Shown one piece after another: positions 1 to 64,000 of a DNA stretch of 64,000 nt. The position numbers and the translations under genes are program-made. The notes under the pieces are model-generated. The model had not been told where the DNA came from. It was given only the letters and a program-made list of their open reading frames with translations, and made no database searches. Positions within the stretch are counted from its first letter, which is position 1. Every line of letters begins with the position of its first letter. Origin of the DNA: Brachyspira hyodysenteriae ATCC 27164 (lineage in GTDB: Bacteria > Spirochaetota > Brachyspiria > Brachyspirales > Brachyspiraceae); NCBI RefSeq assembly GCF_001676785.2, contig NZ_CP015910.2, positions 2,418,001-2,482,000 of the forward strand, in the 5' to 3' direction.

Positions 1-111
1 TGATATATTATATAAGAATTTTAAGCAAGTATTTTTTACAATTATTTTACTATTTTTTTACAAAGCTATTTATGATAATTATTTTTAAATAGTTTTTATA
101 AAAAATCCATT

Positions 112-1355
112 TTATAATTTATTATCTTTTAATAATGTATATAAATTAATCATATTATTTTTAGCATTTTCAATTTCTTTTTCTAAATTATCTAAGTTTA
201 ATGTATAATCAATATACCATTTGCTATCAATATATTCTTCAGGTTTTGATAAACAACCATCTTTATCAATATTTTTTAAACATGCTAATATATTATCTTC
301 TATATTTCTTAATAGTTCTATTTTATTTTTATCATTAAACCTAATTCCATAGTATAATATAAAATTACTACCATCACTTCCAATTTCAAAAACTACTCTA
401 AAAAATTTAGTTTCCAATGATACAGCTTCAATATATAGTTCATCAGATTTATATATTTCCTTTTTTACTTTTTCTTTATTATATTCTATTTTATTATTTT
501 TTTTATTTCACTATCATTTATTAATTTTAATATATAGTACTCTATATTATTTTCAAAATAATTATAAAATATATCTGCAACTGCTTCAATTGCAGATTTT
601 AGAAGTTTGGTATAATTAATTACTTCAGGATATTCTTTAAATTTATTTGGATATTTATTATTGAAATACTTTTTTATTTCCTCTTTCATAATATCTCCTT
701 CCAATGAATTAGTAATTATTTGTTCTGTTTCTATTATTTGAATAATAGCTGAATATAGAGAATCATTATTTTTTACTTCTTCTTTTTCTTTAATACTTTC
801 AAGCCAATCTATTATTGTTTTATGTGAAAGTAATATTAACTTTTCTTTATTATAAAAATTATTCTTAGGTTCATCACCATTACGAGTTAAATATATAAGA
901 TAAGTATTAGTTCTATTGGGTATGGCATTATAATATTTCTGAAGCTGATTTTCACTATCTCTAGTATTTATTTTATTTTCTATAATGATATTATAGTTAT
1001 CTGATGTTAATAATATATCTATTTTACCCTTTTCTTCTTTATTAATAACAACTTCTTTTTCTATATTAATAGTTATATATTCATTATAAAAATCTATTTC
1101 TTTAAAACTATCAATATTACAATTATTTTTTATATATTCCAATAAACTATTTATAAACTTATAATCTTTTTCAAATATGCAGTCTAAAAAACTACCTAAT
1201 AGTTTAGTATTTGATGTTTCTTTATGTGCACCTACAATAGAATCCACTATATTAAATCTTGTAGGTAATTTTGCTATTTCTTCTTCAATATATGATTTTA
1301 AATTAAATATATCAGTTAAAATATTTTTAGCTTCAGTTTTATTCATATTTATCAA
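112..1355 (-). pseudogene. PD-(D/E)XK nuclease family protein, split by a -1 frameshift
   Basis: The start-proximal part (ATG at 1355) reads 289 residues and stops at 486. The rest continues in another frame from about 505 down to 112. Restoring one A in the coding-strand A8 tract (497-504) joins the two into about 414 residues, close to the 429-residue paralogue at 5518-6807. The nuclease core is visible as D113 followed by the IIENK motif (E126, K128), typical of PD-(D/E)XK enzymes of the PDDEXK_4 type. The C-terminal part is the usual poorly conserved domain of these proteins. The start overlaps the stop of the protease gene upstream by 4 nt, so they are translationally coupled. Function is unknown; such proteins are often linked to DNA restriction or repair. 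The break could be pseudogenisation, slippage-dependent expression or sequence error. Confidence 0.75.
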
Positions 1356-1870
1356 TATCCATTATTTTTATTAACTTTATTTGCTTTTTCTAATAAATCT
1401 GTAGGATTATCAAAAGGAGGTATTGCAAAACTAAATATCGTCTTATTGTTTTTATTAGATATTGCTAAATCTCCAAATTTAATAATATCCATTCCAATAA
1501 GCATATCACATCCGCCAATATCACAAACACCAGCCCTAACATTTTTTATATTAACTTTATTTGATAATGATATATCTATTAATACTATATCAACTGTATG
1601 AATTCCGCTATTAACACCTCTAACCTTACAACTATCAATAGGCTTTAAATTTAGTTCTTGATATACTTTATGAGTAATAGCTGTATTAGTTGCTCCTGTA
1701 TCCCATATAGCATCATATTCTTTTTCTACTCCGAATTTATTTTTGATTAATACTTTTGTTTTTAATTCTACAGGTATATGATTATATTCTACTCTAAATG
1801 CAAAATGGTATTGCTCATTTTTATTAAAAATTGACACGGGAATAGAATCTCCAATTAGTATCTTCATCAT
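1352..1870 (-). CDS. Retropepsin-like aspartic protease
   Basis: 172 residues with a single IWDTGATNTAIT motif near residue 56, the catalytic Asp-Thr-Gly-Ala of retropepsin-like proteases. A hydrophobic ML-I-GMDII segment follows around residues 123-130, matching the flap/second hydrophobic motif (LIGMDIL) of this family. One DTGA per chain means the active enzyme would be a homodimer. There is no signal peptide, so it is probably cytosolic. Its start lies inside the end of the small upstream gene (1824-2057) and its stop overlaps the nuclease gene start, so all three form a tight operon. ATG codons at 1870 and 1867 are both possible starts. Substrate unknown. Confidence 0.8.
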   Translation of the reverse strand: MMKILIGDSIPVSIFNKNEQYHFAFRVEYNHIPVELKTKVLIKNKFGVEKEYDAIWDTGATNTAITHKVYQELNLKPIDSCKVRGVNSGIHTVDIVLIDISLSNKVNIKNVRAGVCDIGGCDMLIGMDIIKFGDLAISNKNNKTIFSFAIPPFDNPTDLLEKANKVNKNNGY

Positions 1871-2057
1871 TACTAGATACTATTTTTACAGCAAAAGTAC
1901 CTAGCTCCATAGTTTTTATTGATTCATTAATAGCTTCTTCATCGCTATTATATATGCCTTTTAATTCATTACCTTTTATTACTATATGTTTGCCTAGATA
2001 CTTTTCTCTAAATTCCTTTATATGTTCTTCATAAAATTTATTTTCTACTTCAAACAT
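1824..2057 (-). CDS. Small DUF5678-like protein
   Basis: 77 residues, preceded by a strong GGGGGA ribosome-binding site. The pattern of a helix, a 'YLGKHIVIKGNELKGIYNS' strand pair, a helix with acidic residues, and a C-terminal 'RFYSRVNF' tail resembles the small DUF5678-type proteins encoded next to retropepsin-like proteases in many bacteria. It overlaps the protease start by 47 nt, which supports coupled translation and a functional partnership, for example as chaperone, inhibitor or substrate. The partnership is inferred from context and not shown by the sequence. Confidence 0.6.
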   Translation of the reverse strand: MFEVENKFYEEHIKEFREKYLGKHIVIKGNELKGIYNSDEEAINESIKTMELGTFAVKIVSSNDEDTNWRFYSRVNF

Positions 2058-2083
2058 ATTTCCCCCATATAATAAGTGATTGA

Positions 2084-3211
2084 TTACTCCTCCCCTATAC
2101 TCATAGGCATAATGATATAATAATAATCTTCTCTTTCTATTTCTTTTACCATAGTAGGGCTAGAGTCTTTATTAACCATGAAAGTAACTATTTCAGAATC
2201 TATTTGTTTTATAACATCTTGAATATAAGTATAATTATAAGCAACTGAATGTTCTTCGCCTGAATATTTTATATCTATCTCTTCTAAAGATTCTCCCATC
2301 TCTTGGTTTATACCTTTTACTTTTAGAGATTCCTCAGAAACTGTTAATATCATTCTCTTTGAACGAACATCATTAATCATAGGAACGATACGTCTTATAG
2401 CATCAAGCAAATCATTTTTATTTACTCTAAAGCTGTATGCAAACTCTTTTGGTATAACCTGTCTAAAATTAGGATATTTTCCTTCTATAAGGCTTGATAC
2501 GAAATCATATTTACCAACTTGGAAATAAACCTGCTGTCCGTCTACACCCATTTTTACCTGCTCAACTTCATCATAATTTGCAGTTACAAGTATTTCATTT
2601 AAAACTTTAGGCTCTATTATTATAGAGAAAGAACCATTTTCTACACCTTCAAATTCTCTTTCAATTACAGCCATTCTTCTTCCGTCAGTAGCAACAGCAA
2701 GAAATTTAGAATCAGTTTTCTCAAAGCATATACCTCTTAAAGCAGGCTTGAAAGGCTCTTTAGCTATTGATGATATAGTCTTATTAATCATAGTAACTAA
2801 TTCTTTTGTAGGAAGCATAATATAACTAATATCTCCGTCGCTTTCAGGATAAGCAGGGAAATCATCTGTTTTCATACCTATGATTAAGTGTTTAGTTTTT
2901 CCGTTTTCAGATTCTATGTTTATTTTTTCATTTTCTTCAACATTTATAGTAATAAGTCCGTCAGGCATCTCTTTTAATATAGAACTTATTTTTTTAGCAT
3001 ATACAGCCACTGCTCCTTCGCCTTCACAGTCATCAAGTATTATTCTGCTTCTAGCCCAAACAGAGCCGTCAGTAGCAGTTAATGTAAGCATATTTCCTGA
3101 AAGATGAAAAAGTACATTGCTTTCTATATTATAAATTACTTTACCTTCAACAACATTTTCAGTAACTCCGATGGATTTTACTATATCTTTTTTTAAACAT
3201 CTAAATCTCAT
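2084..3211 (-). CDS. dnaN: DNA polymerase III beta subunit (sliding clamp)
   Basis: 375 residues, the normal length for the bacterial beta clamp, with its three clamp domains at about 1-125, 130-245 and 250-375. Visible hallmarks are the 'LTATDGSVWAR' strand in domain 1, 'LRGICFE...LAVATDGRRMAV' in domain 2 and the C-terminal 'YYYIIMPMS' ending, which forms part of the protein-binding cleft (canonical 'YIIMPM'). It dimerises round DNA and tethers polymerase III. Here it is not next to dnaA or recF, unlike the classical origin arrangement. It is followed by the DUF5678/protease genes with a 26-nt gap, so read-through into them is possible. Confidence 0.97.
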   Translation of the reverse strand: MRFRCLKKDIVKSIGVTENVVEGKVIYNIESNVLFHLSGNMLTLTATDGSVWARSRIILDDCEGEGAVAVYAKKISSILKEMPDGLITINVEENEKINIESENGKTKHLIIGMKTDDFPAYPESDGDISYIMLPTKELVTMINKTISSIAKEPFKPALRGICFEKTDSKFLAVATDGRRMAVIEREFEGVENGSFSIIIEPKVLNEILVTANYDEVEQVKMGVDGQQVYFQVGKYDFVSSLIEGKYPNFRQVIPKEFAYSFRVNKNDLLDAIRRIVPMINDVRSKRMILTVSEESLKVKGINQEMGESLEEIDIKYSGEEHSVAYNYTYIQDVIKQIDSEIVTFMVNKDSSPTMVKEIEREDYYYIIMPMSIGEE

Positions 3212-3326
3212 TGCTTCCTCTTTTTTATTATTTTTTATTTATTTATATTTTACTAATTTCTAAAAACTATAATATTGATTACTAATTCTAACATTAAAAA
3301 ATATTTTTTACAATATATTTTAATTA

Positions 3327-3914
3327 CTATAAATTTGATAAATATTTATATATCTCTTCATACCCCTCATACTGTGCTATATCTATAGGAGTAAGCGAAT
3401 AATTATCTTTTATATAATCCTTTGCCCCAAGCTCTGTTAAAGCAACAACAGCATCATATTTATTATAAAAAACAGCCCAATGCAAAGCCGTTCTTCCATC
3501 ATCATCTGTTTCATTTAATAAATTCCCATATTCAGCAATATCCTTTATTATTTCAGTATCTCCATTGAATACAGCATACATTAAAAGAGTCTTACTATCT
3601 GTATCTCTTATTCTATAATCTATATTTTTTCTATTATCTCTTATAAGTCTCTTTATATCATTAATATTAAGCTGATTATTTTCATTAAGTAATGCTTTCA
3701 TAACTATTGTACGGCCTGAAGAATCTACATCATTTATATTCGATATTAAATTGATTTTTTTATTATAATAATTATATATAAATACAGCAAATAAAATAAA
3801 TACGGCGAATAAGATAATAAAGATATTATTCTTATTATTGTTTTCTCTAGTAGAAATTTTTTTAGTATTTTTATTTTTATTATTTTTTTTATTATTTTTA
3901 TTAGACTTTTTCAT
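3327..3914 (-). CDS. Membrane-anchored ankyrin-repeat protein
   Basis: 195 residues. The first 30 residues are almost all Lys and Asn, followed by one transmembrane helix (about residues 31-47), which gives an N-in topology with the rest outside the cytoplasm. The remainder contains ankyrin repeats, the clearest being 'DDDGRTALHWAVFYNKYDAV' at about residues 137-156 and 'NYSLTPIDIAQYEGYEEI' at 171-188. Ankyrin repeats mediate protein-protein contacts. The partner is unknown. The gene stands alone between dnaN and trpR. Confidence 0.75.
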   Translation of the reverse strand: MKKSNKNNKKNNKNKNTKKISTRENNNKNNIFIILFAVFILFAVFIYNYYNKKINLISNINDVDSSGRTIVMKALLNENNQLNINDIKRLIRDNRKNIDYRIRDTDSKTLLMYAVFNGDTEIIKDIAEYGNLLNETDDDGRTALHWAVFYNKYDAVVALTELGAKDYIKDNYSLTPIDIAQYEGYEEIYKYLSNL

Positions 3915-4008
3915 AAATTTGCCCTGATATTAATTAATAAACAGTAATTTATATACACTTGTAATAAATAAAATGCATTATTATTATATATAATAATACG
4001 AAATTTAC

Positions 4009-4036
4009 TTGAAAAAATTAATATTTATCCTATACT
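4009..4036 (+). promoter_or_regulatory. Sigma-70 type promoter for trpR
   Basis: TTGAAA (4009-4014), a 16-nt spacer, then TATACT (4031-4036). The expected start site is near 4043, giving a leader of about 40 nt that contains the AAGGAG ribosome-binding site. The -10 box lies within a small CTATA...TATAG inverted repeat (4030-4043), which could be an operator if trpR is autoregulated; that last point is speculation. Confidence 0.55.
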
Positions 4037-4084
4037 TAATATAGTAGTATTCTAAATAGTAATAATTTTAAGGAGATATATAAA

Positions 4085-4384
4085 ATGGAACTATTAGCAC
4101 ATATTCTAGCAACTGAAAACAATGAAGAATTCATTAAAAAACTTCTAACAGAACTATTTACAAAAGACGAACAAGACATGATACAGCAAAGATTAAGGAT
4201 AGTTACCTTATTGAGGAAAAAGATGCCACAATATGAAATTGCCAAACATCTAAATGCAAGCCTTTGTTCCATAACAAGAGGTGCGAAGGAATTAAAGAAG
4301 GAAGACAGTGCTTTAGCATTAATAGTAGACAAATATCTTATAAACGATAAAAACTTTCAAGAATCATTAAATAAATCAAAATAA
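4085..4384 (+). CDS. trpR: TrpR-family transcriptional repressor
   Basis: 99 residues, all-helical. The helix-turn-helix is recognisable: 'RLRIVTLLRKKMPQYEIAKH' then 'LNASLCSITRGAKELKK', where ITRGxxxLK matches the recognition helix of E. coli TrpR (ITRGSNSLK). AAGGAG lies just upstream of the start. TrpR binds tryptophan and represses trp genes; some homologues (YerC type) have other roles. No tryptophan synthesis gene lies nearby, so the regulated genes are elsewhere. The 3' end overlaps the convergent hemW stop by 9 nt. Confidence 0.8.
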   Translation: MELLAHILATENNEEFIKKLLTELFTKDEQDMIQQRLRIVTLLRKKMPQYEIAKHLNASLCSITRGAKELKKEDSALALIVDKYLINDKNFQESLNKSK

Positions 4385-5512
4385 TAATATACTAATCTCA
4401 TCAACATAATCAAAATAGGACTTTTTTATAGATAAATAATTATTAGATATATCAAAATATTTATTGTTATTATTTATAATGTTATAATACTTATCATAAA
4501 ATACTTCATTAAAGTAATTATTGTATTTATCAATATTTATTCCTTTTACTGTTCTTAGTGAAAGGAATATAAATTCTTTTTTTCTAATATCTATATCTAA
4601 ATATTCATTTTCATATATAGGAAGTTTATTTTTATCAATAAAATCAAAATAATCTCTAATCATTTTTACATTACTGTATCTATTATCATTATAACATCCT
4701 ACAGCAGATACTCCTATTCCAATATAATCTTTCAAAAGCCAATAATTACTGTTATGAATAGAATTATAGTTAGGCAAAGAATAATTTGAAACTTCATACC
4801 TTTTAAAACCAAGCCCTTCCAATGTATCAGAGGCTTTTTTATAATAGATAATAGATTCTTCTTCACTAGGCAAAATATCTTTCCATTTTTTCTGTAATGA
4901 TTCTGTTAATTCTAAATAATAAAGAGAGAAATGCTTGAGTTTAGGAAGCAAATCATAAGAAAATAATATATCATCTACTATTTGATTTTCACTATTTAAA
5001 GGAAGTCCGCATATAAAATCAAGAGATATATTTTCTAAAGATGATTTATTTATTAATTTGAGTGCTTTTATAATATCTTTCTTGTCAATATGTCTGTTTA
5101 TAACGTATAAACTTTTTTCATTGAATGTCTGTATGCCTAAAGAAAGCCTTATATTTGGTATATTCTCTAAGAATTTAATATATTCATTATTTATATCATT
5201 TATATTTGATTCAATGGTTATTTCTTTTATAAAATTTGTATTTAAATCTTTATTATGAATATGTACAATATTTAATATATTATCTAATAAATATTTTAAT
5301 AAATCAGCACCCAATACAGAAGGAGTACCTCCTCCTAAATATATTGTTTCTATTTCTGATTTATAGTCTGATATTCTTAATTTTAATTCTAATATTAATG
5401 CTTCTATATACCTTTTATATATTTCTATTTTATTCATATTAACAATAGAATAAAAATTGCAGTAACTGCATTTATATGTACAAAAGGGTATATGTATATA
5501 AAGCCCTGACAT
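4376..5512 (-). CDS. hemW: Radical SAM protein HemW (heme chaperone family)
   Basis: 378 residues, usual HemW length. The radical-SAM cluster motif is at the very N-terminus: C11-TYK-C15-SY-C18 followed by NFYS. This is the CxxxCxxCxF form of HemW, not the CxxxCxxCxC form of coproporphyrinogen dehydrogenase HemN. 'YLGGGTPS' (SAM-binding glycine motif) follows at about residue 58, and 'RLSLGIQTFNEKSL' is the conserved central segment. HemW binds heme and is thought to deliver it to respiratory enzymes. It is convergent with trpR and closely follows the nuclease gene on the same strand. Confidence 0.88.
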   Translation of the reverse strand: MSGLYIHIPFCTYKCSYCNFYSIVNMNKIEIYKRYIEALILELKLRISDYKSEIETIYLGGGTPSVLGADLLKYLLDNILNIVHIHNKDLNTNFIKEITIESNINDINNEYIKFLENIPNIRLSLGIQTFNEKSLYVINRHIDKKDIIKALKLINKSSLENISLDFICGLPLNSENQIVDDILFSYDLLPKLKHFSLYYLELTESLQKKWKDILPSEEESIIYYKKASDTLEGLGFKRYEVSNYSLPNYNSIHNSNYWLLKDYIGIGVSAVGCYNDNRYSNVKMIRDYFDFIDKNKLPIYENEYLDIDIRKKEFIFLSLRTVKGINIDKYNNYFNEVFYDKYYNIINNNNKYFDISNNYLSIKKSYFDYVDEISILLF

Positions 5513-5517
5513 AATAA

Positions 5518-6807
5518 TTAGAAATTTTGTGATTGCAAATAATTATAAAGATTAATTATAATGCTGCCTATTTCTTTATAATCATCATTTTTTCCTATTA
5601 GAAAATAATAAACATATAAATAATCATCAGGTTCAGGATCATTCTTTCCTTCTCTAAGTTCATACTTTCCAAATATTTTTCTTATTTCATCTTTCATTTT
5701 TAATTCATTTAATTTATTTATAATATTACCGCTATTTGAAAATATGCTAAGGTAGCATGTTTTTTTGCTTATAAATAATTTAATTGTAAGATTATTATTT
5801 ATATTTATAATAATAGGTGTTGAATTTGCATCTTTGTTATTTATAATATTTCCTTTAAATATTTCCTCATCTAAATATCTGCAGTTTTCATTTTGCAAGC
5901 CATTATCTTTTAAATATTTGATAGTCTTATTAATAATTTCTATTTGTTCTTTTATAGGAGTTAATTCCAATTTTCTTGATTTAATCAAATAAGCAGCATC
6001 TGAAAACAATTTAGAGCATTCTTCAATATCATCTATATTATTAAATGATTCATAAATACCATTTTCATTAAAGAATTTTTCTATTACAGCATTTTTTTCC
6101 ATATTATTCTCCTCTATTTTATTATTGCTTATACTTTTTTCATTGTCTCTCATTTGAATTAATGCAGAATAAAGAGATATATATTTTTCATATTTTTTTA
6201 AAAAATCATACTTATTTAAAATATTATCATCTATAAAAGCGGAAATATCATTATGAGATAAATAACAAATTCTATTATTTTTTTCTAATTCAGATGTTAA
6301 TTTTTCGCTTAATGAATATGATTCTTTACCATATTTAGTTAAAAATACAATAAATAATTTATTTTCATTTACATATTTTTTTTCAAGTCTGTCATTATAA
6401 TAATCTTCTAATTGATATTCTAATTCATTTGCATTAATCTTATTTTCCAAAATAATTTCAAAATCATTATTATATATTAGTAAATCAATTCTTCTTCCAT
6501 TTTTTGTCATTATTTCTGTATCAACATTAATATCATTATTTATACTAATATCATTATGTTTTAATGTATCTTTAATAATGTAATTAGAAAAATCTTTTGC
6601 TAAATTAATTTCTATATCATTAAAAATAAAATCAATTTTTAGCATCTCTGCTAATAATTTACTATTATAAACTTCATTGTTAGACCATGGCTCTATAACA
6701 TTAAATTTAGGTATTCTTTTTTTTCTTTCTTCTTTAAAGTTATTGATTATATTATTTTTTTCTTTTAAAAAAAGATTAAATATATTTAAGAGTTCTGTAT
6801 TTTCCAA
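5518..6807 (-). CDS. PD-(D/E)XK nuclease superfamily protein
   Basis: 429 residues. The active-site residues are D108 ('RRIDLLIYN') and E121-N-K123 ('IILENKIN'), followed by 'LEYQLEDYYN' with the conserved Gln. This is the same architecture as the frameshifted gene at 112-1355. An upstream segment 'NVIEPWSNNEVYNSKLLAEML' (about 37-57) is the conserved N-terminal helix region of the PDDEXK_4-type family. There is no methyltransferase, helicase or specificity gene beside it, so it is not an ordinary restriction module. It lies 5 nt upstream of hemW on the same strand. Function unknown. Confidence 0.75.
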   Translation of the reverse strand: MENTELLNIFNLFLKEKNNIINNFKEERKKRIPKFNVIEPWSNNEVYNSKLLAEMLKIDFIFNDIEINLAKDFSNYIIKDTLKHNDISINNDINVDTEIMTKNGRRIDLLIYNNDFEIILENKINANELEYQLEDYYNDRLEKKYVNENKLFIVFLTKYGKESYSLSEKLTSELEKNNRICYLSHNDISAFIDDNILNKYDFLKKYEKYISLYSALIQMRDNEKSISNNKIEENNMEKNAVIEKFFNENGIYESFNNIDDIEECSKLFSDAAYLIKSRKLELTPIKEQIEIINKTIKYLKDNGLQNENCRYLDEEIFKGNIINNKDANSTPIIININNNLTIKLFISKKTCYLSIFSNSGNIINKLNELKMKDEIRKIFGKYELREGKNDPEPDDYLYVYYFLIGKNDDYKEIGSIIINLYNYLQSQNF

Positions 6808-6883
6808 GATAACCTCCGCAAAAACTTTTAATTATAAAGAAAAATTATAATAGATTAATTTATCGGATTTTTATAAAAAAATT

Positions 6884-7747
6884 CTATTTTAAGAAGTCTT
6901 TTAATGAACTGTATTTTTGAGAATGCATCTTTCTTAATGCTTTTTTTTCTATCTGTCTTATACGCTCTTTAGTGAAAGAGAACATCTCCCCTACTTCTTT
7001 AAGAGTCTTTCTTTCCTGATCTATTCCATATCTTGCATTAATGATTTGCTTTTCTATATCTGATAAACTTTCGATGGCTGTTTTTAATTCTTCCATAAGT
7101 TCTTTATTTATAGCAGTTTCTTCAACATTTTTGGAAGTTTTATCTTCTATCGTATCTATAAGCCTATCTTTCATACCATCATAATTATATTCGCCCTCAA
7201 GAGAAATATGTTCTGTACTCATAGACATAATATGAAGTATATCATTAGGGTCTTTATTTAAAATGGTTGCAAGTTCATTAACATCAGGAGTATATCCGCT
7301 TTTATAATAGTATTGATGCACGGCTCTTTCTAAATCTACAAAATCCATAGCTTTATTTAAAGGAAGTCTTATAAGTCTTGATTTTTCATTTATAGCCCTA
7401 AGAATGCTCTGCCTTATCCAATATACAGCATAGGATATAAAGTGATAGCCTTTATCCGGATCAAATCTGTCAGCTGCTATTATAAGGCCTAAATTTCCCT
7501 CACTTATTAAATCTTCTAATAAAAGTCCGCTGTTTTTATACTGTTTTGCTATTGTGATAACAAATCTCAAATTACTTCTAATTAGTTTGGATCTAGCTTC
7601 TGCATCCCCTTCTTTTAATCTCTTAGTGAGCTCTATTTCTTCTTCTCTAGTTAAAAGCTTTTCTTTTTTAGCATCTGCAAAATATAATGATATATTGTTC
7701 TGTTCTTCCGTATTAGTTCTTAACCTGCTTTCTGACATATTTCTCAT
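6884..7747 (-). CDS. RNA polymerase sigma-70 family factor (RpoD/RpoS/RpoH type)
   Basis: 287 residues. Region 1.2 (about 16-45) is followed by the region 2 signature 'LIRSNLRFVITIAKQYKNSG', 'EDLISEGNLGLI' and 'YAVYWIRQSILRAI' (the -10 recognition helix). A region 3 follows, and then region 4 ending in 'TKERIRQIEKKALRKM', the -35 helix-turn-helix. There is no region 1.1, so this is an alternative or reduced group 2/3 factor and not the large housekeeping RpoD. It is not an ECF factor because regions 1.2 and 3 are present. It lies 48 nt downstream of the receiver-LpxC gene on the same strand and may be co-transcribed with it. Confidence 0.88.
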   Translation of the reverse strand: MRNMSESRLRTNTEEQNNISLYFADAKKEKLLTREEEIELTKRLKEGDAEARSKLIRSNLRFVITIAKQYKNSGLLLEDLISEGNLGLIIAADRFDPDKGYHFISYAVYWIRQSILRAINEKSRLIRLPLNKAMDFVDLERAVHQYYYKSGYTPDVNELATILNKDPNDILHIMSMSTEHISLEGEYNYDGMKDRLIDTIEDKTSKNVEETAINKELMEELKTAIESLSDIEKQIINARYGIDQERKTLKEVGEMFSFTKERIRQIEKKALRKMHSQKYSSLKDFLK

Positions 7748-7795
7748 ACTCTTAAATTAGTTATTAATTATATCATTTTTAATCATTAAATCAAA

Positions 7796-9100
7796 TTATA
7801 AATATCTATTTGCAAGATCATGTACAACGGAATGATTGAAAGAATGCGAAGACTTATTAGCGACAACTTTGCCTCTTATAGGTCTGGCTAATATATATAA
7901 ATCTCCAATTATATCCAAAATTTTATGCCTTACAAACTCATTATCAAAATGTAATTTAGTATTTATTACTTTTCCATCGCAAAGAAGTATATGGCTTCCT
8001 ATCATACCGCTTCCAGCCATACCCATTTTTTGGGCATAATCAATATTATCTATAGTATTAAATGATCTGGCTCTTCCTACCTCTTCTGTAAACTGATCAA
8101 AATTATTAAAATTATATGTATATTCCTGTACGCCTATACTTCCTGAAAAATCTATACGAAGACTTACCTCAAGTCCGTCATAAGGAGAAAGTATTATGTA
8201 AGTTTCATTATCATTAACATTTCCATAAGTTAAAGTCTGATCTATTACTATAGGCTCTATATAATCATCCTGCTCTACAAAACCAGCTTCTTTTAAAGCA
8301 TCGCAGAATACCAAAGCTGAACCATCAACATTAGGTACTTCTCCATCACATTTTACTATTAAATTAGTAATACCCATCATATGAAGTGCTGCTAAAAAAT
8401 GCTCTGTAGTTTTTATATATCTATTGCCTGATATTAATGCTGTAGAGTTTACTGCACCTGATTTATCTTTAGAAAGTATATTATTATGAGATAATTTTAT
8501 ATGAGTATTTGTATTAATATCTATAAATACTATACCTGTATTAACTTCTGCCGGAAGCAAAGTCAATGCAGTTTTTCTTCCTTCCATTAAAGCAAAGCCG
8601 CTTACTACTATACTTTTAGCTATTGTTCTCTGTTTAACTTTATAGCCTGTATTATGATGATGATGTGATTCACTTTCTTTATTTTCTACTAATTCTACTT
8701 TATCCGCATCTTCTTTGAATACATCTTCACAGCTTGAAAGAAGTTTTGATATACTAATAGGCTTCTCTAAAAAGTCATAAGCTCCCATTTTAGTAGCTCT
8801 TACAGCTGTTTCAACACCAGCATGTCCGCTCATCATTATTACAACAGTATTAGGATGTTTTTCTTTTATATTAGCAAGTATATCAAGCCCATCAACATCC
8901 GGAAGCCATACATCTAAAAATACTAAATTTACATTTTTACTATTAAGTATATCTTCAGCTTCTTTATAATTTTTTGCTATATCTACTCCATAGCCTTCAT
9001 CTTCTAAAATATTCTGACAGGTAGTCAGTATATCTTCTTCATCATCTATTATTAATATATTTTGTTTAGTTGTTACTGTCTGCATATTAAAATCTTCCAA
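7796..9100 (-). CDS. lpxC: Receiver domain fused to LpxC (UDP-3-O-acyl-GlcNAc deacetylase)
   Basis: 434 residues with two domains. Residues 12-130 are a CheY-like receiver: D19/D20, phosphoacceptor D63 in 'LVFLDVWLPDVDG', S91 and K113 ('LEKP'). A linker containing HHHH (146-149) leads to a complete LpxC at about 155-434: catalytic 'TTEH' (E233, zinc ligand H234), 'GEVPNVDGSA', 'HKILDIIGDLY' (H392, D396, the other zinc ligands) and the catalytic His in 'KSSHS' (H419). LpxC does the committed step of lipid A synthesis. The intact receiver suggests that phosphorylation by a histidine kinase tunes this step. ATG at 9100 was taken; ATG at 9085 would lose only the first five residues. Confidence 0.9.
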   Translation of the reverse strand: MEDFNMQTVTTKQNILIIDDEEDILTTCQNILEDEGYGVDIAKNYKEAEDILNSKNVNLVFLDVWLPDVDGLDILANIKEKHPNTVVIMMSGHAGVETAVRATKMGAYDFLEKPISISKLLSSCEDVFKEDADKVELVENKESESHHHHNTGYKVKQRTIAKSIVVSGFALMEGRKTALTLLPAEVNTGIVFIDINTNTHIKLSHNNILSKDKSGAVNSTALISGNRYIKTTEHFLAALHMMGITNLIVKCDGEVPNVDGSALVFCDALKEAGFVEQDDYIEPIVIDQTLTYGNVNDNETYIILSPYDGLEVSLRIDFSGSIGVQEYTYNFNNFDQFTEEVGRARSFNTIDNIDYAQKMGMAGSGMIGSHILLCDGKVINTKLHFDNEFVRHKILDIIGDLYILARPIRGKVVANKSSHSFNHSVVHDLANRYL

Positions 9101-9324
9101 TTTATAAATATAGTATATTAATGATATAAAATCAATATCTTATTATAGATTATCGTAAAATAATAATTATTTTCTTTAAATATTCTGATTCTTTATTAAT
9201 ATAACCTTACAAATAAACAAATAGTTAACAAAATTGCAAATTAATATGCAAAAAATATTGTTTTTTTTATACTATAAATGTACAATATAGGACATTAATA
9301 ATTATTATTTTAAGGAATATTAAA

Positions 9325-11418
9325 GTGAAAGATTTGCTTATTGAAATATTAGTAGAAGAAATACCTGCAGATTTTGCATATCCTGCCAGCGTAAGTTTTA
9401 AAAAAATAATAGAAAATACTTTAAAAAATAATGGTATTAATTTTAGTACTGTTAACTCATACACTACACCAAGAAGATTAGCAGTTTTAGCAGAAAATAT
9501 AGAAGAAAAATCAAAAGATGAAGTTATAGAATTCAGAGGTCCTTTATTTGAAAGTGCTTTTAAAGACGGTGCTCCTACAAAAGCTGGAGAAGGATTTTTA
9601 AAATCTCATAATATAGATGCAAATTCAATAAAAAATATAGATGAAAATGAATCATTTGATAAACCATATATAAAAGAAGTAAATGGAAAAAAATATATAT
9701 TTGTAAAAAAAGAAAAAAAAGGCATAGAAACTAAAAAACTATTTGAAGAAAAACTAGAAAGTATTGTTTCAAGCATAGATTTCAAAAAGAAAATGAGATG
9801 GGGAAATAAAGATTTTGCTTTTGTACGCCCTATAAGAAATGTACTTGCCTTATTTGGAAATGAAATCATTAAAACATCTGTTGCAGGAATAGAAACTAAT
9901 AATAAAGTAACAGGACACAGACTTCTTTCACCTGAATTTAAAGAAATTAATAATCCTAAAGACTATGAAAAAACATTAGCTGAAAAGCATGTTGTAGTAT
10001 CAAGAGAAAAAAGATTAGAAAATATTATAAATCAATTAGAAAATATTGAAAAAGAACATGGATATGAGGCTGTTTCAAAGAAAAAAGTATCTGAAATAGT
10101 TGTGGATTTGGTAGAAGAGCCTTACTTACTCACTGCTGAATTCGATTCTAAATTCTTAGAAGTACCTAAAGAAGTTTTAACAAGCGAAATGATTGAACAT
10201 CAAAAATACTTCCCATTATGTAAAAAAGACGGTACTTTAACTAATTTATTTGTAATAACAGCAAATCAGCCTAAAACTCCTCAAATAATAGCAGGAAATA
10301 TAAGAGTTTTAACTGCAAGACTTTCAGACGGAAGATTCTTATACCAAGAAGATATAAGAAAAGGCATGGACGAGATGAATGAAAGACTTGAAATGCTTAT
10401 GTTTAGAAAAGAGCTTGGAAGCGTTGCTGATAAAGTAAAAAGACTCGAGAAAAACTCAGAACTTTTAATAAAGCTTTTAGGCTATGAAAAAGATAAAGAA
10501 AATATACTAAAAGCTATTAAATATATGAAATCAGATTTAGTAAGTAATATGGTATATAATTTTCCAGAGCTTCAAGGTATAATGGGAGGATATTTTGCTA
10601 AATCTATGAATCTTAATGATGATGTTGCTTTAGCTATTAATGAACAATATAGACCTTTATTCGCTGCTGATGAAATACCTTCTAATGATACAGGTAAGGC
10701 TATAGCTATACTTGATAAAATGGATAATATAGCAGCAGGTTTCTATGTTGGAGATATACCAACAGGTTCTCAAGACCCTAATGCTCTAAGAAGACAGGCT
10801 TTAGGTATTATTAATATACTTACAAAGTCTAAAAAGCATATTAATCTTAAAAAATTAATAGAAGATGCTATCAACTCTATGCCTAAAGATGCTAGAAATA
10901 ATAAAAGCGAAGATTTAGTAAAAGATATATTCGAGTTCTTTAAATCCCGTTTTGAAAATGATATTGACTTTGCTAAAGATTCTGTTGCTGGAGTTCTTTC
11001 TACTGGTATAGATGATATGTATGATGCTTATTTAAAAATAGAAGCTATTGATGCATTTAGAAAGAAAAATGAAGAGCTATTCTCTAATCTTTTATTAGTA
11101 TTTAAAAGAATTAAGAATATGATTAAATCAGCTAAAGATGTTAATTTAGATGAATCATTATTAAAAGAAGAAGCTGAAAAATCTCTATACAATACATATA
11201 AAGAAAAATTGAATGAAGTTAATAAGCTTATGGAAAATAGAGAATATGAAAAAACATTCGCTCTACTTGCAAGTTTATACGAACCATTGGATAAATTCTT
11301 CAAAGATATTATGGTAAATGTAGATGATGAGAAAATCAAAAATAATCGTATAGCTTTGCTTTCTTCAGTTGATAAAATCTTCAAGAATATGCTTGATTTC
11401 TCTAGTTTGGTAAAATAA
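9325..11418 (+). CDS. glyS: Glycyl-tRNA synthetase beta subunit
   Basis: 697 residues, the usual length of the beta chain of the alpha2-beta2 enzyme. N-terminal 'LLIEILVEEIPADF' and 'TPRRLAVL' are typical, as are 'RWGNKDFAFVRPIRNVLALF' and 'HRLLSP'. The middle has the HD-like segment and the C-terminus the tRNA-binding region. It starts with GTG after AAGGA. The alpha subunit gene glyQ is not beside it, unlike the common glyQS order, so it must lie elsewhere. No T-box leader motif is visible in the 224-nt upstream gap. A terminator follows. Confidence 0.95.
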   Translation: MKDLLIEILVEEIPADFAYPASVSFKKIIENTLKNNGINFSTVNSYTTPRRLAVLAENIEEKSKDEVIEFRGPLFESAFKDGAPTKAGEGFLKSHNIDANSIKNIDENESFDKPYIKEVNGKKYIFVKKEKKGIETKKLFEEKLESIVSSIDFKKKMRWGNKDFAFVRPIRNVLALFGNEIIKTSVAGIETNNKVTGHRLLSPEFKEINNPKDYEKTLAEKHVVVSREKRLENIINQLENIEKEHGYEAVSKKKVSEIVVDLVEEPYLLTAEFDSKFLEVPKEVLTSEMIEHQKYFPLCKKDGTLTNLFVITANQPKTPQIIAGNIRVLTARLSDGRFLYQEDIRKGMDEMNERLEMLMFRKELGSVADKVKRLEKNSELLIKLLGYEKDKENILKAIKYMKSDLVSNMVYNFPELQGIMGGYFAKSMNLNDDVALAINEQYRPLFAADEIPSNDTGKAIAILDKMDNIAAGFYVGDIPTGSQDPNALRRQALGIINILTKSKKHINLKKLIEDAINSMPKDARNNKSEDLVKDIFEFFKSRFENDIDFAKDSVAGVLSTGIDDMYDAYLKIEAIDAFRKKNEELFSNLLLVFKRIKNMIKSAKDVNLDESLLKEEAEKSLYNTYKEKLNEVNKLMENREYEKTFALLASLYEPLDKFFKDIMVNVDDEKIKNNRIALLSSVDKIFKNMLDFSSLVK

Positions 11419-11443
11419 TAAATTAATAATATTTAATATTTAT

Positions 11444-11480
11444 AAAAGCACTTTCATTTTAATATGAGGGTGCTTTTTTA
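11444..11480 (+). terminator. Rho-independent terminator after glyS
   Basis: Inverted repeat with AAAGCAC pairing with GTGCTTT around an AT-rich loop, followed by a T run (11473-11478). It lies 26 nt after the glyS stop. Confidence 0.8.
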
Positions 11481-11653
11481 TTATAAAAACTTTTCAAACA
11501 GTAATACAAAATGTAAAAAACGTGTTACAAACGAAATATAACTATATTATATACTATGCTATTTATAGAATAATTTCACAAAAACACGAATTACATAATT
11601 GTAAAATTTATATAACTTTATATTATATAATTAATACAAAAAAAGGAGAAAAA

Positions 11654-12415
11654 ATGAAAAAAATTATACCTATAGTATTATTTATATCTGTTTTAGTATT
11701 TTCATGTAATAAAACAGAAACAACATCAAATCAACAGGGAACATCAAACACTACTACATCCAGTGAAGCAGGAACTATGGACATAGATTTCCAAGCTGTA
11801 TTTGGTGAAAAAGCTAATGATGATAATAATTTAATGCAAAACTCATATTTAAAAGTTTCAGGAAGTTACGGCAATATTGATGCTAAAGTAGATGCCACTA
11901 CAGGAGCTTCAACACCAAAAGGAGCTACTAAATCTTGGGACTCATACAGATATGAGAATAATCAATATGCAAACAATAAAATAGAAAGAGGATTAGGTTT
12001 CTTTGTACTTTACGGAGTATCTCCTTCTAAAACTTATAATTTTGACGGTATGACAGGAACAGGAACATCTCAAAAAGTATTAAATGGAACTAACGGCCCT
12101 ATAATCACAGGAACAGGCGTTACTAAAGATGAAACAGGAGTAATCACTATAAGATATGCTCATGCTGGAGGACCTACAGTTTATCCTTGGGTTTATGAAT
12201 TAAAATCTGATACTAACGGAATATTTAAAATAGGATATGGTTCAGATAATAACAAAGTAAGTACTTCACAAATTTCTAATGATATGAACTTTGCAGATAT
12301 TCAAATGGCTACAGATAAAGCAAAAGACGGAATACCTTATTGGCAGGGAGATTTACAAGGTACTTTTGAAAATGATACTTTAACTTTGAAAGGTACTTTA
12401 AAAGAAGTTAAATAA
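11654..12415 (+). CDS. Predicted exported lipoprotein of unknown function
   Basis: 253 residues. The ATG at 11654 is chosen because AAAAGGAG lies just before it and a lipoprotein signal follows immediately ('MKKIIPIVLFISVLVFSCNK', lipidated Cys at about 18). An open frame upstream to 11522 adds no recognisable signal. After a Ser/Thr/Gln-rich linker the mature part has Gly/Thr-rich segments such as 'TYNFDGMTGTGTSQK' and 'GTGVTKDETGVITIRY', suggesting a beta-rich fold. I recognise no family. It is a single-gene unit between two terminators. Confidence 0.72.
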   Translation: MKKIIPIVLFISVLVFSCNKTETTSNQQGTSNTTTSSEAGTMDIDFQAVFGEKANDDNNLMQNSYLKVSGSYGNIDAKVDATTGASTPKGATKSWDSYRYENNQYANNKIERGLGFFVLYGVSPSKTYNFDGMTGTGTSQKVLNGTNGPIITGTGVTKDETGVITIRYAHAGGPTVYPWVYELKSDTNGIFKIGYGSDNNKVSTSQISNDMNFADIQMATDKAKDGIPYWQGDLQGTFENDTLTLKGTLKEVK

Positions 12416-12436
12416 AAAAAATTAAATATGTTTTAT

Positions 12437-12468
12437 AAGAGGCTTATAATAAAGCCTCTTTTTTTATA
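12437..12468 (+). terminator. Rho-independent terminator
   Basis: Perfect 9-bp stem AAGAGGCTT / AAGCCTCTT (12437-12445 and 12452-12460) followed by a T tract, 21 nt after the lipoprotein stop codon. Confidence 0.9.
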
Positions 12469-12567
12469 AAAAAAATAATTTAAAATTATTGCGGTATTGA
12501 ATTAAAAAATCATATAGTCTAAAATGGTAATATATAATTTTTTAATAAAAAATATATAAAATATTTT

Positions 12568-12596
12568 TTTACAGTTAATTTTTATTTTATTATACT
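12568..12596 (+). promoter_or_regulatory. Sigma-70 type promoter for the alkaline phosphatase
   Basis: TTTACA (12568-12573), a 17-nt spacer, TATACT (12591-12596). The predicted start near 12603 gives a leader of about 55 nt that carries the TTGGAGA ribosome-binding site. Confidence 0.6.
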
Positions 12597-12657
12597 ATTA
12601 GTTTGGAAAAATTTGATATCAGATTTTTACCAAATTATAAAGATTGGAGAAAAATCT

Positions 12658-14250
12658 ATGATTCGATTATTACCTATCCTTCTTTTAGCCGTATTTTTTA
12701 TCGGATGCGGTCAGCCATCTTACAATAATTCAGAAAATGATATAAAAGCAAAAAATGTTATAATTTTAATTGCTGATGGACAAAGCACTGATGTAATTAC
12801 ATATTCAAGATGGATTAATGGCGGAGAGTCATTAGCCATAGATGAAATGTTAAGCGGAGCAGTTAGAACTCATAATGCTGATTCTCCTATAGCTGATTCT
12901 GCACCTGCCGGTACAGCTTTAGCTACTGGATATAAATCATCTTATAAGCAGTTTATAGGTCTTCTTCCAGATGAGGCTATACTTCCTAATTCATCAATAC
13001 CTACAGAAGCCAGAAGTCCTATAGCAAATGTATTAGAGGCAGCACAACTTCTTGATAAAGCTACAGGAGTTGTTGCTACTGCAGAAATTATGCATGCAAC
13101 TCCTGCAGCATTTTCTGCTCATGATATCACTAGAAAAGACTATGATGATTTAAGCGAACAGCAAATATTTCAGGATATAGATGTTATACTTGGAGGCGGA
13201 TATAAGTTTTTTACTAAAGAAGGAAGAAAAGACGGAAAGGATTTGATATCTGAAATTACTAATTTAGGTTATTCTATAATCAGAACTTCTGATGAATTAA
13301 ATTCTTTCACAGGCGATAAAGTTGTAGGACTTTTTGCAGATGCAGATTTAGCATATGATATAGACAGAAATGAAACATCTCAGCCTTCATTGGCTCAAAT
13401 GACTTCAAAGGCTATAGAAATACTTTCTAAAAATAAAAATGGATTCTTTTTAATGGTAGAAGCTTCAAAAGTAGATTGGGCTGCTCATGCCAATGATCCG
13501 GTAGGATTAGTATCCGATACTTTAGCTTATGATGCTGCTGTAAAAGCTGCATTGGATTTTGCCAAAAAAGATAATAATACTATGGTTATAGCTGTAACAG
13601 ATCATGGAAACAGTGGTTTTTCTATGGGAAATTATGACACATCTTCAGATTATCAACAAGTACAATTAGCAAGCCTTATAGATCCTATAAAAAAAGCTTC
13701 ACGTTCTGCTGAATATATAGCTAGAAAAATAGAAGCTGGCGAAGATATAAGAGAAACTATGTCTAAATATTATTCTATTAATGATATGACAGCGGCAGAA
13801 GTAAATTCTCTTACAGGAAAAACAGGTGAGGATTTACATTATGCTATAGGTCCAATATTAGCAAAAAGAGCATATTTAGGATTCACTTCTCATGGACATA
13901 CTGGAGAAGATGTTCCTCTATATACTTATTTACCTAATAATAAAAGAATCACAGGTCTTATAGATAATACTGATATAGCTAAAAATATTGCTAAAGCTAT
14001 GGGAATAAATTTAGATGAAGCTTCCAAAAAATTATTTATGAGTGAAGATGAAATAAAAAAAGCAGGTGCTGAGCTAACATCTGACGGTCAAATTCTTACT
14101 ATACGTATGAAAGATAAAACTGCTCAAATGATGAAAAACAGAAATATAATTACTGTAGATGGAGAGAAAAAAACTTTAGCAGGAGTTGTGGTTTATAATG
14201 AGTCTAAATGGTATTTCCCTGCTGAGGTATTAGATATATTAAATAAGTAA
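12658..14250 (+). CDS. phoA: Alkaline phosphatase, lipoprotein
   Basis: 530 residues from ATG 12658, chosen because GGAGA precedes it and the lipoprotein signal 'MIRLLPILLLAVFFIGC' (Cys17) starts there; the longer TTG-initiated frame from 12613 adds nothing useful. Catalytic features of the alkaline phosphatase family are in order: 'ILIADGQS' (metal Asp40), 'ADSAPAGTALATGY' (nucleophile Ser81), 'EASKVDWAAHANDP', 'VTDHGNSG' and 'SHGHTGEDVPLY' (metal His). It would hydrolyse phosphate monoesters in the periplasm, tethered by lipid. It stands alone with its own promoter and terminator; no obvious Pho-box was seen. Confidence 0.9.
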   Translation: MIRLLPILLLAVFFIGCGQPSYNNSENDIKAKNVIILIADGQSTDVITYSRWINGGESLAIDEMLSGAVRTHNADSPIADSAPAGTALATGYKSSYKQFIGLLPDEAILPNSSIPTEARSPIANVLEAAQLLDKATGVVATAEIMHATPAAFSAHDITRKDYDDLSEQQIFQDIDVILGGGYKFFTKEGRKDGKDLISEITNLGYSIIRTSDELNSFTGDKVVGLFADADLAYDIDRNETSQPSLAQMTSKAIEILSKNKNGFFLMVEASKVDWAAHANDPVGLVSDTLAYDAAVKAALDFAKKDNNTMVIAVTDHGNSGFSMGNYDTSSDYQQVQLASLIDPIKKASRSAEYIARKIEAGEDIRETMSKYYSINDMTAAEVNSLTGKTGEDLHYAIGPILAKRAYLGFTSHGHTGEDVPLYTYLPNNKRITGLIDNTDIAKNIAKAMGINLDEASKKLFMSEDEIKKAGAELTSDGQILTIRMKDKTAQMMKNRNIITVDGEKKTLAGVVVYNESKWYFPAEVLDILNK

Positions 14251-14270
14251 TTTTATTTTTTATATTTATA

Positions 14271-14302
14271 AGCGGAGCTATTTTTTGCAGCTTCGCTTTT
14301 TA
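14271..14302 (+). terminator. Rho-independent terminator after phoA
   Basis: 9-bp stem AGCGGAGCT / AGCTTCGCT with one G-U pair (14271-14279, 14289-14297), followed by a T tract. Confidence 0.85.
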
Positions 14303-14341
14303 TTTTTAACAATTTTTATTAAAAGGCATTCTAGTATATAC

Positions 14342-14521
14342 TAAAAATTTTTAAGTTTGTCAATTTTTTGTTGTTCTTTTTCCCGCCGCACATCACAGGC
14401 ACTTCCTTCAGTCGCAAAAGAAGTGGGGTTGCCGTAGGCACGCACCGCGGAGGCAAAGCCCTGCAAATATTTTAAATTTAAAAAATTTATTTTTGACAAA
14501 ATGTAGTTGTTTAGGTATATA
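14342..14521. repeat. GC-rich dispersed repeat, family 2, copy 1
   Basis: About 180 bp, much richer in G+C than its surroundings. Read as the reverse complement it aligns over most of its length with 61580-61879: shared blocks include 'GCAGGGCTTTGCC', 'CCCCACTTCTTTTG' and 'GCGGCGGGAAAAAGAACAAC', plus the end block TTGACAAAAT...TTAGGTATATA (14493-14521). A partial third copy is at 58145-58261. No open reading frame runs through it. It lies between convergent phoA and thiD. Nature unknown: it could be a small non-autonomous mobile element or a structured RNA or DNA element. Confidence 0.75.
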
Positions 14522-14565
14522 ATTAAATAAATTATATATTTAAATAATTTTAATTATTATAAATA

Positions 14566-14630
14566 AAAATTGTTAGTAAAATATCCCTGTTAAATAAACT
14601 TAACAGATGCTCGCAATTTTTATTTTAAAT
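14566..14630. repeat. Small hairpin repeat, family 3, copy 1
   Basis: Outer arms AAAAATTGTTAG and GCTCGCAATTTTTAT flank an inner hairpin CTGTTAA-ATAAAC-TTAACAG. The same layout, with a different inner stem, occurs at 56326-56402. The rest of the 355-nt gap between phoA and thiD is family 2 copy 1 plus plain AT-rich sequence. Confidence 0.6.
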
Positions 14631-14657
14631 GCCAAATAATATATCTATAATCATTAA

Positions 14658-15467
14658 TTATATATTTAAATGCTTCCATGCCTCATAAAAATGATGAACA
14701 GGGCCATGGCCTTTACCTACACTGTCAACTTTGGCAGCCTGTAATGCATTAAATAAATACTGTTTTCCTAATTTTGAAGCCTCAAGAGGTGTTTTACCAT
14801 GTGCTATATAACTGCATATTGCGGCAGAAAGCGTACATCCTGTACCATGTGTATTTTTAGTATCTATTCTTAAAGCATCTAAAAACTCTTTGCTTTCTTT
14901 ATTAATAAATAAATCCCTTGACAATTCACCTTCTAAATGTCCGCCTTTAAGCATAACATTTTTTGCACCCATATTGAGTATATCATTAGCGGCATCTATC
15001 ATATCATCATCGGTTTTTATTTTTTTTGAAGTTAAATCCTCAGCTTCAGGTATATTCGGAGTTACAACAGTAGAAATAGGAAGTATATATTTTTTTAAAC
15101 TGTCAACTGCCTCTTCAAGAAGAAGTCTGTCTCCGCTCTTTGCAACCATTACAGGATCAACTATTATAGGTATATTCTTAGCATTATTACTCAAAAAATC
15201 GGCAACTAATTTTATTATATCGCTATTAAAAAGCATTCCTATCTTTATAGCATCAGGTATAATATCATCAAATATGCATTCCAACTGTTCTTTTATAGCT
15301 TTTAATTCTATTTCATAACAGCTTCTTACACCTTGAGTATTCTGCACAGGTAATGCAGTAAGTACGCACATTCCATAACATCCCAAAGCAGAAAAAGTTT
15401 TCAAATCTGCCTGTATGCCGGCACCTCCGGAACCATCAAATCCGGCTATTGTTAAAGCCTTTACCAT
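14658..15467 (-). CDS. thiD: Hydroxymethylpyrimidine/phosphomethylpyrimidine kinase
   Basis: 269 residues from ATG 15467, which has AGGAG 9 nt upstream; a TTG at 15473 is less likely. Family signatures: 'ALTIAGFDGSGGAGIQADLK' (substrate and ATP-binding N-terminus), 'GCYGMCVLTALPVQNTQGV', 'IVDPVMVAKSGDRLL', 'VVTPNIPEAEDL' and the anion hole 'NTHGTGCTLSAAI' with catalytic Cys. It phosphorylates HMP and HMP-P for the pyrimidine half of thiamine. No other thi gene is adjacent, and the 29-nt gap to the upstream gene leaves no room for a TPP riboswitch. It may be co-transcribed with the receiver-PilZ gene upstream. Confidence 0.93.
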   Translation of the reverse strand: MVKALTIAGFDGSGGAGIQADLKTFSALGCYGMCVLTALPVQNTQGVRSCYEIELKAIKEQLECIFDDIIPDAIKIGMLFNSDIIKLVADFLSNNAKNIPIIVDPVMVAKSGDRLLLEEAVDSLKKYILPISTVVTPNIPEAEDLTSKKIKTDDDMIDAANDILNMGAKNVMLKGGHLEGELSRDLFINKESKEFLDALRIDTKNTHGTGCTLSAAICSYIAHGKTPLEASKLGKQYLFNALQAAKVDSVGKGHGPVHHFYEAWKHLNI

Positions 15468-15502
15468 TATCAAAAACTCCTATAATTTATTATGAATTAA
15501 GA

Positions 15503-16210
15503 TTATTTTAATTTTTCTATATATTTATCATATATAAATTTACATATTAATTTAGAATTAAATACTGATAAATCGACAAACTCTCCTATATACTCATTTC
15601 CTATTTTTTCAAGTATATTAATAGAAAAACTTATTTTATAAGAACTAATTGACATAGAAGCATTTTTTATAACATGCCCTACTTCTAAACTAGCTTCCTC
15701 AGGAGGCATAATAAATTTTAATCCTATAGGAGACATTTCTATTATCATACCATGAAGAATCTGCCTTACACCATCATGTCTAAATACCAATTTAAAATTA
15801 TCTAAATTATTTATCACTATATGTTTTAATTTCTTAGGCTTAACTCCAGCCTTATCTATTAAAACATTAAATCTATTCAAAAAATCTTTTTCATTGAATG
15901 GCTTTAATAAAAATCCTGAAACCCCAATTCTCATCATCTTAGTGAAGAACTCTCTGCTAGGATCAGCAACATGAACTATAACATGAACACCATGATATCT
16001 GTCATCTAAATAAATCTTTTCAAGTATACTCTCCATTTCCGTATCATTTTCCTCAACCTCTATAATAGCAATAGAAAAAGGAAGTTTACCAAACATACTT
16101 AAAATGTTGTTTTTATCCTTCACAGCCACAACTTCATATCCTGCCGTAATAAGAATACTGATAAAACTGTCCCTTATTTGTAAAGATGAATCATAAACTA
16201 ATACTCTCAT
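15503..16210 (-). CDS. Degenerate receiver domain with PilZ-like C-terminus
   Basis: 235 residues. Residues 1-118 fold like a CheY receiver ('VLVYDSS', 'GVSGFLLKPFN' with the conserved Lys), but the phosphoacceptor position is Glu51 ('IAIIEVEEND') and the usual second acidic residue of strand 1 is Ser. Phosphorylation is therefore doubtful. Residues 130-230 resemble PilZ: 'FRHDGVRQILHGMIIEMSPIGLKF' (about 145-168, shown here only as a guide) has the Arg-rich start and a D/E-x-S-x-x-G-like motif. A protein of this type would act as a cyclic-di-GMP effector. The PilZ call is moderate because the RxxxR motif is imperfect. Confidence 0.6.
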   Translation of the reverse strand: MRVLVYDSSLQIRDSFISILITAGYEVVAVKDKNNILSMFGKLPFSIAIIEVEENDTEMESILEKIYLDDRYHGVHVIVHVADPSREFFTKMMRIGVSGFLLKPFNEKDFLNRFNVLIDKAGVKPKKLKHIVINNLDNFKLVFRHDGVRQILHGMIIEMSPIGLKFIMPPEEASLEVGHVIKNASMSISSYKISFSINILEKIGNEYIGEFVDLSVFNSKLICKFIYDKYIEKLK

Positions 16211-16410
16211 AATATATACCTGAAAATTAATTATATTGTTTTTACATTATATAATAGAAAAAATTAAAATCAATAATATATATAAACTTAATCATAAACT
16301 GTAATAGTAAATAATTTTTATAATGTAGTTATTAATATATTACATTTAGTATATTATACATTTAATAAAAATATATTATTATATTTCATTAACAAAAATA
16401 TAGTAAAAAG

Positions 16411-16438
16411 TTGTTTTTTTTTATTTATTATATATAAT
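16411..16438 (+). promoter_or_regulatory. Promoter close to the GH13 start codon
   Basis: TTGTTT (16411-16416), 16-nt spacer, TATAAT (16433-16438). Only six bases separate the -10 box from the ATG at 16445, so transcription would begin at or next to the start codon. Confidence 0.5.
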
Positions 16439-16444
16439 AAAGAG

Positions 16445-17875
16445 ATGAAAACATCTGGATATAATTTATTTCCGCCGCTTCTAGGGCATATAAAAAATTG
16501 GTATAGCCATATTGATAGGATTAAAAATATGGGTTTTGAATGGGTGTATATTAATCCTATAACATATCCCGGATTCAGCGGAAGTCTGTACGCTACAAAA
16601 TATTATTATCAATATAACCCTGCTTTTTTCACTAGCTGTGAACAAGAAATTGCTGAAAAAGAGATTAAGGATTTCATTGCATATTGTAATAATAAAAATA
16701 TAAAAGTAATGATAGATTTGGTTATTAATCATTCATCAAAGGACTGTAATTTGACTAATGAACATCTTGAATGGTATAAAACCAAAGATGGAGCTTTACA
16801 GTCTCCTGGAGCTTGGGATAATGGTAAGTGGATTGAATGGGGTGATTTAGCAATGTTCAATAATAAAAGAGATCCCAATGAAAAAGATGAAGAAGAAAAT
16901 GCTGATAATCAAAATGACCAAAACAGCAATAAAGAAAATAATCAAAACATAAATAATAATGAAATATTAAATCCTATATGGTATTATTGGAATGATTTAA
17001 TAAAACATAATATTGATTTAGGATTCAGCGGATTCAGATGCGATGCTGCTTATAAAGTGCCTAAAGAATTATGGAAATATTTGATAGATAATGCTAAACA
17101 GATAAATAATGAAGTTATATTCTTTGCAGAAAGTTTAGGCTGCTCTATGGAAGATACTAAAAAACTTATAGATGCCGGTTTTGACTATGTGGCAAGCAGT
17201 GCTAAATGGTGGGATTATGATGGAGAATGGTTTATAGAACAGTATGATCTTGCAAGAGAAAAATGCAAACAAATAGCTTTTCCAAGTAATCATGATACTA
17301 GAAGACTTATTGAAGAATATGATGGAAACATTTGGAGAGTAAAACAGACTTTCTTTTTTACAGCAATAGTATGCGATATGTGGATGATCACTTTGGGTGA
17401 TGAGTTCGGATTCTTTAAAAGATGTAATGTTGTAGGCGGAAATGAAAAAGATTATGAAAATATAAATTATGATTTAGGCGAATATATAAAAGATATCACT
17501 AATTATATAAAAAATAATCCTATACTTGCTGAATGCGGAAAAATAGTTTCTATAGATATAGAAGAAAAAAAGAAACTAGATGAATTAAAAAAAGAAGCCG
17601 ATACTCATAACGAGTATCATCAAAATAATGAATATTATGAAAAAGAAAAAATCTATAAGGAAAAAAAAGAAAAAGATCCTTTTAGAAAGTTTTATAAGTA
17701 TAATTTAGATGGAAGTGATAAACTTTTAATTATAGTTAATATAACTTCCAAAACTCAACAATTAGACACAAAAGAATACGGTATAAAAAAAGATATATCA
17801 TTTGAAAATAAAATAGAAAATATTACAGAAACTATAGATATATTGCCGTATCAGCTAAAAATATTCACTTTATAG
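16445..17875 (+). CDS. GH13 alpha-amylase family enzyme, GlgE/maltotransferase-like
   Basis: 476 residues. The (beta/alpha)8 GH13 catalytic motifs are complete: 'DLVINH' (91-96), nucleophile D200 in 'GFRCDAA', acid/base E229 in 'FFAES' and D284 in 'SNHDTRR'. The N-terminal 'GFEWVYINPITYPGFSGSLY' resembles the catalytic domain of maltosyl-transferase (GlgE) and related enzymes more than secreted amylases. There is no signal peptide, so it acts on intracellular glucans. A low-complexity Asn/Gln/Glu/Asp insert (about 145-173) interrupts the barrel, and a second Lys/Glu-rich stretch lies near 375-415. Substrate uncertain. The histidine kinase gene follows 42 nt later. Confidence 0.82.
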   Translation: MKTSGYNLFPPLLGHIKNWYSHIDRIKNMGFEWVYINPITYPGFSGSLYATKYYYQYNPAFFTSCEQEIAEKEIKDFIAYCNNKNIKVMIDLVINHSSKDCNLTNEHLEWYKTKDGALQSPGAWDNGKWIEWGDLAMFNNKRDPNEKDEEENADNQNDQNSNKENNQNINNNEILNPIWYYWNDLIKHNIDLGFSGFRCDAAYKVPKELWKYLIDNAKQINNEVIFFAESLGCSMEDTKKLIDAGFDYVASSAKWWDYDGEWFIEQYDLAREKCKQIAFPSNHDTRRLIEEYDGNIWRVKQTFFFTAIVCDMWMITLGDEFGFFKRCNVVGGNEKDYENINYDLGEYIKDITNYIKNNPILAECGKIVSIDIEEKKKLDELKKEADTHNEYHQNNEYYEKEKIYKEKKEKDPFRKFYKYNLDGSDKLLIIVNITSKTQQLDTKEYGIKKDISFENKIENITETIDILPYQLKIFTL

Positions 17876-17917
17876 GGAAAAAACGTATTGGTTATAAAAT
17901 TATAGGAAGTTTATTTT

Positions 17918-20314
17918 ATGGAAGAGAGAAAATCTATAGACAGTTTTTTTTCAGATTTATCTATGGGACTGCTTTTTGCTGAAAACACAAATGAAATAGA
18001 CAGAGTAGTTGATTTATTCTTAGAAAAAACTTGTCAGTACTACGGTTTTGATTGCGGAGAAGTGTATTTTCCTAAAGGGGATTATCTTATACTTAGAGGA
18101 GTATACGGAATAGACAGATATTATGTATGTAAAGTTGATTTTCCAATATCTGCAAATCATTGTAAAGATGTATTGTATGAACAGAAAATTTTTATAGGAG
18201 ACAATATTAATCATACGAATATGGAAGTATTTTCAAACTATTCATCAATGTTTGTGCTTCCTATATTTTTCTATGCCCATCCTATTGGAGTTGTACTCTT
18301 TAGAAACAGAGAAAATAAAACAGAATTCTACAATTCTATAGTTGATGAAATAAAAAATGTTATAGGACACTTTGCTGTATATGCTAATAATGTACTTCAG
18401 AGCGTAACATATAAAGAAAGAGATAAACAATTAAAATTGCTTAGAGAATTATATTTGAAATTAAGCGAAGTTGATGATTTTGAAAACAATTTAAATCAAT
18501 TAGCAAATGATATTGCAAATATTTTCACAGCCAATAAAGCATTTATAAGGCTCAGAAGAGAAAATGGAGAATTATATACAAGATCTAGTTATGGTTTTCC
18601 TGACAATTTTGATTATTCAATATTTGAATATAATACATATATAAATGAATTTTGGGATAAAGGCATATTCTATATAAATAATGCAGCAAACAATAAATAT
18701 TATGAAAGATTCAAAGGCATTATAAATAGATCTGTACTATTCAATAGAATACCTGTGAAAAATGATTGCATAGGCTATATAATGGTTATAGATAAAATAC
18801 CAGATGCTGTAAATCCGCTTGGAGATTTTGATTTAAATGACCTTAATTTATTCAATCCGCTTTTAGCTAATATAGCGAGTAGAATTTCAGAGCATTACAA
18901 TATAGTAGAATTAAGCAAGGCAAATGAAAAAAACACAAGGCATATGTCCCGTTTGAATACACTATATGATATAAGTAATATTTTATTAGAACGTTCAAAA
19001 ACAGAAGACATATTATTTTTACTCTTAACAATTGCTACAATAGGAGATGTATTTGCTTTTAATAGAGCTTTTGCTTTTCTTTATGATAAAGAATTCAATG
19101 TATTTAGAGGAAGAATGTGTGTTGCTCCTACAAATGCTCAAGAAGCTGCTATGATATGGAATAATATGCAAAAGCTAGATAAATATGCCCTTAGAGAAAA
19201 ATTAATGCTTTCCTTTGATAAAAGGAGTATGGAAGATTCTTGGGATTTAAATCAGAAGTTTTTAAACACTGTTATACCAAACAATGAAAATTGTAAATTG
19301 TTCTTCGATGTATTTAATAATAAAAACAGCATCAATATAACAAATACAAATACAGAAGAAGTAGAACAAATAAAACAATATACTGATATATTCGGATATT
19401 GTCCTTTTGCTATTATACCTATAATGAATGCTACAAATTGTATAGGTATGGTAGTTGTTGATAATTCTTACAATGGAAAACCAATACCGGAAGATGATTT
19501 GGATTATTTAAAAATGTTCGGAAGACAGGCCGCTGTTGCTTTGGAATATTCTTATCTTTATAATGAAATAGAAAAAAATAATAATGCATTAAAAGCTGCT
19601 GAAAAAAGTTTATTAGATTTAAAAAGCTTGGCTATAATAGGAGAAATGAGTTCTTCTATGGCTCATAATCTTAGGAATTTCATAGTACCTATTGCTGGAT
19701 TTGCTAACAGGCTTGTAAAGGTAAGTAAAGAGGAAAATATCAAAAACTATGCTCAAATAATAGCTAATGAAGTTGAGAATTTAGAAAATTATTTGAGAAG
19801 AAATTTATCATTTGCTAAAAGTATTAATCTGGAAGTGGACAATATAAAAATAGACGATATGATTAAATACCTCACTATTTTAGCAAAAGAATATATTAAA
19901 AAAAGCGGCAAAAATATTAAATTCTATGCCATTAAAATCACTAAAGAAGATGTAGTAAAATGGGATTATGATAGAATGAATGAAGTTATATTCAATCTCA
20001 TAATCAATGCTATAGATGCTATAAATGATGGCGATGAAGATTCAATTATAAGCGTAATATTTGATGATAATGCATACAGAGAATCAATAATAGATATTAT
20101 AGTAGAAAACACTAATTCATATATAGAACCTGAATTAGCTGAAAAAGTATTTACTCCATTTTTTACTACAAAAAGTCATGGAGTTGGTATAGGACTAGCC
20201 ATTTCCAAAAGAATAGTAGAAGCTCATGGCGGAAGTATGGTAATAAAAAGTGTTAATAGCCCATCAAAAATAACAACTTTTTTTGTTTCTATACCTGTTA
20301 ATTTAAATAATTAA
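17918..20314 (+). CDS. Cytosolic sensor histidine kinase with multiple GAF domains
   Basis: 798 residues without transmembrane helices. Three GAF-like sensor regions are apparent at about 20-155, 185-330 and 350-550, then a dimerisation/phosphoacceptor helix with H583 in 'SSSMAHNLRNFIVPIAG', and a HATPase domain: N box 'NEVIFNLIINAIDAI', F box 'VFTPFFTTKSHG', G box 'VGIGLAISKRIVEAHGG'. The H-box reads HNLRN where most kinases have HEIRN/HELRT. It would sense an intracellular ligand or redox state and autophosphorylate. No response regulator is adjacent, so its partner is elsewhere. AGGAAG precedes the start. It probably shares a transcript with the hypothetical gene downstream. Confidence 0.88.
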   Translation: MEERKSIDSFFSDLSMGLLFAENTNEIDRVVDLFLEKTCQYYGFDCGEVYFPKGDYLILRGVYGIDRYYVCKVDFPISANHCKDVLYEQKIFIGDNINHTNMEVFSNYSSMFVLPIFFYAHPIGVVLFRNRENKTEFYNSIVDEIKNVIGHFAVYANNVLQSVTYKERDKQLKLLRELYLKLSEVDDFENNLNQLANDIANIFTANKAFIRLRRENGELYTRSSYGFPDNFDYSIFEYNTYINEFWDKGIFYINNAANNKYYERFKGIINRSVLFNRIPVKNDCIGYIMVIDKIPDAVNPLGDFDLNDLNLFNPLLANIASRISEHYNIVELSKANEKNTRHMSRLNTLYDISNILLERSKTEDILFLLLTIATIGDVFAFNRAFAFLYDKEFNVFRGRMCVAPTNAQEAAMIWNNMQKLDKYALREKLMLSFDKRSMEDSWDLNQKFLNTVIPNNENCKLFFDVFNNKNSINITNTNTEEVEQIKQYTDIFGYCPFAIIPIMNATNCIGMVVVDNSYNGKPIPEDDLDYLKMFGRQAAVALEYSYLYNEIEKNNNALKAAEKSLLDLKSLAIIGEMSSSMAHNLRNFIVPIAGFANRLVKVSKEENIKNYAQIIANEVENLENYLRRNLSFAKSINLEVDNIKIDDMIKYLTILAKEYIKKSGKNIKFYAIKITKEDVVKWDYDRMNEVIFNLIINAIDAINDGDEDSIISVIFDDNAYRESIIDIIVENTNSYIEPELAEKVFTPFFTTKSHGVGIGLAISKRIVEAHGGSMVIKSVNSPSKITTFFVSIPVNLNN

Positions 20315-20352
20315 AAATCATTTTCCGATAATGAATTTTGGGGAGATGAAAT

Positions 20353-21156
20353 ATGGCTAAAATAAGCGAAGCAGCAAAAGCTGATTGTACTAGAATGCAA
20401 AATAAATATAAAAATTTGCTTGCAGGAATAGAATCAAAACTAGTAAAAGTAGAAAAAGATTTGCTTACTTTGGAAGATAGTTTTGAAATAGCTGCTAAAA
20501 AAATAGAGGCTGCTGTATTATATATTCAGGCATCTTCTTTTATAGCAACTACTTGTTATATAGCTATAGAATTTATAGATGTTCGTTCTGATAATCAGCT
20601 TAACGATGGAAGAAGATATATTAACAAAGCAATCATGCTTTTAGAAGAAGTATTCGGAAATCATACTGATGATTCTCTCTCTTTAAATGAAGAAATACAT
20701 GAATATTTTAAAGGTAAATTATCCGATGAATGGAAATATAAATTTATTTGTTCATTCGGATATATTATAGATTATTTCAAATATTGCTATGGTGAAAACT
20801 CCAAATGGCTTCAAAATTTTATAGAAATAGAAGGCAGATTTGCTACAATATGCAAAAATATGATAGACTTCAAAAGCTATATTAAAGAATTAAGTCCTGA
20901 ACTAGAGGGATATAGATTCAGAGTAAAAATGATGGATCTAGTAAAAAAATTATTAGCTTCTGCCGCTGAACAATATAGAACCAAATATGAACTTCAGGAT
21001 AAAAGATTAGATGATATGAAAATGGCTTTGAATATCATAGCATCTCTAAGAAGAATACATGTCTATTTAAATGAAAATGAAGAATCCGAAGAGAAAAAGA
21101 AAATGTATGATCTTTGGAAAAAGAAAATGGACGCTGATATCAAAAAAATGAAATAA
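20353..21156 (+). CDS. Hypothetical helical protein
   Basis: 267 residues, unrecognised. It has a strong GGGGAG ribosome-binding site and no signal peptide or membrane helix. The N-terminal 70 residues and C-terminal 80 residues are charged, heptad-like helices likely to form coiled coils; the middle is aromatic-rich ('KYKFICSFGYIIDYFKYCYG', about 133-152). It starts 38 nt after the histidine kinase, so the two may be one operon and this protein could be a kinase accessory. That role is a guess from position only. Confidence 0.6.
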   Translation: MAKISEAAKADCTRMQNKYKNLLAGIESKLVKVEKDLLTLEDSFEIAAKKIEAAVLYIQASSFIATTCYIAIEFIDVRSDNQLNDGRRYINKAIMLLEEVFGNHTDDSLSLNEEIHEYFKGKLSDEWKYKFICSFGYIIDYFKYCYGENSKWLQNFIEIEGRFATICKNMIDFKSYIKELSPELEGYRFRVKMMDLVKKLLASAAEQYRTKYELQDKRLDDMKMALNIIASLRRIHVYLNENEESEEKKKMYDLWKKKMDADIKKMK

Positions 21157-21165
21157 AATCATATC

Positions 21166-21193
21166 TTTACAATTTTTTACTTTTTAGTATAAT
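21166..21193 (+). promoter_or_regulatory. Promoter close to the DUF3810 gene start codon
   Basis: TTTACA (21166-21171), 16-nt spacer, TATAAT (21188-21193). The ATG at 21204 is 10 nt beyond, and there is no purine-rich ribosome-binding site, so the mRNA is probably leaderless or nearly so. Confidence 0.6.
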
Positions 21194-21203
21194 AATAATA
21201 CCT

Positions 21204-22274
21204 ATGAAAATAAAAATTACTTTAATATTATCTCTTATATTTGTTGTTATTATATTAAAAATAGTAACATTTTCTAGAAACTTTGTAGAAAATTATTATT
21301 CCAGATTAGTTTATAAAAAAATAGCAGGTACAATAAATAGAATATCTTCGAATTTTAATTTTTCATTAGGAGAACTTCTGCTTTTCTTATTTATAATAGC
21401 AGTAATAGTATTTATTGTAATAGCTTTTAAAAAATCTTTATTCAATGCAAATATAAAATCATTAGCAGATAAAACAAGAACAGCTTTAAATTTTTTATAT
21501 ATATTAGTCTGCTCTATGATTGTAATATATATATTATTTCTTTTAGTATGGGGACTAAATTATCATAGAGTACCTTTAATAGAGAATTATCCTCCAAAGG
21601 AAATAAATAATGATGATATATATTTATTAGCTGATACTCTTGTAAAAAATATCAATAGTCTAAAAGATGAAATGAAGTATAAAGAAGTGAATACTAATTA
21701 TCAAGCTTTAAATAGAATGATAGAATCTGAATATAATAAAGTATTTGAAGAATTTGAGTTTTTAAATATGCATTATTCAAAAACAAAACCAATAATGATA
21801 TCAAAATTATTTTTACATCTTCAAATAACAGGTATATATTCCCCTTTTACTTCTGAGGCAAATGTAAATATACTAATTCCAAGCATATCAATACCTTTTA
21901 CAATAGCCCATGAAATGGCTCATCAAATAGGAATAGCTTATGAAGATGAGGCTAATTTTATATCATATATAGCCTGCTCAAAACATACAGATCCATTTGT
22001 AAGATATTCAGGTAATTTTGAGGCACTTCTTTATGTATTAGGAGAATTAAAAAGAGATGAAAACTATGCACATTTAATGTCTAATTTAAATAGTGATACC
22101 AAAGAAGAAATAAAAAAATATTATGAGTTCTGGCAGCAGTATATGGGAAATCTTTCCAAAGTAAGTCAGAAAGTAAATGATACTTATCTTAAAGCAAATA
22201 GTCAGGATGATGGAATAAAAAGCTACTCAAGGGTTGTTAAGCTTTTAGTATTATACCATAATATTAACCCTTAA
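21204..22274 (+). CDS. DUF3810-family membrane protein with HExxH motif
   Basis: 356 residues. Three hydrophobic helices at about 4-22, 56-76 and 95-117 are followed by 'VWGLNYHRVPL' and a soluble region carrying 'TIAHEMAHQIGIAYEDEANF' (233-252). H236-E-M-A-H240 plus a downstream Glu is the arrangement of gluzincin metallopeptidases. DUF3810 proteins share this motif; their activity is not established. It is likely a membrane-embedded metallopeptidase with its active site outside. It stands alone with its own promoter. Confidence 0.82.
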   Translation: MKIKITLILSLIFVVIILKIVTFSRNFVENYYSRLVYKKIAGTINRISSNFNFSLGELLLFLFIIAVIVFIVIAFKKSLFNANIKSLADKTRTALNFLYILVCSMIVIYILFLLVWGLNYHRVPLIENYPPKEINNDDIYLLADTLVKNINSLKDEMKYKEVNTNYQALNRMIESEYNKVFEEFEFLNMHYSKTKPIMISKLFLHLQITGIYSPFTSEANVNILIPSISIPFTIAHEMAHQIGIAYEDEANFISYIACSKHTDPFVRYSGNFEALLYVLGELKRDENYAHLMSNLNSDTKEEIKKYYEFWQQYMGNLSKVSQKVNDTYLKANSQDDGIKSYSRVVKLLVLYHNINP

Positions 22275-22339
22275 TAAAATTTAAACTATTACGATAATAA
22301 AATTAACTATAAATTTATAACTATAATAGGATATATTAC

Positions 22340-22516
22340 ATGCGTTTAGATGAACCGCCTTATTTTTATCAATGCAAAAAATGCAAAAGAAGATTTACTG
22401 TAAGAAGAAAAAAATTTACTATAAATTTATTAATAATAAAACTTAATAAGCAGAAATGTCCTTACTGCAAAAGCTCAAGAACAAGAAATATTGATGATAT
22501 CGTAAAAGCAATATAA
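22340..22516 (+). CDS. Small zinc-ribbon protein
   Basis: 58 residues. Two CxxC pairs (C12-KK-C15 and C40-PY-C43) separated by a strongly basic stretch ('KRRFTVRRKKFT') form a zinc ribbon of the kind used in nucleic-acid binding. Initiation at ATG 22340 is preceded by ATAGG. It sits 65 nt after the DUF3810 gene and may be on its transcript. No specific family is recognised. Confidence 0.6.
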   Translation: MRLDEPPYFYQCKKCKRRFTVRRKKFTINLLIIKLNKQKCPYCKSSRTRNIDDIVKAI

Positions 22517-22654
22517 TATTTTTTATTGTTTATTTTTAATCTATATATCTTAATTTTTTTATATTTTTACTCTTAATATAATATTATATAAATAATTGCC
22601 TATTGAATTATTATAATATTTGATATATAAATCATTATAGGAGGAATTATTTTT

Positions 22655-23179
22655 ATGAATGAAGAATTTAATAATAAAGAATTAAATAACAATGAAACAC
22701 TAATCAATGATGATAACTCTTTTCCAAAAATTGAAATATATGTCAATAAAATAAAATTATCCATACTCATATTCGTATCTTTAATTTTTGTTTCAATGGG
22801 TATATTTATATTTATCAATAAAAAAGAGTTTAAAGAAGAAATTATAAGTATTTTTATATTAATATTTTTTAGCATATGTCTTTTAACTTTTATTTTTCAA
22901 TGGTTCAAATCTCAAAAACCTTTAATTACATTAGATGAAAACGGCATAGCTTATTATGTTTTATTAAAAAATCAAAATATATTTATTAAATGGTCAGATA
23001 TCAGAGAAATACTTTTTTCAAAAACATTTATATATATTTATTTGAAAGAAGAAATAACTTTACTTGAGAATAAAAAAAATAATGATGAACCTATTGTTAT
23101 ATATATATCAGAAATAAATATGAAAAGAAATACTTTAATATATCTCATAACATATTATTTTGAAAATAAAAAATCATGA
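22655..23179 (+). CDS. Two-helix membrane protein, STM3941-like
   Basis: 174 residues with a strong AGGAGG site. Two transmembrane helices (about 33-53 and 66-86) are followed by a cytosolic beta-rich domain containing 'PLITLDENGIAYYVLLKNQN' and 'KWSDIREILF'. The layout, and the pattern hydrophobic-D-x-x-G-I then W-x-D-I, match the STM3941-type family of unknown function. The next gene is a diverged tandem copy 15 nt downstream, so they form an operon made by duplication. Confidence 0.6.
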   Translation: MNEEFNNKELNNNETLINDDNSFPKIEIYVNKIKLSILIFVSLIFVSMGIFIFINKKEFKEEIISIFILIFFSICLLTFIFQWFKSQKPLITLDENGIAYYVLLKNQNIFIKWSDIREILFSKTFIYIYLKEEITLLENKKNNDEPIVIYISEINMKRNTLIYLITYYFENKKS

Positions 23180-23194
23180 AGGAGATATTTAATT

Positions 23195-23767
23195 ATGAAA
23201 GAGGATAATAAATTATATTCAGATAGTAAATTTTCTATTAAAATTTATATCAATAATATAAGATTCTTTGCTGTAATGATGATAGGATTGATTGTTGCCA
23301 TACTTTTAATAGATGTACTTTTTACAAAAAATCCTGATCAAGACATGAAAGCCGCAATCATATTTGTAGTGTCTTTTTTTATGTTTGGGGTGATTATACT
23401 TTCTATCATATTAATAAGAAGTGTAATTTTTAAAAAAGCAAGTTTCATATTAGATGATAAAGGAATATATTATAATAACTTACTTGTAAAAAGTTATATA
23501 TATGTTCTTTGGAAAGAAATAAAAGATTTAGACATAATAGGAAGCTATCTATTTATATATTTGAAAGATCCTCAAACTTATTATTTTAGAAAATTCAATG
23601 GAAGAATTATATCCGAAGATCCGCTATATATATATTTGGGTGATTTGGATATAAGCAATAAATTTATAAATAGTATGTTCAAATTTTTTGATGACAATTA
23701 TAGAAATATGGCTGATGATAATGATGAAGAGGATGACTATAAAAAATATTATAGAGACTATTATTGA
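23195..23767 (+). CDS. Two-helix membrane protein, STM3941-like paralogue
   Basis: 190 residues, paralogous to the preceding gene. It has the same 'KIYINNIRFFAVMM' start, two transmembrane helices (about 23-43 and 54-75), then 'SFILDDKGIYYNNLL' and 'LWKEIKDLDIIG', which line up with the equivalent segments upstream. The C-terminus is a distinct acidic and Tyr-rich tail ('DDNDEEDDYKKYYRDYY'). AAGGAGA precedes the start. Function unknown. Confidence 0.6.
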   Translation: MKEDNKLYSDSKFSIKIYINNIRFFAVMMIGLIVAILLIDVLFTKNPDQDMKAAIIFVVSFFMFGVIILSIILIRSVIFKKASFILDDKGIYYNNLLVKSYIYVLWKEIKDLDIIGSYLFIYLKDPQTYYFRKFNGRIISEDPLYIYLGDLDISNKFINSMFKFFDDNYRNMADDNDEEDDYKKYYRDYY

Positions 23768-23774
23768 TAATATA

Positions 23775-23803
23775 AAAGGTGCATTAATAAAATGCACCTT
23801 TAA
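23775..23803. terminator. Bidirectional Rho-independent terminator
   Basis: Perfect 11-bp inverted repeat AAAGGTGCATT / AATGCACCTTT (23775-23785, 23791-23801), flanked by A and T runs on both sides, between two convergent genes. Confidence 0.85.
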
Positions 23804-23819
23804 AAAATTCAATACTAAA

Positions 23820-24287
23820 TTATTTAAAACTTCTATTTATATCAAGCTCTCTTAAAGTTCTAATCATCTGCATTTCCATCTCTATTCTAAAATTATCATT
23901 AACAGCACTATTTATAACATTATTATTAGGATTTCTTTGATATATTTGAGATTTAATAGTTGAATTATTTACTCTCATTTGATTTTCAAGCATTCTGTAT
24001 CTAGGAGAATATCTGCCGTCTATATCTCTTAATTTTTGTCTATCCCAATAACTCATATAACCGCTTCCGAACTGGTAAAATCTTCCATTTCTGTAATAGC
24101 TTTTAGTATATCCAGGATTTGAATATCTTGGCTTTGATAAATCATTTTTATACGGATAAAGAGGTATAGCATTCTTTGCTGTAGATGGTATAAAAGGCCT
24201 AACATTCCCCACTCTAGGAGTCGGAGAATAACGATATTGTGAAAAAGCCAAGCTTGCAACAGTTAAAAATATTAAAAATATTTTCAT
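23820..24287 (-). CDS. Exported protein of unknown function
   Basis: 155 residues with a clear signal peptide ('MKIFLIFLTVASLAFS', cleavage about 16/17) and a good GGAGGG site. The mature protein is rich in Tyr, Arg, Pro and Asn ('QYRYSPTPRVGNVRPF', 'SPRYRMLENQMRVNN'), with no domain I recognise. It lies downstream of the Gly-rich exported proteins on the same strand, but a terminator at 24359-24384 separates them. Confidence 0.65.
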   Translation of the reverse strand: MKIFLIFLTVASLAFSQYRYSPTPRVGNVRPFIPSTAKNAIPLYPYKNDLSKPRYSNPGYTKSYYRNGRFYQFGSGYMSYWDRQKLRDIDGRYSPRYRMLENQMRVNNSTIKSQIYQRNPNNNVINSAVNDNFRIEMEMQMIRTLRELDINRSFK

Positions 24288-24356
24288 ATATACCCTCCTA
24301 ATTATTTTATATGATTATTATATAACTATTATACAATAAAGCAATATCAAAAAATA

Positions 24357-24390
24357 ATCCCCGCATAATAAATATCATGCGGGGTATAAA
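24357..24390 (-). terminator. Rho-independent terminator after the Gly/Tyr-rich gene
   Basis: 8-bp GC-rich stem CCCCGCAT / ATGCGGGG (24359-24366, 24377-24384), followed on the minus strand by ATTATTTTTTG. It closes the 25161-24409 operon. Confidence 0.8.
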
Positions 24391-24408
24391 GTTGAGCGAT
24401 TAAAAAAA

Positions 24409-24921
24409 TTATTTATTTTGGTATACTTTGTCTATTTCTAAAAAACACTGACTTCTTAATTTTTGTAAGTCTGCTGAAGCTTTACTTCTAGCATCTATTG
24501 CAGCATTAACTGCATTTTGATCTGGAGTTTCTTTTCTCATTTCAGCATTTATGTTTTGTGTTTGATTATATATTTCCATTCTTAAGCTATCCATTTGAGG
24601 GAAATATTTATCTTGTATGCTTCTTACTTGATCAATTTGTTCTTGAGTAAGTGCTGCACCATAATATCCGTAACCTCTTCCATATCCTCTTGCATAACCA
24701 GCACCATATCCACATGCACCTCTTCCATATCCTCTGCCGTAACCAGCGCCATATCCGCATCCTCTTCCGTAACCTCTGCCATAACCATCACCGTATCCGT
24801 ATCCTCTTCCGTAACCTGCGCCATATCCTCTGCCGTATTGAGCGAATAATGATACTGAACCTAAAACCATAATTGCTATTGAAATTAATATTACAGCTTT
24901 TTTACTTATTTTGTTTTTCAT
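24409..24921 (-). CDS. Exported Gly/Tyr/Arg-repeat protein with Spy/CpxP-like C-terminus
   Basis: 170 residues. The signal peptide (about 1-27, ending 'SVSLFAQ') is followed by a low-complexity region (28-90) of GYGRGYG-type units with occasional Cys and Asp. Residues 92-168 ('LTQEQIDQVRSIQDKYFPQM', 'LRMEIYNQTQNINAEMRKET', 'LQKLRSQCFLEID') form an amphipathic helical region of the Spy/CpxP/periplasmic metal-sensor type: the LTxEQ start and long paired helices are typical. These proteins act as periplasmic chaperones or envelope-stress and metal sensors. AGGAGAAAA precedes the start. A shorter relative lies just upstream in the same operon. Confidence 0.7.
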   Translation of the reverse strand: MKNKISKKAVILISIAIMVLGSVSLFAQYGRGYGAGYGRGYGYGDGYGRGYGRGCGYGAGYGRGYGRGACGYGAGYARGYGRGYGYYGAALTQEQIDQVRSIQDKYFPQMDSLRMEIYNQTQNINAEMRKETPDQNAVNAAIDARSKASADLQKLRSQCFLEIDKVYQNK

Positions 24922-24969
24922 AATGTTTTCTCCTTTTAATTAATATATTTTATTAAATTATTATGCTGA

Positions 24970-25161
24970 TTAATTATAGTAATAACATCCGTTATTATTG
25001 CCTCTATTATAATTATTATTATAACCGCAATAATCTCCTCTATTTCTTCCATTTCCATAACCTCTGCCATTACCGTATCCTCTGCCATACTGACCGAATA
25101 AAGATACTGAAGCAAAAATCATTATTAATGCTGAAATAAAAATTATAATACCTTTTCTCAT
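24970..25161 (-). CDS. Small exported Gly/Arg/Asn-rich protein
   Basis: 63 residues. The signal peptide (1-23) nearly repeats that of the following gene ('FASVSLFGQYGRGYG' against 'LGSVSLFAQYGRGYG'), and a short Gly/Arg/Asn/Tyr-rich mature part follows. It lacks the Spy/CpxP-like helical region, so it is either a truncated duplicate or a small peptide in its own right. It starts 45 nt after the expected transcription start of an ECF-type promoter (25213-25241), with AGGAG before the ATG. Confidence 0.6.
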   Translation of the reverse strand: MRKGIIIFISALIMIFASVSLFGQYGRGYGNGRGYGNGRNRGDYCGYNNNYNRGNNNGCYYYN

Positions 25162-25212
25162 ATTGTTTTCTCCTGTTTTTTATTTTTTATCATTTTGTTT
25201 TCTTATGCCTTA

Positions 25213-25241
25213 TTAGACGACGATAAAAATAAAAAGTTCCC
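25213..25241 (-). promoter_or_regulatory. Putative ECF-sigma promoter upstream of the Gly-rich operon
   Basis: On the minus strand: GGGAACTT (25241-25234), 15 nt, GTCTAA (25218-25213) extended as CGTCTAATA. This closely resembles sigma-E/ECF promoters (GGAACTT, about 16 nt, GTCTAA or TCTGA). The same pattern lies at 62188-62217 before another exported protein. Start site expected near 25206. Confidence 0.6.
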
Positions 25242-25305
25242 GAAAAAATATAATTTTATTAAAAAAAACGATTTTTTTTATATACTAAGGGCATGTATAT
25301 GTAAT

Positions 25306-26160
25306 TTACTTGATTTTTTTATATAATTTCTTTATTAATCCTATTTTGCCAAAGCATATATAATAGAATAATGCCAATATTAATACTATAGGAATGGCAA
25401 CTGCAATAAATCCTATTAAAAAGAATATTATACTTGAGAAAAATTCTTTCAAAAATGAAATCAAATTCAAATATTTATTATATATATTTGTATTACTTTT
25501 TATTGCTTCAGGATTTGATATATTTAAAGTTACTCTTGAATAATCAACAGATGACTGCAAATTCTTTAAATTTCCTTTCATACTTTCTATTTCATATGTT
25601 AAAGTATTGATTCTGTCTTCTACTTTTAGTATTTCATCAATATTTTTAGCTTCTCTTAAATAATTTCTTAATTTTTCTAAAAGCACTTCCCTATTTTTTA
25701 TTCTATTTTCTGTATCATAATAAGTCTCTGTAACGTCCTGAGTATTTATATTTTTATTTTCAACTTTTTCATTTTGTTCTATAAAATCTATAAAAGTATA
25801 AAGATTTTCTTTAGGTATTCTTATAGTAAGATAATATCTATTTTTAGAAGATTCAACATTATCAAAATATCCATTATATTCTTTTAATTTTTTCTCTATT
25901 GATTTATAGCTTTTTTCTACATCTTTTGAATTTACTCTTATATCAACAGATACTATCAATTTTCTTTCTACAGTTTCAGAAGTTGAAGCAGCATAGTCCG
26001 ATACAGTACTTTCTTCATCCATTCTAGCCTGAGGTACTGGAGGAGGTGCAGGTACTGCTGATGTTGTGGCTAAAAAATTAACATTTTGCTGAGAAGAACC
26101 GCCATTGCCACATGATAATAATAATAAAAATATAGATATTATAAATATAAATTTTTTCAT
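25306..26160 (-). CDS. DUF4349-family lipoprotein
   Basis: 284 residues. Lipoprotein signal 'MKKFIFIISIFLLLLSCGNG' (Cys17), then a Pro/Ala-rich linker ('VPAPPPVPQARMDEE'). Residues 65-220 carry the DUF4349 pattern: 'KLIVSVDIRVNSKDVEKSYK', 'NGYFDNVESSK', 'YYLTIRIPKENLYTFID', then a long coiled coil ('EDRINTLTYEIESMKGNLKN') and 'VDYSRVTLNI'. A C-terminal transmembrane helix lies at about 242-272. It is anchored at both ends; the role of the family is not known. GGGGGTA precedes the start. Confidence 0.85.
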   Translation of the reverse strand: MKKFIFIISIFLLLLSCGNGGSSQQNVNFLATTSAVPAPPPVPQARMDEESTVSDYAASTSETVERKLIVSVDIRVNSKDVEKSYKSIEKKLKEYNGYFDNVESSKNRYYLTIRIPKENLYTFIDFIEQNEKVENKNINTQDVTETYYDTENRIKNREVLLEKLRNYLREAKNIDEILKVEDRINTLTYEIESMKGNLKNLQSSVDYSRVTLNISNPEAIKSNTNIYNKYLNLISFLKEFFSSIIFFLIGFIAVAIPIVLILALFYYICFGKIGLIKKLYKKIK

Positions 26161-26279
26161 ACAATTACCCCCAAAAAATCATTAATATAAATGATATTAT
26201 AACAAATTATTTTTTCAAGCTGTATTTGTATAAAAAGTATATTATTTATAATGTATTTTATATGGTTTTTATAGATAAT

Positions 26280-26445
26280 TAAGATTTAATTCTAATAACT
26301 ATATTATAATCTTCTATAGTACTTTCATCAAACTTTAAATTATTATGAACAAATATATTTAACTGCAAGCTCTATAAAACTCATTTAGAAAATTATTGAT
26401 TATATTTGAAGTATATCTATAGAGAGAAAGATTAAATTTTTATTT
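26280..26445 (-). pseudogene. Possible decayed coding remnant
   Basis: The 334-nt gap between the chemoreceptor and DUF4349 genes holds a short minus-strand stretch that reads sensibly across one frame change: 'FLNEFYRA' in one frame, then 'LQLNIFVHNNLKFDESTIED' and 'YNIVIRIKS' to a stop at 26282 in another. There is no good start site. It may be the tail of a lost gene or chance; I see nothing else in this gap. Confidence 0.25.
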
Positions 26446-26494
26446 TGCTAATTTTTTTGTCTATTAAATATTATTATAAATAACAATAATAATA

Positions 26495-28336
26495 TTATGA
26501 AATATTAAAGAATTTTATACTTTCTTCTAAAAATTTAGCCTTATCAAATAATCTCTTAGACAATTCACTTGATTCCTCAGCCAAAGCAGCATTCTGAGTA
26601 GTAGCACTTTCTATACTGTTTATGGCAATACTTATTTGAGAAACTCCTGCCTGTTGTTCTAATGATGTGGAAGTTATACTTTGCATTAATTCAGAAGTAC
26701 CGGACACTTTTTCCTGCAATTGAACAAATATTTCCTGAGATTCTCTTGCAGTATTTGTAGCAGTATCTATCTTTTCAGCTGTATTATCAACAAGAGATGT
26801 AATATCTTTAACAGATGACTGAGTAGTTTGAGCCAAATTTCTAACTTCGCTTGCTACAACAGCAAAACCTTTACCTTGAGTACCAGCACGTGCCGCCTCT
26901 ACAGAAGCATTAAGAGCAAGTATATTAGTTTGGAATGCTATATCTTCAATAATCTTTGTAATATCTTTAATCTTATCACTAGCTTGATGTACTTCTTCTA
27001 TATTAGAAACTGTTTGTGCTATTATATTAGCAGCTCCTTCAATATTTTCCATAGATTGAGACATCATATTTTTACCTGATACAGAATTATCAGCAGATGC
27101 TTTAATAGTAGAAACTATTTCCTCCAAACTTGAAGCTGTTTCTTCAAGACTAGATGCCTGAGAATCAGTTCGGCTAGAAAGCTCAACACTGCTTTCCATC
27201 ATTCTTTGAGAAGCTAAAACTATTTCATTTGAAGCATCATTAACATTGCTTACAACCTCAGCTAATTTCTGACTCATAACATTAAATGCCTTTTCTAATT
27301 CACCAAATTCATCTTTTCTATAATTAGTAGAAGATTTTAGTTCGATATTTCCTTCAGATATTCTATTCGCCTTTTTCATTAAAACACTTAAAGGACTCAT
27401 AGTTTTTGTAATATATGAAACGGAAAATAAATTAACGAATATTACAGATAATATACAAACTATAATTGCTATTCTAATCATACTTATATTTTCAGCATAT
27501 ATAATATTGTCATCAGCAGCCATAGATAATATCCAAGGCATAGTTTTCATTTTTGCATAAACTGCTGTTCTTTTTTCACCACTAGTATCTGAAATATATA
27601 TTAATGTACCACTATCTTTATTCTCCTTTATAACATTATCATAACTCTGATTTGCTGAAGTGTTTATCTGATTTCTAGTATCAAGAAGAATATTTCTTTG
27701 AGCGTCAATTGCAAATACCCTTCCTGTTTCTGGAAGCTGCAATTCACTCAATTTTGTTCCCAAAACATCCCAATTAAGAATCATATATACAGCACCAACC
27801 AGAACATTATTTGTTCTTACACCTGATATAATAGCTAAAGTCATATTATCGCTTATAGTAGATTTCAATACTTTTGTATCATAAGCAAAATCATAATTAT
27901 TTTTTACAAAATTATCCCAAATACCAGGTCTTAAATCTTTTATATTAATTCCTAAATTTATATTTTTAGTATTTTGCAAAGTAATACCATTTATATCAGT
28001 TACGCCAATATCCAAAGAATATTTATTTATGGCTTCAAACTGCTTTAATGTATCTATTAATACTGAAGCTTCTTCAGGCGTTTGAGTACCAGACAAATAA
28101 TTAATAATAGAAGGTGTAATAGAATATGTTTTTATTAAAGTATTATTTTCTTCAAACCATGTATCTAACATAGCTTTATAACCTTCTATAGTATTATTAT
28201 ATCCTGCATAAGTGGATTTCGTTATACCTATGTAAGACTTATATGATAATATTATAATAGTTATGATTAAAAGTATTGTTGTGATTATACTTATAGTTAA
28301 TGGCATCTTAAATCTTATAGAACTAGTCTTTTTCAT
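26495..28336 (-). CDS. Methyl-accepting chemotaxis protein
   Basis: 613 residues. N-terminal transmembrane helix (about 11-33), a periplasmic dCache-like ligand domain (40-275) with '[14 protein letters not shown]' and '[13 protein letters not shown]' strands, a second transmembrane helix (about 283-305), HAMP (306-360, '[20 protein letters not shown]') and the signalling domain with hairpin tip '[18 protein letters not shown]'. It senses an external ligand and controls CheA. No che genes adjoin it. The two plus-strand chemoreceptors at 29-33 kb are paralogues, transcribed in the opposite direction. Confidence 0.93.
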
Positions 28337-28525
28337 AGCATTAGACCCTCTAAAATTTAATATTTATAAAAATAGTTTAACACTTATTAAAGAATTTATA
28401 TACAAAATTTATCGTTTTTTTAGATAAAAAATTCAATTAACATACAAATTTATTTGCTTTTTAAATAGTATTTATATATTTTCATAATATTCTTCTATTT
28501 AATTAAGAATTTATTTAATAAGGCA

Positions 28526-28554
28526 TTTACAATTAGCAAATACTATATTATTAT
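28526..28554 (+). promoter_or_regulatory. Promoter abutting a start codon
   Basis: TTTACA (28526-28531), 17-nt spacer, TATTAT (28549-28554). The ATG at 28561 is six bases downstream and there is no ribosome-binding site, so a leaderless mRNA is expected. Confidence 0.5.
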
Positions 28555-28560
28555 ATTTTC

Positions 28561-28965
28561 ATGAAAAAAAAATTAAAAAAATTACTAAGCTTTATACCAT
28601 TATTCATAATAATAATTTTAATATTATGGTATAAATCTCCAATTAACGGAATAAAATGCTATCCTGAAAGCGTATCAAAAATAGATATAGATTATAATGG
28701 GATACCTATAGCCGTAACAAATACTAATGATATAAATTTTATAATAAAAAGTTTAAATAGTATATCTCTAAATAAATCAATATTAAAGATAAATAAATCA
28801 AAAACAGGATATATACTAAATATACATTCAACTAATAAAAATATGATTAGCAGTTTAACTATATATTCATCGGAAACTGCCTCTATAGGTAATTTTTATT
28901 ATACCGATAAAAATATAATGTTACCATATGAATATATAAAAAAGTTACATGCTAATGTAAATTAA
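28561..28965 (+). CDS. Small membrane-anchored protein of unknown function
   Basis: 134 residues. A Lys-rich start ('MKKKLKKLL') and one transmembrane helix (about 8-24) precede an exported domain of about 105 residues with alternating strands ('VSKIDIDYNGIPIAVTN', 'YILNIHSTNKNMISSLTIYS'). No family is recognised. It is a single gene with its own promoter, between divergent chemoreceptor genes. Confidence 0.55.
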   Translation: MKKKLKKLLSFIPLFIIIILILWYKSPINGIKCYPESVSKIDIDYNGIPIAVTNTNDINFIIKSLNSISLNKSILKINKSKTGYILNIHSTNKNMISSLTIYSSETASIGNFYYTDKNIMLPYEYIKKLHANVN

Positions 28966-29082
28966 ATTGCAAATATATGTAAAAGTATGTCAAAAAAAGT
29001 ATAACACTTTTTTTTAAAATTAGGTATAATTAATATAAATGTATTTAAACAAAATATTTTTTGAATCTGGAGAATATAAGTT

Positions 29083-30924
29083 ATGAAAAAACTTCAAAGT
29101 TTAAGGGTAAAGATGCCTCTTATCATTATTTCTATGGTTACTTTCTTTATAGTAGCCTTAATAATTATAACAGAAATAAAAGCATCTGATGCCATAAAAA
29201 ATGCAACGTATACAGGGTATAATAACACTGTTATGGGATATGCTTCTCTTATAGATACTTGGTTTGATGATCAATTGGCTATAGCAAGTATATATGGAAC
29301 TTCAGAAGAATTAATAAGATTCTTACAATTAAGAACAGAAGATTTAAGAAATATAGCTTTAAACAATCTTAAAAAATTTAAATCATTAAATGAATATGCA
29401 ATAAATATAGGTTTATCAGATTCATCTGGAAACATATTAATAGATTCAGATAATCCTGACTTAGTAAATCAAAATGTTTTTAATATACACCCAGATTTAA
29501 AAAATAAAGTGAACGGCAACTCTAAAGGAGTATTTGGAGAAAATATAACTCACTCTCTTACTACAGGAGGATGGTCATTAATTCTTTTAGAAAAAGTAAC
29601 AGATAACAATAATCAGATCATTGGATATTTACATGTTATGCTTGACTGGTCTACTTTAAATAAAAATCATATAGAACCTCTTGTAATAGGTAAAACAGGA
29701 AGTATGTATGCCGTTGATAAAGATTCAATAATCAAAATACATAGCCAGACAGCAAATATCAACGAAACTGCCCCTCCTCAATTTAAAGATGCTTTCAATA
29801 TAGGAAAAGGTATATTAAACTATGTATTCAATAATGAAAAAAGAGTTTCATCAGTTATCACATTAAAATCACAGCCTTGGATATTAGGTATATCTGTAAC
29901 AGAAGCTGAAATATATGAAGCTAATAGAATGCTTATGATGATAATAATATCACTTATAGCTATAGTTATAATATCAGTATTCATATCAATGTTCATAATG
30001 TCTATAACTAAACCATTACATTTATTGGTTGGTGTTGCTAAAGAAATAGCTGAAGGAGATTTAAGAACTACAAAACAAAAAATCAAAAGAAAAGATGAAC
30101 TTGGAGAATTATCAGATGCATTTGTTGCTATGAGAAAGAAATTAGTAGATACTATAATAACTGTTGAAGAATCTGCAAATAATATCACAATGGCTGCAAA
30201 AGAATTATCTGAACAAAATACTGATTTGGCCCATAGAACAGAAAGCCAGGCTGCAAGCATAGAACAAACATCCGCTTCTATGACTGAAATTTCATCAACA
30301 ATAAGGGATTCTGCTGAACATTCTATAAATGGAAGTAAAATGATATTAGATTCCAAATCATCTGTAGAAAATGCCGGAAATATAATATCTGAAACAACTA
30401 CAAATATAGAAGAAGTTCATGATGCAAGCAGTAAAATTAAAGATATTACAAAAATAATTGAAGATATAGCATTCCAAACTAATATACTTGCTCTTAATGC
30501 TTCAGTAGAGGCAGCACGTGCCGGAGAACAAGGTAAAGGATTCGCTGTTGTAGCTGCTGAAGTAAGAAACTTGGCGCAAACCACTCAAACTTCAGTAAAA
30601 AGCATCACAGATTTGATTGAAAATGTTTATGATAAAATAGATAAAGCTACAGGAACAGCTAGAGAATCACAAGAAATATTTATAGAAATACAAAATAAAA
30701 TAGACGATGCTTCTAAAATTATGGAAGGAATAAGCAATAGTGCCATTGAACAGCAAAATGGAATAGATCAGGTAAAAATTGCAATAGCCGAAATGGATTC
30801 TACAACTCAGAAAAATGCTGCTTTAGTAGAAGAAGCAACTGCATCTGCTGAATTATTGTTCGCTCAGTCTAAGGAATTAATGGATGCTATACATTTATTC
30901 AAACTTCCTAATGGAACTAAATAA
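29083..30924 (+). CDS. Methyl-accepting chemotaxis protein
   Basis: 613 residues. Transmembrane helix 1 (about 12-32), periplasmic dCache-like domain (38-280; '[20 protein letters not shown]', '[12 protein letters not shown]'), transmembrane helix 2 (about 285-307), HAMP (308-362) and a signalling domain with tip '[18 protein letters not shown]' followed by [26 protein letters not shown] lies upstream of the start. It is closely related to the broken gene at 31211, including a long run of identical DNA in the hairpin region. Ligand unknown. Confidence 0.93.
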
Positions 30925-30942
30925 ATAAATCATAAGATATAA

Positions 30943-30986
30943 AAAATACCCAATGCTTTTATTTAGGGCATGGGGTATTTTTATTT
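30943..30986 (+). terminator. Rho-independent terminator
   Basis: AAATACCC..TGC pairs with GCA..GGGTATTT round an AT loop, followed by a T-rich tract, after the chemoreceptor gene. Confidence 0.8.
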
Positions 30987-31210
30987 TAAATATATTTTAA
31001 TTAAATATTATCAAAATAAAATATATATTGAAATAAATAATAACAATATATGTGTTATATGTATAATACTATATACTAAAATCCTAAATATTACAATAAC
31101 TTTACTATTTTTTACTAATTTTTACATAAAAACATAATATAGTTTATTATTCAATCTCATTTGTATAGTTATATAACTAAATAAATTAAAATTATGAGGT
31201 TAATATTTTA

Positions 31211-34288
<3,078 letters not shown>

Positions 34289-34302
34289 AAAATATTTATT
34301 AG

Positions 34303-34331
34303 TTTACATATTTTTTAAAAAGTTGTATTAT
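34303..34331 (+). promoter_or_regulatory. Sigma-70 type promoter for the TPR gene
   Basis: TTTACA (34303-34308), 17-nt spacer, TATTAT (34326-34331); leader of about 25 nt to ATG 34362. Confidence 0.55.
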
Positions 34332-34361
34332 ATAAAACAAAATAATTAAGCGAGTTTATTT

Positions 34362-35183
34362 ATGGCAGGTAAATATGATAAGCAATTAGCTAAATATAAC
34401 AGTATTTTATCTAAAAAACCAAATGATCCTCATGCTTTAGCAATACTGGCTAGGATAGCAATTAAAGAAAATAAAATTGAGGATGCAGAAAACTATTATA
34501 CTGCTATTTTACTTAAAAATCCTAATCATCCGGAATCATTATATATGATGGGATTCATAAATATGAAAAGAAATAAATATAATACTGCTATAAATTATTT
34601 CAAAAAACTTTTGGAAGAAGGCAAAGAAAATGCTTTTATATATGAATATTTATCTACTATGGATAAGAATAATAGAAGAGAATATTTAGAAAAAGCATTA
34701 GAATTATCAAAAAACATAAAAATAAGATCAAAAGATTATAAAAGATGTTCATATATAGCATTTCAATCTTATGCTTGGAAAGAATATGATATATCTTTTG
34801 AATATGCCAATTTAGCTTATGAGGCAAAGCCTACAAATGATATTATTAACCTATTAGGATGTATATATCATCATAATGAAGATTATGACAAGGCTCTTTC
34901 GCTTTTCCATGAAGTTAATGCCAATTATGAAAGCAAAAATCCTTATGTATTATGTAATATATCTTCCTGCTATAATAAAAAAAATAGTAATAAAATGGCT
35001 ATAAGATATTTAGAAAAAGCCTTAGAAGTTAATAATAATGATAAAGTAATATATTATACTATAGGTTCCATATATGCTTCAAGTGGAAATAAAAAATTAG
35101 CAATTGAAAATTTTGAACAAGCTTTAAAAATTAATAATAATTATGAAGAGGCTAGAAAGGCTTTGGAGGCTATTAGAGAATAA
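34362..35183 (+). CDS. Tetratricopeptide-repeat protein
   Basis: 273 residues, no signal peptide, built almost entirely of TPR units: for example 'DPHALAILARIAIKENKIED', 'PESLYMMGFINMKRNKYNTA', 'NPYVLCNISSCYNKKNSNKM' and 'KVIYYTIGSIYASSGNKKLA'. I count about six repeats. It is a cytosolic protein-interaction scaffold with unknown partners. The next gene on the strand starts 101 nt later. Confidence 0.82.
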   Translation: MAGKYDKQLAKYNSILSKKPNDPHALAILARIAIKENKIEDAENYYTAILLKNPNHPESLYMMGFINMKRNKYNTAINYFKKLLEEGKENAFIYEYLSTMDKNNRREYLEKALELSKNIKIRSKDYKRCSYIAFQSYAWKEYDISFEYANLAYEAKPTNDIINLLGCIYHHNEDYDKALSLFHEVNANYESKNPYVLCNISSCYNKKNSNKMAIRYLEKALEVNNNDKVIYYTIGSIYASSGNKKLAIENFEQALKINNNYEEARKALEAIRE

Positions 35184-35284
35184 TATTTTTTATGTAAAAA
35201 AATAAATAAAAAACTTTCAATATTAGTCAATTTAGTATATTATAAATAACTAAAATATATAGTAATGAATGGGGTATTGCAACT

Positions 35285-36802
35285 GTGAATTTTTTCGATT
35301 ATATAAAATACAATTTATTTAACATAAGAACTCCTGAACTAGTAGAAAAAATGCGTATGGAGGAGTATTCTGACAGAATATCCAAACATAAATATAATTT
35401 TGTAGATTTAAAAACTAAAGCATTAACAGTTACATGTGCAAAATTCATGTTTGAAATGTATAAGGTAATAGGACCTTTACTTAATCCTTTGAAAGAAGAG
35501 TTTATAGTTAAAGACGGAAAACAATTTTCATATTATTTAATAGAGGTATCTTTTAATAATGAAATGAAAGAATTGTATTCTACATTAAATAGAGATTATA
35601 TGATGTCCAAAATAAAGGAAGGTAAAAATCCTAATGCTGTATTTAATGAAGTAAAAAATAACTTCGTAAAATTCAAGAAATTTATAAGCGGAGAAAGCGG
35701 AAAAGAAATTAATTTAACTTTCAACTTATTAAAAGATTTTGCACAGCTATCAAATTTTGATTTCTTTTTATTTTTAAGAGCTTTTTGTCCTTCATTTGTA
35801 GACGGTGCTTATAATTCTAATCCGCAATTCAAACCTAGTTCAAATATACAGATAGTTGATGATTTGGTAAAATTAGATTATGCTGTTAATTCAATAGTAA
35901 TAAGAAAGGAATTACTATCTGCTTTAAATGTTTTTCAGCAATATTTAGGAATGCCTCCTATACCTGAAAAAAACATTAAATCATTTTTAGCTAGAGTTAA
36001 ATATCTTCAAACTCCTGATATAATGCATGATATTATAGTTTATTTGCTCAAAGATTTCACTTATAAATGCAGTATTAATCCATCAAATGTTAATATATTT
36101 GTAAATTATATAACAGACTTTACAAATAATTTGAAAAAAGATATGGATAGTATAGTTTCTGAAATTAAGAGCAGTAAAATTGCCGGAATGAGAAATAAAA
36201 TATTTAACGGCATAGAAATATTAAAAATGTCAAATGTAAATGAAGAAAAAAATGAGCAGCTTGAAAAATTTGACTGTCCTATATTTACATGTGTAGAACC
36301 ATTACAATATATAAAAACATTCATTATAGAGATGTTTGATATAAATTATAAAGATCCGCTTAATGATATGTTCTTGGGTGCTGAATTTGTAAGTAAAGAC
36401 AGAAATTCTCAAGGATTAGATGCTTTCTATATCTTGAATGATGTAAGAGAAGCTATACAGAGATTTGATACAATGTTAAGTCCTGAATCTGAAAACTTCA
36501 AACGCTTAAAAACTTGGATAATATCAAAAAATAAAGCAAATGCCAATAAAGATTTAATAGAATCTATGGTAAATAAAATAGATTCAGAGGGAAATAAAAT
36601 AGTTCTAAGTGTTTATAATTCTGTGATAGATTTAACTACTATAGTAAAAAATATATTTGAGGATTGTAAAAACAATACTAAATTAGAAATCAGCAATGCA
36701 AACAAAGTGCAGTATTTAGCTAAATTCAATCTTGATATAGCTAAAAAAATGCTTGATGATTTTGATAATTTTATTGCACTTATGAAAAACTTTGTAAGAT
36801 AA
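35285..36802 (+). CDS. Conserved hypothetical protein, possibly DUF5312-like
   Basis: 505 residues starting with GTG (GGGG site upstream). No signal peptide or membrane helix; mainly helical, with segments such as 'LSNFDFFLFLRAFCPSFVDG', 'YLQTPDIMHDIIVYLLKDFT' and a C-terminal helical bundle. The length and N-terminus ('MNFFDYIKYNLFNIRTPE') recall a spirochaete-specific family of unknown function (DUF5312), but I hold that assignment loosely. It probably shares a transcript with the membrane protein gene 28 nt downstream. Confidence 0.5.
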   Translation: MNFFDYIKYNLFNIRTPELVEKMRMEEYSDRISKHKYNFVDLKTKALTVTCAKFMFEMYKVIGPLLNPLKEEFIVKDGKQFSYYLIEVSFNNEMKELYSTLNRDYMMSKIKEGKNPNAVFNEVKNNFVKFKKFISGESGKEINLTFNLLKDFAQLSNFDFFLFLRAFCPSFVDGAYNSNPQFKPSSNIQIVDDLVKLDYAVNSIVIRKELLSALNVFQQYLGMPPIPEKNIKSFLARVKYLQTPDIMHDIIVYLLKDFTYKCSINPSNVNIFVNYITDFTNNLKKDMDSIVSEIKSSKIAGMRNKIFNGIEILKMSNVNEEKNEQLEKFDCPIFTCVEPLQYIKTFIIEMFDINYKDPLNDMFLGAEFVSKDRNSQGLDAFYILNDVREAIQRFDTMLSPESENFKRLKTWIISKNKANANKDLIESMVNKIDSEGNKIVLSVYNSVIDLTTIVKNIFEDCKNNTKLEISNANKVQYLAKFNLDIAKKMLDDFDNFIALMKNFVR

Positions 36803-36830
36803 ATATATTTAATAATTTGGAAAATTCATA

Positions 36831-37865
36831 ATGAATAAAAATCATAAAACTATTATACAGGTAATAATAGGAGTCGCTGTAAGCATAATTTGTTTATATT
36901 TTGCTTTCAGAGGAATTAATATAAAAGAATCTATAGAAATAGTTAAAAATATTAATGTTAAATATTTTTTAATTTCATTAGTATTAAGTATACTAATTAT
37001 AGCATTAAGAGGCTTAAGATGGGAATGTTTTATTCCTTTAAAAAAGCCTATTAAAAAAAGAACCGTAGTTATGGCAACTTATATAGGATATATGGGAAAT
37101 AATATACTTCCTGCAAAACTTGGAGAGGTTGCGAGAGCATATATTTTGGGAATGAAAGAGAATGTAAGCAAATCTGCATTGATTGCTTCAGTTGTTACAG
37201 AAAGACTTTTCGATGTTATAACAGGTGGCATAATACTAACGATATCAGTAGTATTCATACCTGATTTACCTCAAACTGTTACCTATGCTGCTATTGCTTT
37301 ATTTGTTTTATCAATAATTGGTTTTTTGGTATTAATGTTTTTAGTATGGCAGAGAGAATTTGCTCATAAAGTTTTTCATAAAATTTTTGGAATACTTCCT
37401 AAAAATATAGGTGATAAATTAATTGAGTTTTCATGCAATTTTATAGATGGAATAGGTTTTAAGAATGACCCTAAGCATATATTTTTAATATTTTTCTATA
37501 CTTTTCTTTATCTTATAGGTCAAGTATGCACTATAGAATTGTTAATGACTTCTTTTAACATAAAAGCTACTCCTATAATAGCATTATTTATGTTTGCTAT
37601 AGGAGGATTTGGTTTTGCTGTGCCTTCTGCCCCTTCTGGAATAGGACCTTTTGAATGGGCTATAATATTTGGGCTTTCACTTATAGGTGTTGAAAAAAGT
37701 ATAGCAGCTCCTTATGCTTTAGTATATCATATTATGGGAATTGTACCTATAGTAATAATTGGATTTGTATTTCTATTTATGCTAGGTATAGATTTAAAGA
37801 CTGCTACTAAAGGTGATAATCAAATAGAAGGCAAAGAAGAAAATGATAATGCCAAAATATCATAA
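36831..37865 (+). CDS. Lysylphosphatidylglycerol synthase-like / UPF0104 membrane protein
   Basis: 344 residues with about eight transmembrane helices. Signature segments of the LPG_synthase_TM (UPF0104) family are present: 'LRGLRWECFIPLKKP', 'YMGNNILPAKLGEVARAYIL' (the conserved N-x-LP-x-R/K-x-GE-R motif), 'VVTERLFDVITGG' and 'VPSAPSGIGPFEWAI'. This is only the flippase-like half; the soluble aminoacyl-transferase domain of MprF is absent. It may move lipid-linked substrates. It is convergent with rsmG; the stop codons are one base apart. Confidence 0.82.
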   Translation: MNKNHKTIIQVIIGVAVSIICLYFAFRGINIKESIEIVKNINVKYFLISLVLSILIIALRGLRWECFIPLKKPIKKRTVVMATYIGYMGNNILPAKLGEVARAYILGMKENVSKSALIASVVTERLFDVITGGIILTISVVFIPDLPQTVTYAAIALFVLSIIGFLVLMFLVWQREFAHKVFHKIFGILPKNIGDKLIEFSCNFIDGIGFKNDPKHIFLIFFYTFLYLIGQVCTIELLMTSFNIKATPIIALFMFAIGGFGFAVPSAPSGIGPFEWAIIFGLSLIGVEKSIAAPYALVYHIMGIVPIVIIGFVFLFMLGIDLKTATKGDNQIEGKEENDNAKIS

Positions 37866-37866
37866 A

Positions 37867-38481
37867 CTATGATATTATAACTATATGACGCTCTTTATCT
37901 TTTGATTCAAGTTTTTTTATTTCTATATTATATTTATTTTTTTGAATATTTGCTTCTTTTAATTCTTCTTCTATCTTTTCTATTTTACCTTTATACAAAA
38001 TCAATTTAGACTTTTTTGTTTTTAATTTGTTAAAGATTTTTAAAAGTGTAGATATATCTGAGAATGCTCTTGATGTTATAGTATCATATTTTTCTTTTAT
38101 TTCATAAGCATTTATACATTTCACTTCTATATTATCTAATCCCAATTTATCTTTAGCTAATCTTAAAAATTCAGCCTTTTTATTTTTAGATTCGCATAAT
38201 GTGAATTTCTTATCATTAAATATAATAGCAAGAGGTATAGAAGGAAGTCCTGAACCTGAGCCTATATCTATTATATTATCATAATCATAAAATATATCCA
38301 AAGCAAGAAGACAATCAGCAATATGATCATTAAAAAAATCTTCTTCAGTTTTTGCCCCTGTTATATTAACATTTTTATTATAATCTATTACTAAAGAAGC
38401 ATACTGAATAAGTTTTTCTTTTTTATTTTCATCAATTTTTATTATATTGCTGATATTGTCTAATATAGAATCATAATTCAT
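37867..38481 (-). CDS. rsmG: 16S rRNA (guanine527-N7)-methyltransferase
   Basis: 204 residues, typical RsmG length. 'NITGAKTEEDFFNDHIADCL' matches the N-terminal conserved region (NLT...HxxDSL), and 'IIDIGSGSGLPSIPLAI' is the SAM-binding glycine loop. 'TLCESKNKKAEFLR' and 'ITSRAFSDISTLL' (the RA motif) follow. It methylates G527 of 16S rRNA; loss gives streptomycin resistance in other bacteria. It is not next to gidA/mnmG here. It lies 7 nt downstream of the LolA-like gene, so it is probably co-transcribed. Confidence 0.93.
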   Translation of the reverse strand: MNYDSILDNISNIIKIDENKKEKLIQYASLVIDYNKNVNITGAKTEEDFFNDHIADCLLALDIFYDYDNIIDIGSGSGLPSIPLAIIFNDKKFTLCESKNKKAEFLRLAKDKLGLDNIEVKCINAYEIKEKYDTITSRAFSDISTLLKIFNKLKTKKSKLILYKGKIEKIEEELKEANIQKNKYNIEIKKLESKDKERHIVIIS

Positions 38482-38488
38482 AAATTAT

Positions 38489-39208
38489 TTACCAGCCCAA
38501 TTTCTTAGCATCTTGTTTTGCCTTATCTCCAGCTGATACATTTGTAACATTATAGCGAAGTTCTCTTTTATCAGTTTTACTTTTCATTATAAACTCTTTA
38601 GGATAAGGTATATTATTAACTGTAGTATAAGAGCCTAATTCTACATTAACAACATTATCCATAAAAGCAGTAGAAAAACTTCTTACTCTATAAGTAGATG
38701 CTGAGAAAACTATAGTATCTACCCTATCATTATAGCCTATTTTCAATGTATGCCAATTCTTTCCTAAAGTAATATTACTGCTTATTATTTTTTTAGATAA
38801 ATCTATAAATTTATAGTCTAATATATCAGCATAAACTTTAGGGAAACGCATAATAGGAGCTTCTAATGCAAATTCATCAAAATTTCTTTTTAAAGGAGTT
38901 TCTGCCTCAGGCAAATCTAATGTAAGGCTATTATTATTAACTTTAGCATCAAATATAAGACTGCCTAAAAGTCCATCAACAACATTCATATATTTATTAT
39001 TGCTGTTTTTATAATAATTAACAAGCATAGGCATCTGATCTAAATCATCTCCGCTGTAAAAAGCGCCGCCTGATGAGTATATACTTGTGAAAGGAGATTT
39101 TGAAAATCTATTGAAAGCCTCTTTCATCACTTCGTTTTCATTTTGACTAAATGCCAAACTAGAAATTAATAAAAATATAATAAATATAATAATATTCTTT
39201 TTCATCAT
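38489..39208 (-). CDS. Periplasmic LolA-like protein
   Basis: 239 residues with a signal peptide ('MMKKNIIIFIIFLLISSLAFSQ', about 1-21). The mature chain has repeated antiparallel strand patterns ('NNKYMNVVDGLLGSLIFDAK', 'WHTLKIGYNDRVDTIVFSAS', 'NVVNVELGSYTTVNNIPYPK') similar to the half-barrel of LolA-type outer-membrane lipoprotein sorting proteins. The similarity is structural in character and I cannot confirm it by alignment. It sits between the TPR protein and rsmG on one strand. Confidence 0.45.
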   Translation of the reverse strand: MMKKNIIIFIIFLLISSLAFSQNENEVMKEAFNRFSKSPFTSIYSSGGAFYSGDDLDQMPMLVNYYKNSNNKYMNVVDGLLGSLIFDAKVNNNSLTLDLPEAETPLKRNFDEFALEAPIMRFPKVYADILDYKFIDLSKKIISSNITLGKNWHTLKIGYNDRVDTIVFSASTYRVRSFSTAFMDNVVNVELGSYTTVNNIPYPKEFIMKSKTDKRELRYNVTNVSAGDKAKQDAKKLGW

Positions 39209-39257
39209 AATAATTTATAAACCTCTTCAAAAATTAGATATAGAATATAAAACCTAT

Positions 39258-41195
39258 TTATTGTTGCTCTGTTAAACTTTCTATTCTATCTTTTACTCTG
39301 TTTTCATCATAATCAAATTCTTTTTTATATGATGATATTGATTTTCTATAATACTTAAGAGCATTTTTATAATCATTTTTTGCATAGTAGGCATCAGCAA
39401 TATGAGCATATATCTCAGCTTTAGAATCATCATCTACATATAAAGCTGCTTTTAATAATGTTTTTAAAGCATTATCATAATCGCCTTTCTTATAGTAAGC
39501 AAAACCTAAAGTATCTATATAATGAGGAGACTCAGGTTCTAATTTAACAGCATTCTTAGAAAGAGATATAGCTTTATCCAAATCACTTCCTAATGAAACT
39601 AATGCCCAAGATAAACTATTAATATTTTCAGCAGAACTTGGATCTTGAGAATATTTATAATTAGCATATAGCAATGCTGAGTTTGTATTATTCAATGCTA
39701 ATGATGTTATATAAGGAATATTTATTCTATAATCATTAGTGTTTGATTTATTATTACTAAAATATTCAAAGTCCTCATCTAAATATTTATTAGCATTAAC
39801 TTCATCATTATTTATTAATGCAGCATAAGCTTTTAAATAACTGTAAGAATATTTTTCTTTTTCATATTTTTCAATAGCACTTATAGCAAGTTCGCTTTCA
39901 CCTATATCGCTTGCTGTTAATACTAATGATACTAATTCATTTTCTTTTATACTTTTATTATTCAAAGATAAATACTTATTTAGCATCTCTTTTGATGAAT
40001 TGAAATCATTTTGATTTTTAAACTCCAAAGCAGCCTGCAAATATAAATTATTAAATTTTCCGCTATTATCATAGCTAATTAAATTATCTATATGTTTAGG
40101 TAAGGCATCTATATTTTTAATCATTAAATAAAATGATATTATATCCATCTCTGAATTCATTTTATTTTCTTCATTTCCTACCTCAGAAATCATTTTATAA
40201 TAAGCCTGTATAATATCCAAATCTATTTCTCTTCTGTCTAAATCAGTTTCAATGATGTTAAGAGCATTGCTGTATCCTGAAGTTTTTGCTTCTGAAATGA
40301 TAGACAATATCTTAGGAGTATTAGGATTTGAACTGTCTATTTCATTAAATAAACCATCATCATATTTATCAGACATAAAACTTAAATACGCACTCAAAAA
40401 TAAGCCGTCTTCTATATTTATACTATTAGAATAAGCTTCATTATATTTTTCTAAAGCCTGATAACTTTTTACTATTCCATAAGAAGCTGTATATTTATCT
40501 GCCGGAGATAATTGAACATTCTCTAATTTTTTAAATCTATTTACAGCACTAGAAAATCTGCTTAAATAAAATTCACTCATACCATAATAAAAATTATAAT
40601 AGCTTAAATAATTGTTATTATTACTTGGCTTTTTAGTTTCATCTACTTTAGAAAAATAATGTATAGCTTTATTAAGTTCTTTGCTTTGATAGTATGTATA
40701 ACCTAATAATATCAAAACTTCATTATTGGAATTATCTATTTCATAAGCAGCTTCTAAATAATATCTTGCTTTATCAATATTATTCATAATAAAAATATTT
40801 CTTTCAGCAGCTTTAAACAATATATCAATATCTTCAGGAGAATCAAAAACTAATGAATCATAAATTTTTGAACTCTCATAATATTCTCCCAAAGCCTCAT
40901 GTGTTTCAGCTAATGTTATATATATCTCTTTATTTTGTACATATTTTACAATTTCCTGAAGTATTACTTTGGCACTTTCCAAATCTTTTACTGTTTGTTC
41001 TGTTACAGTTTTACTAGCTAATGCACGTTCTTTATAATATAAAGCCAAGCTATAAGCAGCTTTTGCCTCTTCTTCATTTTTTATATACTGAGAATCCTTA
41101 AATACATCTTCATTTTCTTTATTTGACTGCGGAAATAAATTAAAGGCACCGAATATAAAAATTGCTAATACAATACAAATTTTTCTGATAAACAT
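39258..41195 (-). CDS. Exported tetratricopeptide-repeat protein
   Basis: 645 residues with a signal peptide (about 1-22, 'FGAFNLFPQS') and TPR units along the chain. Clear ones are 'YITLAETHEALGEYYESSKI', 'EVLILLGYTYYQSKELNKAI' and near the C-terminus 'PHYIDTLGFAYYKKGDYDNA' and 'AEIYAHIADAYYAKNDYKNA'. It is a periplasmic scaffold, possibly in outer-membrane assembly given the LolA-like neighbour 49 nt downstream. That link is inference. Confidence 0.8.
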   Translation of the reverse strand: MFIRKICIVLAIFIFGAFNLFPQSNKENEDVFKDSQYIKNEEEAKAAYSLALYYKERALASKTVTEQTVKDLESAKVILQEIVKYVQNKEIYITLAETHEALGEYYESSKIYDSLVFDSPEDIDILFKAAERNIFIMNNIDKARYYLEAAYEIDNSNNEVLILLGYTYYQSKELNKAIHYFSKVDETKKPSNNNNYLSYYNFYYGMSEFYLSRFSSAVNRFKKLENVQLSPADKYTASYGIVKSYQALEKYNEAYSNSINIEDGLFLSAYLSFMSDKYDDGLFNEIDSSNPNTPKILSIISEAKTSGYSNALNIIETDLDRREIDLDIIQAYYKMISEVGNEENKMNSEMDIISFYLMIKNIDALPKHIDNLISYDNSGKFNNLYLQAALEFKNQNDFNSSKEMLNKYLSLNNKSIKENELVSLVLTASDIGESELAISAIEKYEKEKYSYSYLKAYAALINNDEVNANKYLDEDFEYFSNNKSNTNDYRINIPYITSLALNNTNSALLYANYKYSQDPSSAENINSLSWALVSLGSDLDKAISLSKNAVKLEPESPHYIDTLGFAYYKKGDYDNALKTLLKAALYVDDDSKAEIYAHIADAYYAKNDYKNALKYYRKSISSYKKEFDYDENRVKDRIESLTEQQ

Positions 41196-41287
41196 ATTAA
41201 ATACAGCTCCGTACTTTAAAGTTTACATAATTTTAATATATATCAATACAAAAAACAAGACTTTAAATTTGAAATATGATATTTTAT

Positions 41288-42289
41288 TTACTCATTATTT
41301 GAAGGAGTTTCAGATTCATTTTGTCCCAGATCTTTTGTAAATGCTTTTTCTAATAAGTCTTCCAATTTCTTATTAGTATAAAAATCAGCCTTCACTTTTG
41401 CAACTATTTCTAAAGTATTTTTTCTAGGAATTTTTACAGTTTCACCCATAAATATATTATAATTGCTTTTCATAAGCTTGATAGTTTCATAGCCCATAAG
41501 TACAGCAACCAAACAAAAATGTCTGTAGCCTGATGCTTTTTTATCTATATCCATAATATATTCTATAGAATTTCTAAACTCGCTCATTGCTGATTCTACC
41601 ATTTTTATTAAAATTTCCATAGATTTATCCATATAAGCACCATCTTCAAAATATGGAGCAGGATTTTCATTTTCAAATAAACTTATAGGCCAAAAAACTC
41701 TTTTCTCCCCATAATCTAATTTTGCATCTTTAATAATATTGACTTTTTGCAAAAATCTTCCCAAGCTCTTAGCCTTCTCTCTATCCAACTCTATATTATC
41801 TAAAATCTTTGCAAGTTCAGTAAGATAAAGTCCTACAGTACCAGCTACATAATAACAATAATCATCTAAATCCTCAAAGGTTGATATAGTATGATCCTGA
41901 TAATAAATCATACCATAACCCATTTCTCTTAAATATGATATAGATATATTCTTTATTTCTGGTTTGAAGGTGAAAAAAGATTTTACTACAACATCTATAT
42001 TTTCTATTAAAACCTTATCATTTTCATTTATAGAATGCTGTATAACTACATTTTTAAAATTTTCTAAATTATCAAGATTTTCTGTTTTTAAAATATTTAT
42101 AAAAGCTGTTATTAATGTATCTTTATCCTCTGCATTATGACTTGAATCTTCTATAGTATCTATTATCCTTGCAAGCAAATACTGAACTTCTACCTTATTT
42201 TTTTTATTCTTATCAAGTAATGGTATAGTTAAAGCAAAACTTCTTGAAACTAAATCTAGTAAATATTTCGTATTAATTTTTGTTGCCAT
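41288..42289 (-). CDS. Squalene/phytoene synthase family, eukaryote-type squalene synthase-like
   Basis: 333 residues. 'VSRSFALTIPLL' (14-25) and the first Asp-rich motif 'DTIED' (44-48) match squalene synthase; so does 'YCYYVAGTVGLYLTEL' (144-159). The second motif 'FLQKVNIIKDAKLD' (179-192) with 'RVFWP' after it closely follows animal, plant and fungal enzymes (FLQKTNIIRDYLED...FWP), not the bacterial HpnD form. It would condense two farnesyl diphosphates. The C-terminal membrane helix of eukaryotic enzymes is missing. Its start overlaps the ispF stop by 17 nt, and a farnesyl diphosphate synthase-type gene lies at 49.9 kb. Product and later pathway unknown. Confidence 0.82.
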   Translation of the reverse strand: MATKINTKYLLDLVSRSFALTIPLLDKNKKNKVEVQYLLARIIDTIEDSSHNAEDKDTLITAFINILKTENLDNLENFKNVVIQHSINENDKVLIENIDVVVKSFFTFKPEIKNISISYLREMGYGMIYYQDHTISTFEDLDDYCYYVAGTVGLYLTELAKILDNIELDREKAKSLGRFLQKVNIIKDAKLDYGEKRVFWPISLFENENPAPYFEDGAYMDKSMEILIKMVESAMSEFRNSIEYIMDIDKKASGYRHFCLVAVLMGYETIKLMKSNYNIFMGETVKIPRKNTLEIVAKVKADFYTNKKLEDLLEKAFTKDLGQNESETPSNNE

Positions 42290-42782
42290 ATATTTTCCCT
42301 AAGTTTTTATTTTGTTTTTTTAGTAAAGATACACAATGAACTGCTATGCCTTCTCCTCTGCCTATAGAATCCATTTTTTCATTAGTTTTAGCTTTTATAG
42401 AAACATTTTCTATATCAGTTTTAAGAATTTTGGATAGATTTTCTCTCATAGTGTCTATATAATTTCTTAATTTTGGTTTTTCTAATATAATTGTAATATC
42501 AGTATTTGATATTTCATAATTTTTTTCTTCCATAATTGAAACTGTTTTTTCCAACAATACTATAGAAGAAATATCCTTATATTTTGAATCATTATCAGGA
42601 AAATGACTTCCTATATCTCCCAATGCTAAAGCTCCTAATATAGAATCTATTAAGGCATGTATAACAGCATCTGCATCTGAATGCCCTTTTAATCCCAATT
42701 CATAAGGAATCTCTATTCCTGACAATATCAATTTACGATTCTCAGCAAATGCATGTGAATCGTATCCATAACCTATTCTCAT
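42273..42782 (-). CDS. ispF: 2-C-methyl-D-erythritol 2,4-cyclodiphosphate synthase
   Basis: 169 residues. The N-terminus 'MRIGYGYDSHAF' carries the zinc ligands D8 and H10, 'LKGHSDADAVIHALIDSILG' the third zinc His, and 'GDIGSHFPDND' the substrate loop. The C-terminal 'SIKAKTNEKMDSIGRGEGIA' is the characteristic CDP-binding segment. It makes MEcPP in the non-mevalonate pathway. It is the first gene of a two-gene unit with the squalene synthase-like gene, whose start lies within its 3' end, so early and late isoprenoid steps are coupled here. Confidence 0.96.
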   Translation of the reverse strand: MRIGYGYDSHAFAENRKLILSGIEIPYELGLKGHSDADAVIHALIDSILGALALGDIGSHFPDNDSKYKDISSIVLLEKTVSIMEEKNYEISNTDITIILEKPKLRNYIDTMRENLSKILKTDIENVSIKAKTNEKMDSIGRGEGIAVHCVSLLKKQNKNLGKIYGNKN

Positions 42783-42979
42783 TTAATAATATCCTAAATT
42801 ATACTATTTAAATTATACTAAAATAGATTAATTTGTCAAATTATTTTATACAGTACTATTATAATACTTATTCATTAAATGTACAGAAATTTTAAATAAA
42901 TAATAAGTATTATTTGTATAATAAAATATATTCTATACCTATATGTAAAACAAAAAGAATTAAAATTTACATATACTGG

Positions 42980-43007
42980 TTGAATGAACAGAAAAAATTT
43001 ATATAAT
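42980..43007 (+). promoter_or_regulatory. Sigma-70 type promoter for the symporter gene
   Basis: TTGAAT (42980-42985), 16-nt spacer, TATAAT (43002-43007); leader of about 33 nt with a TGGAGAAAG site before ATG 43047. Confidence 0.65.
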
Positions 43008-43046
43008 ACTATACATAGAAAAATATAAAATATATGGAGAAAGAAA

Positions 43047-44228
43047 ATGAAAAAAATAGGTCTCTTACCCAGAATTATTATAGGTATCATTTTGGGTATA
43101 TTAGTTGGTATGTTTCTTCCTGCTCCTGTAGTAAGAATTTTTGTAACTATAAGCAGCATATTCAGTTTATTCTTAAATTTCATTATACCGCTTATGATAG
43201 TGGCTTTTATTGGTTATGGTATTGCAAATCTAACAGAAGGCGCAACTAAATTAATAGGAATTACAGTTGTTATATCTTACGGATCTACTTTACTCGCTGG
43301 AAGTATAGCATTTTTAGTAGCTTCTAATCTTTTCCCTACACTTTTAGGTGCTTCAGCTTTAAGCAGTGTAAAAATTGAATCTGGTTTGGATAGTTATTTC
43401 ACTATACCACTTAAACCATTATTTGATGTTACATCAGCTGTAGTATTTGCTTTCATTTTGGGTATTGGTATAACAATGTTAAGACCAAAAAAGCAAGGTG
43501 AGGAATTATTTTCTATAGTAAGAGACTCTGAAGAAGTTATACAGGCAATTTTAAAAAATATAATAATTCCAATACTTCCTTTACATATTTTAGGTACATT
43601 TGCTAATTTAGCTTATGCAGGAAGCATACAGCATATACTTATAATATTTGGTAAAGTATTTGCTGTTGTTATTACTCTTCATATACTTTATATTACTGCT
43701 TTATTTATAATATCTGGAGTTATAGCTAAGAAGTCTCCTATAATGCTTATTAAAAATCAGATCCCTCCATACTTTACTGCTGTAGGTACTCAAAGCAGTG
43801 CAGCAACTATACCTGTTAGCTTAATAGCTGCTGAAAGAAATGGAGTATCTGAACAAATAAGAAAATTTGTAATACCTCTTTGTGCTACTATACACTTAGC
43901 AGGTTCTATGATTACATTAACTTGCTGTTCTACTGCTGTTATATTAATTTTAGGACAAAATCCTACTTACAGCTCTATACTTCCTTTCATACTTATGTTG
44001 GGAATAGCTATGGTGGCTGCTCCTGGTGCTCCTGGCGGTGCTGTTATGAGTGCTTTGCCTTTCTTCTATATGATTGGAATAACAGGAGAAGAATTACAAG
44101 GTTTAATGATAGCATTATACTTAACTCAAGACTCTTTCGGTACTGCTGCTAATGTATCTGGAGATAATGCTATAGCTGTATTTGTTGATTGGTTCTATCA
44201 AACTAGAATAAAAAAAGATGCTGCTTGA
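43047..44228 (+). CDS. Dicarboxylate/amino acid:cation symporter (DAACS family)
   Basis: 393 residues with about eight transmembrane helices and two re-entrant loops. The first loop shows the serine-rich 'GTQSSAATIPVSLIAAER', and the last helices show 'TQDSFGTAANVSGDNAIAVF' with the conserved Asp and Asn that bind substrate and sodium. 'LNFIIPLMIVAFIGYGIANL' matches the N-terminal part of this family. It imports a C4-dicarboxylate, glutamate/aspartate or serine with Na+ or H+; the sequence alone does not settle which. It stands alone, closed by a strong terminator. Confidence 0.88.
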   Translation: MKKIGLLPRIIIGIILGILVGMFLPAPVVRIFVTISSIFSLFLNFIIPLMIVAFIGYGIANLTEGATKLIGITVVISYGSTLLAGSIAFLVASNLFPTLLGASALSSVKIESGLDSYFTIPLKPLFDVTSAVVFAFILGIGITMLRPKKQGEELFSIVRDSEEVIQAILKNIIIPILPLHILGTFANLAYAGSIQHILIIFGKVFAVVITLHILYITALFIISGVIAKKSPIMLIKNQIPPYFTAVGTQSSAATIPVSLIAAERNGVSEQIRKFVIPLCATIHLAGSMITLTCCSTAVILILGQNPTYSSILPFILMLGIAMVAAPGAPGGAVMSALPFFYMIGITGEELQGLMIALYLTQDSFGTAANVSGDNAIAVFVDWFYQTRIKKDAA

Positions 44229-44253
44229 TTTTATTAAATTAAAATGAGAATAT

Positions 44254-44294
44254 AAAAAAGGATAGTTCTTTATTGAGAAGCTATCCTTTTTTTA
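44254..44294 (+). terminator. Rho-independent terminator after the symporter gene
   Basis: Perfect 12-bp stem AAAAAAGGATAG / CTATCCTTTTTT (44254-44265, 44281-44292) with the T run built in, 25 nt after the stop codon. Confidence 0.9.
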
Positions 44295-44311
44295 TGGATT
44301 TAATTACATAT

Positions 44312-44621
44312 ACCCGCCCTTTTTCTTTACTGCTTAAATATAAATTTTAATTATTATTTTTTCTTATATCTAAATTAGAAATTTTAACACCCGCCCAAGC
44401 TTAAATTAAATTTTTAACCTATTCAACGCACGATGAATAAAATTTATTATATAGTTTACATGTTATTATTAATTCATTTATATTTATAACGCCTCTCTGC
44501 GTGCGGTTAAAAGACTATAAATCTTAATAAAATTTTGGGTGGGTGCTATAATTACAAATAAAAATAAAAAAGAAATATAATACAAAAATATCAGATGATT
44601 TAAAAAAACCTAAAGGGTGGG
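44312..44621. repeat. Nested inverted-repeat element, family 1, copy A
   Basis: Three pairs of arms are nested round one centre. Outer: ACCCGCCCTTTT (44312-44323) with AAAGGGTGGG (44612-44621). Middle: CACCCGCCCAAG (44388-44399) with TTTTGGGTGGGTG (44533-44545). Inner: AACGCACG (44425-44432) with CTGCGTGCGGTT (44497-44508). The arms are GC-rich islands in AT-rich DNA. Similar copies lie at 46069-46300 and 57788-58098, in the same orientation. No open reading frame. It fills most of the 495-nt gap after the symporter. Confidence 0.8.
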
Positions 44622-44723
44622 ATTTAAAATAAAACAAAAAAAAAATTATTTTTTATTAATACCCTATTGATGTATAATTTATTTTATAGTATTATTCTCA
44701 AAGATTATTATGAGATAAATTTT

Positions 44724-46055
44724 ATGAATATAAAAACATCAATCAATGCACTTGCAATTATCTTTATACCTATTTCTATTTTATTTATTTTGATTTCTTT
44801 AATAATGATGATAATTTCAGACTCTTCTATCATTACATTTTATCTTATGATTTTAGCTTCTATAGTTTTGATAATTAATTCTATAATGTTATTCATAAAA
44901 AATAATTATAAAATATTTATTATAATATTCTCATTAACATTTGTATTTTCATTAATAATTATATTTAGTAATATTATGTTTATTTATAATAATAGAGATG
45001 CAAATTTTAAAGAAGTTAATAATTATGTAATAGCTGATTCATATTATCCTTTTGCTGATATAAGAAACACTAATTCAAAAGTAGTAAAACTCACAAATGA
45101 ATCAATTTTAATAATAACAAATAATTTTCCAAGACTTGATGGTGAAATTGAATTTTTTCCGATTTATTCAGCATTTGCAGATGCAGTTTATAAAATCACA
45201 GTTACAAATAATAAATATACTAATATGTTTTTAAAGCAAGTTCCATTTGAGGAGTATATAATAATTAATGATAATGGAAGAATAGAAACTAATTATGACA
45301 GAGCAACAAACAGCAGCCATGATACAGCTTATGTTTTATGCTCAACAATTTATTACAACACTTATGAAAGCTTTTTATATGACAATGCTTATAAAAATCT
45401 TATAAATGGTAAAGTTGATATAGTATTTGGAAATGCCCCTTCTAATAAAGATATAGAAATGGCTAAAACTAATAATATAGATTTTATATTAATACCTATA
45501 GGAAAAGAAGCATTTGTATTTTTTGTGAACTCCCAAAACAAAGTAGATAATCTTTCAAAATATAATATAAAAGATATATACACAGGAAAAATAAAAAATT
45601 GGAGAGAAGTTGGAGGAGATAATATTAAAATAAAAGCTCATCAAATGGATAATATTGGAAAATGGCAAATTACATTTACAAACTTTATGGCTTCAATGAA
45701 TGCTGAAAATAATATAATAAAGCCCGATACAAAAATAGGATTTGATATTAATTCTGGATTTACAGAAAATGTAAAAGAATACCGTAATAGAAAAAATGCT
45801 ATAGGATATTCATTTTTATTTAATGTTCATGAAATGATAAACAACAATGAAATAAAAACTCTTTCTATAGATAATATAAAACCAAATAAAGAAAATATAC
45901 AAAATGGTTCTTATACTTTATCAAGCACATTTTATGCGGCAACAACTAAAAAAGCTTTGGAAGAAAATTCTAATGTGCAGAAATTAATAGATTTTATACT
46001 TTCAGAACAAGGTCAGTATTTAGTTGAAAAAGCAGGATACACTCCTATTAAATAA
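44724..46055 (+). CDS. Membrane protein with PstS-like substrate-binding domain
   Basis: 443 residues from ATG 44724 (GAGAT upstream; a TTG at 44667 is possible). Three transmembrane helices lie in the first 90 residues. The rest is a type II periplasmic binding domain: 'RLDGEIEFFPIYSAFADAVY', 'KVDIVFGNAPSNKDIEMAK', 'IKDIYTGKIKNWREVGGDN' and the terminal 'FILSEQGQYLVEKAGYTPIK'. These are the hallmarks of PstS-type phosphate-binding proteins. Most PstS proteins have a signal peptide instead of several helices. No pst transporter genes are adjacent. Repeat copies A and B flank the gene as direct repeats. Confidence 0.75.
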   Translation: MNIKTSINALAIIFIPISILFILISLIMMIISDSSIITFYLMILASIVLIINSIMLFIKNNYKIFIIIFSLTFVFSLIIIFSNIMFIYNNRDANFKEVNNYVIADSYYPFADIRNTNSKVVKLTNESILIITNNFPRLDGEIEFFPIYSAFADAVYKITVTNNKYTNMFLKQVPFEEYIIINDNGRIETNYDRATNSSHDTAYVLCSTIYYNTYESFLYDNAYKNLINGKVDIVFGNAPSNKDIEMAKTNNIDFILIPIGKEAFVFFVNSQNKVDNLSKYNIKDIYTGKIKNWREVGGDNIKIKAHQMDNIGKWQITFTNFMASMNAENNIIKPDTKIGFDINSGFTENVKEYRNRKNAIGYSFLFNVHEMINNNEIKTLSIDNIKPNKENIQNGSYTLSSTFYAATTKKALEENSNVQKLIDFILSEQGQYLVEKAGYTPIK

Positions 46056-46068
46056 ATTTTTATTAATA

Positions 46069-46300
46069 CCCCGCCCTTTTTCCTTACTAATTCAATATAA
46101 ATTTTAATTATTATTTTTCATTATTGCTAAAACTAGAAATTTCATACCCACCCAAGCTTTTTTTAAATTTAAAATATATTTAACGCACGGTGAACAAAAT
46201 TTTTTTAGGTAGTTTGTATGTTATTATTAATCCATTTATATTTATAGTCGGTTCTGCGTGCGGTTGAGATATTATAAATCTTAATAAAATTTTTTGTAGT
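46069..46300. repeat. Nested inverted-repeat element, family 1, copy B (3' arms degenerate)
   Basis: Starts 14 nt after the PstS-like stop codon. CCCCGCCCTTTT (46069-46080), ACCCACCCAAG (46146-46156), AACGCACGGTGAAC (46182-46195) and CTGCGTGCGGTT (46254-46265) are present, but the returning middle arm has decayed and the outer return arm is absent. The 46200-46292 part is very similar to 44440-44537 of copy A. The rest of the gap to 46480 is plain AT-rich sequence plus the LRR promoter. Confidence 0.75.
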
Positions 46301-46443
46301 ACTATAATACAATTATAAATAAAAAAATATCTTAACTTTATTTACATAAATAATACTTTATTAAAATTTTAATACACATATATTAACAAAGTAAATTTTG
46401 TTTATAAACAATGGAATTACATTAAGAATTAAATAATTTTTTA

Positions 46444-46473
46444 TTAACAACAATGATAAATAATTGTTATAAT
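46444..46473 (+). promoter_or_regulatory. Promoter abutting the LRR lipoprotein start codon
   Basis: TTAACA (46444-46449), 18-nt spacer, TATAAT (46468-46473). The ATG at 46481 follows after seven bases without a ribosome-binding site: leaderless mRNA likely. Confidence 0.5.
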
Positions 46474-46480
46474 ATTTAAT

Positions 46481-47452
46481 ATGAAAAAAATTATTTTATT
46501 AATATTTATATTATTAAATATATCATGCAGAAATACCATTACAATAGCAGAAAATAAAAAAAATATAGATAATGTAAATAATGTACATATAGAAGAAAAT
46601 GAATACTTATATGCTCTTGAAATAGATAAAGCCAATCCTCAAAATATGGAAGAAGCATTAAAAAGATATGCAGCAGATCATAATGGAAAATATAAATTAA
46701 TATTCACAGGTACATCAACAAAAAAATATGATGTTTGGACTTCAATAAGTCAAATGCTTGAAGATATTTCTTTAAAAAACATAAAAATAGAAATATCGAT
46801 TGTAAATGTAATTTTTCCAAATGGTAAAATACCTGATTTTTTATTTGGAGGAAATGCTGTAAATAAATCAATAGTAAAAATAACATTTCCAAATAGCATA
46901 ACTGAAATAGGCGAATACAGTATTTTTTGTCCAGAATTAACGGAAATAACACTTCCAAGTAATTTAAGAACAATAGGCAGAAGAGGATTAATAGGATGCG
47001 AAAGTTTAAAAATACTGAAACTTCCTAATTCATTAAAAACAATAGGAGAATTATCATTAAATGGATGCGGATTTGCCAGTATTGTAATTCCTGATTCTGT
47101 AACTTCTATAGGTAAAAGTGCTTTTGCCGATTGTGAGAATTTAGTAAATATAAAATTACCAAATAATTTAGAAACAATACCTGATAGTATGCTTGAAAGC
47201 TGCGGATCCATTAATACAATAACTATACCAGCATCTGTAAAAAAAATAGAAAATTCTGTATTTTTTTACTGCAAAAACTTTGAAAACATTAGATTTTTAA
47301 ATGGTAATCTTCAATCAATGACAGTAGGAAAAGATATATTTGCAGGCTGTCCTTTAAAAAATGTTTATATACCTAAAAACAGCAGTGCATCAGATGAAGA
47401 ATGGAGAAATACTTTAGGCATTAAATCAACTGTAAAGATTATAAGAGAATAA
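46481..47452 (+). CDS. BspA-type leucine-rich-repeat lipoprotein
   Basis: 323 residues. Lipoprotein signal 'MKKIILLIFILLNISC' (Cys16). From about residue 120 it has LRR_5 (BspA-like) repeats of roughly 23 residues: 'ITFPNSITEIGEYSIFCPEL', 'ITLPSNLRTIGRRGLIGCES', 'IVIPDSVTSIGKSAFADCEN', 'ITIPASVKKIENSVFFYCKN'. These repeats occur in surface proteins of host-associated bacteria that bind matrix proteins or other cells. The N-terminal 100 residues have no recognised domain. It is convergent with purD. Confidence 0.85.
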   Translation: MKKIILLIFILLNISCRNTITIAENKKNIDNVNNVHIEENEYLYALEIDKANPQNMEEALKRYAADHNGKYKLIFTGTSTKKYDVWTSISQMLEDISLKNIKIEISIVNVIFPNGKIPDFLFGGNAVNKSIVKITFPNSITEIGEYSIFCPELTEITLPSNLRTIGRRGLIGCESLKILKLPNSLKTIGELSLNGCGFASIVIPDSVTSIGKSAFADCENLVNIKLPNNLETIPDSMLESCGSINTITIPASVKKIENSVFFYCKNFENIRFLNGNLQSMTVGKDIFAGCPLKNVYIPKNSSASDEEWRNTLGIKSTVKIIRE

Positions 47453-47456
47453 TAAA

Positions 47457-47504
47457 TTTTAGGTTTATATTAAATATCATATCTCTTAATACAAACCTAA
47501 AATT
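47457..47504. terminator. Bidirectional hairpin between LRR gene and purD
   Basis: Inverted repeat of about 17 bp with one mismatch (47457-47473 and 47486-47502; TTTTAGGTTT / AAACCTAAAA core) between convergent genes. There is no long T tract, so termination strength is uncertain. Confidence 0.6.
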
Positions 47505-47536
47505 ATAATATATAAATTAGCAGTTCTAAAATATAT

Positions 47537-48790
47537 TTATTTTATTAAACCTATATCTTTTCTATAGTATTTATCTTTAAAATCTATCTTTTCAATATCA
47601 CTGTAGCTAAGTTTTCTTGCCTCTTCTAAACTGTCAGCAATATTAACAACATTGAGCACCCGTCCGCCGTCTGTAATTATATTTCCATTTTCATCTAATT
47701 TTGCACCTGCTATGAAACATTGGCCATTTATTTTATCTATGCCTTCTATCTTATATCCTTTATTATAGCTAGCAGGATATCCGCCTGAAGCCATTACAAC
47801 ACAACATGCATGTTTATCTTTCCATTTAATATTTAAATTTGATAATTCTCTTTTCATTGCTGATTCTATAATAGATAAATAATCAGTTTCTAATAGCTGA
47901 AGAACCGCTTGAGTTTCAGGATCTCCCATTCTAACATTATACTCAAGTAAATATACGCCTTTTTTTGTTATCATAAGTCCAAAGAATATAATACCCGCAA
48001 AAGACATTTTCTCAGCTTTTATACCTTTAAGTGTAGGCTCTAATATATCTTTAATAAATAACTCTTCTACCTCTTTTGTATAATAAGGATTTGGAGAAAT
48101 TACTCCCATTCCGCCTGTATTATTTCCAGTATCATTATCACCTACTTTTTTATGATCCTTAGCTGATATAAATGGTATTATCACATTGCTGTCAGTTACT
48201 GAAAGTATAGAAGCCTCAACACCTTCTAAAAACTCCTCAATTACAACCTCATCTCCAGCATCTTTAAAAATCTTCTTAACCATTATATCTTCTAATGCAT
48301 TTTTGGCTTCTTGTTTATCCTGACATATTAAAACACCTTTTCCTAAAGCAAGACCGCTAGCCTTTATTACTATAGGATAACCGCATTTATCTAAATATTC
48401 ATTGGCTTTATTATAATCAGTGAATAATTCATATTCAGCAGTTTTTACTCCGTACTTCTTCATAAAATCTTTAGCATATGCTTTGGAGCCTTCAAGTATT
48501 GCAGCCTGCTTATTAGGTCCGAATATTTTAAGTCCATTCTCTTCAAACTTATCAACTATTCCATGCACAAGCATCTCTTCACTTCCTACAATAGTTAAAT
48601 CAATGCTTTCTTTTTTAGCAAAATTTAAAATCTCATCTATAGTAGAAATTTTTACATTTTCACAATTTTTTTCTCTTGCTGTGCCTGCATTTCCCGGAGC
48701 ACAATAAACTTTTGAAACTCTTTCATTTTTGAGTAAATTATTACAAATGGCATGCTCTCTGGCACCAGAACCTATAACTAATATTTTCAT
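47537..48790 (-). CDS. purD: Phosphoribosylamine-glycine ligase
   Basis: 417 residues, the usual GARS length. 'MKILVIGSGAREHAI' at the N-terminus is the family signature; the ATP-grasp domain shows 'YPIVIKASGLALGKGVLI', 'DEVVIEEFLEGVEASILSVT' and 'YNVRMGDPETQAVLQLL'. It makes GAR from phosphoribosylamine, glycine and ATP, the second step of purine synthesis. No other pur gene is adjacent, so the pathway is dispersed. Confidence 0.97.
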   Translation of the reverse strand: MKILVIGSGAREHAICNNLLKNERVSKVYCAPGNAGTAREKNCENVKISTIDEILNFAKKESIDLTIVGSEEMLVHGIVDKFEENGLKIFGPNKQAAILEGSKAYAKDFMKKYGVKTAEYELFTDYNKANEYLDKCGYPIVIKASGLALGKGVLICQDKQEAKNALEDIMVKKIFKDAGDEVVIEEFLEGVEASILSVTDSNVIIPFISAKDHKKVGDNDTGNNTGGMGVISPNPYYTKEVEELFIKDILEPTLKGIKAEKMSFAGIIFFGLMITKKGVYLLEYNVRMGDPETQAVLQLLETDYLSIIESAMKRELSNLNIKWKDKHACCVVMASGGYPASYNKGYKIEGIDKINGQCFIAGAKLDENGNIITDGGRVLNVVNIADSLEEARKLSYSDIEKIDFKDKYYRKDIGLIK

Positions 48791-48837
48791 GTTTTTTTCC
48801 TTTTTAATTTATACAAAATTAATATCTATAATTTTTA

Positions 48838-49758
48838 TTATAATTTTTCTACTTCATCTATACTTAAACCTGTATTATCACTAATGAACTTAATATCTAA
48901 ACCAGATTTTTTAAGACTTTTAGCTATACTTAAAGCTTTATTTTTTTCCCCTTGTTCTATACCTTGTTCTATACCTTGTTCTATACCTTGTTCTATACCT
49001 TGTTCTATACCCTCTTTTATACCTTCCTCTCTCTCTTTTTTTAGCATCAAAGTTTGTCCATATAAAAATGCATCTCTAGCATTATAAACTTCCATTTCTT
49101 TTTCGCTTGATATAAATCTCTCATATTTATCTATTACTTTAGGCATAATATCATTAACCTCCTTTAATTTTTCTTTAACTTTGTCTAAATCCTTAACTGT
49201 AAAAAACTCTATCCAAGATAATATCTTACTTTTCTTGATATCATTTATATTTGAATTATTTAATATCTTTATAAATCTTGGTACTTCTATTATATGCATT
49301 TGCATCATATCCAATGAAACATTATGATTTTCAGTATCTATTAATTTAAAACATCTATGAGCTTTACCATCATCATTAAAGTCCATATTAAAATTTACAA
49401 AGTTAATGCTTATAACCTGACTAATAATATCATAAGATTCATTTTCATTTAATTCGCTTACTATATTTTTTGATATATAATAATATATTCTTTTAACAAA
49501 ATCTATATTTCCTGATAATTGTACTTCTATAATAATTTTTTTATTATCTTTAGTAATTGCTTTAACATCAAGAACTGACTCTTTTAAATTAATGTTTTCT
49601 GGTAAATTATGAGGATTTATTATTTCTAAATTATGTACTTCTTCAAAACCTGAATCTATGAGAACACAATTAACTATATTTTCAAGTATATCTTCATTTC
49701 CAAGAGAACCTAAAAGATAGCGTACAAAGTAATCATTCATTCTGTTAATATTTCTCAT
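48838..49758 (-). CDS. Rpn/PD-(D/E)XK nuclease family protein (transposase_31-like)
   Basis: 306 residues. N-terminal 'MNDYFVRYLLGSLGNEDILE' and 'KESVLDVKAITKDNKKIIIE' with 'VQLS' hold the D-x(n)-E-x-Q/K nuclease core of the Rpn (recombination-promoting nuclease) family. A run of GIEQ repeats (about 250-270) precedes the C-terminal 'GLDIKFISDNTGLSIDEVEK' segment, also common in this family. Rpn proteins cut DNA and promote RecA-independent recombination in E. coli. Despite 'transposase' annotations there are no terminal inverted repeats here, so I treat it as a chromosomal gene. Confidence 0.85.
   Translation of the reverse strand: MRNINRMNDYFVRYLLGSLGNEDILENIVNCVLIDSGFEEVHNLEIINPHNLPENINLKESVLDVKAITKDNKKIIIEVQLSGNIDFVKRIYYYISKNIVSELNENESYDIISQVISINFVNFNMDFNDDGKAHRCFKLIDTENHNVSLDMMQMHIIEVPRFIKILNNSNINDIKKSKILSWIEFFTVKDLDKVKEKLKEVNDIMPKVIDKYERFISSEKEMEVYNARDAFLYGQTLMLKKEREEGIKEGIEQGIEQGIEQGIEQGIEQGEKNKALSIAKSLKKSGLDIKFISDNTGLSIDEVEKL
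48951..49010. repeat. 12-bp tandem repeat inside the Rpn-type gene
   Basis: Five perfect copies of CTTGTTCTATAC, with degenerate units on the 3' side up to about 49034. Because the period is 12 the reading frame is kept, and each unit encodes Glu-Gln-Gly-Ile on the minus strand. Confidence 0.95.
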
Positions 49759-49916
49759 GCGAAAATTATAACAAAAAGGTTAATAAAAGTAAATATTTCT
49801 AAAATTTAATAAAATATCAGTGAGATAAAACTATATTATTTTTATTCTTTACATTTTTACTTCTTATTATATACTATGCATCAGCAAATAAAAATCATCA
49901 AATATAGGATTAAATT

Positions 49917-50807
49917 ATGAATCTTAAAGAATATATGAATATAAGACTTGAAGAAATTAATAAAACTATTGATAATGTATTTGACAAAAGCGATATAGAA
50001 TTAGAAAATAGTTTTATAGAAATGCTTAAATATCCATTGGATGCGGGCGGAAAGAGATTAAGACCTATACTCACATGTTTGGCATGCGAGCTTTTCAATG
50101 GCGATTATAAAAAATCTATAATACCGGCTGTGGCATTAGAGCTTATACATACATATTCTTTAGTTCATGATGATTTGCCTGCTATGGATAATGATGATTT
50201 AAGAAGAGGAAAACCTACAACACATGTAAAATACGGCGAAGCTAATGCTATACTTGTAGGAGACGGACTTTTAACTCATGCTTTTCAATTACTTTCAAAA
50301 ACAGATGTTAAAGACAGCACTTTAAGAAAGCTTTTATTTGAATTGAGTTATGCTGCTGGAATAAATGGAATGGTTATGGGGCAATTTATAGACTTATATT
50401 ATGAAGAGAAAGAAATTAACTTTGATATGCTTAAAATTCTTCATGCTAAAAAAACAGGTGCTATGATAAGAGGTGCTATAAGACTCGGAGCAATTTCATC
50501 AGAAAACATAAACGATAATGATATAGAAAATATAACAAAATACGGAGAAGCTATAGGACTAGCATTCCAAATTCAGGACGATATACTTGATGTTATTTCA
50601 GACAATGAAACTTTAGGAAAAACTGTTGGTAAAGATGAAAAAGAAGGTAAACTTACTTATGTTAAACAGTTCGGACTTGAAGGAGCAAAAGAAGAAGCCA
50701 AAAAAGTAATTGAAAAATCTATTGAATATCTAAAACCTTATAAAGAAAGCGAAGCTAAAAATATATTAATAGAATTAGCAAATTACATAATAGAAAGAAA
50801 ATCATAA
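49917..50807 (+). CDS. ispA: Farnesyl diphosphate synthase-type polyprenyl synthase
   Basis: 296 residues. The first Asp-rich motif 'VHDDLPAMDNDDLRRGKPT' (DDxxxxD, the bacterial FPP synthase form) and the second 'FQIQDDILDV' are intact. 'PLDAGGKRLRPILT' near residue 40 is the IPP-binding region. Length and motifs fit short-chain (C15) synthases, though geranylgeranyl diphosphate cannot be excluded. It supplies the substrate of the squalene synthase-like enzyme at 41.3 kb and of undecaprenyl synthesis. No xseB or dxs gene is adjacent. Confidence 0.9.
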   Translation: MNLKEYMNIRLEEINKTIDNVFDKSDIELENSFIEMLKYPLDAGGKRLRPILTCLACELFNGDYKKSIIPAVALELIHTYSLVHDDLPAMDNDDLRRGKPTTHVKYGEANAILVGDGLLTHAFQLLSKTDVKDSTLRKLLFELSYAAGINGMVMGQFIDLYYEEKEINFDMLKILHAKKTGAMIRGAIRLGAISSENINDNDIENITKYGEAIGLAFQIQDDILDVISDNETLGKTVGKDEKEGKLTYVKQFGLEGAKEEAKKVIEKSIEYLKPYKESEAKNILIELANYIIERKS

Positions 50808-50896
50808 CTATATACATTATTACAAATGGTTAAACTCTTTTTATAACTCGCCGATAACAAAATAAAAAATAAATAATAAGAAATTTATAATATATT

Positions 50897-52750
50897 ATGA
50901 ATGAAATAAAAAAAATAAATTTAGAAGCAATAAATAAAAATATAAAGGCATATCCATATGATTTCATTAATATGCTTGAAAATGCCAAAGAATCAGATAT
51001 AACTTTACAGGTAATAGAAACAAAATCTCAAAAACCTTCCGGTAAAGCCACAAAAAACGGAAAACAAATACTTCTTCATAGTGCTTATGACCCAGTAAAA
51101 GAGGCTAATACTTTAATAAAAGAAATTGAAAATGATGAAGATTTGGATTTAGTCTTTGTATTTGGAATAGGCGGAGGATATTTAATTAATGCCGTTAGAA
51201 AATTGAATGTTTCTGTTGCGGTAATTGAACCTGATATAAATTTTTTTAATACTTTAATAGATAATTTCAAATTAGATAAAATACTTGAAGATAATAAAAT
51301 AACTTTCTTTATAGGCGGAAATGATGATGAGGATATAGAGAAGTTTATATCATTAACAACAACAAAGAAAGTAAAATTTTTCATTACAAGATCATACTCT
51401 ACCCTATTTGCTGAAGAAGCTTTGCATTATCAAAGCAAAGTACTTTCAGTAGTTGATAAAAAAATAATAAATATAAACACTATTTCAAGATTTGATAAAC
51501 TCTGGGCCTATAATATAGCTTCTAATGCAGTTGAAATTGCTACGCATTATGGAGTTAATAGATTTTTTGATAAATACAAAAACATTCCAGCAGTTATAGT
51601 ATCAGCAGGCCCTTCTCTTGAAAAAAACATAAAAAAATTAAAAGAGATGAAAAATAAAGCTATTATAATAGCGGTTGATACTGCAATGAAGCCATTATCA
51701 TCGCATGGCATATCTCCTCATTTTGTAATTACAATAGATCCTCAAAAGAAAAACTCTAAATATTTCAGAAATATTCATTTTGAAGATACTGTATTAATAT
51801 CCGAATCTTCTGTCGATCATGAGGCTGTAGAATCATTTAATGGATCAATATTCTTTATAGATTCTATATTCCCACTTGCAAAATATTTTATGAAGCCTTT
51901 AGGACATAGAGGCGATATCACCATGGGAGGAAGCGTCTCCACTGCTGCTTATGATTTTGCTGTAAAAATAGGTGCTAATCCCATAATAATGATTGGTTTG
52001 GATTTATCTTTCCCTAATCATCAGACTCATATAAAAGGAAGCTATCATGAAGAGAATTTCTTTACTGAAATAGGAAAGTTAGACTCATATGACAGCAGAA
52101 TATACAAAGTGCTTGTTTCAGGAAATCTAAGAGAAGAGAAAAACATTTACGGCGAAAGTGTATTCACAGATTCAAGATTCGATATGTACAGAAATTGGTA
52201 TGAAGCTCAATGTACTAATAACAGAAAAATAAAATTCTACAATGCCACAGAAGGCGGTGTAATAATAAAAGCAATGGAAAATATTACACTTCAGGAACTC
52301 ATAGATAAATTTGAAGACATAAACATACAAATAGATAAAAATGACAGAAATACAGCAGACAAAACAAAAATACTAGAGAATCTAAATAATGGATTAATAA
52401 AAATAGATAAAGAAATTATATCATTAAAGCCTTATGTTGAAGAGGCTATTAATTTATGCTATACGATAAATGACGAATTATCAAGACATAGAAAAGTAGA
52501 TAAACTTATTGCCAAATTAGATGAATCTGATGCTAAAATACTCACTATAAGCAAAGTTAATGAGTTTTTAGGTATTACAATGCAGAAAACTATCAAAACT
52601 ATCACAGAAGGTTTTGAGTTTAAAGATGAAACTATGCATAAATCAATAATAAGTTCTTTCAAACTATACGAAGCTATGAAAGACAGTATTGATTTTAACC
52701 ATTATATAATAGAGCGAGCATTAATAAAAATAAACAAAGAATTAGAATAA
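50897..52750 (+). CDS. Motility-associated (Maf/DUF115) glycosyltransferase family protein
   Basis: 617 residues. N-terminal 'NGKQILLHSAYDPVKEA' and 'VFVFGIGGGYLINAV', then the DUF115/MptE-like core at about 215-400: 'IPAVIVSAGPSLEKNIKKLK', 'AIIIAVDTAMKPLSSHGISP', 'HFVITIDPQ' and 'TMGGSVSTAAYDFAVKIGAN' with 'MIGLDLSF'. Maf proteins transfer nonulosonic acid sugars to flagellin in Campylobacter, Helicobacter and Clostridium. Spirochaete flagella are periplasmic but their flagellins can be glycosylated. A -10-like TATAAT (50886-50891) lies five bases before ATG 50897 and no ribosome-binding site is seen. Confidence 0.85.
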   Translation: MNEIKKINLEAINKNIKAYPYDFINMLENAKESDITLQVIETKSQKPSGKATKNGKQILLHSAYDPVKEANTLIKEIENDEDLDLVFVFGIGGGYLINAVRKLNVSVAVIEPDINFFNTLIDNFKLDKILEDNKITFFIGGNDDEDIEKFISLTTTKKVKFFITRSYSTLFAEEALHYQSKVLSVVDKKIININTISRFDKLWAYNIASNAVEIATHYGVNRFFDKYKNIPAVIVSAGPSLEKNIKKLKEMKNKAIIIAVDTAMKPLSSHGISPHFVITIDPQKKNSKYFRNIHFEDTVLISESSVDHEAVESFNGSIFFIDSIFPLAKYFMKPLGHRGDITMGGSVSTAAYDFAVKIGANPIIMIGLDLSFPNHQTHIKGSYHEENFFTEIGKLDSYDSRIYKVLVSGNLREEKNIYGESVFTDSRFDMYRNWYEAQCTNNRKIKFYNATEGGVIIKAMENITLQELIDKFEDINIQIDKNDRNTADKTKILENLNNGLIKIDKEIISLKPYVEEAINLCYTINDELSRHRKVDKLIAKLDESDAKILTISKVNEFLGITMQKTIKTITEGFEFKDETMHKSIISSFKLYEAMKDSIDFNHYIIERALIKINKELE

Positions 52751-52950
52751 AAGTTCTTCATACACACTATTATATAAATTTTCAATATAATAAAAATTAG
52801 AAATCAAAATAATATTGTAAATTGAGTAAATAACTGCTATAATATGTATATACATATATAAATAGTATTTGAAAACCATATTTTTTCTTATGGTATTTTA
52901 TATTTTTTCCGATAAAGATTGATAGTAGTATTTTTTTAAGGTAATTAGTT

Positions 52951-54354
52951 ATGAAATATAGAATATTATTACTTTTATTAATTGTATCAAATCTATCATT
53001 CGCAAATGACAATTTTTTGGATACAATTACACTGGATCAAATAAAAAGAATTTATCCTAATGATAATGTAGTTTCCCCTTCAAGCTACACTATAAGTATG
53101 AATTTTGATTTAAATAGGTATAGATTAAATGAACCTATAACTATGGAAATAAAAATACATGCTAAAAAGGGAACTATAAGCTTTACAAATTCAGTTAATC
53201 CATTTAATAATTACAGCTTTACAGTTTATGATAACTATAATAATCCTGTAGTGTCATCAGATAATTATACTATTTGGAAATATAAAAATGAAAGAACTTT
53301 AGATAATTCTCAAGATAGAATAGTAACACTTAATGAGGGTGAAAGTTTTTCATATTATATAGATTTAAATAATTGGTTCCATTTTGATAAAATAGGAAGA
53401 TATAGAATAGAATGCAGTTTCAACCCTATGCCTGAAATAAGCGATAATTTTTCTATGCATGCTGATACTGCATATTTCCTATTAGAAAATGCTAGAGTAT
53501 ATCAAACTCAAACAAATAGTGCACCTGTTTATATTACTAATAATAACAACAATAGTAATATACCTCAAAATCAGGGTGTATTGTATGATTATGCTCCGTC
53601 AAGCATTATATCTAATACTTTATTTTCTATGAAAAATAAAGATTGGACTAATTATTATACTTATATGCATATGCCTTCTATAATTAGCATAAGCCAAAGG
53701 TACTATGAAACATATAGAAGTAATTACAGCAATGCATATTTAGAAGATTTTACAGATACAGGTATTCAGCAAAAGGCAAGACAATTAAGTTTTGAGAATT
53801 TCTTAAGAACTCAATTCTCAGATACTGTAAGTGCTGAAATGTTGAGAACTAATTTTGGAAATAATTTCTTAAATAATTTAGAAATGGCTTATAAATCAAG
53901 TAATATAAGAGAACTTGCTATAAGATTTGATATTCTTTACAGAACTTCTTTACCTGAAGATAGAAAAGTTTTATTTGAAGAGTTTAAAAAATATTTAACT
54001 TCTGCTTATGACAGACAGGTAAGAAATACATTTATAGCAGAACTTCAAAGAGATATAATTTCCACTAAAGATGCTAAATTGAGAGGACATTATACTGCTG
54101 TACTAGATATGATAAAAAAAGAATATGATCCTGCTGTAACTTATACGCTTTTAAATTACACAATAGACAAAACAACTGTTACTCAGGAATATGGCTTGCA
54201 AAAAGCTGAAGTAGAAGCTACACTTTATCATAGATACTTTAATGCCGATACAGGAGATATTTATGATCCTGTTGTAAAAAGAACTTTCGTTTTGAGAAGA
54301 ATGGGAGAATATTGGTATATAGTTAATTACTATGATACAGTTGTAAACAATTAA
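52951..54354 (+). CDS. Large exported protein of unknown function
   Basis: 467 residues with a signal peptide ('MKYRILLLLLIVSNLSFA', cleavage about 18). Residues 45-180 look like a beta-sandwich ('SMNFDLNRYRLNEPITMEIK', 'GRYRIECSFNPMPEISDNFS'); a Gln/Asn-rich linker follows, then a helical region and a final strand-rich part ('VKRTFVLRRMGEYWYIVNYY') like a nuclear-transport-factor-type tail. No family is recognised. It is followed by a strong terminator. Confidence 0.65.
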   Translation: MKYRILLLLLIVSNLSFANDNFLDTITLDQIKRIYPNDNVVSPSSYTISMNFDLNRYRLNEPITMEIKIHAKKGTISFTNSVNPFNNYSFTVYDNYNNPVVSSDNYTIWKYKNERTLDNSQDRIVTLNEGESFSYYIDLNNWFHFDKIGRYRIECSFNPMPEISDNFSMHADTAYFLLENARVYQTQTNSAPVYITNNNNNSNIPQNQGVLYDYAPSSIISNTLFSMKNKDWTNYYTYMHMPSIISISQRYYETYRSNYSNAYLEDFTDTGIQQKARQLSFENFLRTQFSDTVSAEMLRTNFGNNFLNNLEMAYKSSNIRELAIRFDILYRTSLPEDRKVLFEEFKKYLTSAYDRQVRNTFIAELQRDIISTKDAKLRGHYTAVLDMIKKEYDPAVTYTLLNYTIDKTTVTQEYGLQKAEVEATLYHRYFNADTGDIYDPVVKRTFVLRRMGEYWYIVNYYDTVVNN

Positions 54355-54383
54355 AAAATATAAATTATTATAAATAATAATAT

Positions 54384-54428
54384 AAAGTGAGAAAATTATA
54401 ATTATTTATATTTTCTCACTTTTTTTAT
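54384..54428 (+). terminator. Rho-independent terminator
   Basis: Perfect 12-bp stem AAAGTGAGAAAA / TTTTCTCACTTT (54384-54395, 54411-54422) followed by T residues, between the exported protein and the chemoreceptor gene. Confidence 0.9.
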
Positions 54429-54450
54429 ACTATATTATTGGAGCACTGAT

Positions 54451-56277
54451 ATGTCAAAAAATAAAAAAATACACCTAATGATAAAATTCATTTTACCATT
54501 TGCAATATTTTTAACTATTATGTATTTCATAATATTATTTGTTTATAGGAATATTTATATTAATTCTTTTTTTAATAATAAAACATTTAAAGCAATGAGT
54601 ATACATGATTTAATAGAATCAAAATTAAATAATGTAAATGAGGTTATAGATGTTTTAGACTCTTATCTTAAAATAGATGATCTGCCTTATGAATATTTTG
54701 GAGATGCTATAACAAATATATCACAGCTTAGCGATGATTATATGAATATATATTTTGGAGATACTGTGCCGTATCCTACAGGAGGTATTTTTATAAACTC
54801 TTTAGAGCCTTTCCCTACCGATTATGATCAAACATCTAGAGGTTGGTATAAATCTGCAGTGGCTAATAATAAGAAAATTTATATAACAGATCCTTATGTT
54901 GATTTTGCTACAAAAAAAATATGTATAACTTTTGCTAAGGCAATATATACAAATAATACTCAGTTAAAAGGTGTAGTTGCTATAGACTTTGGTAAGATGG
55001 ATGATATAGTTCAAAATACTATATACGAAGAAAATGTTAATTTAGTTACTAAAAATGGTATGTTTATTAACAATACAGATAAAAATAAAGTATTAAGTGA
55101 AAATTATAAAATATTTAATGATATTAATTTCCCTAACATTCAGCAATATATTATTGATGGTAAAAATTATACAAATACATATAAAGATAATTGGTATATG
55201 GTACAAAAATTAGAAACAGTTCCTTGGAGTATAGTATTAAGCGGAAATTTATCTCAGGTACAAAATCAAATCAAAGCACTTATGTTTATATTATTACTAG
55301 TTCTTCTAATAATAATTTTATTGGAAAGTATTTTAGTTGTTATAATAGTTAATCCTATAACTGCTTCTTTAGATCAGGCTATAGCAAATATAAAACTTAT
55401 GAATGATGGTTACTTCAATAGTACTTTCAATGAAAAAATGCTATCTAAAAAAGATCAGACAGCTGAATTATATAAAAATATAAAAAGCATGCAGGACAAT
55501 ATAGGAAGAATTGTTTATAATTTAAAAGAAAACATAAACAATATAAATTCATCTATTGATACAATACAATATGGAAGTAAAAATTTATCAGATAGAACAA
55601 CATCTCAGGCAGCATCATTGGAAGAATTATCTGCTTCAACAGAAAGTTTATCAAACTCTTTAAGAAATACTTCTGTTAATACGGAACATGCTAAGAATAT
55701 GAGTTTGGAAGTAGCTAATTCTACATTAACCGGAGTAGAAGCTGTTAATGTTATATCTAATAATATGGCTGAAATATCAGAATCTAGTAAGCAAATATCG
55801 GATATAACAAAACTTATTCAGTCAATAGCCTTTCAAACTAATATATTAGCACTTAATGCCTCAGTAGAAGCTGCAAGAGCAGGAGAACAAGGAAGAGGAT
55901 TTGCTGTAGTAGCAAGCGAGGTTCGTTCTTTGGCACAAACAGTTAATGAAGCGGCTAATAATATTACAAAGATAGTAAATGATACTGTTGCTAAAATAGA
56001 ACATGGTAATGAGTCAGTAGCACACTCTACAGATATTCTTCAAAAAATTTCATCTTCTGCTAAAGAAGTAGTAGATGTACTAACTGAAATAAGCACAACT
56101 GCTATTAATGAACAAAATAGTATAATGCAGATTAATCAAACTATAATATCTTTAAATAGTATTACTCAGGAAAATTCATCAATAGCTGAAGACAGTGCTA
56201 ATTCAAGCAATGAGGTGAAAAATATGACTGAATATATAGTTAATGATATAAATTACTTCAAATTTAGTGAGAGGTAG
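54451..56277 (+). CDS. Methyl-accepting chemotaxis protein
   Basis: 608 residues. Transmembrane helix 1 (about 12-32), periplasmic dCache-type domain (40-270) containing 'DYDQTSRGWYKSAVANNKKI' and 'TDPYVDFATKKICITFAKAI', typical of amino-acid-binding Cache domains. Transmembrane helix 2 (about 275-300), HAMP-like linker and signalling domain with tip '[18 protein letters not shown]' and '[18 protein letters not shown]'. It differs from the 26-33 kb receptors in its sensor half. The RGWYxxA motif suggests an amino-acid or related ligand; this is inference. Confidence 0.93.
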   Translation: MSKNKKIHLMIKFILPFAIFLTIMYFIILFVYRNIYINSFFNNKTFKAMSIHDLIESKLNNVNEVIDVLDSYLKIDDLPYEYFGDAITNISQLSDDYMNIYFGDTVPYPTGGIFINSLEPFPTDYDQTSRGWYKSAVANNKKIYITDPYVDFATKKICITFAKAIYTNNTQLKGVVAIDFGKMDDIVQNTIYEENVNLVTKNGMFINNTDKNKVLSENYKIFNDINFPNIQQYIIDGKNYTNTYKDNWYMVQKLETVPWSIVLSGNLSQVQNQIKALMFILLLVLLIIILLESILVVIIVNPITASLDQAIANIKLMNDGYFNSTFNEKMLSKKDQTAELYKNIKSMQDNIGRIVYNLKENINNINSSIDTIQYGSKNLSDRTTSQAASLEELSASTESLSNSLRNTSVNTEHAKNMSLEVANSTLTGVEAVNVISNNMAEISESSKQISDITKLIQSIAFQTNILALNASVEAARAGEQGRGFAVVASEVRSLAQTVNEAANNITKIVNDTVAKIEHGNESVAHSTDILQKISSSAKEVVDVLTEISTTAINEQNSIMQINQTIISLNSITQENSSIAEDSANSSNEVKNMTEYIVNDINYFKFSER

Positions 56278-56325
56278 TAAATATTTTTAATTAAATTTAT
56301 TATTTTTTATTATTGCTAATAAAAA

Positions 56326-56402
56326 TTGTTAGCTCTCGCTACGCGTGCCTACGGCAAAGGCCCTGTCAAGTAAACTTGCCAGAGGCTCACAATTTTTATA
56401 AT
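56326..56402. repeat. Small hairpin repeat, family 3, copy 2
   Basis: AAAAATTGTTAGC ... GGCTCACAATTTTTAT arms enclose a GC-rich block (CGTGCCTACGGCAA, also found inside family 2 copy 1) and an inner hairpin with CAAGTAAACTTG. Compared with 14566-14630 the arms and loop are kept while the inner stem bases differ. Confidence 0.6.
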
Positions 56403-56449
56403 TAGCTTTACAACACTAAATTAAATATTATTATGATATAAGTTTTTAA

Positions 56450-56609
56450 AGCGATAAACGAGCAGCTGATAACTTTAGTTGTCAGCTAGATTTTAGCGAG
56501 TTTATCGCTAGCAATAATAAAAAATTATTATTTTCTATTATTGTTATGCTCTCCTACTCCTAAAGGCTTAACTTAATAAATTAAGTTAAGGGCTTCGGCT
56601 CGTTTTTAT
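56450..56609. repeat. Stacked hairpins in the gap between chemoreceptor and rpmE
   Basis: AGCGATAAAC (56450-56459) pairs with GTTTATCGCT (56500-56509), enclosing AGCTGATAAC / GTTGTCAGCT with one G-U pair. A third perfect hairpin, CTTAACTTAAT-aa-ATTAAGTTAAG, lies at 56567-56590, followed by GGCTTCGGCTCG. No open reading frame covers it. This and the family 3 repeat account for most of the 442-nt gap; the rest is plain AT-rich sequence. Confidence 0.6.
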
Positions 56610-56719
56610 ATTTCAATTCCAATATTTAAAAAATTATTATTTTACAGTATTGCAAAAAGAAAGATTTTATAATATAATATATACTTACTTATATTTTACT
56701 TTTAATGGGAGAAGCAAAA

Positions 56720-56923
56720 ATGAAAAAAGATATACATCCTCAATATTTTGAAACAGATGTAAACTGTGCTTGCGGTGCTAACTTTAAAATTCACTCAGTA
56801 CAAAAAAGTTTACACGTAGATATTTGTCATAACTGCCACCCTTTCTTTACAGGAAAACAAAAAATTCTTGATACAGCAGGAAGAGTTGATAAATTTAAAA
56901 AACGTTATGGCTTAAAAAAATAA
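56720..56923 (+). CDS. rpmE: 50S ribosomal protein L31 (zinc form)
   Basis: 67 residues from ATG 56720, with GGGAGAA placed correctly as ribosome-binding site; an in-frame ATG at 56705 would put that site inside the gene. '[11 protein letters not shown]' is the normal L31 start. Two cysteine pairs (C16-A-C18, C37-HN-C40) show it is the zinc-binding, C+ form. It ends 'FKKRYGLKK'. Many bacteria replace it with a zinc-free copy when zinc is scarce; no such copy is in this window. Confidence 0.95.
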
Positions 56924-56950
56924 TGCATGAAAGTAAATTGTATAAAAAAT

Positions 56951-56994
56951 AATTAGTTTAAGTTATTTATTTACTTAGACTAATTATTTTTTTA
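56951..56994 (+). terminator. Rho-independent terminator after rpmE
   Basis: 13-bp stem AATTAGTTTAAGT / ACTTAGACTAATT with one G-U pair (56951-56963, 56973-56985), followed by a T tract. Confidence 0.85.
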
Positions 56995-57070
56995 TTAAGA
57001 ACATATTATCTTTATTAATCAAATAAAAAATAATCTCAATCTAAATAATAATTAAATATTAGGATTCATC

Positions 57071-57775
57071 ATGAAATTTATAATAGAAGATAGAGTATTC
57101 GAAACTCTAAACGATATGTGTGTTGCTGTGATAATTGCAAAAGGAATTAATAACCAAAATAAAATAAATGATATATCAATAATGCTTAAAGAAAGTATTT
57201 CAAATGCTGAAAAAGAATTTGAGAATATAAAGGTAAAAGAAAGCGAATATATAAAATGTTATAGAGATGCTTTTCAAAAACTAAATATCAATCCTAATAA
57301 ATTCATGTGTTCTATAGAAGCATTACTCACAAGAATATCAAAAAAGAAAGGAATGCCTGAAATAAATTCTGTAGTAGATTTAGTTAATGCTGTTTCTATT
57401 AAATATAAACTTCCTATGGGTGCTCATGATTTAGATTCTATGAATAATGAAGATTTTTATATTAGATATTCTGTAGATGCTGATACATTCCTTCCATTTG
57501 GTGAAACTGAAACAGAAAAAGTTGATAATAATGAATTAGTTTATGCTGTTGCTCATGATATAAGAACTAGAAGATGGATATGGAGACAAAGCGAATATGG
57601 AAAAATTACTGAAAACTCTTCAAATATAATATTTCCTATAGATGCTTTTATAGGTATCAATGATGACAAAGCTATCAAGGCTAGAGATGAGCTTGCTGAA
57701 TTATTAGCAAAATTTTTTAACTGCGATATAAAAACAGGAATTATAGATTCTAAAAATAATTATATAGAATTTTAA
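57071..57775 (+). CDS. B3/B4 domain protein (PheT-like tRNA-binding fold)
   Basis: 234 residues forming a single B3/B4 domain like that of the phenylalanyl-tRNA synthetase beta chain: 'KCYRDAFQKLNINPNKFMCS', 'ALLTRISKKKGMPEINSVVD', 'VNAVSIKYKLPMGAHDLDSM' and the later 'VAHDIRTRRWIWRQSEYGKI'. Free-standing B3/B4 proteins are widespread; some are thought to edit mischarged tRNA or bind sugars and amino acids, but the role is not settled. No signal peptide. It stands alone. Confidence 0.85.
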   Translation: MKFIIEDRVFETLNDMCVAVIIAKGINNQNKINDISIMLKESISNAEKEFENIKVKESEYIKCYRDAFQKLNINPNKFMCSIEALLTRISKKKGMPEINSVVDLVNAVSIKYKLPMGAHDLDSMNNEDFYIRYSVDADTFLPFGETETEKVDNNELVYAVAHDIRTRRWIWRQSEYGKITENSSNIIFPIDAFIGINDDKAIKARDELAELLAKFFNCDIKTGIIDSKNNYIEF

Positions 57776-57787
57776 CTTTATTCTAAT

Positions 57788-58098
57788 ACCCGCCCTTTTA
57801 AATTTATTGTTTTATTAAAAATAAAAATTTAAATTGGATTTATTGCGTACATTGAAAAAGCACACCCACCCAAGTGTTAATTAGATTTATAATTTTTATT
57901 AACGCACGGTGAACTAAATTTATAATATAATAAAAATCTGAATTAAAAACAAATCTATATTTTTTATCTTATTCTGCGTGCGATAAGAATATTACAAATT
58001 TAAAAACTTTTGGGTGGGCAGCTAAAATATCAGTTAAATTTAATTAAGAAAAATAGTGTAAAAATTACAGAATAGTATTGTAAGGCTAAAGGGCGGGC
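57788..58098. repeat. Nested inverted-repeat element, family 1, copy C
   Basis: Starts 13 nt after the B3/B4 stop codon. Outer arms ACCCGCCCTTTTA (57788-57800) and AAAGGGCGGG (58088-58097); middle arms CACCCACCCAAG (57863-57874) and CTTTTGGGTGGG (58007-58018); inner arms AACGCACGG (57901-57909) and CTGCGTGCG (57974-57982). All three pairs are intact, making this the best-preserved copy. The spacers between arms differ widely from copy A, so the arms are what is conserved. Confidence 0.85.
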
Positions 58099-58144
58099 AA
58101 ATATAATTATATTATAATTAAATAGTAATACCACTCATTGAATA

Positions 58145-58261
58145 AAATACTATGTCTTTTTGCAACTTTGGCGAAGCCCGCAGAACGTGTGTGGCAAAAA
58201 AAAGTTGATAATATATTTATAAAATATAGAAATTGACAAAATATAATTGTTTGGGTATATA
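58145..58261. repeat. GC-rich dispersed repeat, family 2, partial copy 2
   Basis: Contains a GGCGAAGCCCGCAG block with TTTTTGC/GCAAAAAA arms and ends with a 29-nt segment (58233-58261) nearly identical to 14493-14521. The end abuts the RND gene stop codon at 58262. The same 29 nt occur inverted at 61580-61608, on the other side of the RND gene. Confidence 0.7.
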
Positions 58262-61200
58262 TTAATCTTCACGTATTTTTATATTGAATCTGTTTCTGAA
58301 GCTAGAATAAACAGAAGGTATTATTATAAGAGTAAACATCGTAGAAAATATAAGCCCTCCGCAAACTGCTATAGCTAAAGGTCTGTACATTTCGCTTCCG
58401 CTTCCTATTTCAAAAATCATGGGTAATAATCCTAATATTGTAGTCAATGATGTCATAAGTACAGGTCTTAATCTTCTTTTGCATGACTCTAATGCTGCAT
58501 TATCCCACCTTATCTTTCTCTCTATTACAACCCTATTCATATAATCTATTAAAACTATCCCGTTATTAACAACTATTCCTACAAGCATTATAATACCTAT
58601 TCCGCTGTAAACATTTAAAGTATTTCCTGAAAAGTACAAGAATATTAAAGCACCGAATAATGCAAAAGGAACAGCCAAAGATATAACAAAAGGCGTAATA
58701 TAAGATTCAAATTGTCCTGCTATTATGGCATATACAAATACTAAAGCCATTATTAAAGATACTATTAATTGAACGAATGCTTCCTGCATATCTTCATAAT
58801 CTCCTGAAAAATTAACAGAAAATCCGCTTGGTATATATATTTTATTAAGCTCTTTTCTAATATCTGTAATTATTTCATTTATAGGTCTTCCATAAGCACT
58901 TGCATTTATCTCTATTATTCTTTTATCATTCTTTCTGTTAATTTCTATAGGTCCTGTAGATTTATGTATATCTACAAGTGATGATATAGGTACTATACCA
59001 TTTGAAGTTGGTATCATAATTTTTTGAATGCTTGAAATATCATCTCTATTTATATCTTCTAAACGAACTATTATATCAGTATCAACATATATAGAATTAT
59101 TTAAAGTCATCTTACTTGCTGTTGTACCGCTGAAAGAAGTTCTTATAATATTTGCAATAGTATTAATATTGATACCCATTTTTGATACTAAATCTCTATC
59201 CACATCAAAAATAAGCTCATGATTAGAATCATCTTCTTTTATCAAAACATTTCTAACACCCTCAACATTATTAACTGCAGCTATAACATTGCTTGCCACA
59301 TCATATCCCCTGTCAAGATCATCTCCTACAAGCTCTATAATGATTGCACTGTAATTTTTGGGTTTTCCCATAGCTGTATTTTCAGAATTAAGTTCTATTC
59401 TTCCTGGATATCCATCAACTTTATTTCTTATGCTCTCTATATAATGACTAATATCAAATTTCCTTCCATTTTCTCTATCTATTAATTTTACCCTAACCTC
59501 TCCATGATGTTCATTTCTTCCGGTTCTTACTCTGGTTTCATAGTACGCCATATTATTACTAACAGCACTTTCTATATCATGCTCCATCTTATTTATAAAC
59601 ATGTCAGTAAACTCTACCCTAGCTCCAACAGGAAGTCTTAATCTCGATATAATAGTGCCTTCATCTGATACAGGATATCCTTCTTTACCTATATTAGTCA
59701 ATAATAAAAATAATGATAAACTTAGTAAAATAGATATTAAAGCGAATGATTTCTTTTTATTTTTTATCACTACTGCTAATGTGCTTACATAAAATTTTTC
59801 TATATTATTATGAAGATTTTTATTAAAAAAATTTTCTAATCTTATTAACAACAAATTCAATTTACTGTCAGGATTTAGCTTATTTAATCTTGAAGCTAAT
59901 AATGGTACTATAGTCAAAGCCACAAAAAGAGAAGTTAATAATGATATAGAAACAGTAATACATAAATCACTAAACATCTGCCCCATTTGTCCTTTAACAA
60001 AGAGAAATGGAAGAAACACACAGACACTTGTTAAAGTTGAAGCTGTTATTGCTATAGATACTTCGCTTGTACCTATTATAGAAGATTTTATATTATTTAT
60101 TTTAATAGTTCTTTTATCATTTTTATTAATATTATATTTAGAATAATAATTGCTGTAATAAAAAATATTTTCTAACACTACTATAGAATTATCAACCATC
60201 ATTCCTACACCAAGCACAAGCCCTGAAAGAGATATTACATTAATAGTGATATTGAAAAAATACATCAATATAAAAGTAGTTATTACAGATACAGGTATTG
60301 AAATACTTATTATAAATACGCTTCTTATATCCCATAAATATATCATAAGAACTAGCACAGCAAATAAAGCTCCCTGCCACACTGTATTCAAAACATTATG
60401 AATAGAATTCTTTATTGTATCCGAGCTATTGAAAAGTATTTGATAATAAACACCTGAAGGTAAATTAATAGTACTGAGCCTTTTCTCTACATCTCTTGCT
60501 ATCTGTATAATATTTCCTCCGGATTCTTTTGTTACAGCAATAGTTAAAGCTTTTTGTCCGTTTATACGAACGATTTCTGAATCATCTTCATAATCTTCAT
60601 GTACATAGGCTATATCTCTCACCTTTACAGGATAAACTTGATTTTTAAGCATTATAACTACATCTTCAATATCATTAACTTCTTTGAACTCTCCTGTTGT
60701 TCTTATATTATATTTATATACGCCTTCATAAGTTTCACCGCCTGCCACATTCTGATTCTCCAAAGATAATGTATGTACTATATCATTAATATTTATAGAA
60801 TATGCATTAAGTCTATTTAAATCTATATCAACACAAATTATCTTTTTTAATCCGCCTCTTATTTCTGTCTGGGCTACTCCTTCAACCTGCTCTAATCTAG
60901 TAAGTATTTGACTATCAACTAAATCATATAAAGATGCTAAATTATCCGTACCAAAAAAAGCTATATTCATTATAGGTTCTGAATCTGTTGAAAATTTAGA
61001 TATATTTGGATTATCTGCATCATCAGGCAAAGAAGATCTAATCATATCAATAGCTTCTCTTATATCATCAGCAGCAGTTTGTAAATCCGTTCCCCAATTA
61101 AATTCTATTTCAACATTAGATTCCGATTCTTTTGACTTTGATTTAATAGTTTTTACATTATTAACAGATGATACAGCACTTTCAATTACTCTTGTAACAG

Positions 61201-61387
61201 ATTTCTCTACTTCCTCAGCTCCTGCATTATCATAAGTTGTTTTTATACTGATAATAGGAACTTCCATATTTGGAAGATAATTGATACTGAGTCTTGATAT
61301 ACTGATAAATCCAATTATGAACATGGACACCAATGTAACAAATACTGTTGTAGGTCTATTTACTATGAAAGTAATAAATTTTTTCAT
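58262..61387 (-). CDS. RND-family efflux transporter permease
   Basis: 1041 residues, full AcrB/MdtB-type length, with the usual internal duplication and 12 transmembrane helices. The N-terminus 'FIVNRPTTVFVTLVSMFIIG' is typical; helix 4 has 'GLVLGVGMMVDNSIVVLENI' with the proton-relay Asp, and the second half has 'GIIMLVGIVVNNGIVLIDYM' and 'LRPVLMTSLTTILGLLPM'. It exports drugs, detergents or lipophilic compounds using the proton gradient. The membrane-fusion and outer-membrane partners are not adjacent. Repeat family 2 copies flank the gene in opposite orientation. Confidence 0.93.
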   Translation of the reverse strand: MKKFITFIVNRPTTVFVTLVSMFIIGFISISRLSINYLPNMEVPIISIKTTYDNAGAEEVEKSVTRVIESAVSSVNNVKTIKSKSKESESNVEIEFNWGTDLQTAADDIREAIDMIRSSLPDDADNPNISKFSTDSEPIMNIAFFGTDNLASLYDLVDSQILTRLEQVEGVAQTEIRGGLKKIICVDIDLNRLNAYSININDIVHTLSLENQNVAGGETYEGVYKYNIRTTGEFKEVNDIEDVVIMLKNQVYPVKVRDIAYVHEDYEDDSEIVRINGQKALTIAVTKESGGNIIQIARDVEKRLSTINLPSGVYYQILFNSSDTIKNSIHNVLNTVWQGALFAVLVLMIYLWDIRSVFIISISIPVSVITTFILMYFFNITINVISLSGLVLGVGMMVDNSIVVLENIFYYSNYYSKYNINKNDKRTIKINNIKSSIIGTSEVSIAITASTLTSVCVFLPFLFVKGQMGQMFSDLCITVSISLLTSLFVALTIVPLLASRLNKLNPDSKLNLLLIRLENFFNKNLHNNIEKFYVSTLAVVIKNKKKSFALISILLSLSLFLLLTNIGKEGYPVSDEGTIISRLRLPVGARVEFTDMFINKMEHDIESAVSNNMAYYETRVRTGRNEHHGEVRVKLIDRENGRKFDISHYIESIRNKVDGYPGRIELNSENTAMGKPKNYSAIIIELVGDDLDRGYDVASNVIAAVNNVEGVRNVLIKEDDSNHELIFDVDRDLVSKMGININTIANIIRTSFSGTTASKMTLNNSIYVDTDIIVRLEDINRDDISSIQKIMIPTSNGIVPISSLVDIHKSTGPIEINRKNDKRIIEINASAYGRPINEIITDIRKELNKIYIPSGFSVNFSGDYEDMQEAFVQLIVSLIMALVFVYAIIAGQFESYITPFVISLAVPFALFGALIFLYFSGNTLNVYSGIGIIMLVGIVVNNGIVLIDYMNRVVIERKIRWDNAALESCKRRLRPVLMTSLTTILGLLPMIFEIGSGSEMYRPLAIAVCGGLIFSTMFTLIIIPSVYSSFRNRFNIKIRED

Positions 61388-61579
61388 TTTTTCGTAAATT
61401 TAAAACATAAAAATATTACGGAAATATGATATTAAATTCTAAAAAATATTCAATAGTTTTTATAATAAATTTTTATTCCTTTTAAACTAGTAATAAATCA
61501 TATTTGAAATTTATATTATTCATATAATTGCATAACAAAATATATATTTTTATTCTAATAAAAAACATTATAAAAAGTA

Positions 61580-61879
61580 TATATACCTAAACAAATATAT
61601 TTTGTCAAAAATAATTTTTTAAAATTTTAAATATATGCAGGGCTTTGCCCACTGCTCTGCGTGCTTACGCAGCACCCCACTTCTTTTGTTGCCACAAAGA
61701 AGCAAAAAGGATGCATTTTGACTTTAATTTAATAAATTATCTTATATGTAATACTATTTTAGTATGATTTGGTACTAATTTTATACTTGCACTTTCGCCG
61801 CAAGCAGACTTCGTCTGGTTCTTTTTGCGGCGGGAAAAAGAACAACAAAAAATTGACAAACTTAAAAAATTTTTAGTTT
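61580..61879. repeat. GC-rich dispersed repeat, family 2, copy 3 (longest)
   Basis: About 300 bp in opposite orientation to the 14.3 kb copy. Ends match (TATATACC...TTTTGTCAA at 61580-61608; GCGGCGGGAAAAAGAACAAC followed by AAAAAATTGACAAACTTAAA near 61827-61865), as do the inner blocks 'GCAGGGCTTTGCC' and 'CCCCACTTCTTTTG'. It carries an AT-rich insert of roughly 100 nt (about 61715-61790) that copy 1 lacks. It fills most of the 507-nt gap between the RND and lipoprotein genes; 61388-61579 holds nothing I recognise. Confidence 0.75.
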
Positions 61880-61894
61880 TTTATATAAAATTAA

Positions 61895-62158
61895 CTATTC
61901 TTTTTTATTGTTTTTATCCTTATTATAAAGCATTTTTACTAGGAAAACTAAGGCAACAATTATTAATATTTTTATTATAATACTAAGTATGCCATGAATA
62001 CCCAAATGCGGTCCGAACAACATTGGAAAGTCAAAATAATGTCTTGCATGAGGAGGAGGCGGAGCCATATGAAACATTCTGTCAAATGCCGGAGAACATG
62101 AACTCAATAAAAAAAGTGATAATATAGATGAAATTATAAAAGTGATTTTTTTTAACAT
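61895..62158 (-). CDS. Small His/Pro-rich membrane lipoprotein
   Basis: 87 residues. Lipoprotein signal 'FIISSILSLFLLSSC' (Cys21), a short segment rich in His, Pro, Met and Phe ('MFHMAPPPPHARHYFDFPML', residues 28-47), a transmembrane helix (about 57-77) and a Lys/Asn-rich end. The His/Met content suggests metal binding, but this is inference. It is transcribed from an ECF-type promoter 30 nt upstream, like the Gly-rich operon at 25 kb. No family is recognised. Confidence 0.6.
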   Translation of the reverse strand: MLKKITFIISSILSLFLLSSCSPAFDRMFHMAPPPPHARHYFDFPMLFGPHLGIHGILSIIIKILIIVALVFLVKMLYNKDKNNKKE

Positions 62159-62187
62159 ATTAGTTACCCATCGTTTTATTTGCTTTA

Positions 62188-62217
62188 TTAGACGAAAAAA
62201 TTATAATAAAAGTTCCC
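62188..62217 (-). promoter_or_regulatory. Putative ECF-sigma promoter for the small lipoprotein
   Basis: On the minus strand: GGGAACTT (62217-62210), 16 nt, GTCTAA (62193-62188) extended as CGTCTAATAAAG. It is almost the same as 25213-25241. Start expected near 62181, giving a leader of about 23 nt. Confidence 0.65.
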
Positions 62218-62281
62218 AATAAATATTTATTTTTCATAAAAAAGTTGTATTATTATAATTACTATAAAATAGGAAATAATT

Positions 62282-62899
62282 ATGGAAATATTAGATTTAG
62301 AAAGAGCCGAATACGAATTAAACAAAGCATACAAATCAAACCCTACTCCTTGGGTAGAACATTCAAGATATGTTGCTAAAGCTGCAAGGATAATAGCTTC
62401 TGAATACAATAAAAAATCAACAGATAAAAAATTAGACGAAGACAATTCATATATATTCGGACTTTTGCATGATATAGGAAGATACACAGGAATAAGTGCT
62501 GAAAGGCATTTAATAGACGGATATAAATACTGCATTAATTATGGCTGGGAAAAGATGGCTCAAATATGCATCACTCATGCTTTTATGATACAAGATGTAA
62601 ATACTGCAATAGGAAAATTCGACATGCCTGAAGAAGATTTCAACTTCATAAAAAATTTTGTTGAGAATGCTGTATATGACGATTATGATTTACTTATTCA
62701 ATTATGCGATTGTCTTGCTTTGCCTTCTGGATTTTGTTTGCTTGAAAAAAGGTTCGTTGATGCTGCATTAAGATATGGAACATTTCCTCAAAGTGCATTG
62801 AGATGGAAAAGAGTATTTGAAATAAAAGAATATTTTGAAAGTGTTATAGGCACTTCAATTTACAATTTACTTCCGAACATAAAAGATAATATTTCATGA
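62282..62899 (+). CDS. HD-domain phosphohydrolase family protein
   Basis: 205 residues with an HD fold: 'WVEHSRYVAKAARIIA' supplies the first His, 'IFGLLHDIGRYTG' the HD pair, and 'DYDLLIQLCDCLALPSG' the last Asp. HD proteins hydrolyse phosphate esters of nucleotides and other small molecules; the exact substrate is not evident. AGGAAA precedes the start. It overlaps the convergent hicB-like gene by 6 nt. Confidence 0.82.
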   Translation: MEILDLERAEYELNKAYKSNPTPWVEHSRYVAKAARIIASEYNKKSTDKKLDEDNSYIFGLLHDIGRYTGISAERHLIDGYKYCINYGWEKMAQICITHAFMIQDVNTAIGKFDMPEEDFNFIKNFVENAVYDDYDLLIQLCDCLALPSGFCLLEKRFVDAALRYGTFPQSALRWKRVFEIKEYFESVIGTSIYNLLPNIKDNIS

Positions 62900-63070
62900 T
62901 CTTTTTAATGGTATATTTTTTTCTTCAAAATAAAGTGATATAACATTTTTTATTTCTTTCAAGGCTTCTTCTTCTGTTGCTCCGAAAGCACTTATATTAT
63001 CTAACTCTTCTGATAAAGCTATATACCCCTCATCTTCTTCACTATAAAAAATTTTAATACTATATTTCAT
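62894..63070 (-). CDS. hicB: HicB-like antitoxin
   Basis: 58 residues: 'MKYSIKIFYSEEDEGYIALS' and 'EELDNISAFGATEEEALKEI' give the HicB partial RNase-H fold pattern (strand, acidic turn, G-x-T-xx-EA-hh helix). GGAGG sits inside the end of the upstream hicA-like gene, whose stop is 1 nt away, as in typical hicAB operons. It lacks the C-terminal DNA-binding domain of longer HicB proteins. Its toxin gene is frameshifted here. It overlaps the convergent HD gene end by 6 nt. Confidence 0.72.
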   Translation of the reverse strand: MKYSIKIFYSEEDEGYIALSEELDNISAFGATEEEALKEIKNVISLYFEEKNIPLKRS

Positions 63071-63071
63071 A

Positions 63072-63313
63072 TCATTCCTCCAAATTATATTTATTAACTA
63101 GATATAAAAATTGTTTAACTTGATAGGGTTTTACCTCTCCATTAACATTTTGTATATTAATTAACTCAGAAATACCAATTCTAGAATATATTCTATGGCC
63201 CCTCTTTGTCTTTTACACACAAAACCAAAAGATTCTACAATACTACAAAAATAAGAATATTTAATATTTTTATTATTATTTGTAAGTTTATTAATAATCT
63301 CTTTCTTGTCCAT
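63072..63313 (-). pseudogene. hicA: HicA-like toxin gene with a one-base deletion
   Basis: Starts 'MDKKEIINKLTNNNKNIKYS' then 'YFCSIVESFGFVCKRQRG' and breaks at the G4 run (minus strand; 63199-63202). With one added base the frame continues as 'HRIYSRIGISELINIQNVNG' and 'EVKPYQVKQFLYLVNKYNLE' to the stop at 63072, for about 80 residues, the normal HicA length. The break falls exactly at the G-[S]-H active-site motif, so the sequence as read encodes no active toxin. HicA toxins cleave mRNA. Alternative: a base-calling error. Confidence 0.7.
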
Positions 63314-63347
63314 ATTTTAATTATAATATTATTCAATATAAAATCAA

Positions 63348-63452
63348 CTACTCGCCTAGCTAACGAATCCATACGGTCGGCACATTCCGCACAGTAACGC
63401 TCACCCTTACAGACAGGCAACTATACGTGAACGAAGGAAGGCTGATTAGACA
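63348..63452. other. GC-richer non-coding patch
   Basis: About 105 bp of roughly balanced base composition (for example ATACGGTCGGCACATTCCGC and ACGCTCACCCTTACAGACAG) in otherwise very AT-rich DNA, upstream of the hicA remnant and the DUF4160 gene. It has no ribosome-binding site and no convincing tRNA cloverleaf. A 61-codon minus-strand frame through it overlaps hicA and is not believed. Possibly a remnant of a repeat or RNA element. Confidence 0.4.
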
Positions 63453-63528
63453 ATCATCAAACAAATAAACTAATTGTAAAAACATAATCTACATGTTAAA
63501 ATTAATAATAAAAAAATAAGGAATAAAA

Positions 63529-63783
63529 ATGCCTGTTATATCAAGATTTTATGGTATCATTATCAAAATGTATTTTCAGCAAAAAGAGCATAATCCTCCG
63601 CATTTTCATGCTATATATGGTGAGTATGTTGGTGTTATTGATATCAATGAATTAAAGATGATAGAAGGCGATTTACCTAATAAAGCATGTTCGCTTGTAT
63701 TGGAATGGGCTAAGAATAATCAAGACGAACTTTTAAATATATGGAATACTCAAAACTTTAAACAATTAGAACCTTTGGAGTAA
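63529..63783 (+). CDS. DUF4160 family protein
   Basis: 84 residues matching DUF4160: 'MPVISRFYGIIIKMYFQQKE', 'HNPPHFHAIYGEYVGVIDIN' and 'ALVLEWA'-type helix ('CSLVLEWAKNNQDELLN'). The H-x-P-P-H-F-H-A motif is the family hallmark. AAGGAA precedes the start. It is followed 2 nt later by a DUF2442 gene; this pairing is very common and suggests a two-component, possibly toxin-antitoxin-like, unit of unknown function. Confidence 0.88.
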   Translation: MPVISRFYGIIIKMYFQQKEHNPPHFHAIYGEYVGVIDINELKMIEGDLPNKACSLVLEWAKNNQDELLNIWNTQNFKQLEPLE

Positions 63784-63785
63784 TT

Positions 63786-64000
63786 ATGACTTTCCATAAA
63801 ATAAAAAACGTTAAAGCTTTGGATAATCTCATTTTAGAAATAATATTTGAAAATGAAGAAATAAAATATTATGATATAAAAAAATTAATCCCTGAACATA
63901 AAGAGTTTGAAATTTTGAATGATAGGACTTTATTTAATCTTGTAAAAGTAGATGTCGGCGGATACGGCATTTCTTGGAACGATGATTTGGATATATCATG
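63786..64000 (+). CDS. DUF2442 family protein, cut by window end
   Basis: 71 codons are visible and the frame is still open at the window edge. 'MTFHKIKNVKALDNLILEII', 'EIKYYDIKKLIPEHKEFEIL' and 'VKVDVGGYGISWNDDLDIS' are the DUF2442 signatures (the GYGxxWNDDLDIS end is diagnostic). It begins 2 nt after the DUF4160 stop, so translation is coupled. Confidence 0.85.
   Translation, partial: MTFHKIKNVKALDNLILEIIFENEEIKYYDIKKLIPEHKEFEILNDRTLFNLVKVDVGGYGISWNDDLDIS

Follow-up and report, generated by a model that had tools for sequence, protein, structure and literature searches.

LpxC catalyzes the committed step of lipid A synthesis, and in the Brachyspira hyodysenteriae genome studied here it is encoded in one frame with the receiver domain of a response regulator. 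The locus raises the question of whether a two-component system could act on the enzyme itself, and through which kinase. The window (the whole stretch of 64,000 nucleotides that was analyzed) contains the gene on its minus strand, and it is the sole LpxC gene in the 3.07 Mb genome. The best explanation of our results is that, in its product, the enzyme of the lipid A committed step itself serves as the output domain of a response regulator. We favor, with a probability of about 0.58, a rewired NtrYX system in which LpxC is the direct target of the kinase NtrY, perhaps so that LPS and phospholipid are kept in balance.

The mechanically called open reading frame (7796-9100, minus strand) starts at a TTG at 9100 and has 434 codons. 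A Shine-Dalgarno-like GGAAG (9098-9094) lies 8 nt ahead of an ATG at 9085, and several relatives in the alignment begin at the equivalent position (MQT), so ATG 9085 is probably the true start. D63, in the TTG numbering used throughout, would therefore become D58. The features of the locus are:

7796..9085, minus strand: receiver-LpxC fusion gene, probable extent (from ATG 9085, GGAAG and the relatives starting at MQT)
8738..9061, minus strand: receiver (REC) of NtrX type, residues 14-121 (PF00072 E 1.7e-30; NF051870 115 bits; tree 98/94)
8912..8914, minus strand: codon of D63 (D58 from ATG 9085), the predicted phospho-acceptor, invariant in 32/32 aligned fusions
8762..8764, minus strand: codon of K113, the conserved receiver lysine, invariant in 32/32
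8645..8725, minus strand: interdomain linker, about residues 126-152 (dN/dS 0.57; pLDDT below 50 at 125-145)
7814..8635, minus strand: LpxC deacetylase domain, residues 156-429 (PF03331 E 1.6e-68; TIGR00325 over cut-off; Foldseek E 3e-30)
6884..7747, minus strand: RpoD/RpoS-like sigma-70 factor gene, 48 nt downstream of the fusion gene

Receiver, linker and LpxC domains of the fusion protein

As the original prediction had it, receiver and LpxC share one reading frame, and the Pfam matches to Response_reg and LpxC are both far above their curated cut-offs. The LpxC half scored 231.6 bits with PF03331 (cut-off 27) and 195.9 bits with the NCBIfam lpxC equivalog TIGR00325 (cut-off 187.25). Residues E233/H234, H392/K393, D396, D400 and H419 align with the motifs TVEH, HKILDAIGD and SGH of LpxC proteins in the PDB and are invariant among the 32 aligned fusions. 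The predicted set of zinc and catalytic residues is thus present in full, E233, H234, H392, D396, D400 and H419 standing for E78, H79, H238, D242, D246 and H265 of the E. coli enzyme. The domain is complete, and deacetylase activity is predicted from its sequence. No FabZ domain was found in the protein by Pfam, and it is not an LpxC-FabZ bifunctional enzyme. Two further observations concern LpxC sequences. In the fusions of Brachyspirae, the active-site motif ARTFG reads ARSFN at residues 344-348 (T191 to S and G193 to N in E. coli numbering), while ARTFG is canonical in the other class with fusions; the change may matter for the binding of hydroxamate inhibitors. Additionally, one spirochaete family (G146, G175, G186, G192 and G198) carries an LpxC-like gene that has diverged strongly (40-68 bits, frames of 350-440 aa) beside a normal LpxC gene; in G186 the divergent gene is the only LpxC found.

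The fused LpxCs stop 14-21 residues past the catalytic histidine (here 15 after H419, ending DLANRYL), and the hydrophobic C-terminal degron (LAXXXXXAVLA) is not present in the C-terminus of receiver-LpxC. The fused enzymes thus have no counterpart of the long E. coli tail that bears the degron (PMC12444477), and the receiver might instead set LpxC abundance, its phosphorylation exposing or hiding the protein for proteolysis in place of the degron. Many non-enteric LpxCs also have neither degron nor receiver (PMC12444477), so the missing degron alone says little; we found no link to an adaptor or protease, and we regard control through abundance as unlikely.

In the receiver half, the phospho-site is complete, with the acidic pair D19 and D20, the phospho-acceptor D63, the switch residue S91 and the lysine K113; D63 and K113 lie where they had been predicted. 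All five are invariant among the 32 aligned fusions, which come from deeply split lineages. Between Brachyspira species, the linker had a dN/dS of 0.57, against 0.076 in the receiver and 0.051 in LpxC, and by these ratios the receiver is under strong purifying selection. The linker is variable in both length and sequence, fast-evolving and predicted to be disordered. An AlphaFold model built with 16 near-identical alignment rows reached a pLDDT of only 43.7, and the model with 52 rows was used (pLDDT 82.7). Both folds are confident in it, residues 125-145 of the linker are disordered, and Foldseek aligned its LpxC part to experimental LpxC structures (E 3e-30); no reliable relative placement of the two domains can be read from it. 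Taken together, the conservation, the dN/dS values and the model with its disordered linker describe the receiver as intact, under selection and flexibly tethered.

These features bear on two explanations in which phosphorylation would count for little. If the fusion were neutral and the receiver a passive passenger, its dN/dS should not lie near that of the enzyme and far below that of the linker; the invariant phospho-site and the co-occurring loss of ntrX described below also speak against this explanation, which we consider very improbable. Alternatively, the receiver could be a docking or dimerization module that recruits LpxC to a membrane kinase or to itself, with phosphorylation minor or absent. 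Docking-only receivers often lose their phospho-site, whereas here the whole site (D19, D20, D63, S91 and K113) is kept across the fusions. On the other hand, the linker, which is long, variable and predicted to be disordered, makes tight allosteric coupling not obvious, and LpxC of Neisseria is reported to be localized to the membrane by another protein (PMC12444477). Docking is unlikely in our judgment, and direct phospho-control through the receiver is the reading that we carry forward.

Distribution of the fusion and ancestry of its receiver

Receiver and LpxC were found in one frame in 31/31 genomes of Brachyspira's class, the frame of G003 being truncated within LpxC where its contig stops. 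In a sample of 296 genomes of the phylum, 110 of which had a detectable LpxC, fusions outside this class were found only in a second spirochaete class. All four sampled genomes of that class have the two parts, fused in frame in three (G040, G052 and G062). In the fourth, the metagenome bin G070, receiver and LpxC lie in adjacent frames, split at an undetermined base (N) in the linker. A fault of assembly or gene calling could be suspected from that genome, but every Brachyspira genome, single-contig assemblies among them, has the same open frame, and so do two further genera and other families, which leaves such a fault a negligible chance: the fusion is real and ancient. Separate genes in related genomes and loss of D63 in homologs had both been named as results that would speak against the original prediction; neither was seen, since the parts are fused throughout the class and D63 is kept in all 32 aligned fusions.

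The remaining spirochaete LpxCs have shorter frames, mostly of about 300 aa, with no fused receiver in the loci that were read. In the LpxC tree, the fused LpxCs fall on one side of a branch with support of 100/99, opposite 32 stand-alone LpxCs. All fused receivers likewise form one group in the receiver tree, with weak support (76/72). A single fusion event is the simplest reading of these sequences, with two events or a transfer as the alternatives. The chromosomal survey covered spirochaete genomes and does not imply that the fusion is confined to them. Among plasmid records, none covered 80% of the receiver-LpxC query, and viral contigs yielded stand-alone LpxC only. No described receiver-LpxC fusion was found in the open-licence literature. 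Such proteins surely have automatically named entries in sequence databases already; the apparent novelty lies in the conservation analysis and in the connection to NtrY and psd.

The best NCBIfam response-regulator model for the receiver is that of NtrX (NF051870, 115 bits, against 80 for NtrC). Fused receivers carry the motif DxWLP/MPxxDG, which is common to most spirochaete NtrX receivers and absent from NtrC. In a tree built without most long outgroups, where the NtrX receivers were those of ntrY-adjacent NtrX proteins, the fused receivers cluster with those of NtrX (98/94, 100% of bootstraps) and the NtrC receivers of the same genomes fall outside. Constraining the fused receivers with NtrC cost 9.7 log-likelihood units and was not rejected at 5% (p-AU 0.097), so the affinity to NtrX is strong but not absolute. 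NtrC of the same genome, considered as the source of the receiver, is disfavored by tree and motif. In the fused receivers, helix alpha-1, which contacts the kinase, shows no greater similarity to NtrX than to NtrC. The receiver was thus probably taken from NtrX. The protein is not itself an NtrX, because Pfam finds only Response_reg and LpxC in it; the sigma-54 AAA+ and DNA-binding domains are missing.

The original prediction had also seen a possible envelope-control unit in the fusion and the sigma factor gene that follows it. The distance of 48 nt is correct, while support for the unit ends with Brachyspira and the sister genus nearest to it, the only genomes in which the two genes stay linked. 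In the family's third genus (L030), the sister family (L081/L082) and the second fusion class, the fusion lacks the sigma gene as a neighbor. The sigma gene scored below every specific NCBIfam cut-off shown and passed only that of the broad sigma70-ECF superfamily. We rejected it as a core partner, the linkage not being conserved; it is probably outside the core system and a lineage-specific addition at most. After the sigma gene, a divergent PDDEXK_4 nuclease gene (window 5518-6807) adjoins in only some Brachyspira species.

An orphan NtrY kinase and its gene context

The original prediction had suggested a search for a kinase, and a good candidate is an orphan NtrY. Five proteins of the Brachyspira genome match HisKA. 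The partner of one is a PhoB-like regulator and that of another is NtrC; three have no adjacent regulator. The NtrY-type kinase at G000:C1:2594812-2596599 is an orphan with the NtrY H-box WREAAIKVAHEIKNPLMPI and a HAMP domain. In the kinase tree, the orphan NtrYs of the fusion lineages group with NtrX-paired NtrYs (96/93), away from NtrB.

In non-fusion spirochaetes, a full-length ntrX follows ntrY directly in 11/12 loci with a readable downstream side (L148, which ends at a contig edge, was left out). The exception is G063 (L147), a genome 78% complete in which LpxC was not found. No fusion genome examined has ntrX after ntrY, and ntrY and the fusion gene are never adjacent in the genomes examined. 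Seven fusion genomes (G000, G019, G026, G027, G028, G052 and G062) have one strong sigma-54 activator gene each, which is NtrC, so NtrX is absent from them and not merely moved. The larger fusion genomes G029, G030, G040 and G070 have many NtrC-family regulators, and the absence of NtrX is less clear-cut there.

Control of LpxC by phosphorylation could also come from another kinase, or from several; candidates would be the GAF-domain kinase of the window or the NUDIX kinase described below. The three Brachyspira kinases without an adjacent regulator leave room for this, and the alpha-1 contact helix gives no clear pointer to NtrY. Against it, the nearest relatives of the fused receiver are NtrX receivers, and in G062 and G052 we found only NtrY, an NtrB-type kinase, whose obvious partner is NtrC, and a third, probably CheA-like, kinase. 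We consider another kinase improbable and retain NtrY as the presumed partner of the fusion.

Several other two-component proteins were noted. A histidine kinase with a GAF domain (window 17918-20314) has a degenerate H-box, AHNLRNFIVPI, and no adjacent response regulator. A NUDIX hydrolase domain is fused to a histidine kinase (HisKA, HATPase), also with no adjacent regulator, at G000:C1:2756.6k-2758.2k (L088:697-2247). A degenerate receiver-like protein with an extra C-terminal half (window 15503-16210) has a weak Pfam Response_reg match below the cut-off. In the Brachyspira species read and the sister genus, a small receiver-like protein (L089:667-1035, plus strand, G000:C1 about 2594447-2594815; also L164:7208-7606) lies tail-to-tail with ntrY, overlapping it by a few bases; it has no phospho-Asp, FNPN replacing LDxxxP, and could be a decoy or adaptor that binds NtrY. 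G062, which has very few two-component proteins, encodes a protein with receiver, SpoIIE phosphatase and HATPase domains (L216, G062:C1:2404374), and L215 in G052 looks like its ortholog in the receiver tree.

In 4/4 genomes of the second class, psd, the gene for phosphatidylserine decarboxylase (by Pfam), is directly followed by the orphan ntrY. The two genes are neighbors in 0/67 non-fusion genomes, where they are on different contigs or far apart (a hand tally of genomes with the positions of both psd and the best NtrY match listed). Because the four genomes are related, this contrast reflects one or a few evolutionary events and not four independent ones. Through this pairing the kinase is tied to phospholipid synthesis and its presumed target belongs to LPS synthesis, a hint at what the kinase may sense. 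The listed Brachyspira genomes have no psd, and none is reported for the sister family; psd as a neighbor of ntrY in Brachyspira was rejected, and the phospholipid link cannot hold there in this form. Psd itself occurs in open frames of about 690-820 aa in many genomes of the groups f6, f17 and f31, which suggests a fusion with a large extra domain.

Proposed control of LpxC and comparison with known systems

Direct phospho-control is a well-motivated inference, given the fusion, the retained D63 and an orphan NtrY as candidate kinase. Trees and gene context suggest that an NtrX receiver was fused ahead of LpxC, in the ancestor of the two spirochaete classes or in an event shared between them, and that the DNA-binding ntrX beside ntrY was lost, leaving ntrY an orphan. 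NtrY would then phosphorylate D63 (D58) of receiver-LpxC, and phosphorylation may alter the activity, oligomeric state, membrane location or turnover of LpxC through the flexible linker. In this manner, a membrane or envelope signal could set lipid A flux directly, faster than transcription. From the psd-ntrY pair of one class, the signal might be inner-membrane phospholipid status, with LPS and phospholipid synthesis kept in balance. For the sign of control there is an analogy: in two alphaproteobacteria, Rhodobacter sphaeroides and Caulobacter, the NtrYX system decreases transcription of lpxC (PMC12444477, PMC7240162), so a reasonable starting guess is that LpxC is restrained when the receiver is phosphorylated. 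The only target of one Desulfovibrio response regulator is lpxC (PMC3333781), and these precedents make LpxC plausible as a target.

The closest comparison is with NtrY-NtrX, which shares the NtrY-type membrane kinase (HAMP in G000; WREAAIKVAHEIKNPLMPI box), the NtrX-type receiver (DxWLPxxDGL) and, in alphaproteobacteria, LpxC as a downstream target (PMC12444477, PMC7240162). Here, however, nothing is left of the AAA+ and DNA-binding parts of NtrX, its receiver is fused to the enzyme itself, ntrY lies apart from the receiver gene, and the predicted control is post-translational and not transcriptional. With stand-alone LpxC (PF03331, TIGR00325) the protein shares the fold, the zinc ligands, the catalytic residues and the role of sole LpxC; it differs in its N-terminal receiver and linker, the short C-terminus without the FtsH degron of E. 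coli and, in Brachyspirae, ARSFN. The LpxC-FabZ fusion of Bacteroidetes, Chlorobi and Verrucomicrobia also joins LpxC in-frame to a second protein (PMC3087551), but FabZ is another enzyme, whereas the partner here is an N-terminal signaling domain. Post-translational control of LpxC that balances LPS and phospholipid, as predicted here, is exerted in E. coli by FtsH-LapB, yet the C-terminal degron of that system is absent. In response regulators with enzymatic outputs (CheB, HD-GYP, REC-SpoIIE) the receiver directly controls an enzyme, as it is predicted to do here. Known outputs of this kind act mainly in signaling or protein modification, and the output here is instead a committed biosynthetic enzyme.

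The control of LpxC outside enterics is largely open (reviewed in PMC12444477). With the regulator built into the enzyme, a single protein and a single kinase suffice to put the question to a direct test, and the psd-ntrY pairing is an independent hint of a sensor for the balance of phospholipid and LPS. If our reading is true, a transcriptional two-component system has been turned into an enzyme switch and gives direct phospho-control of a committed envelope biosynthetic enzyme. It could then also provide a handle on LOS synthesis in Brachyspira, a genus with pig pathogens among its members.
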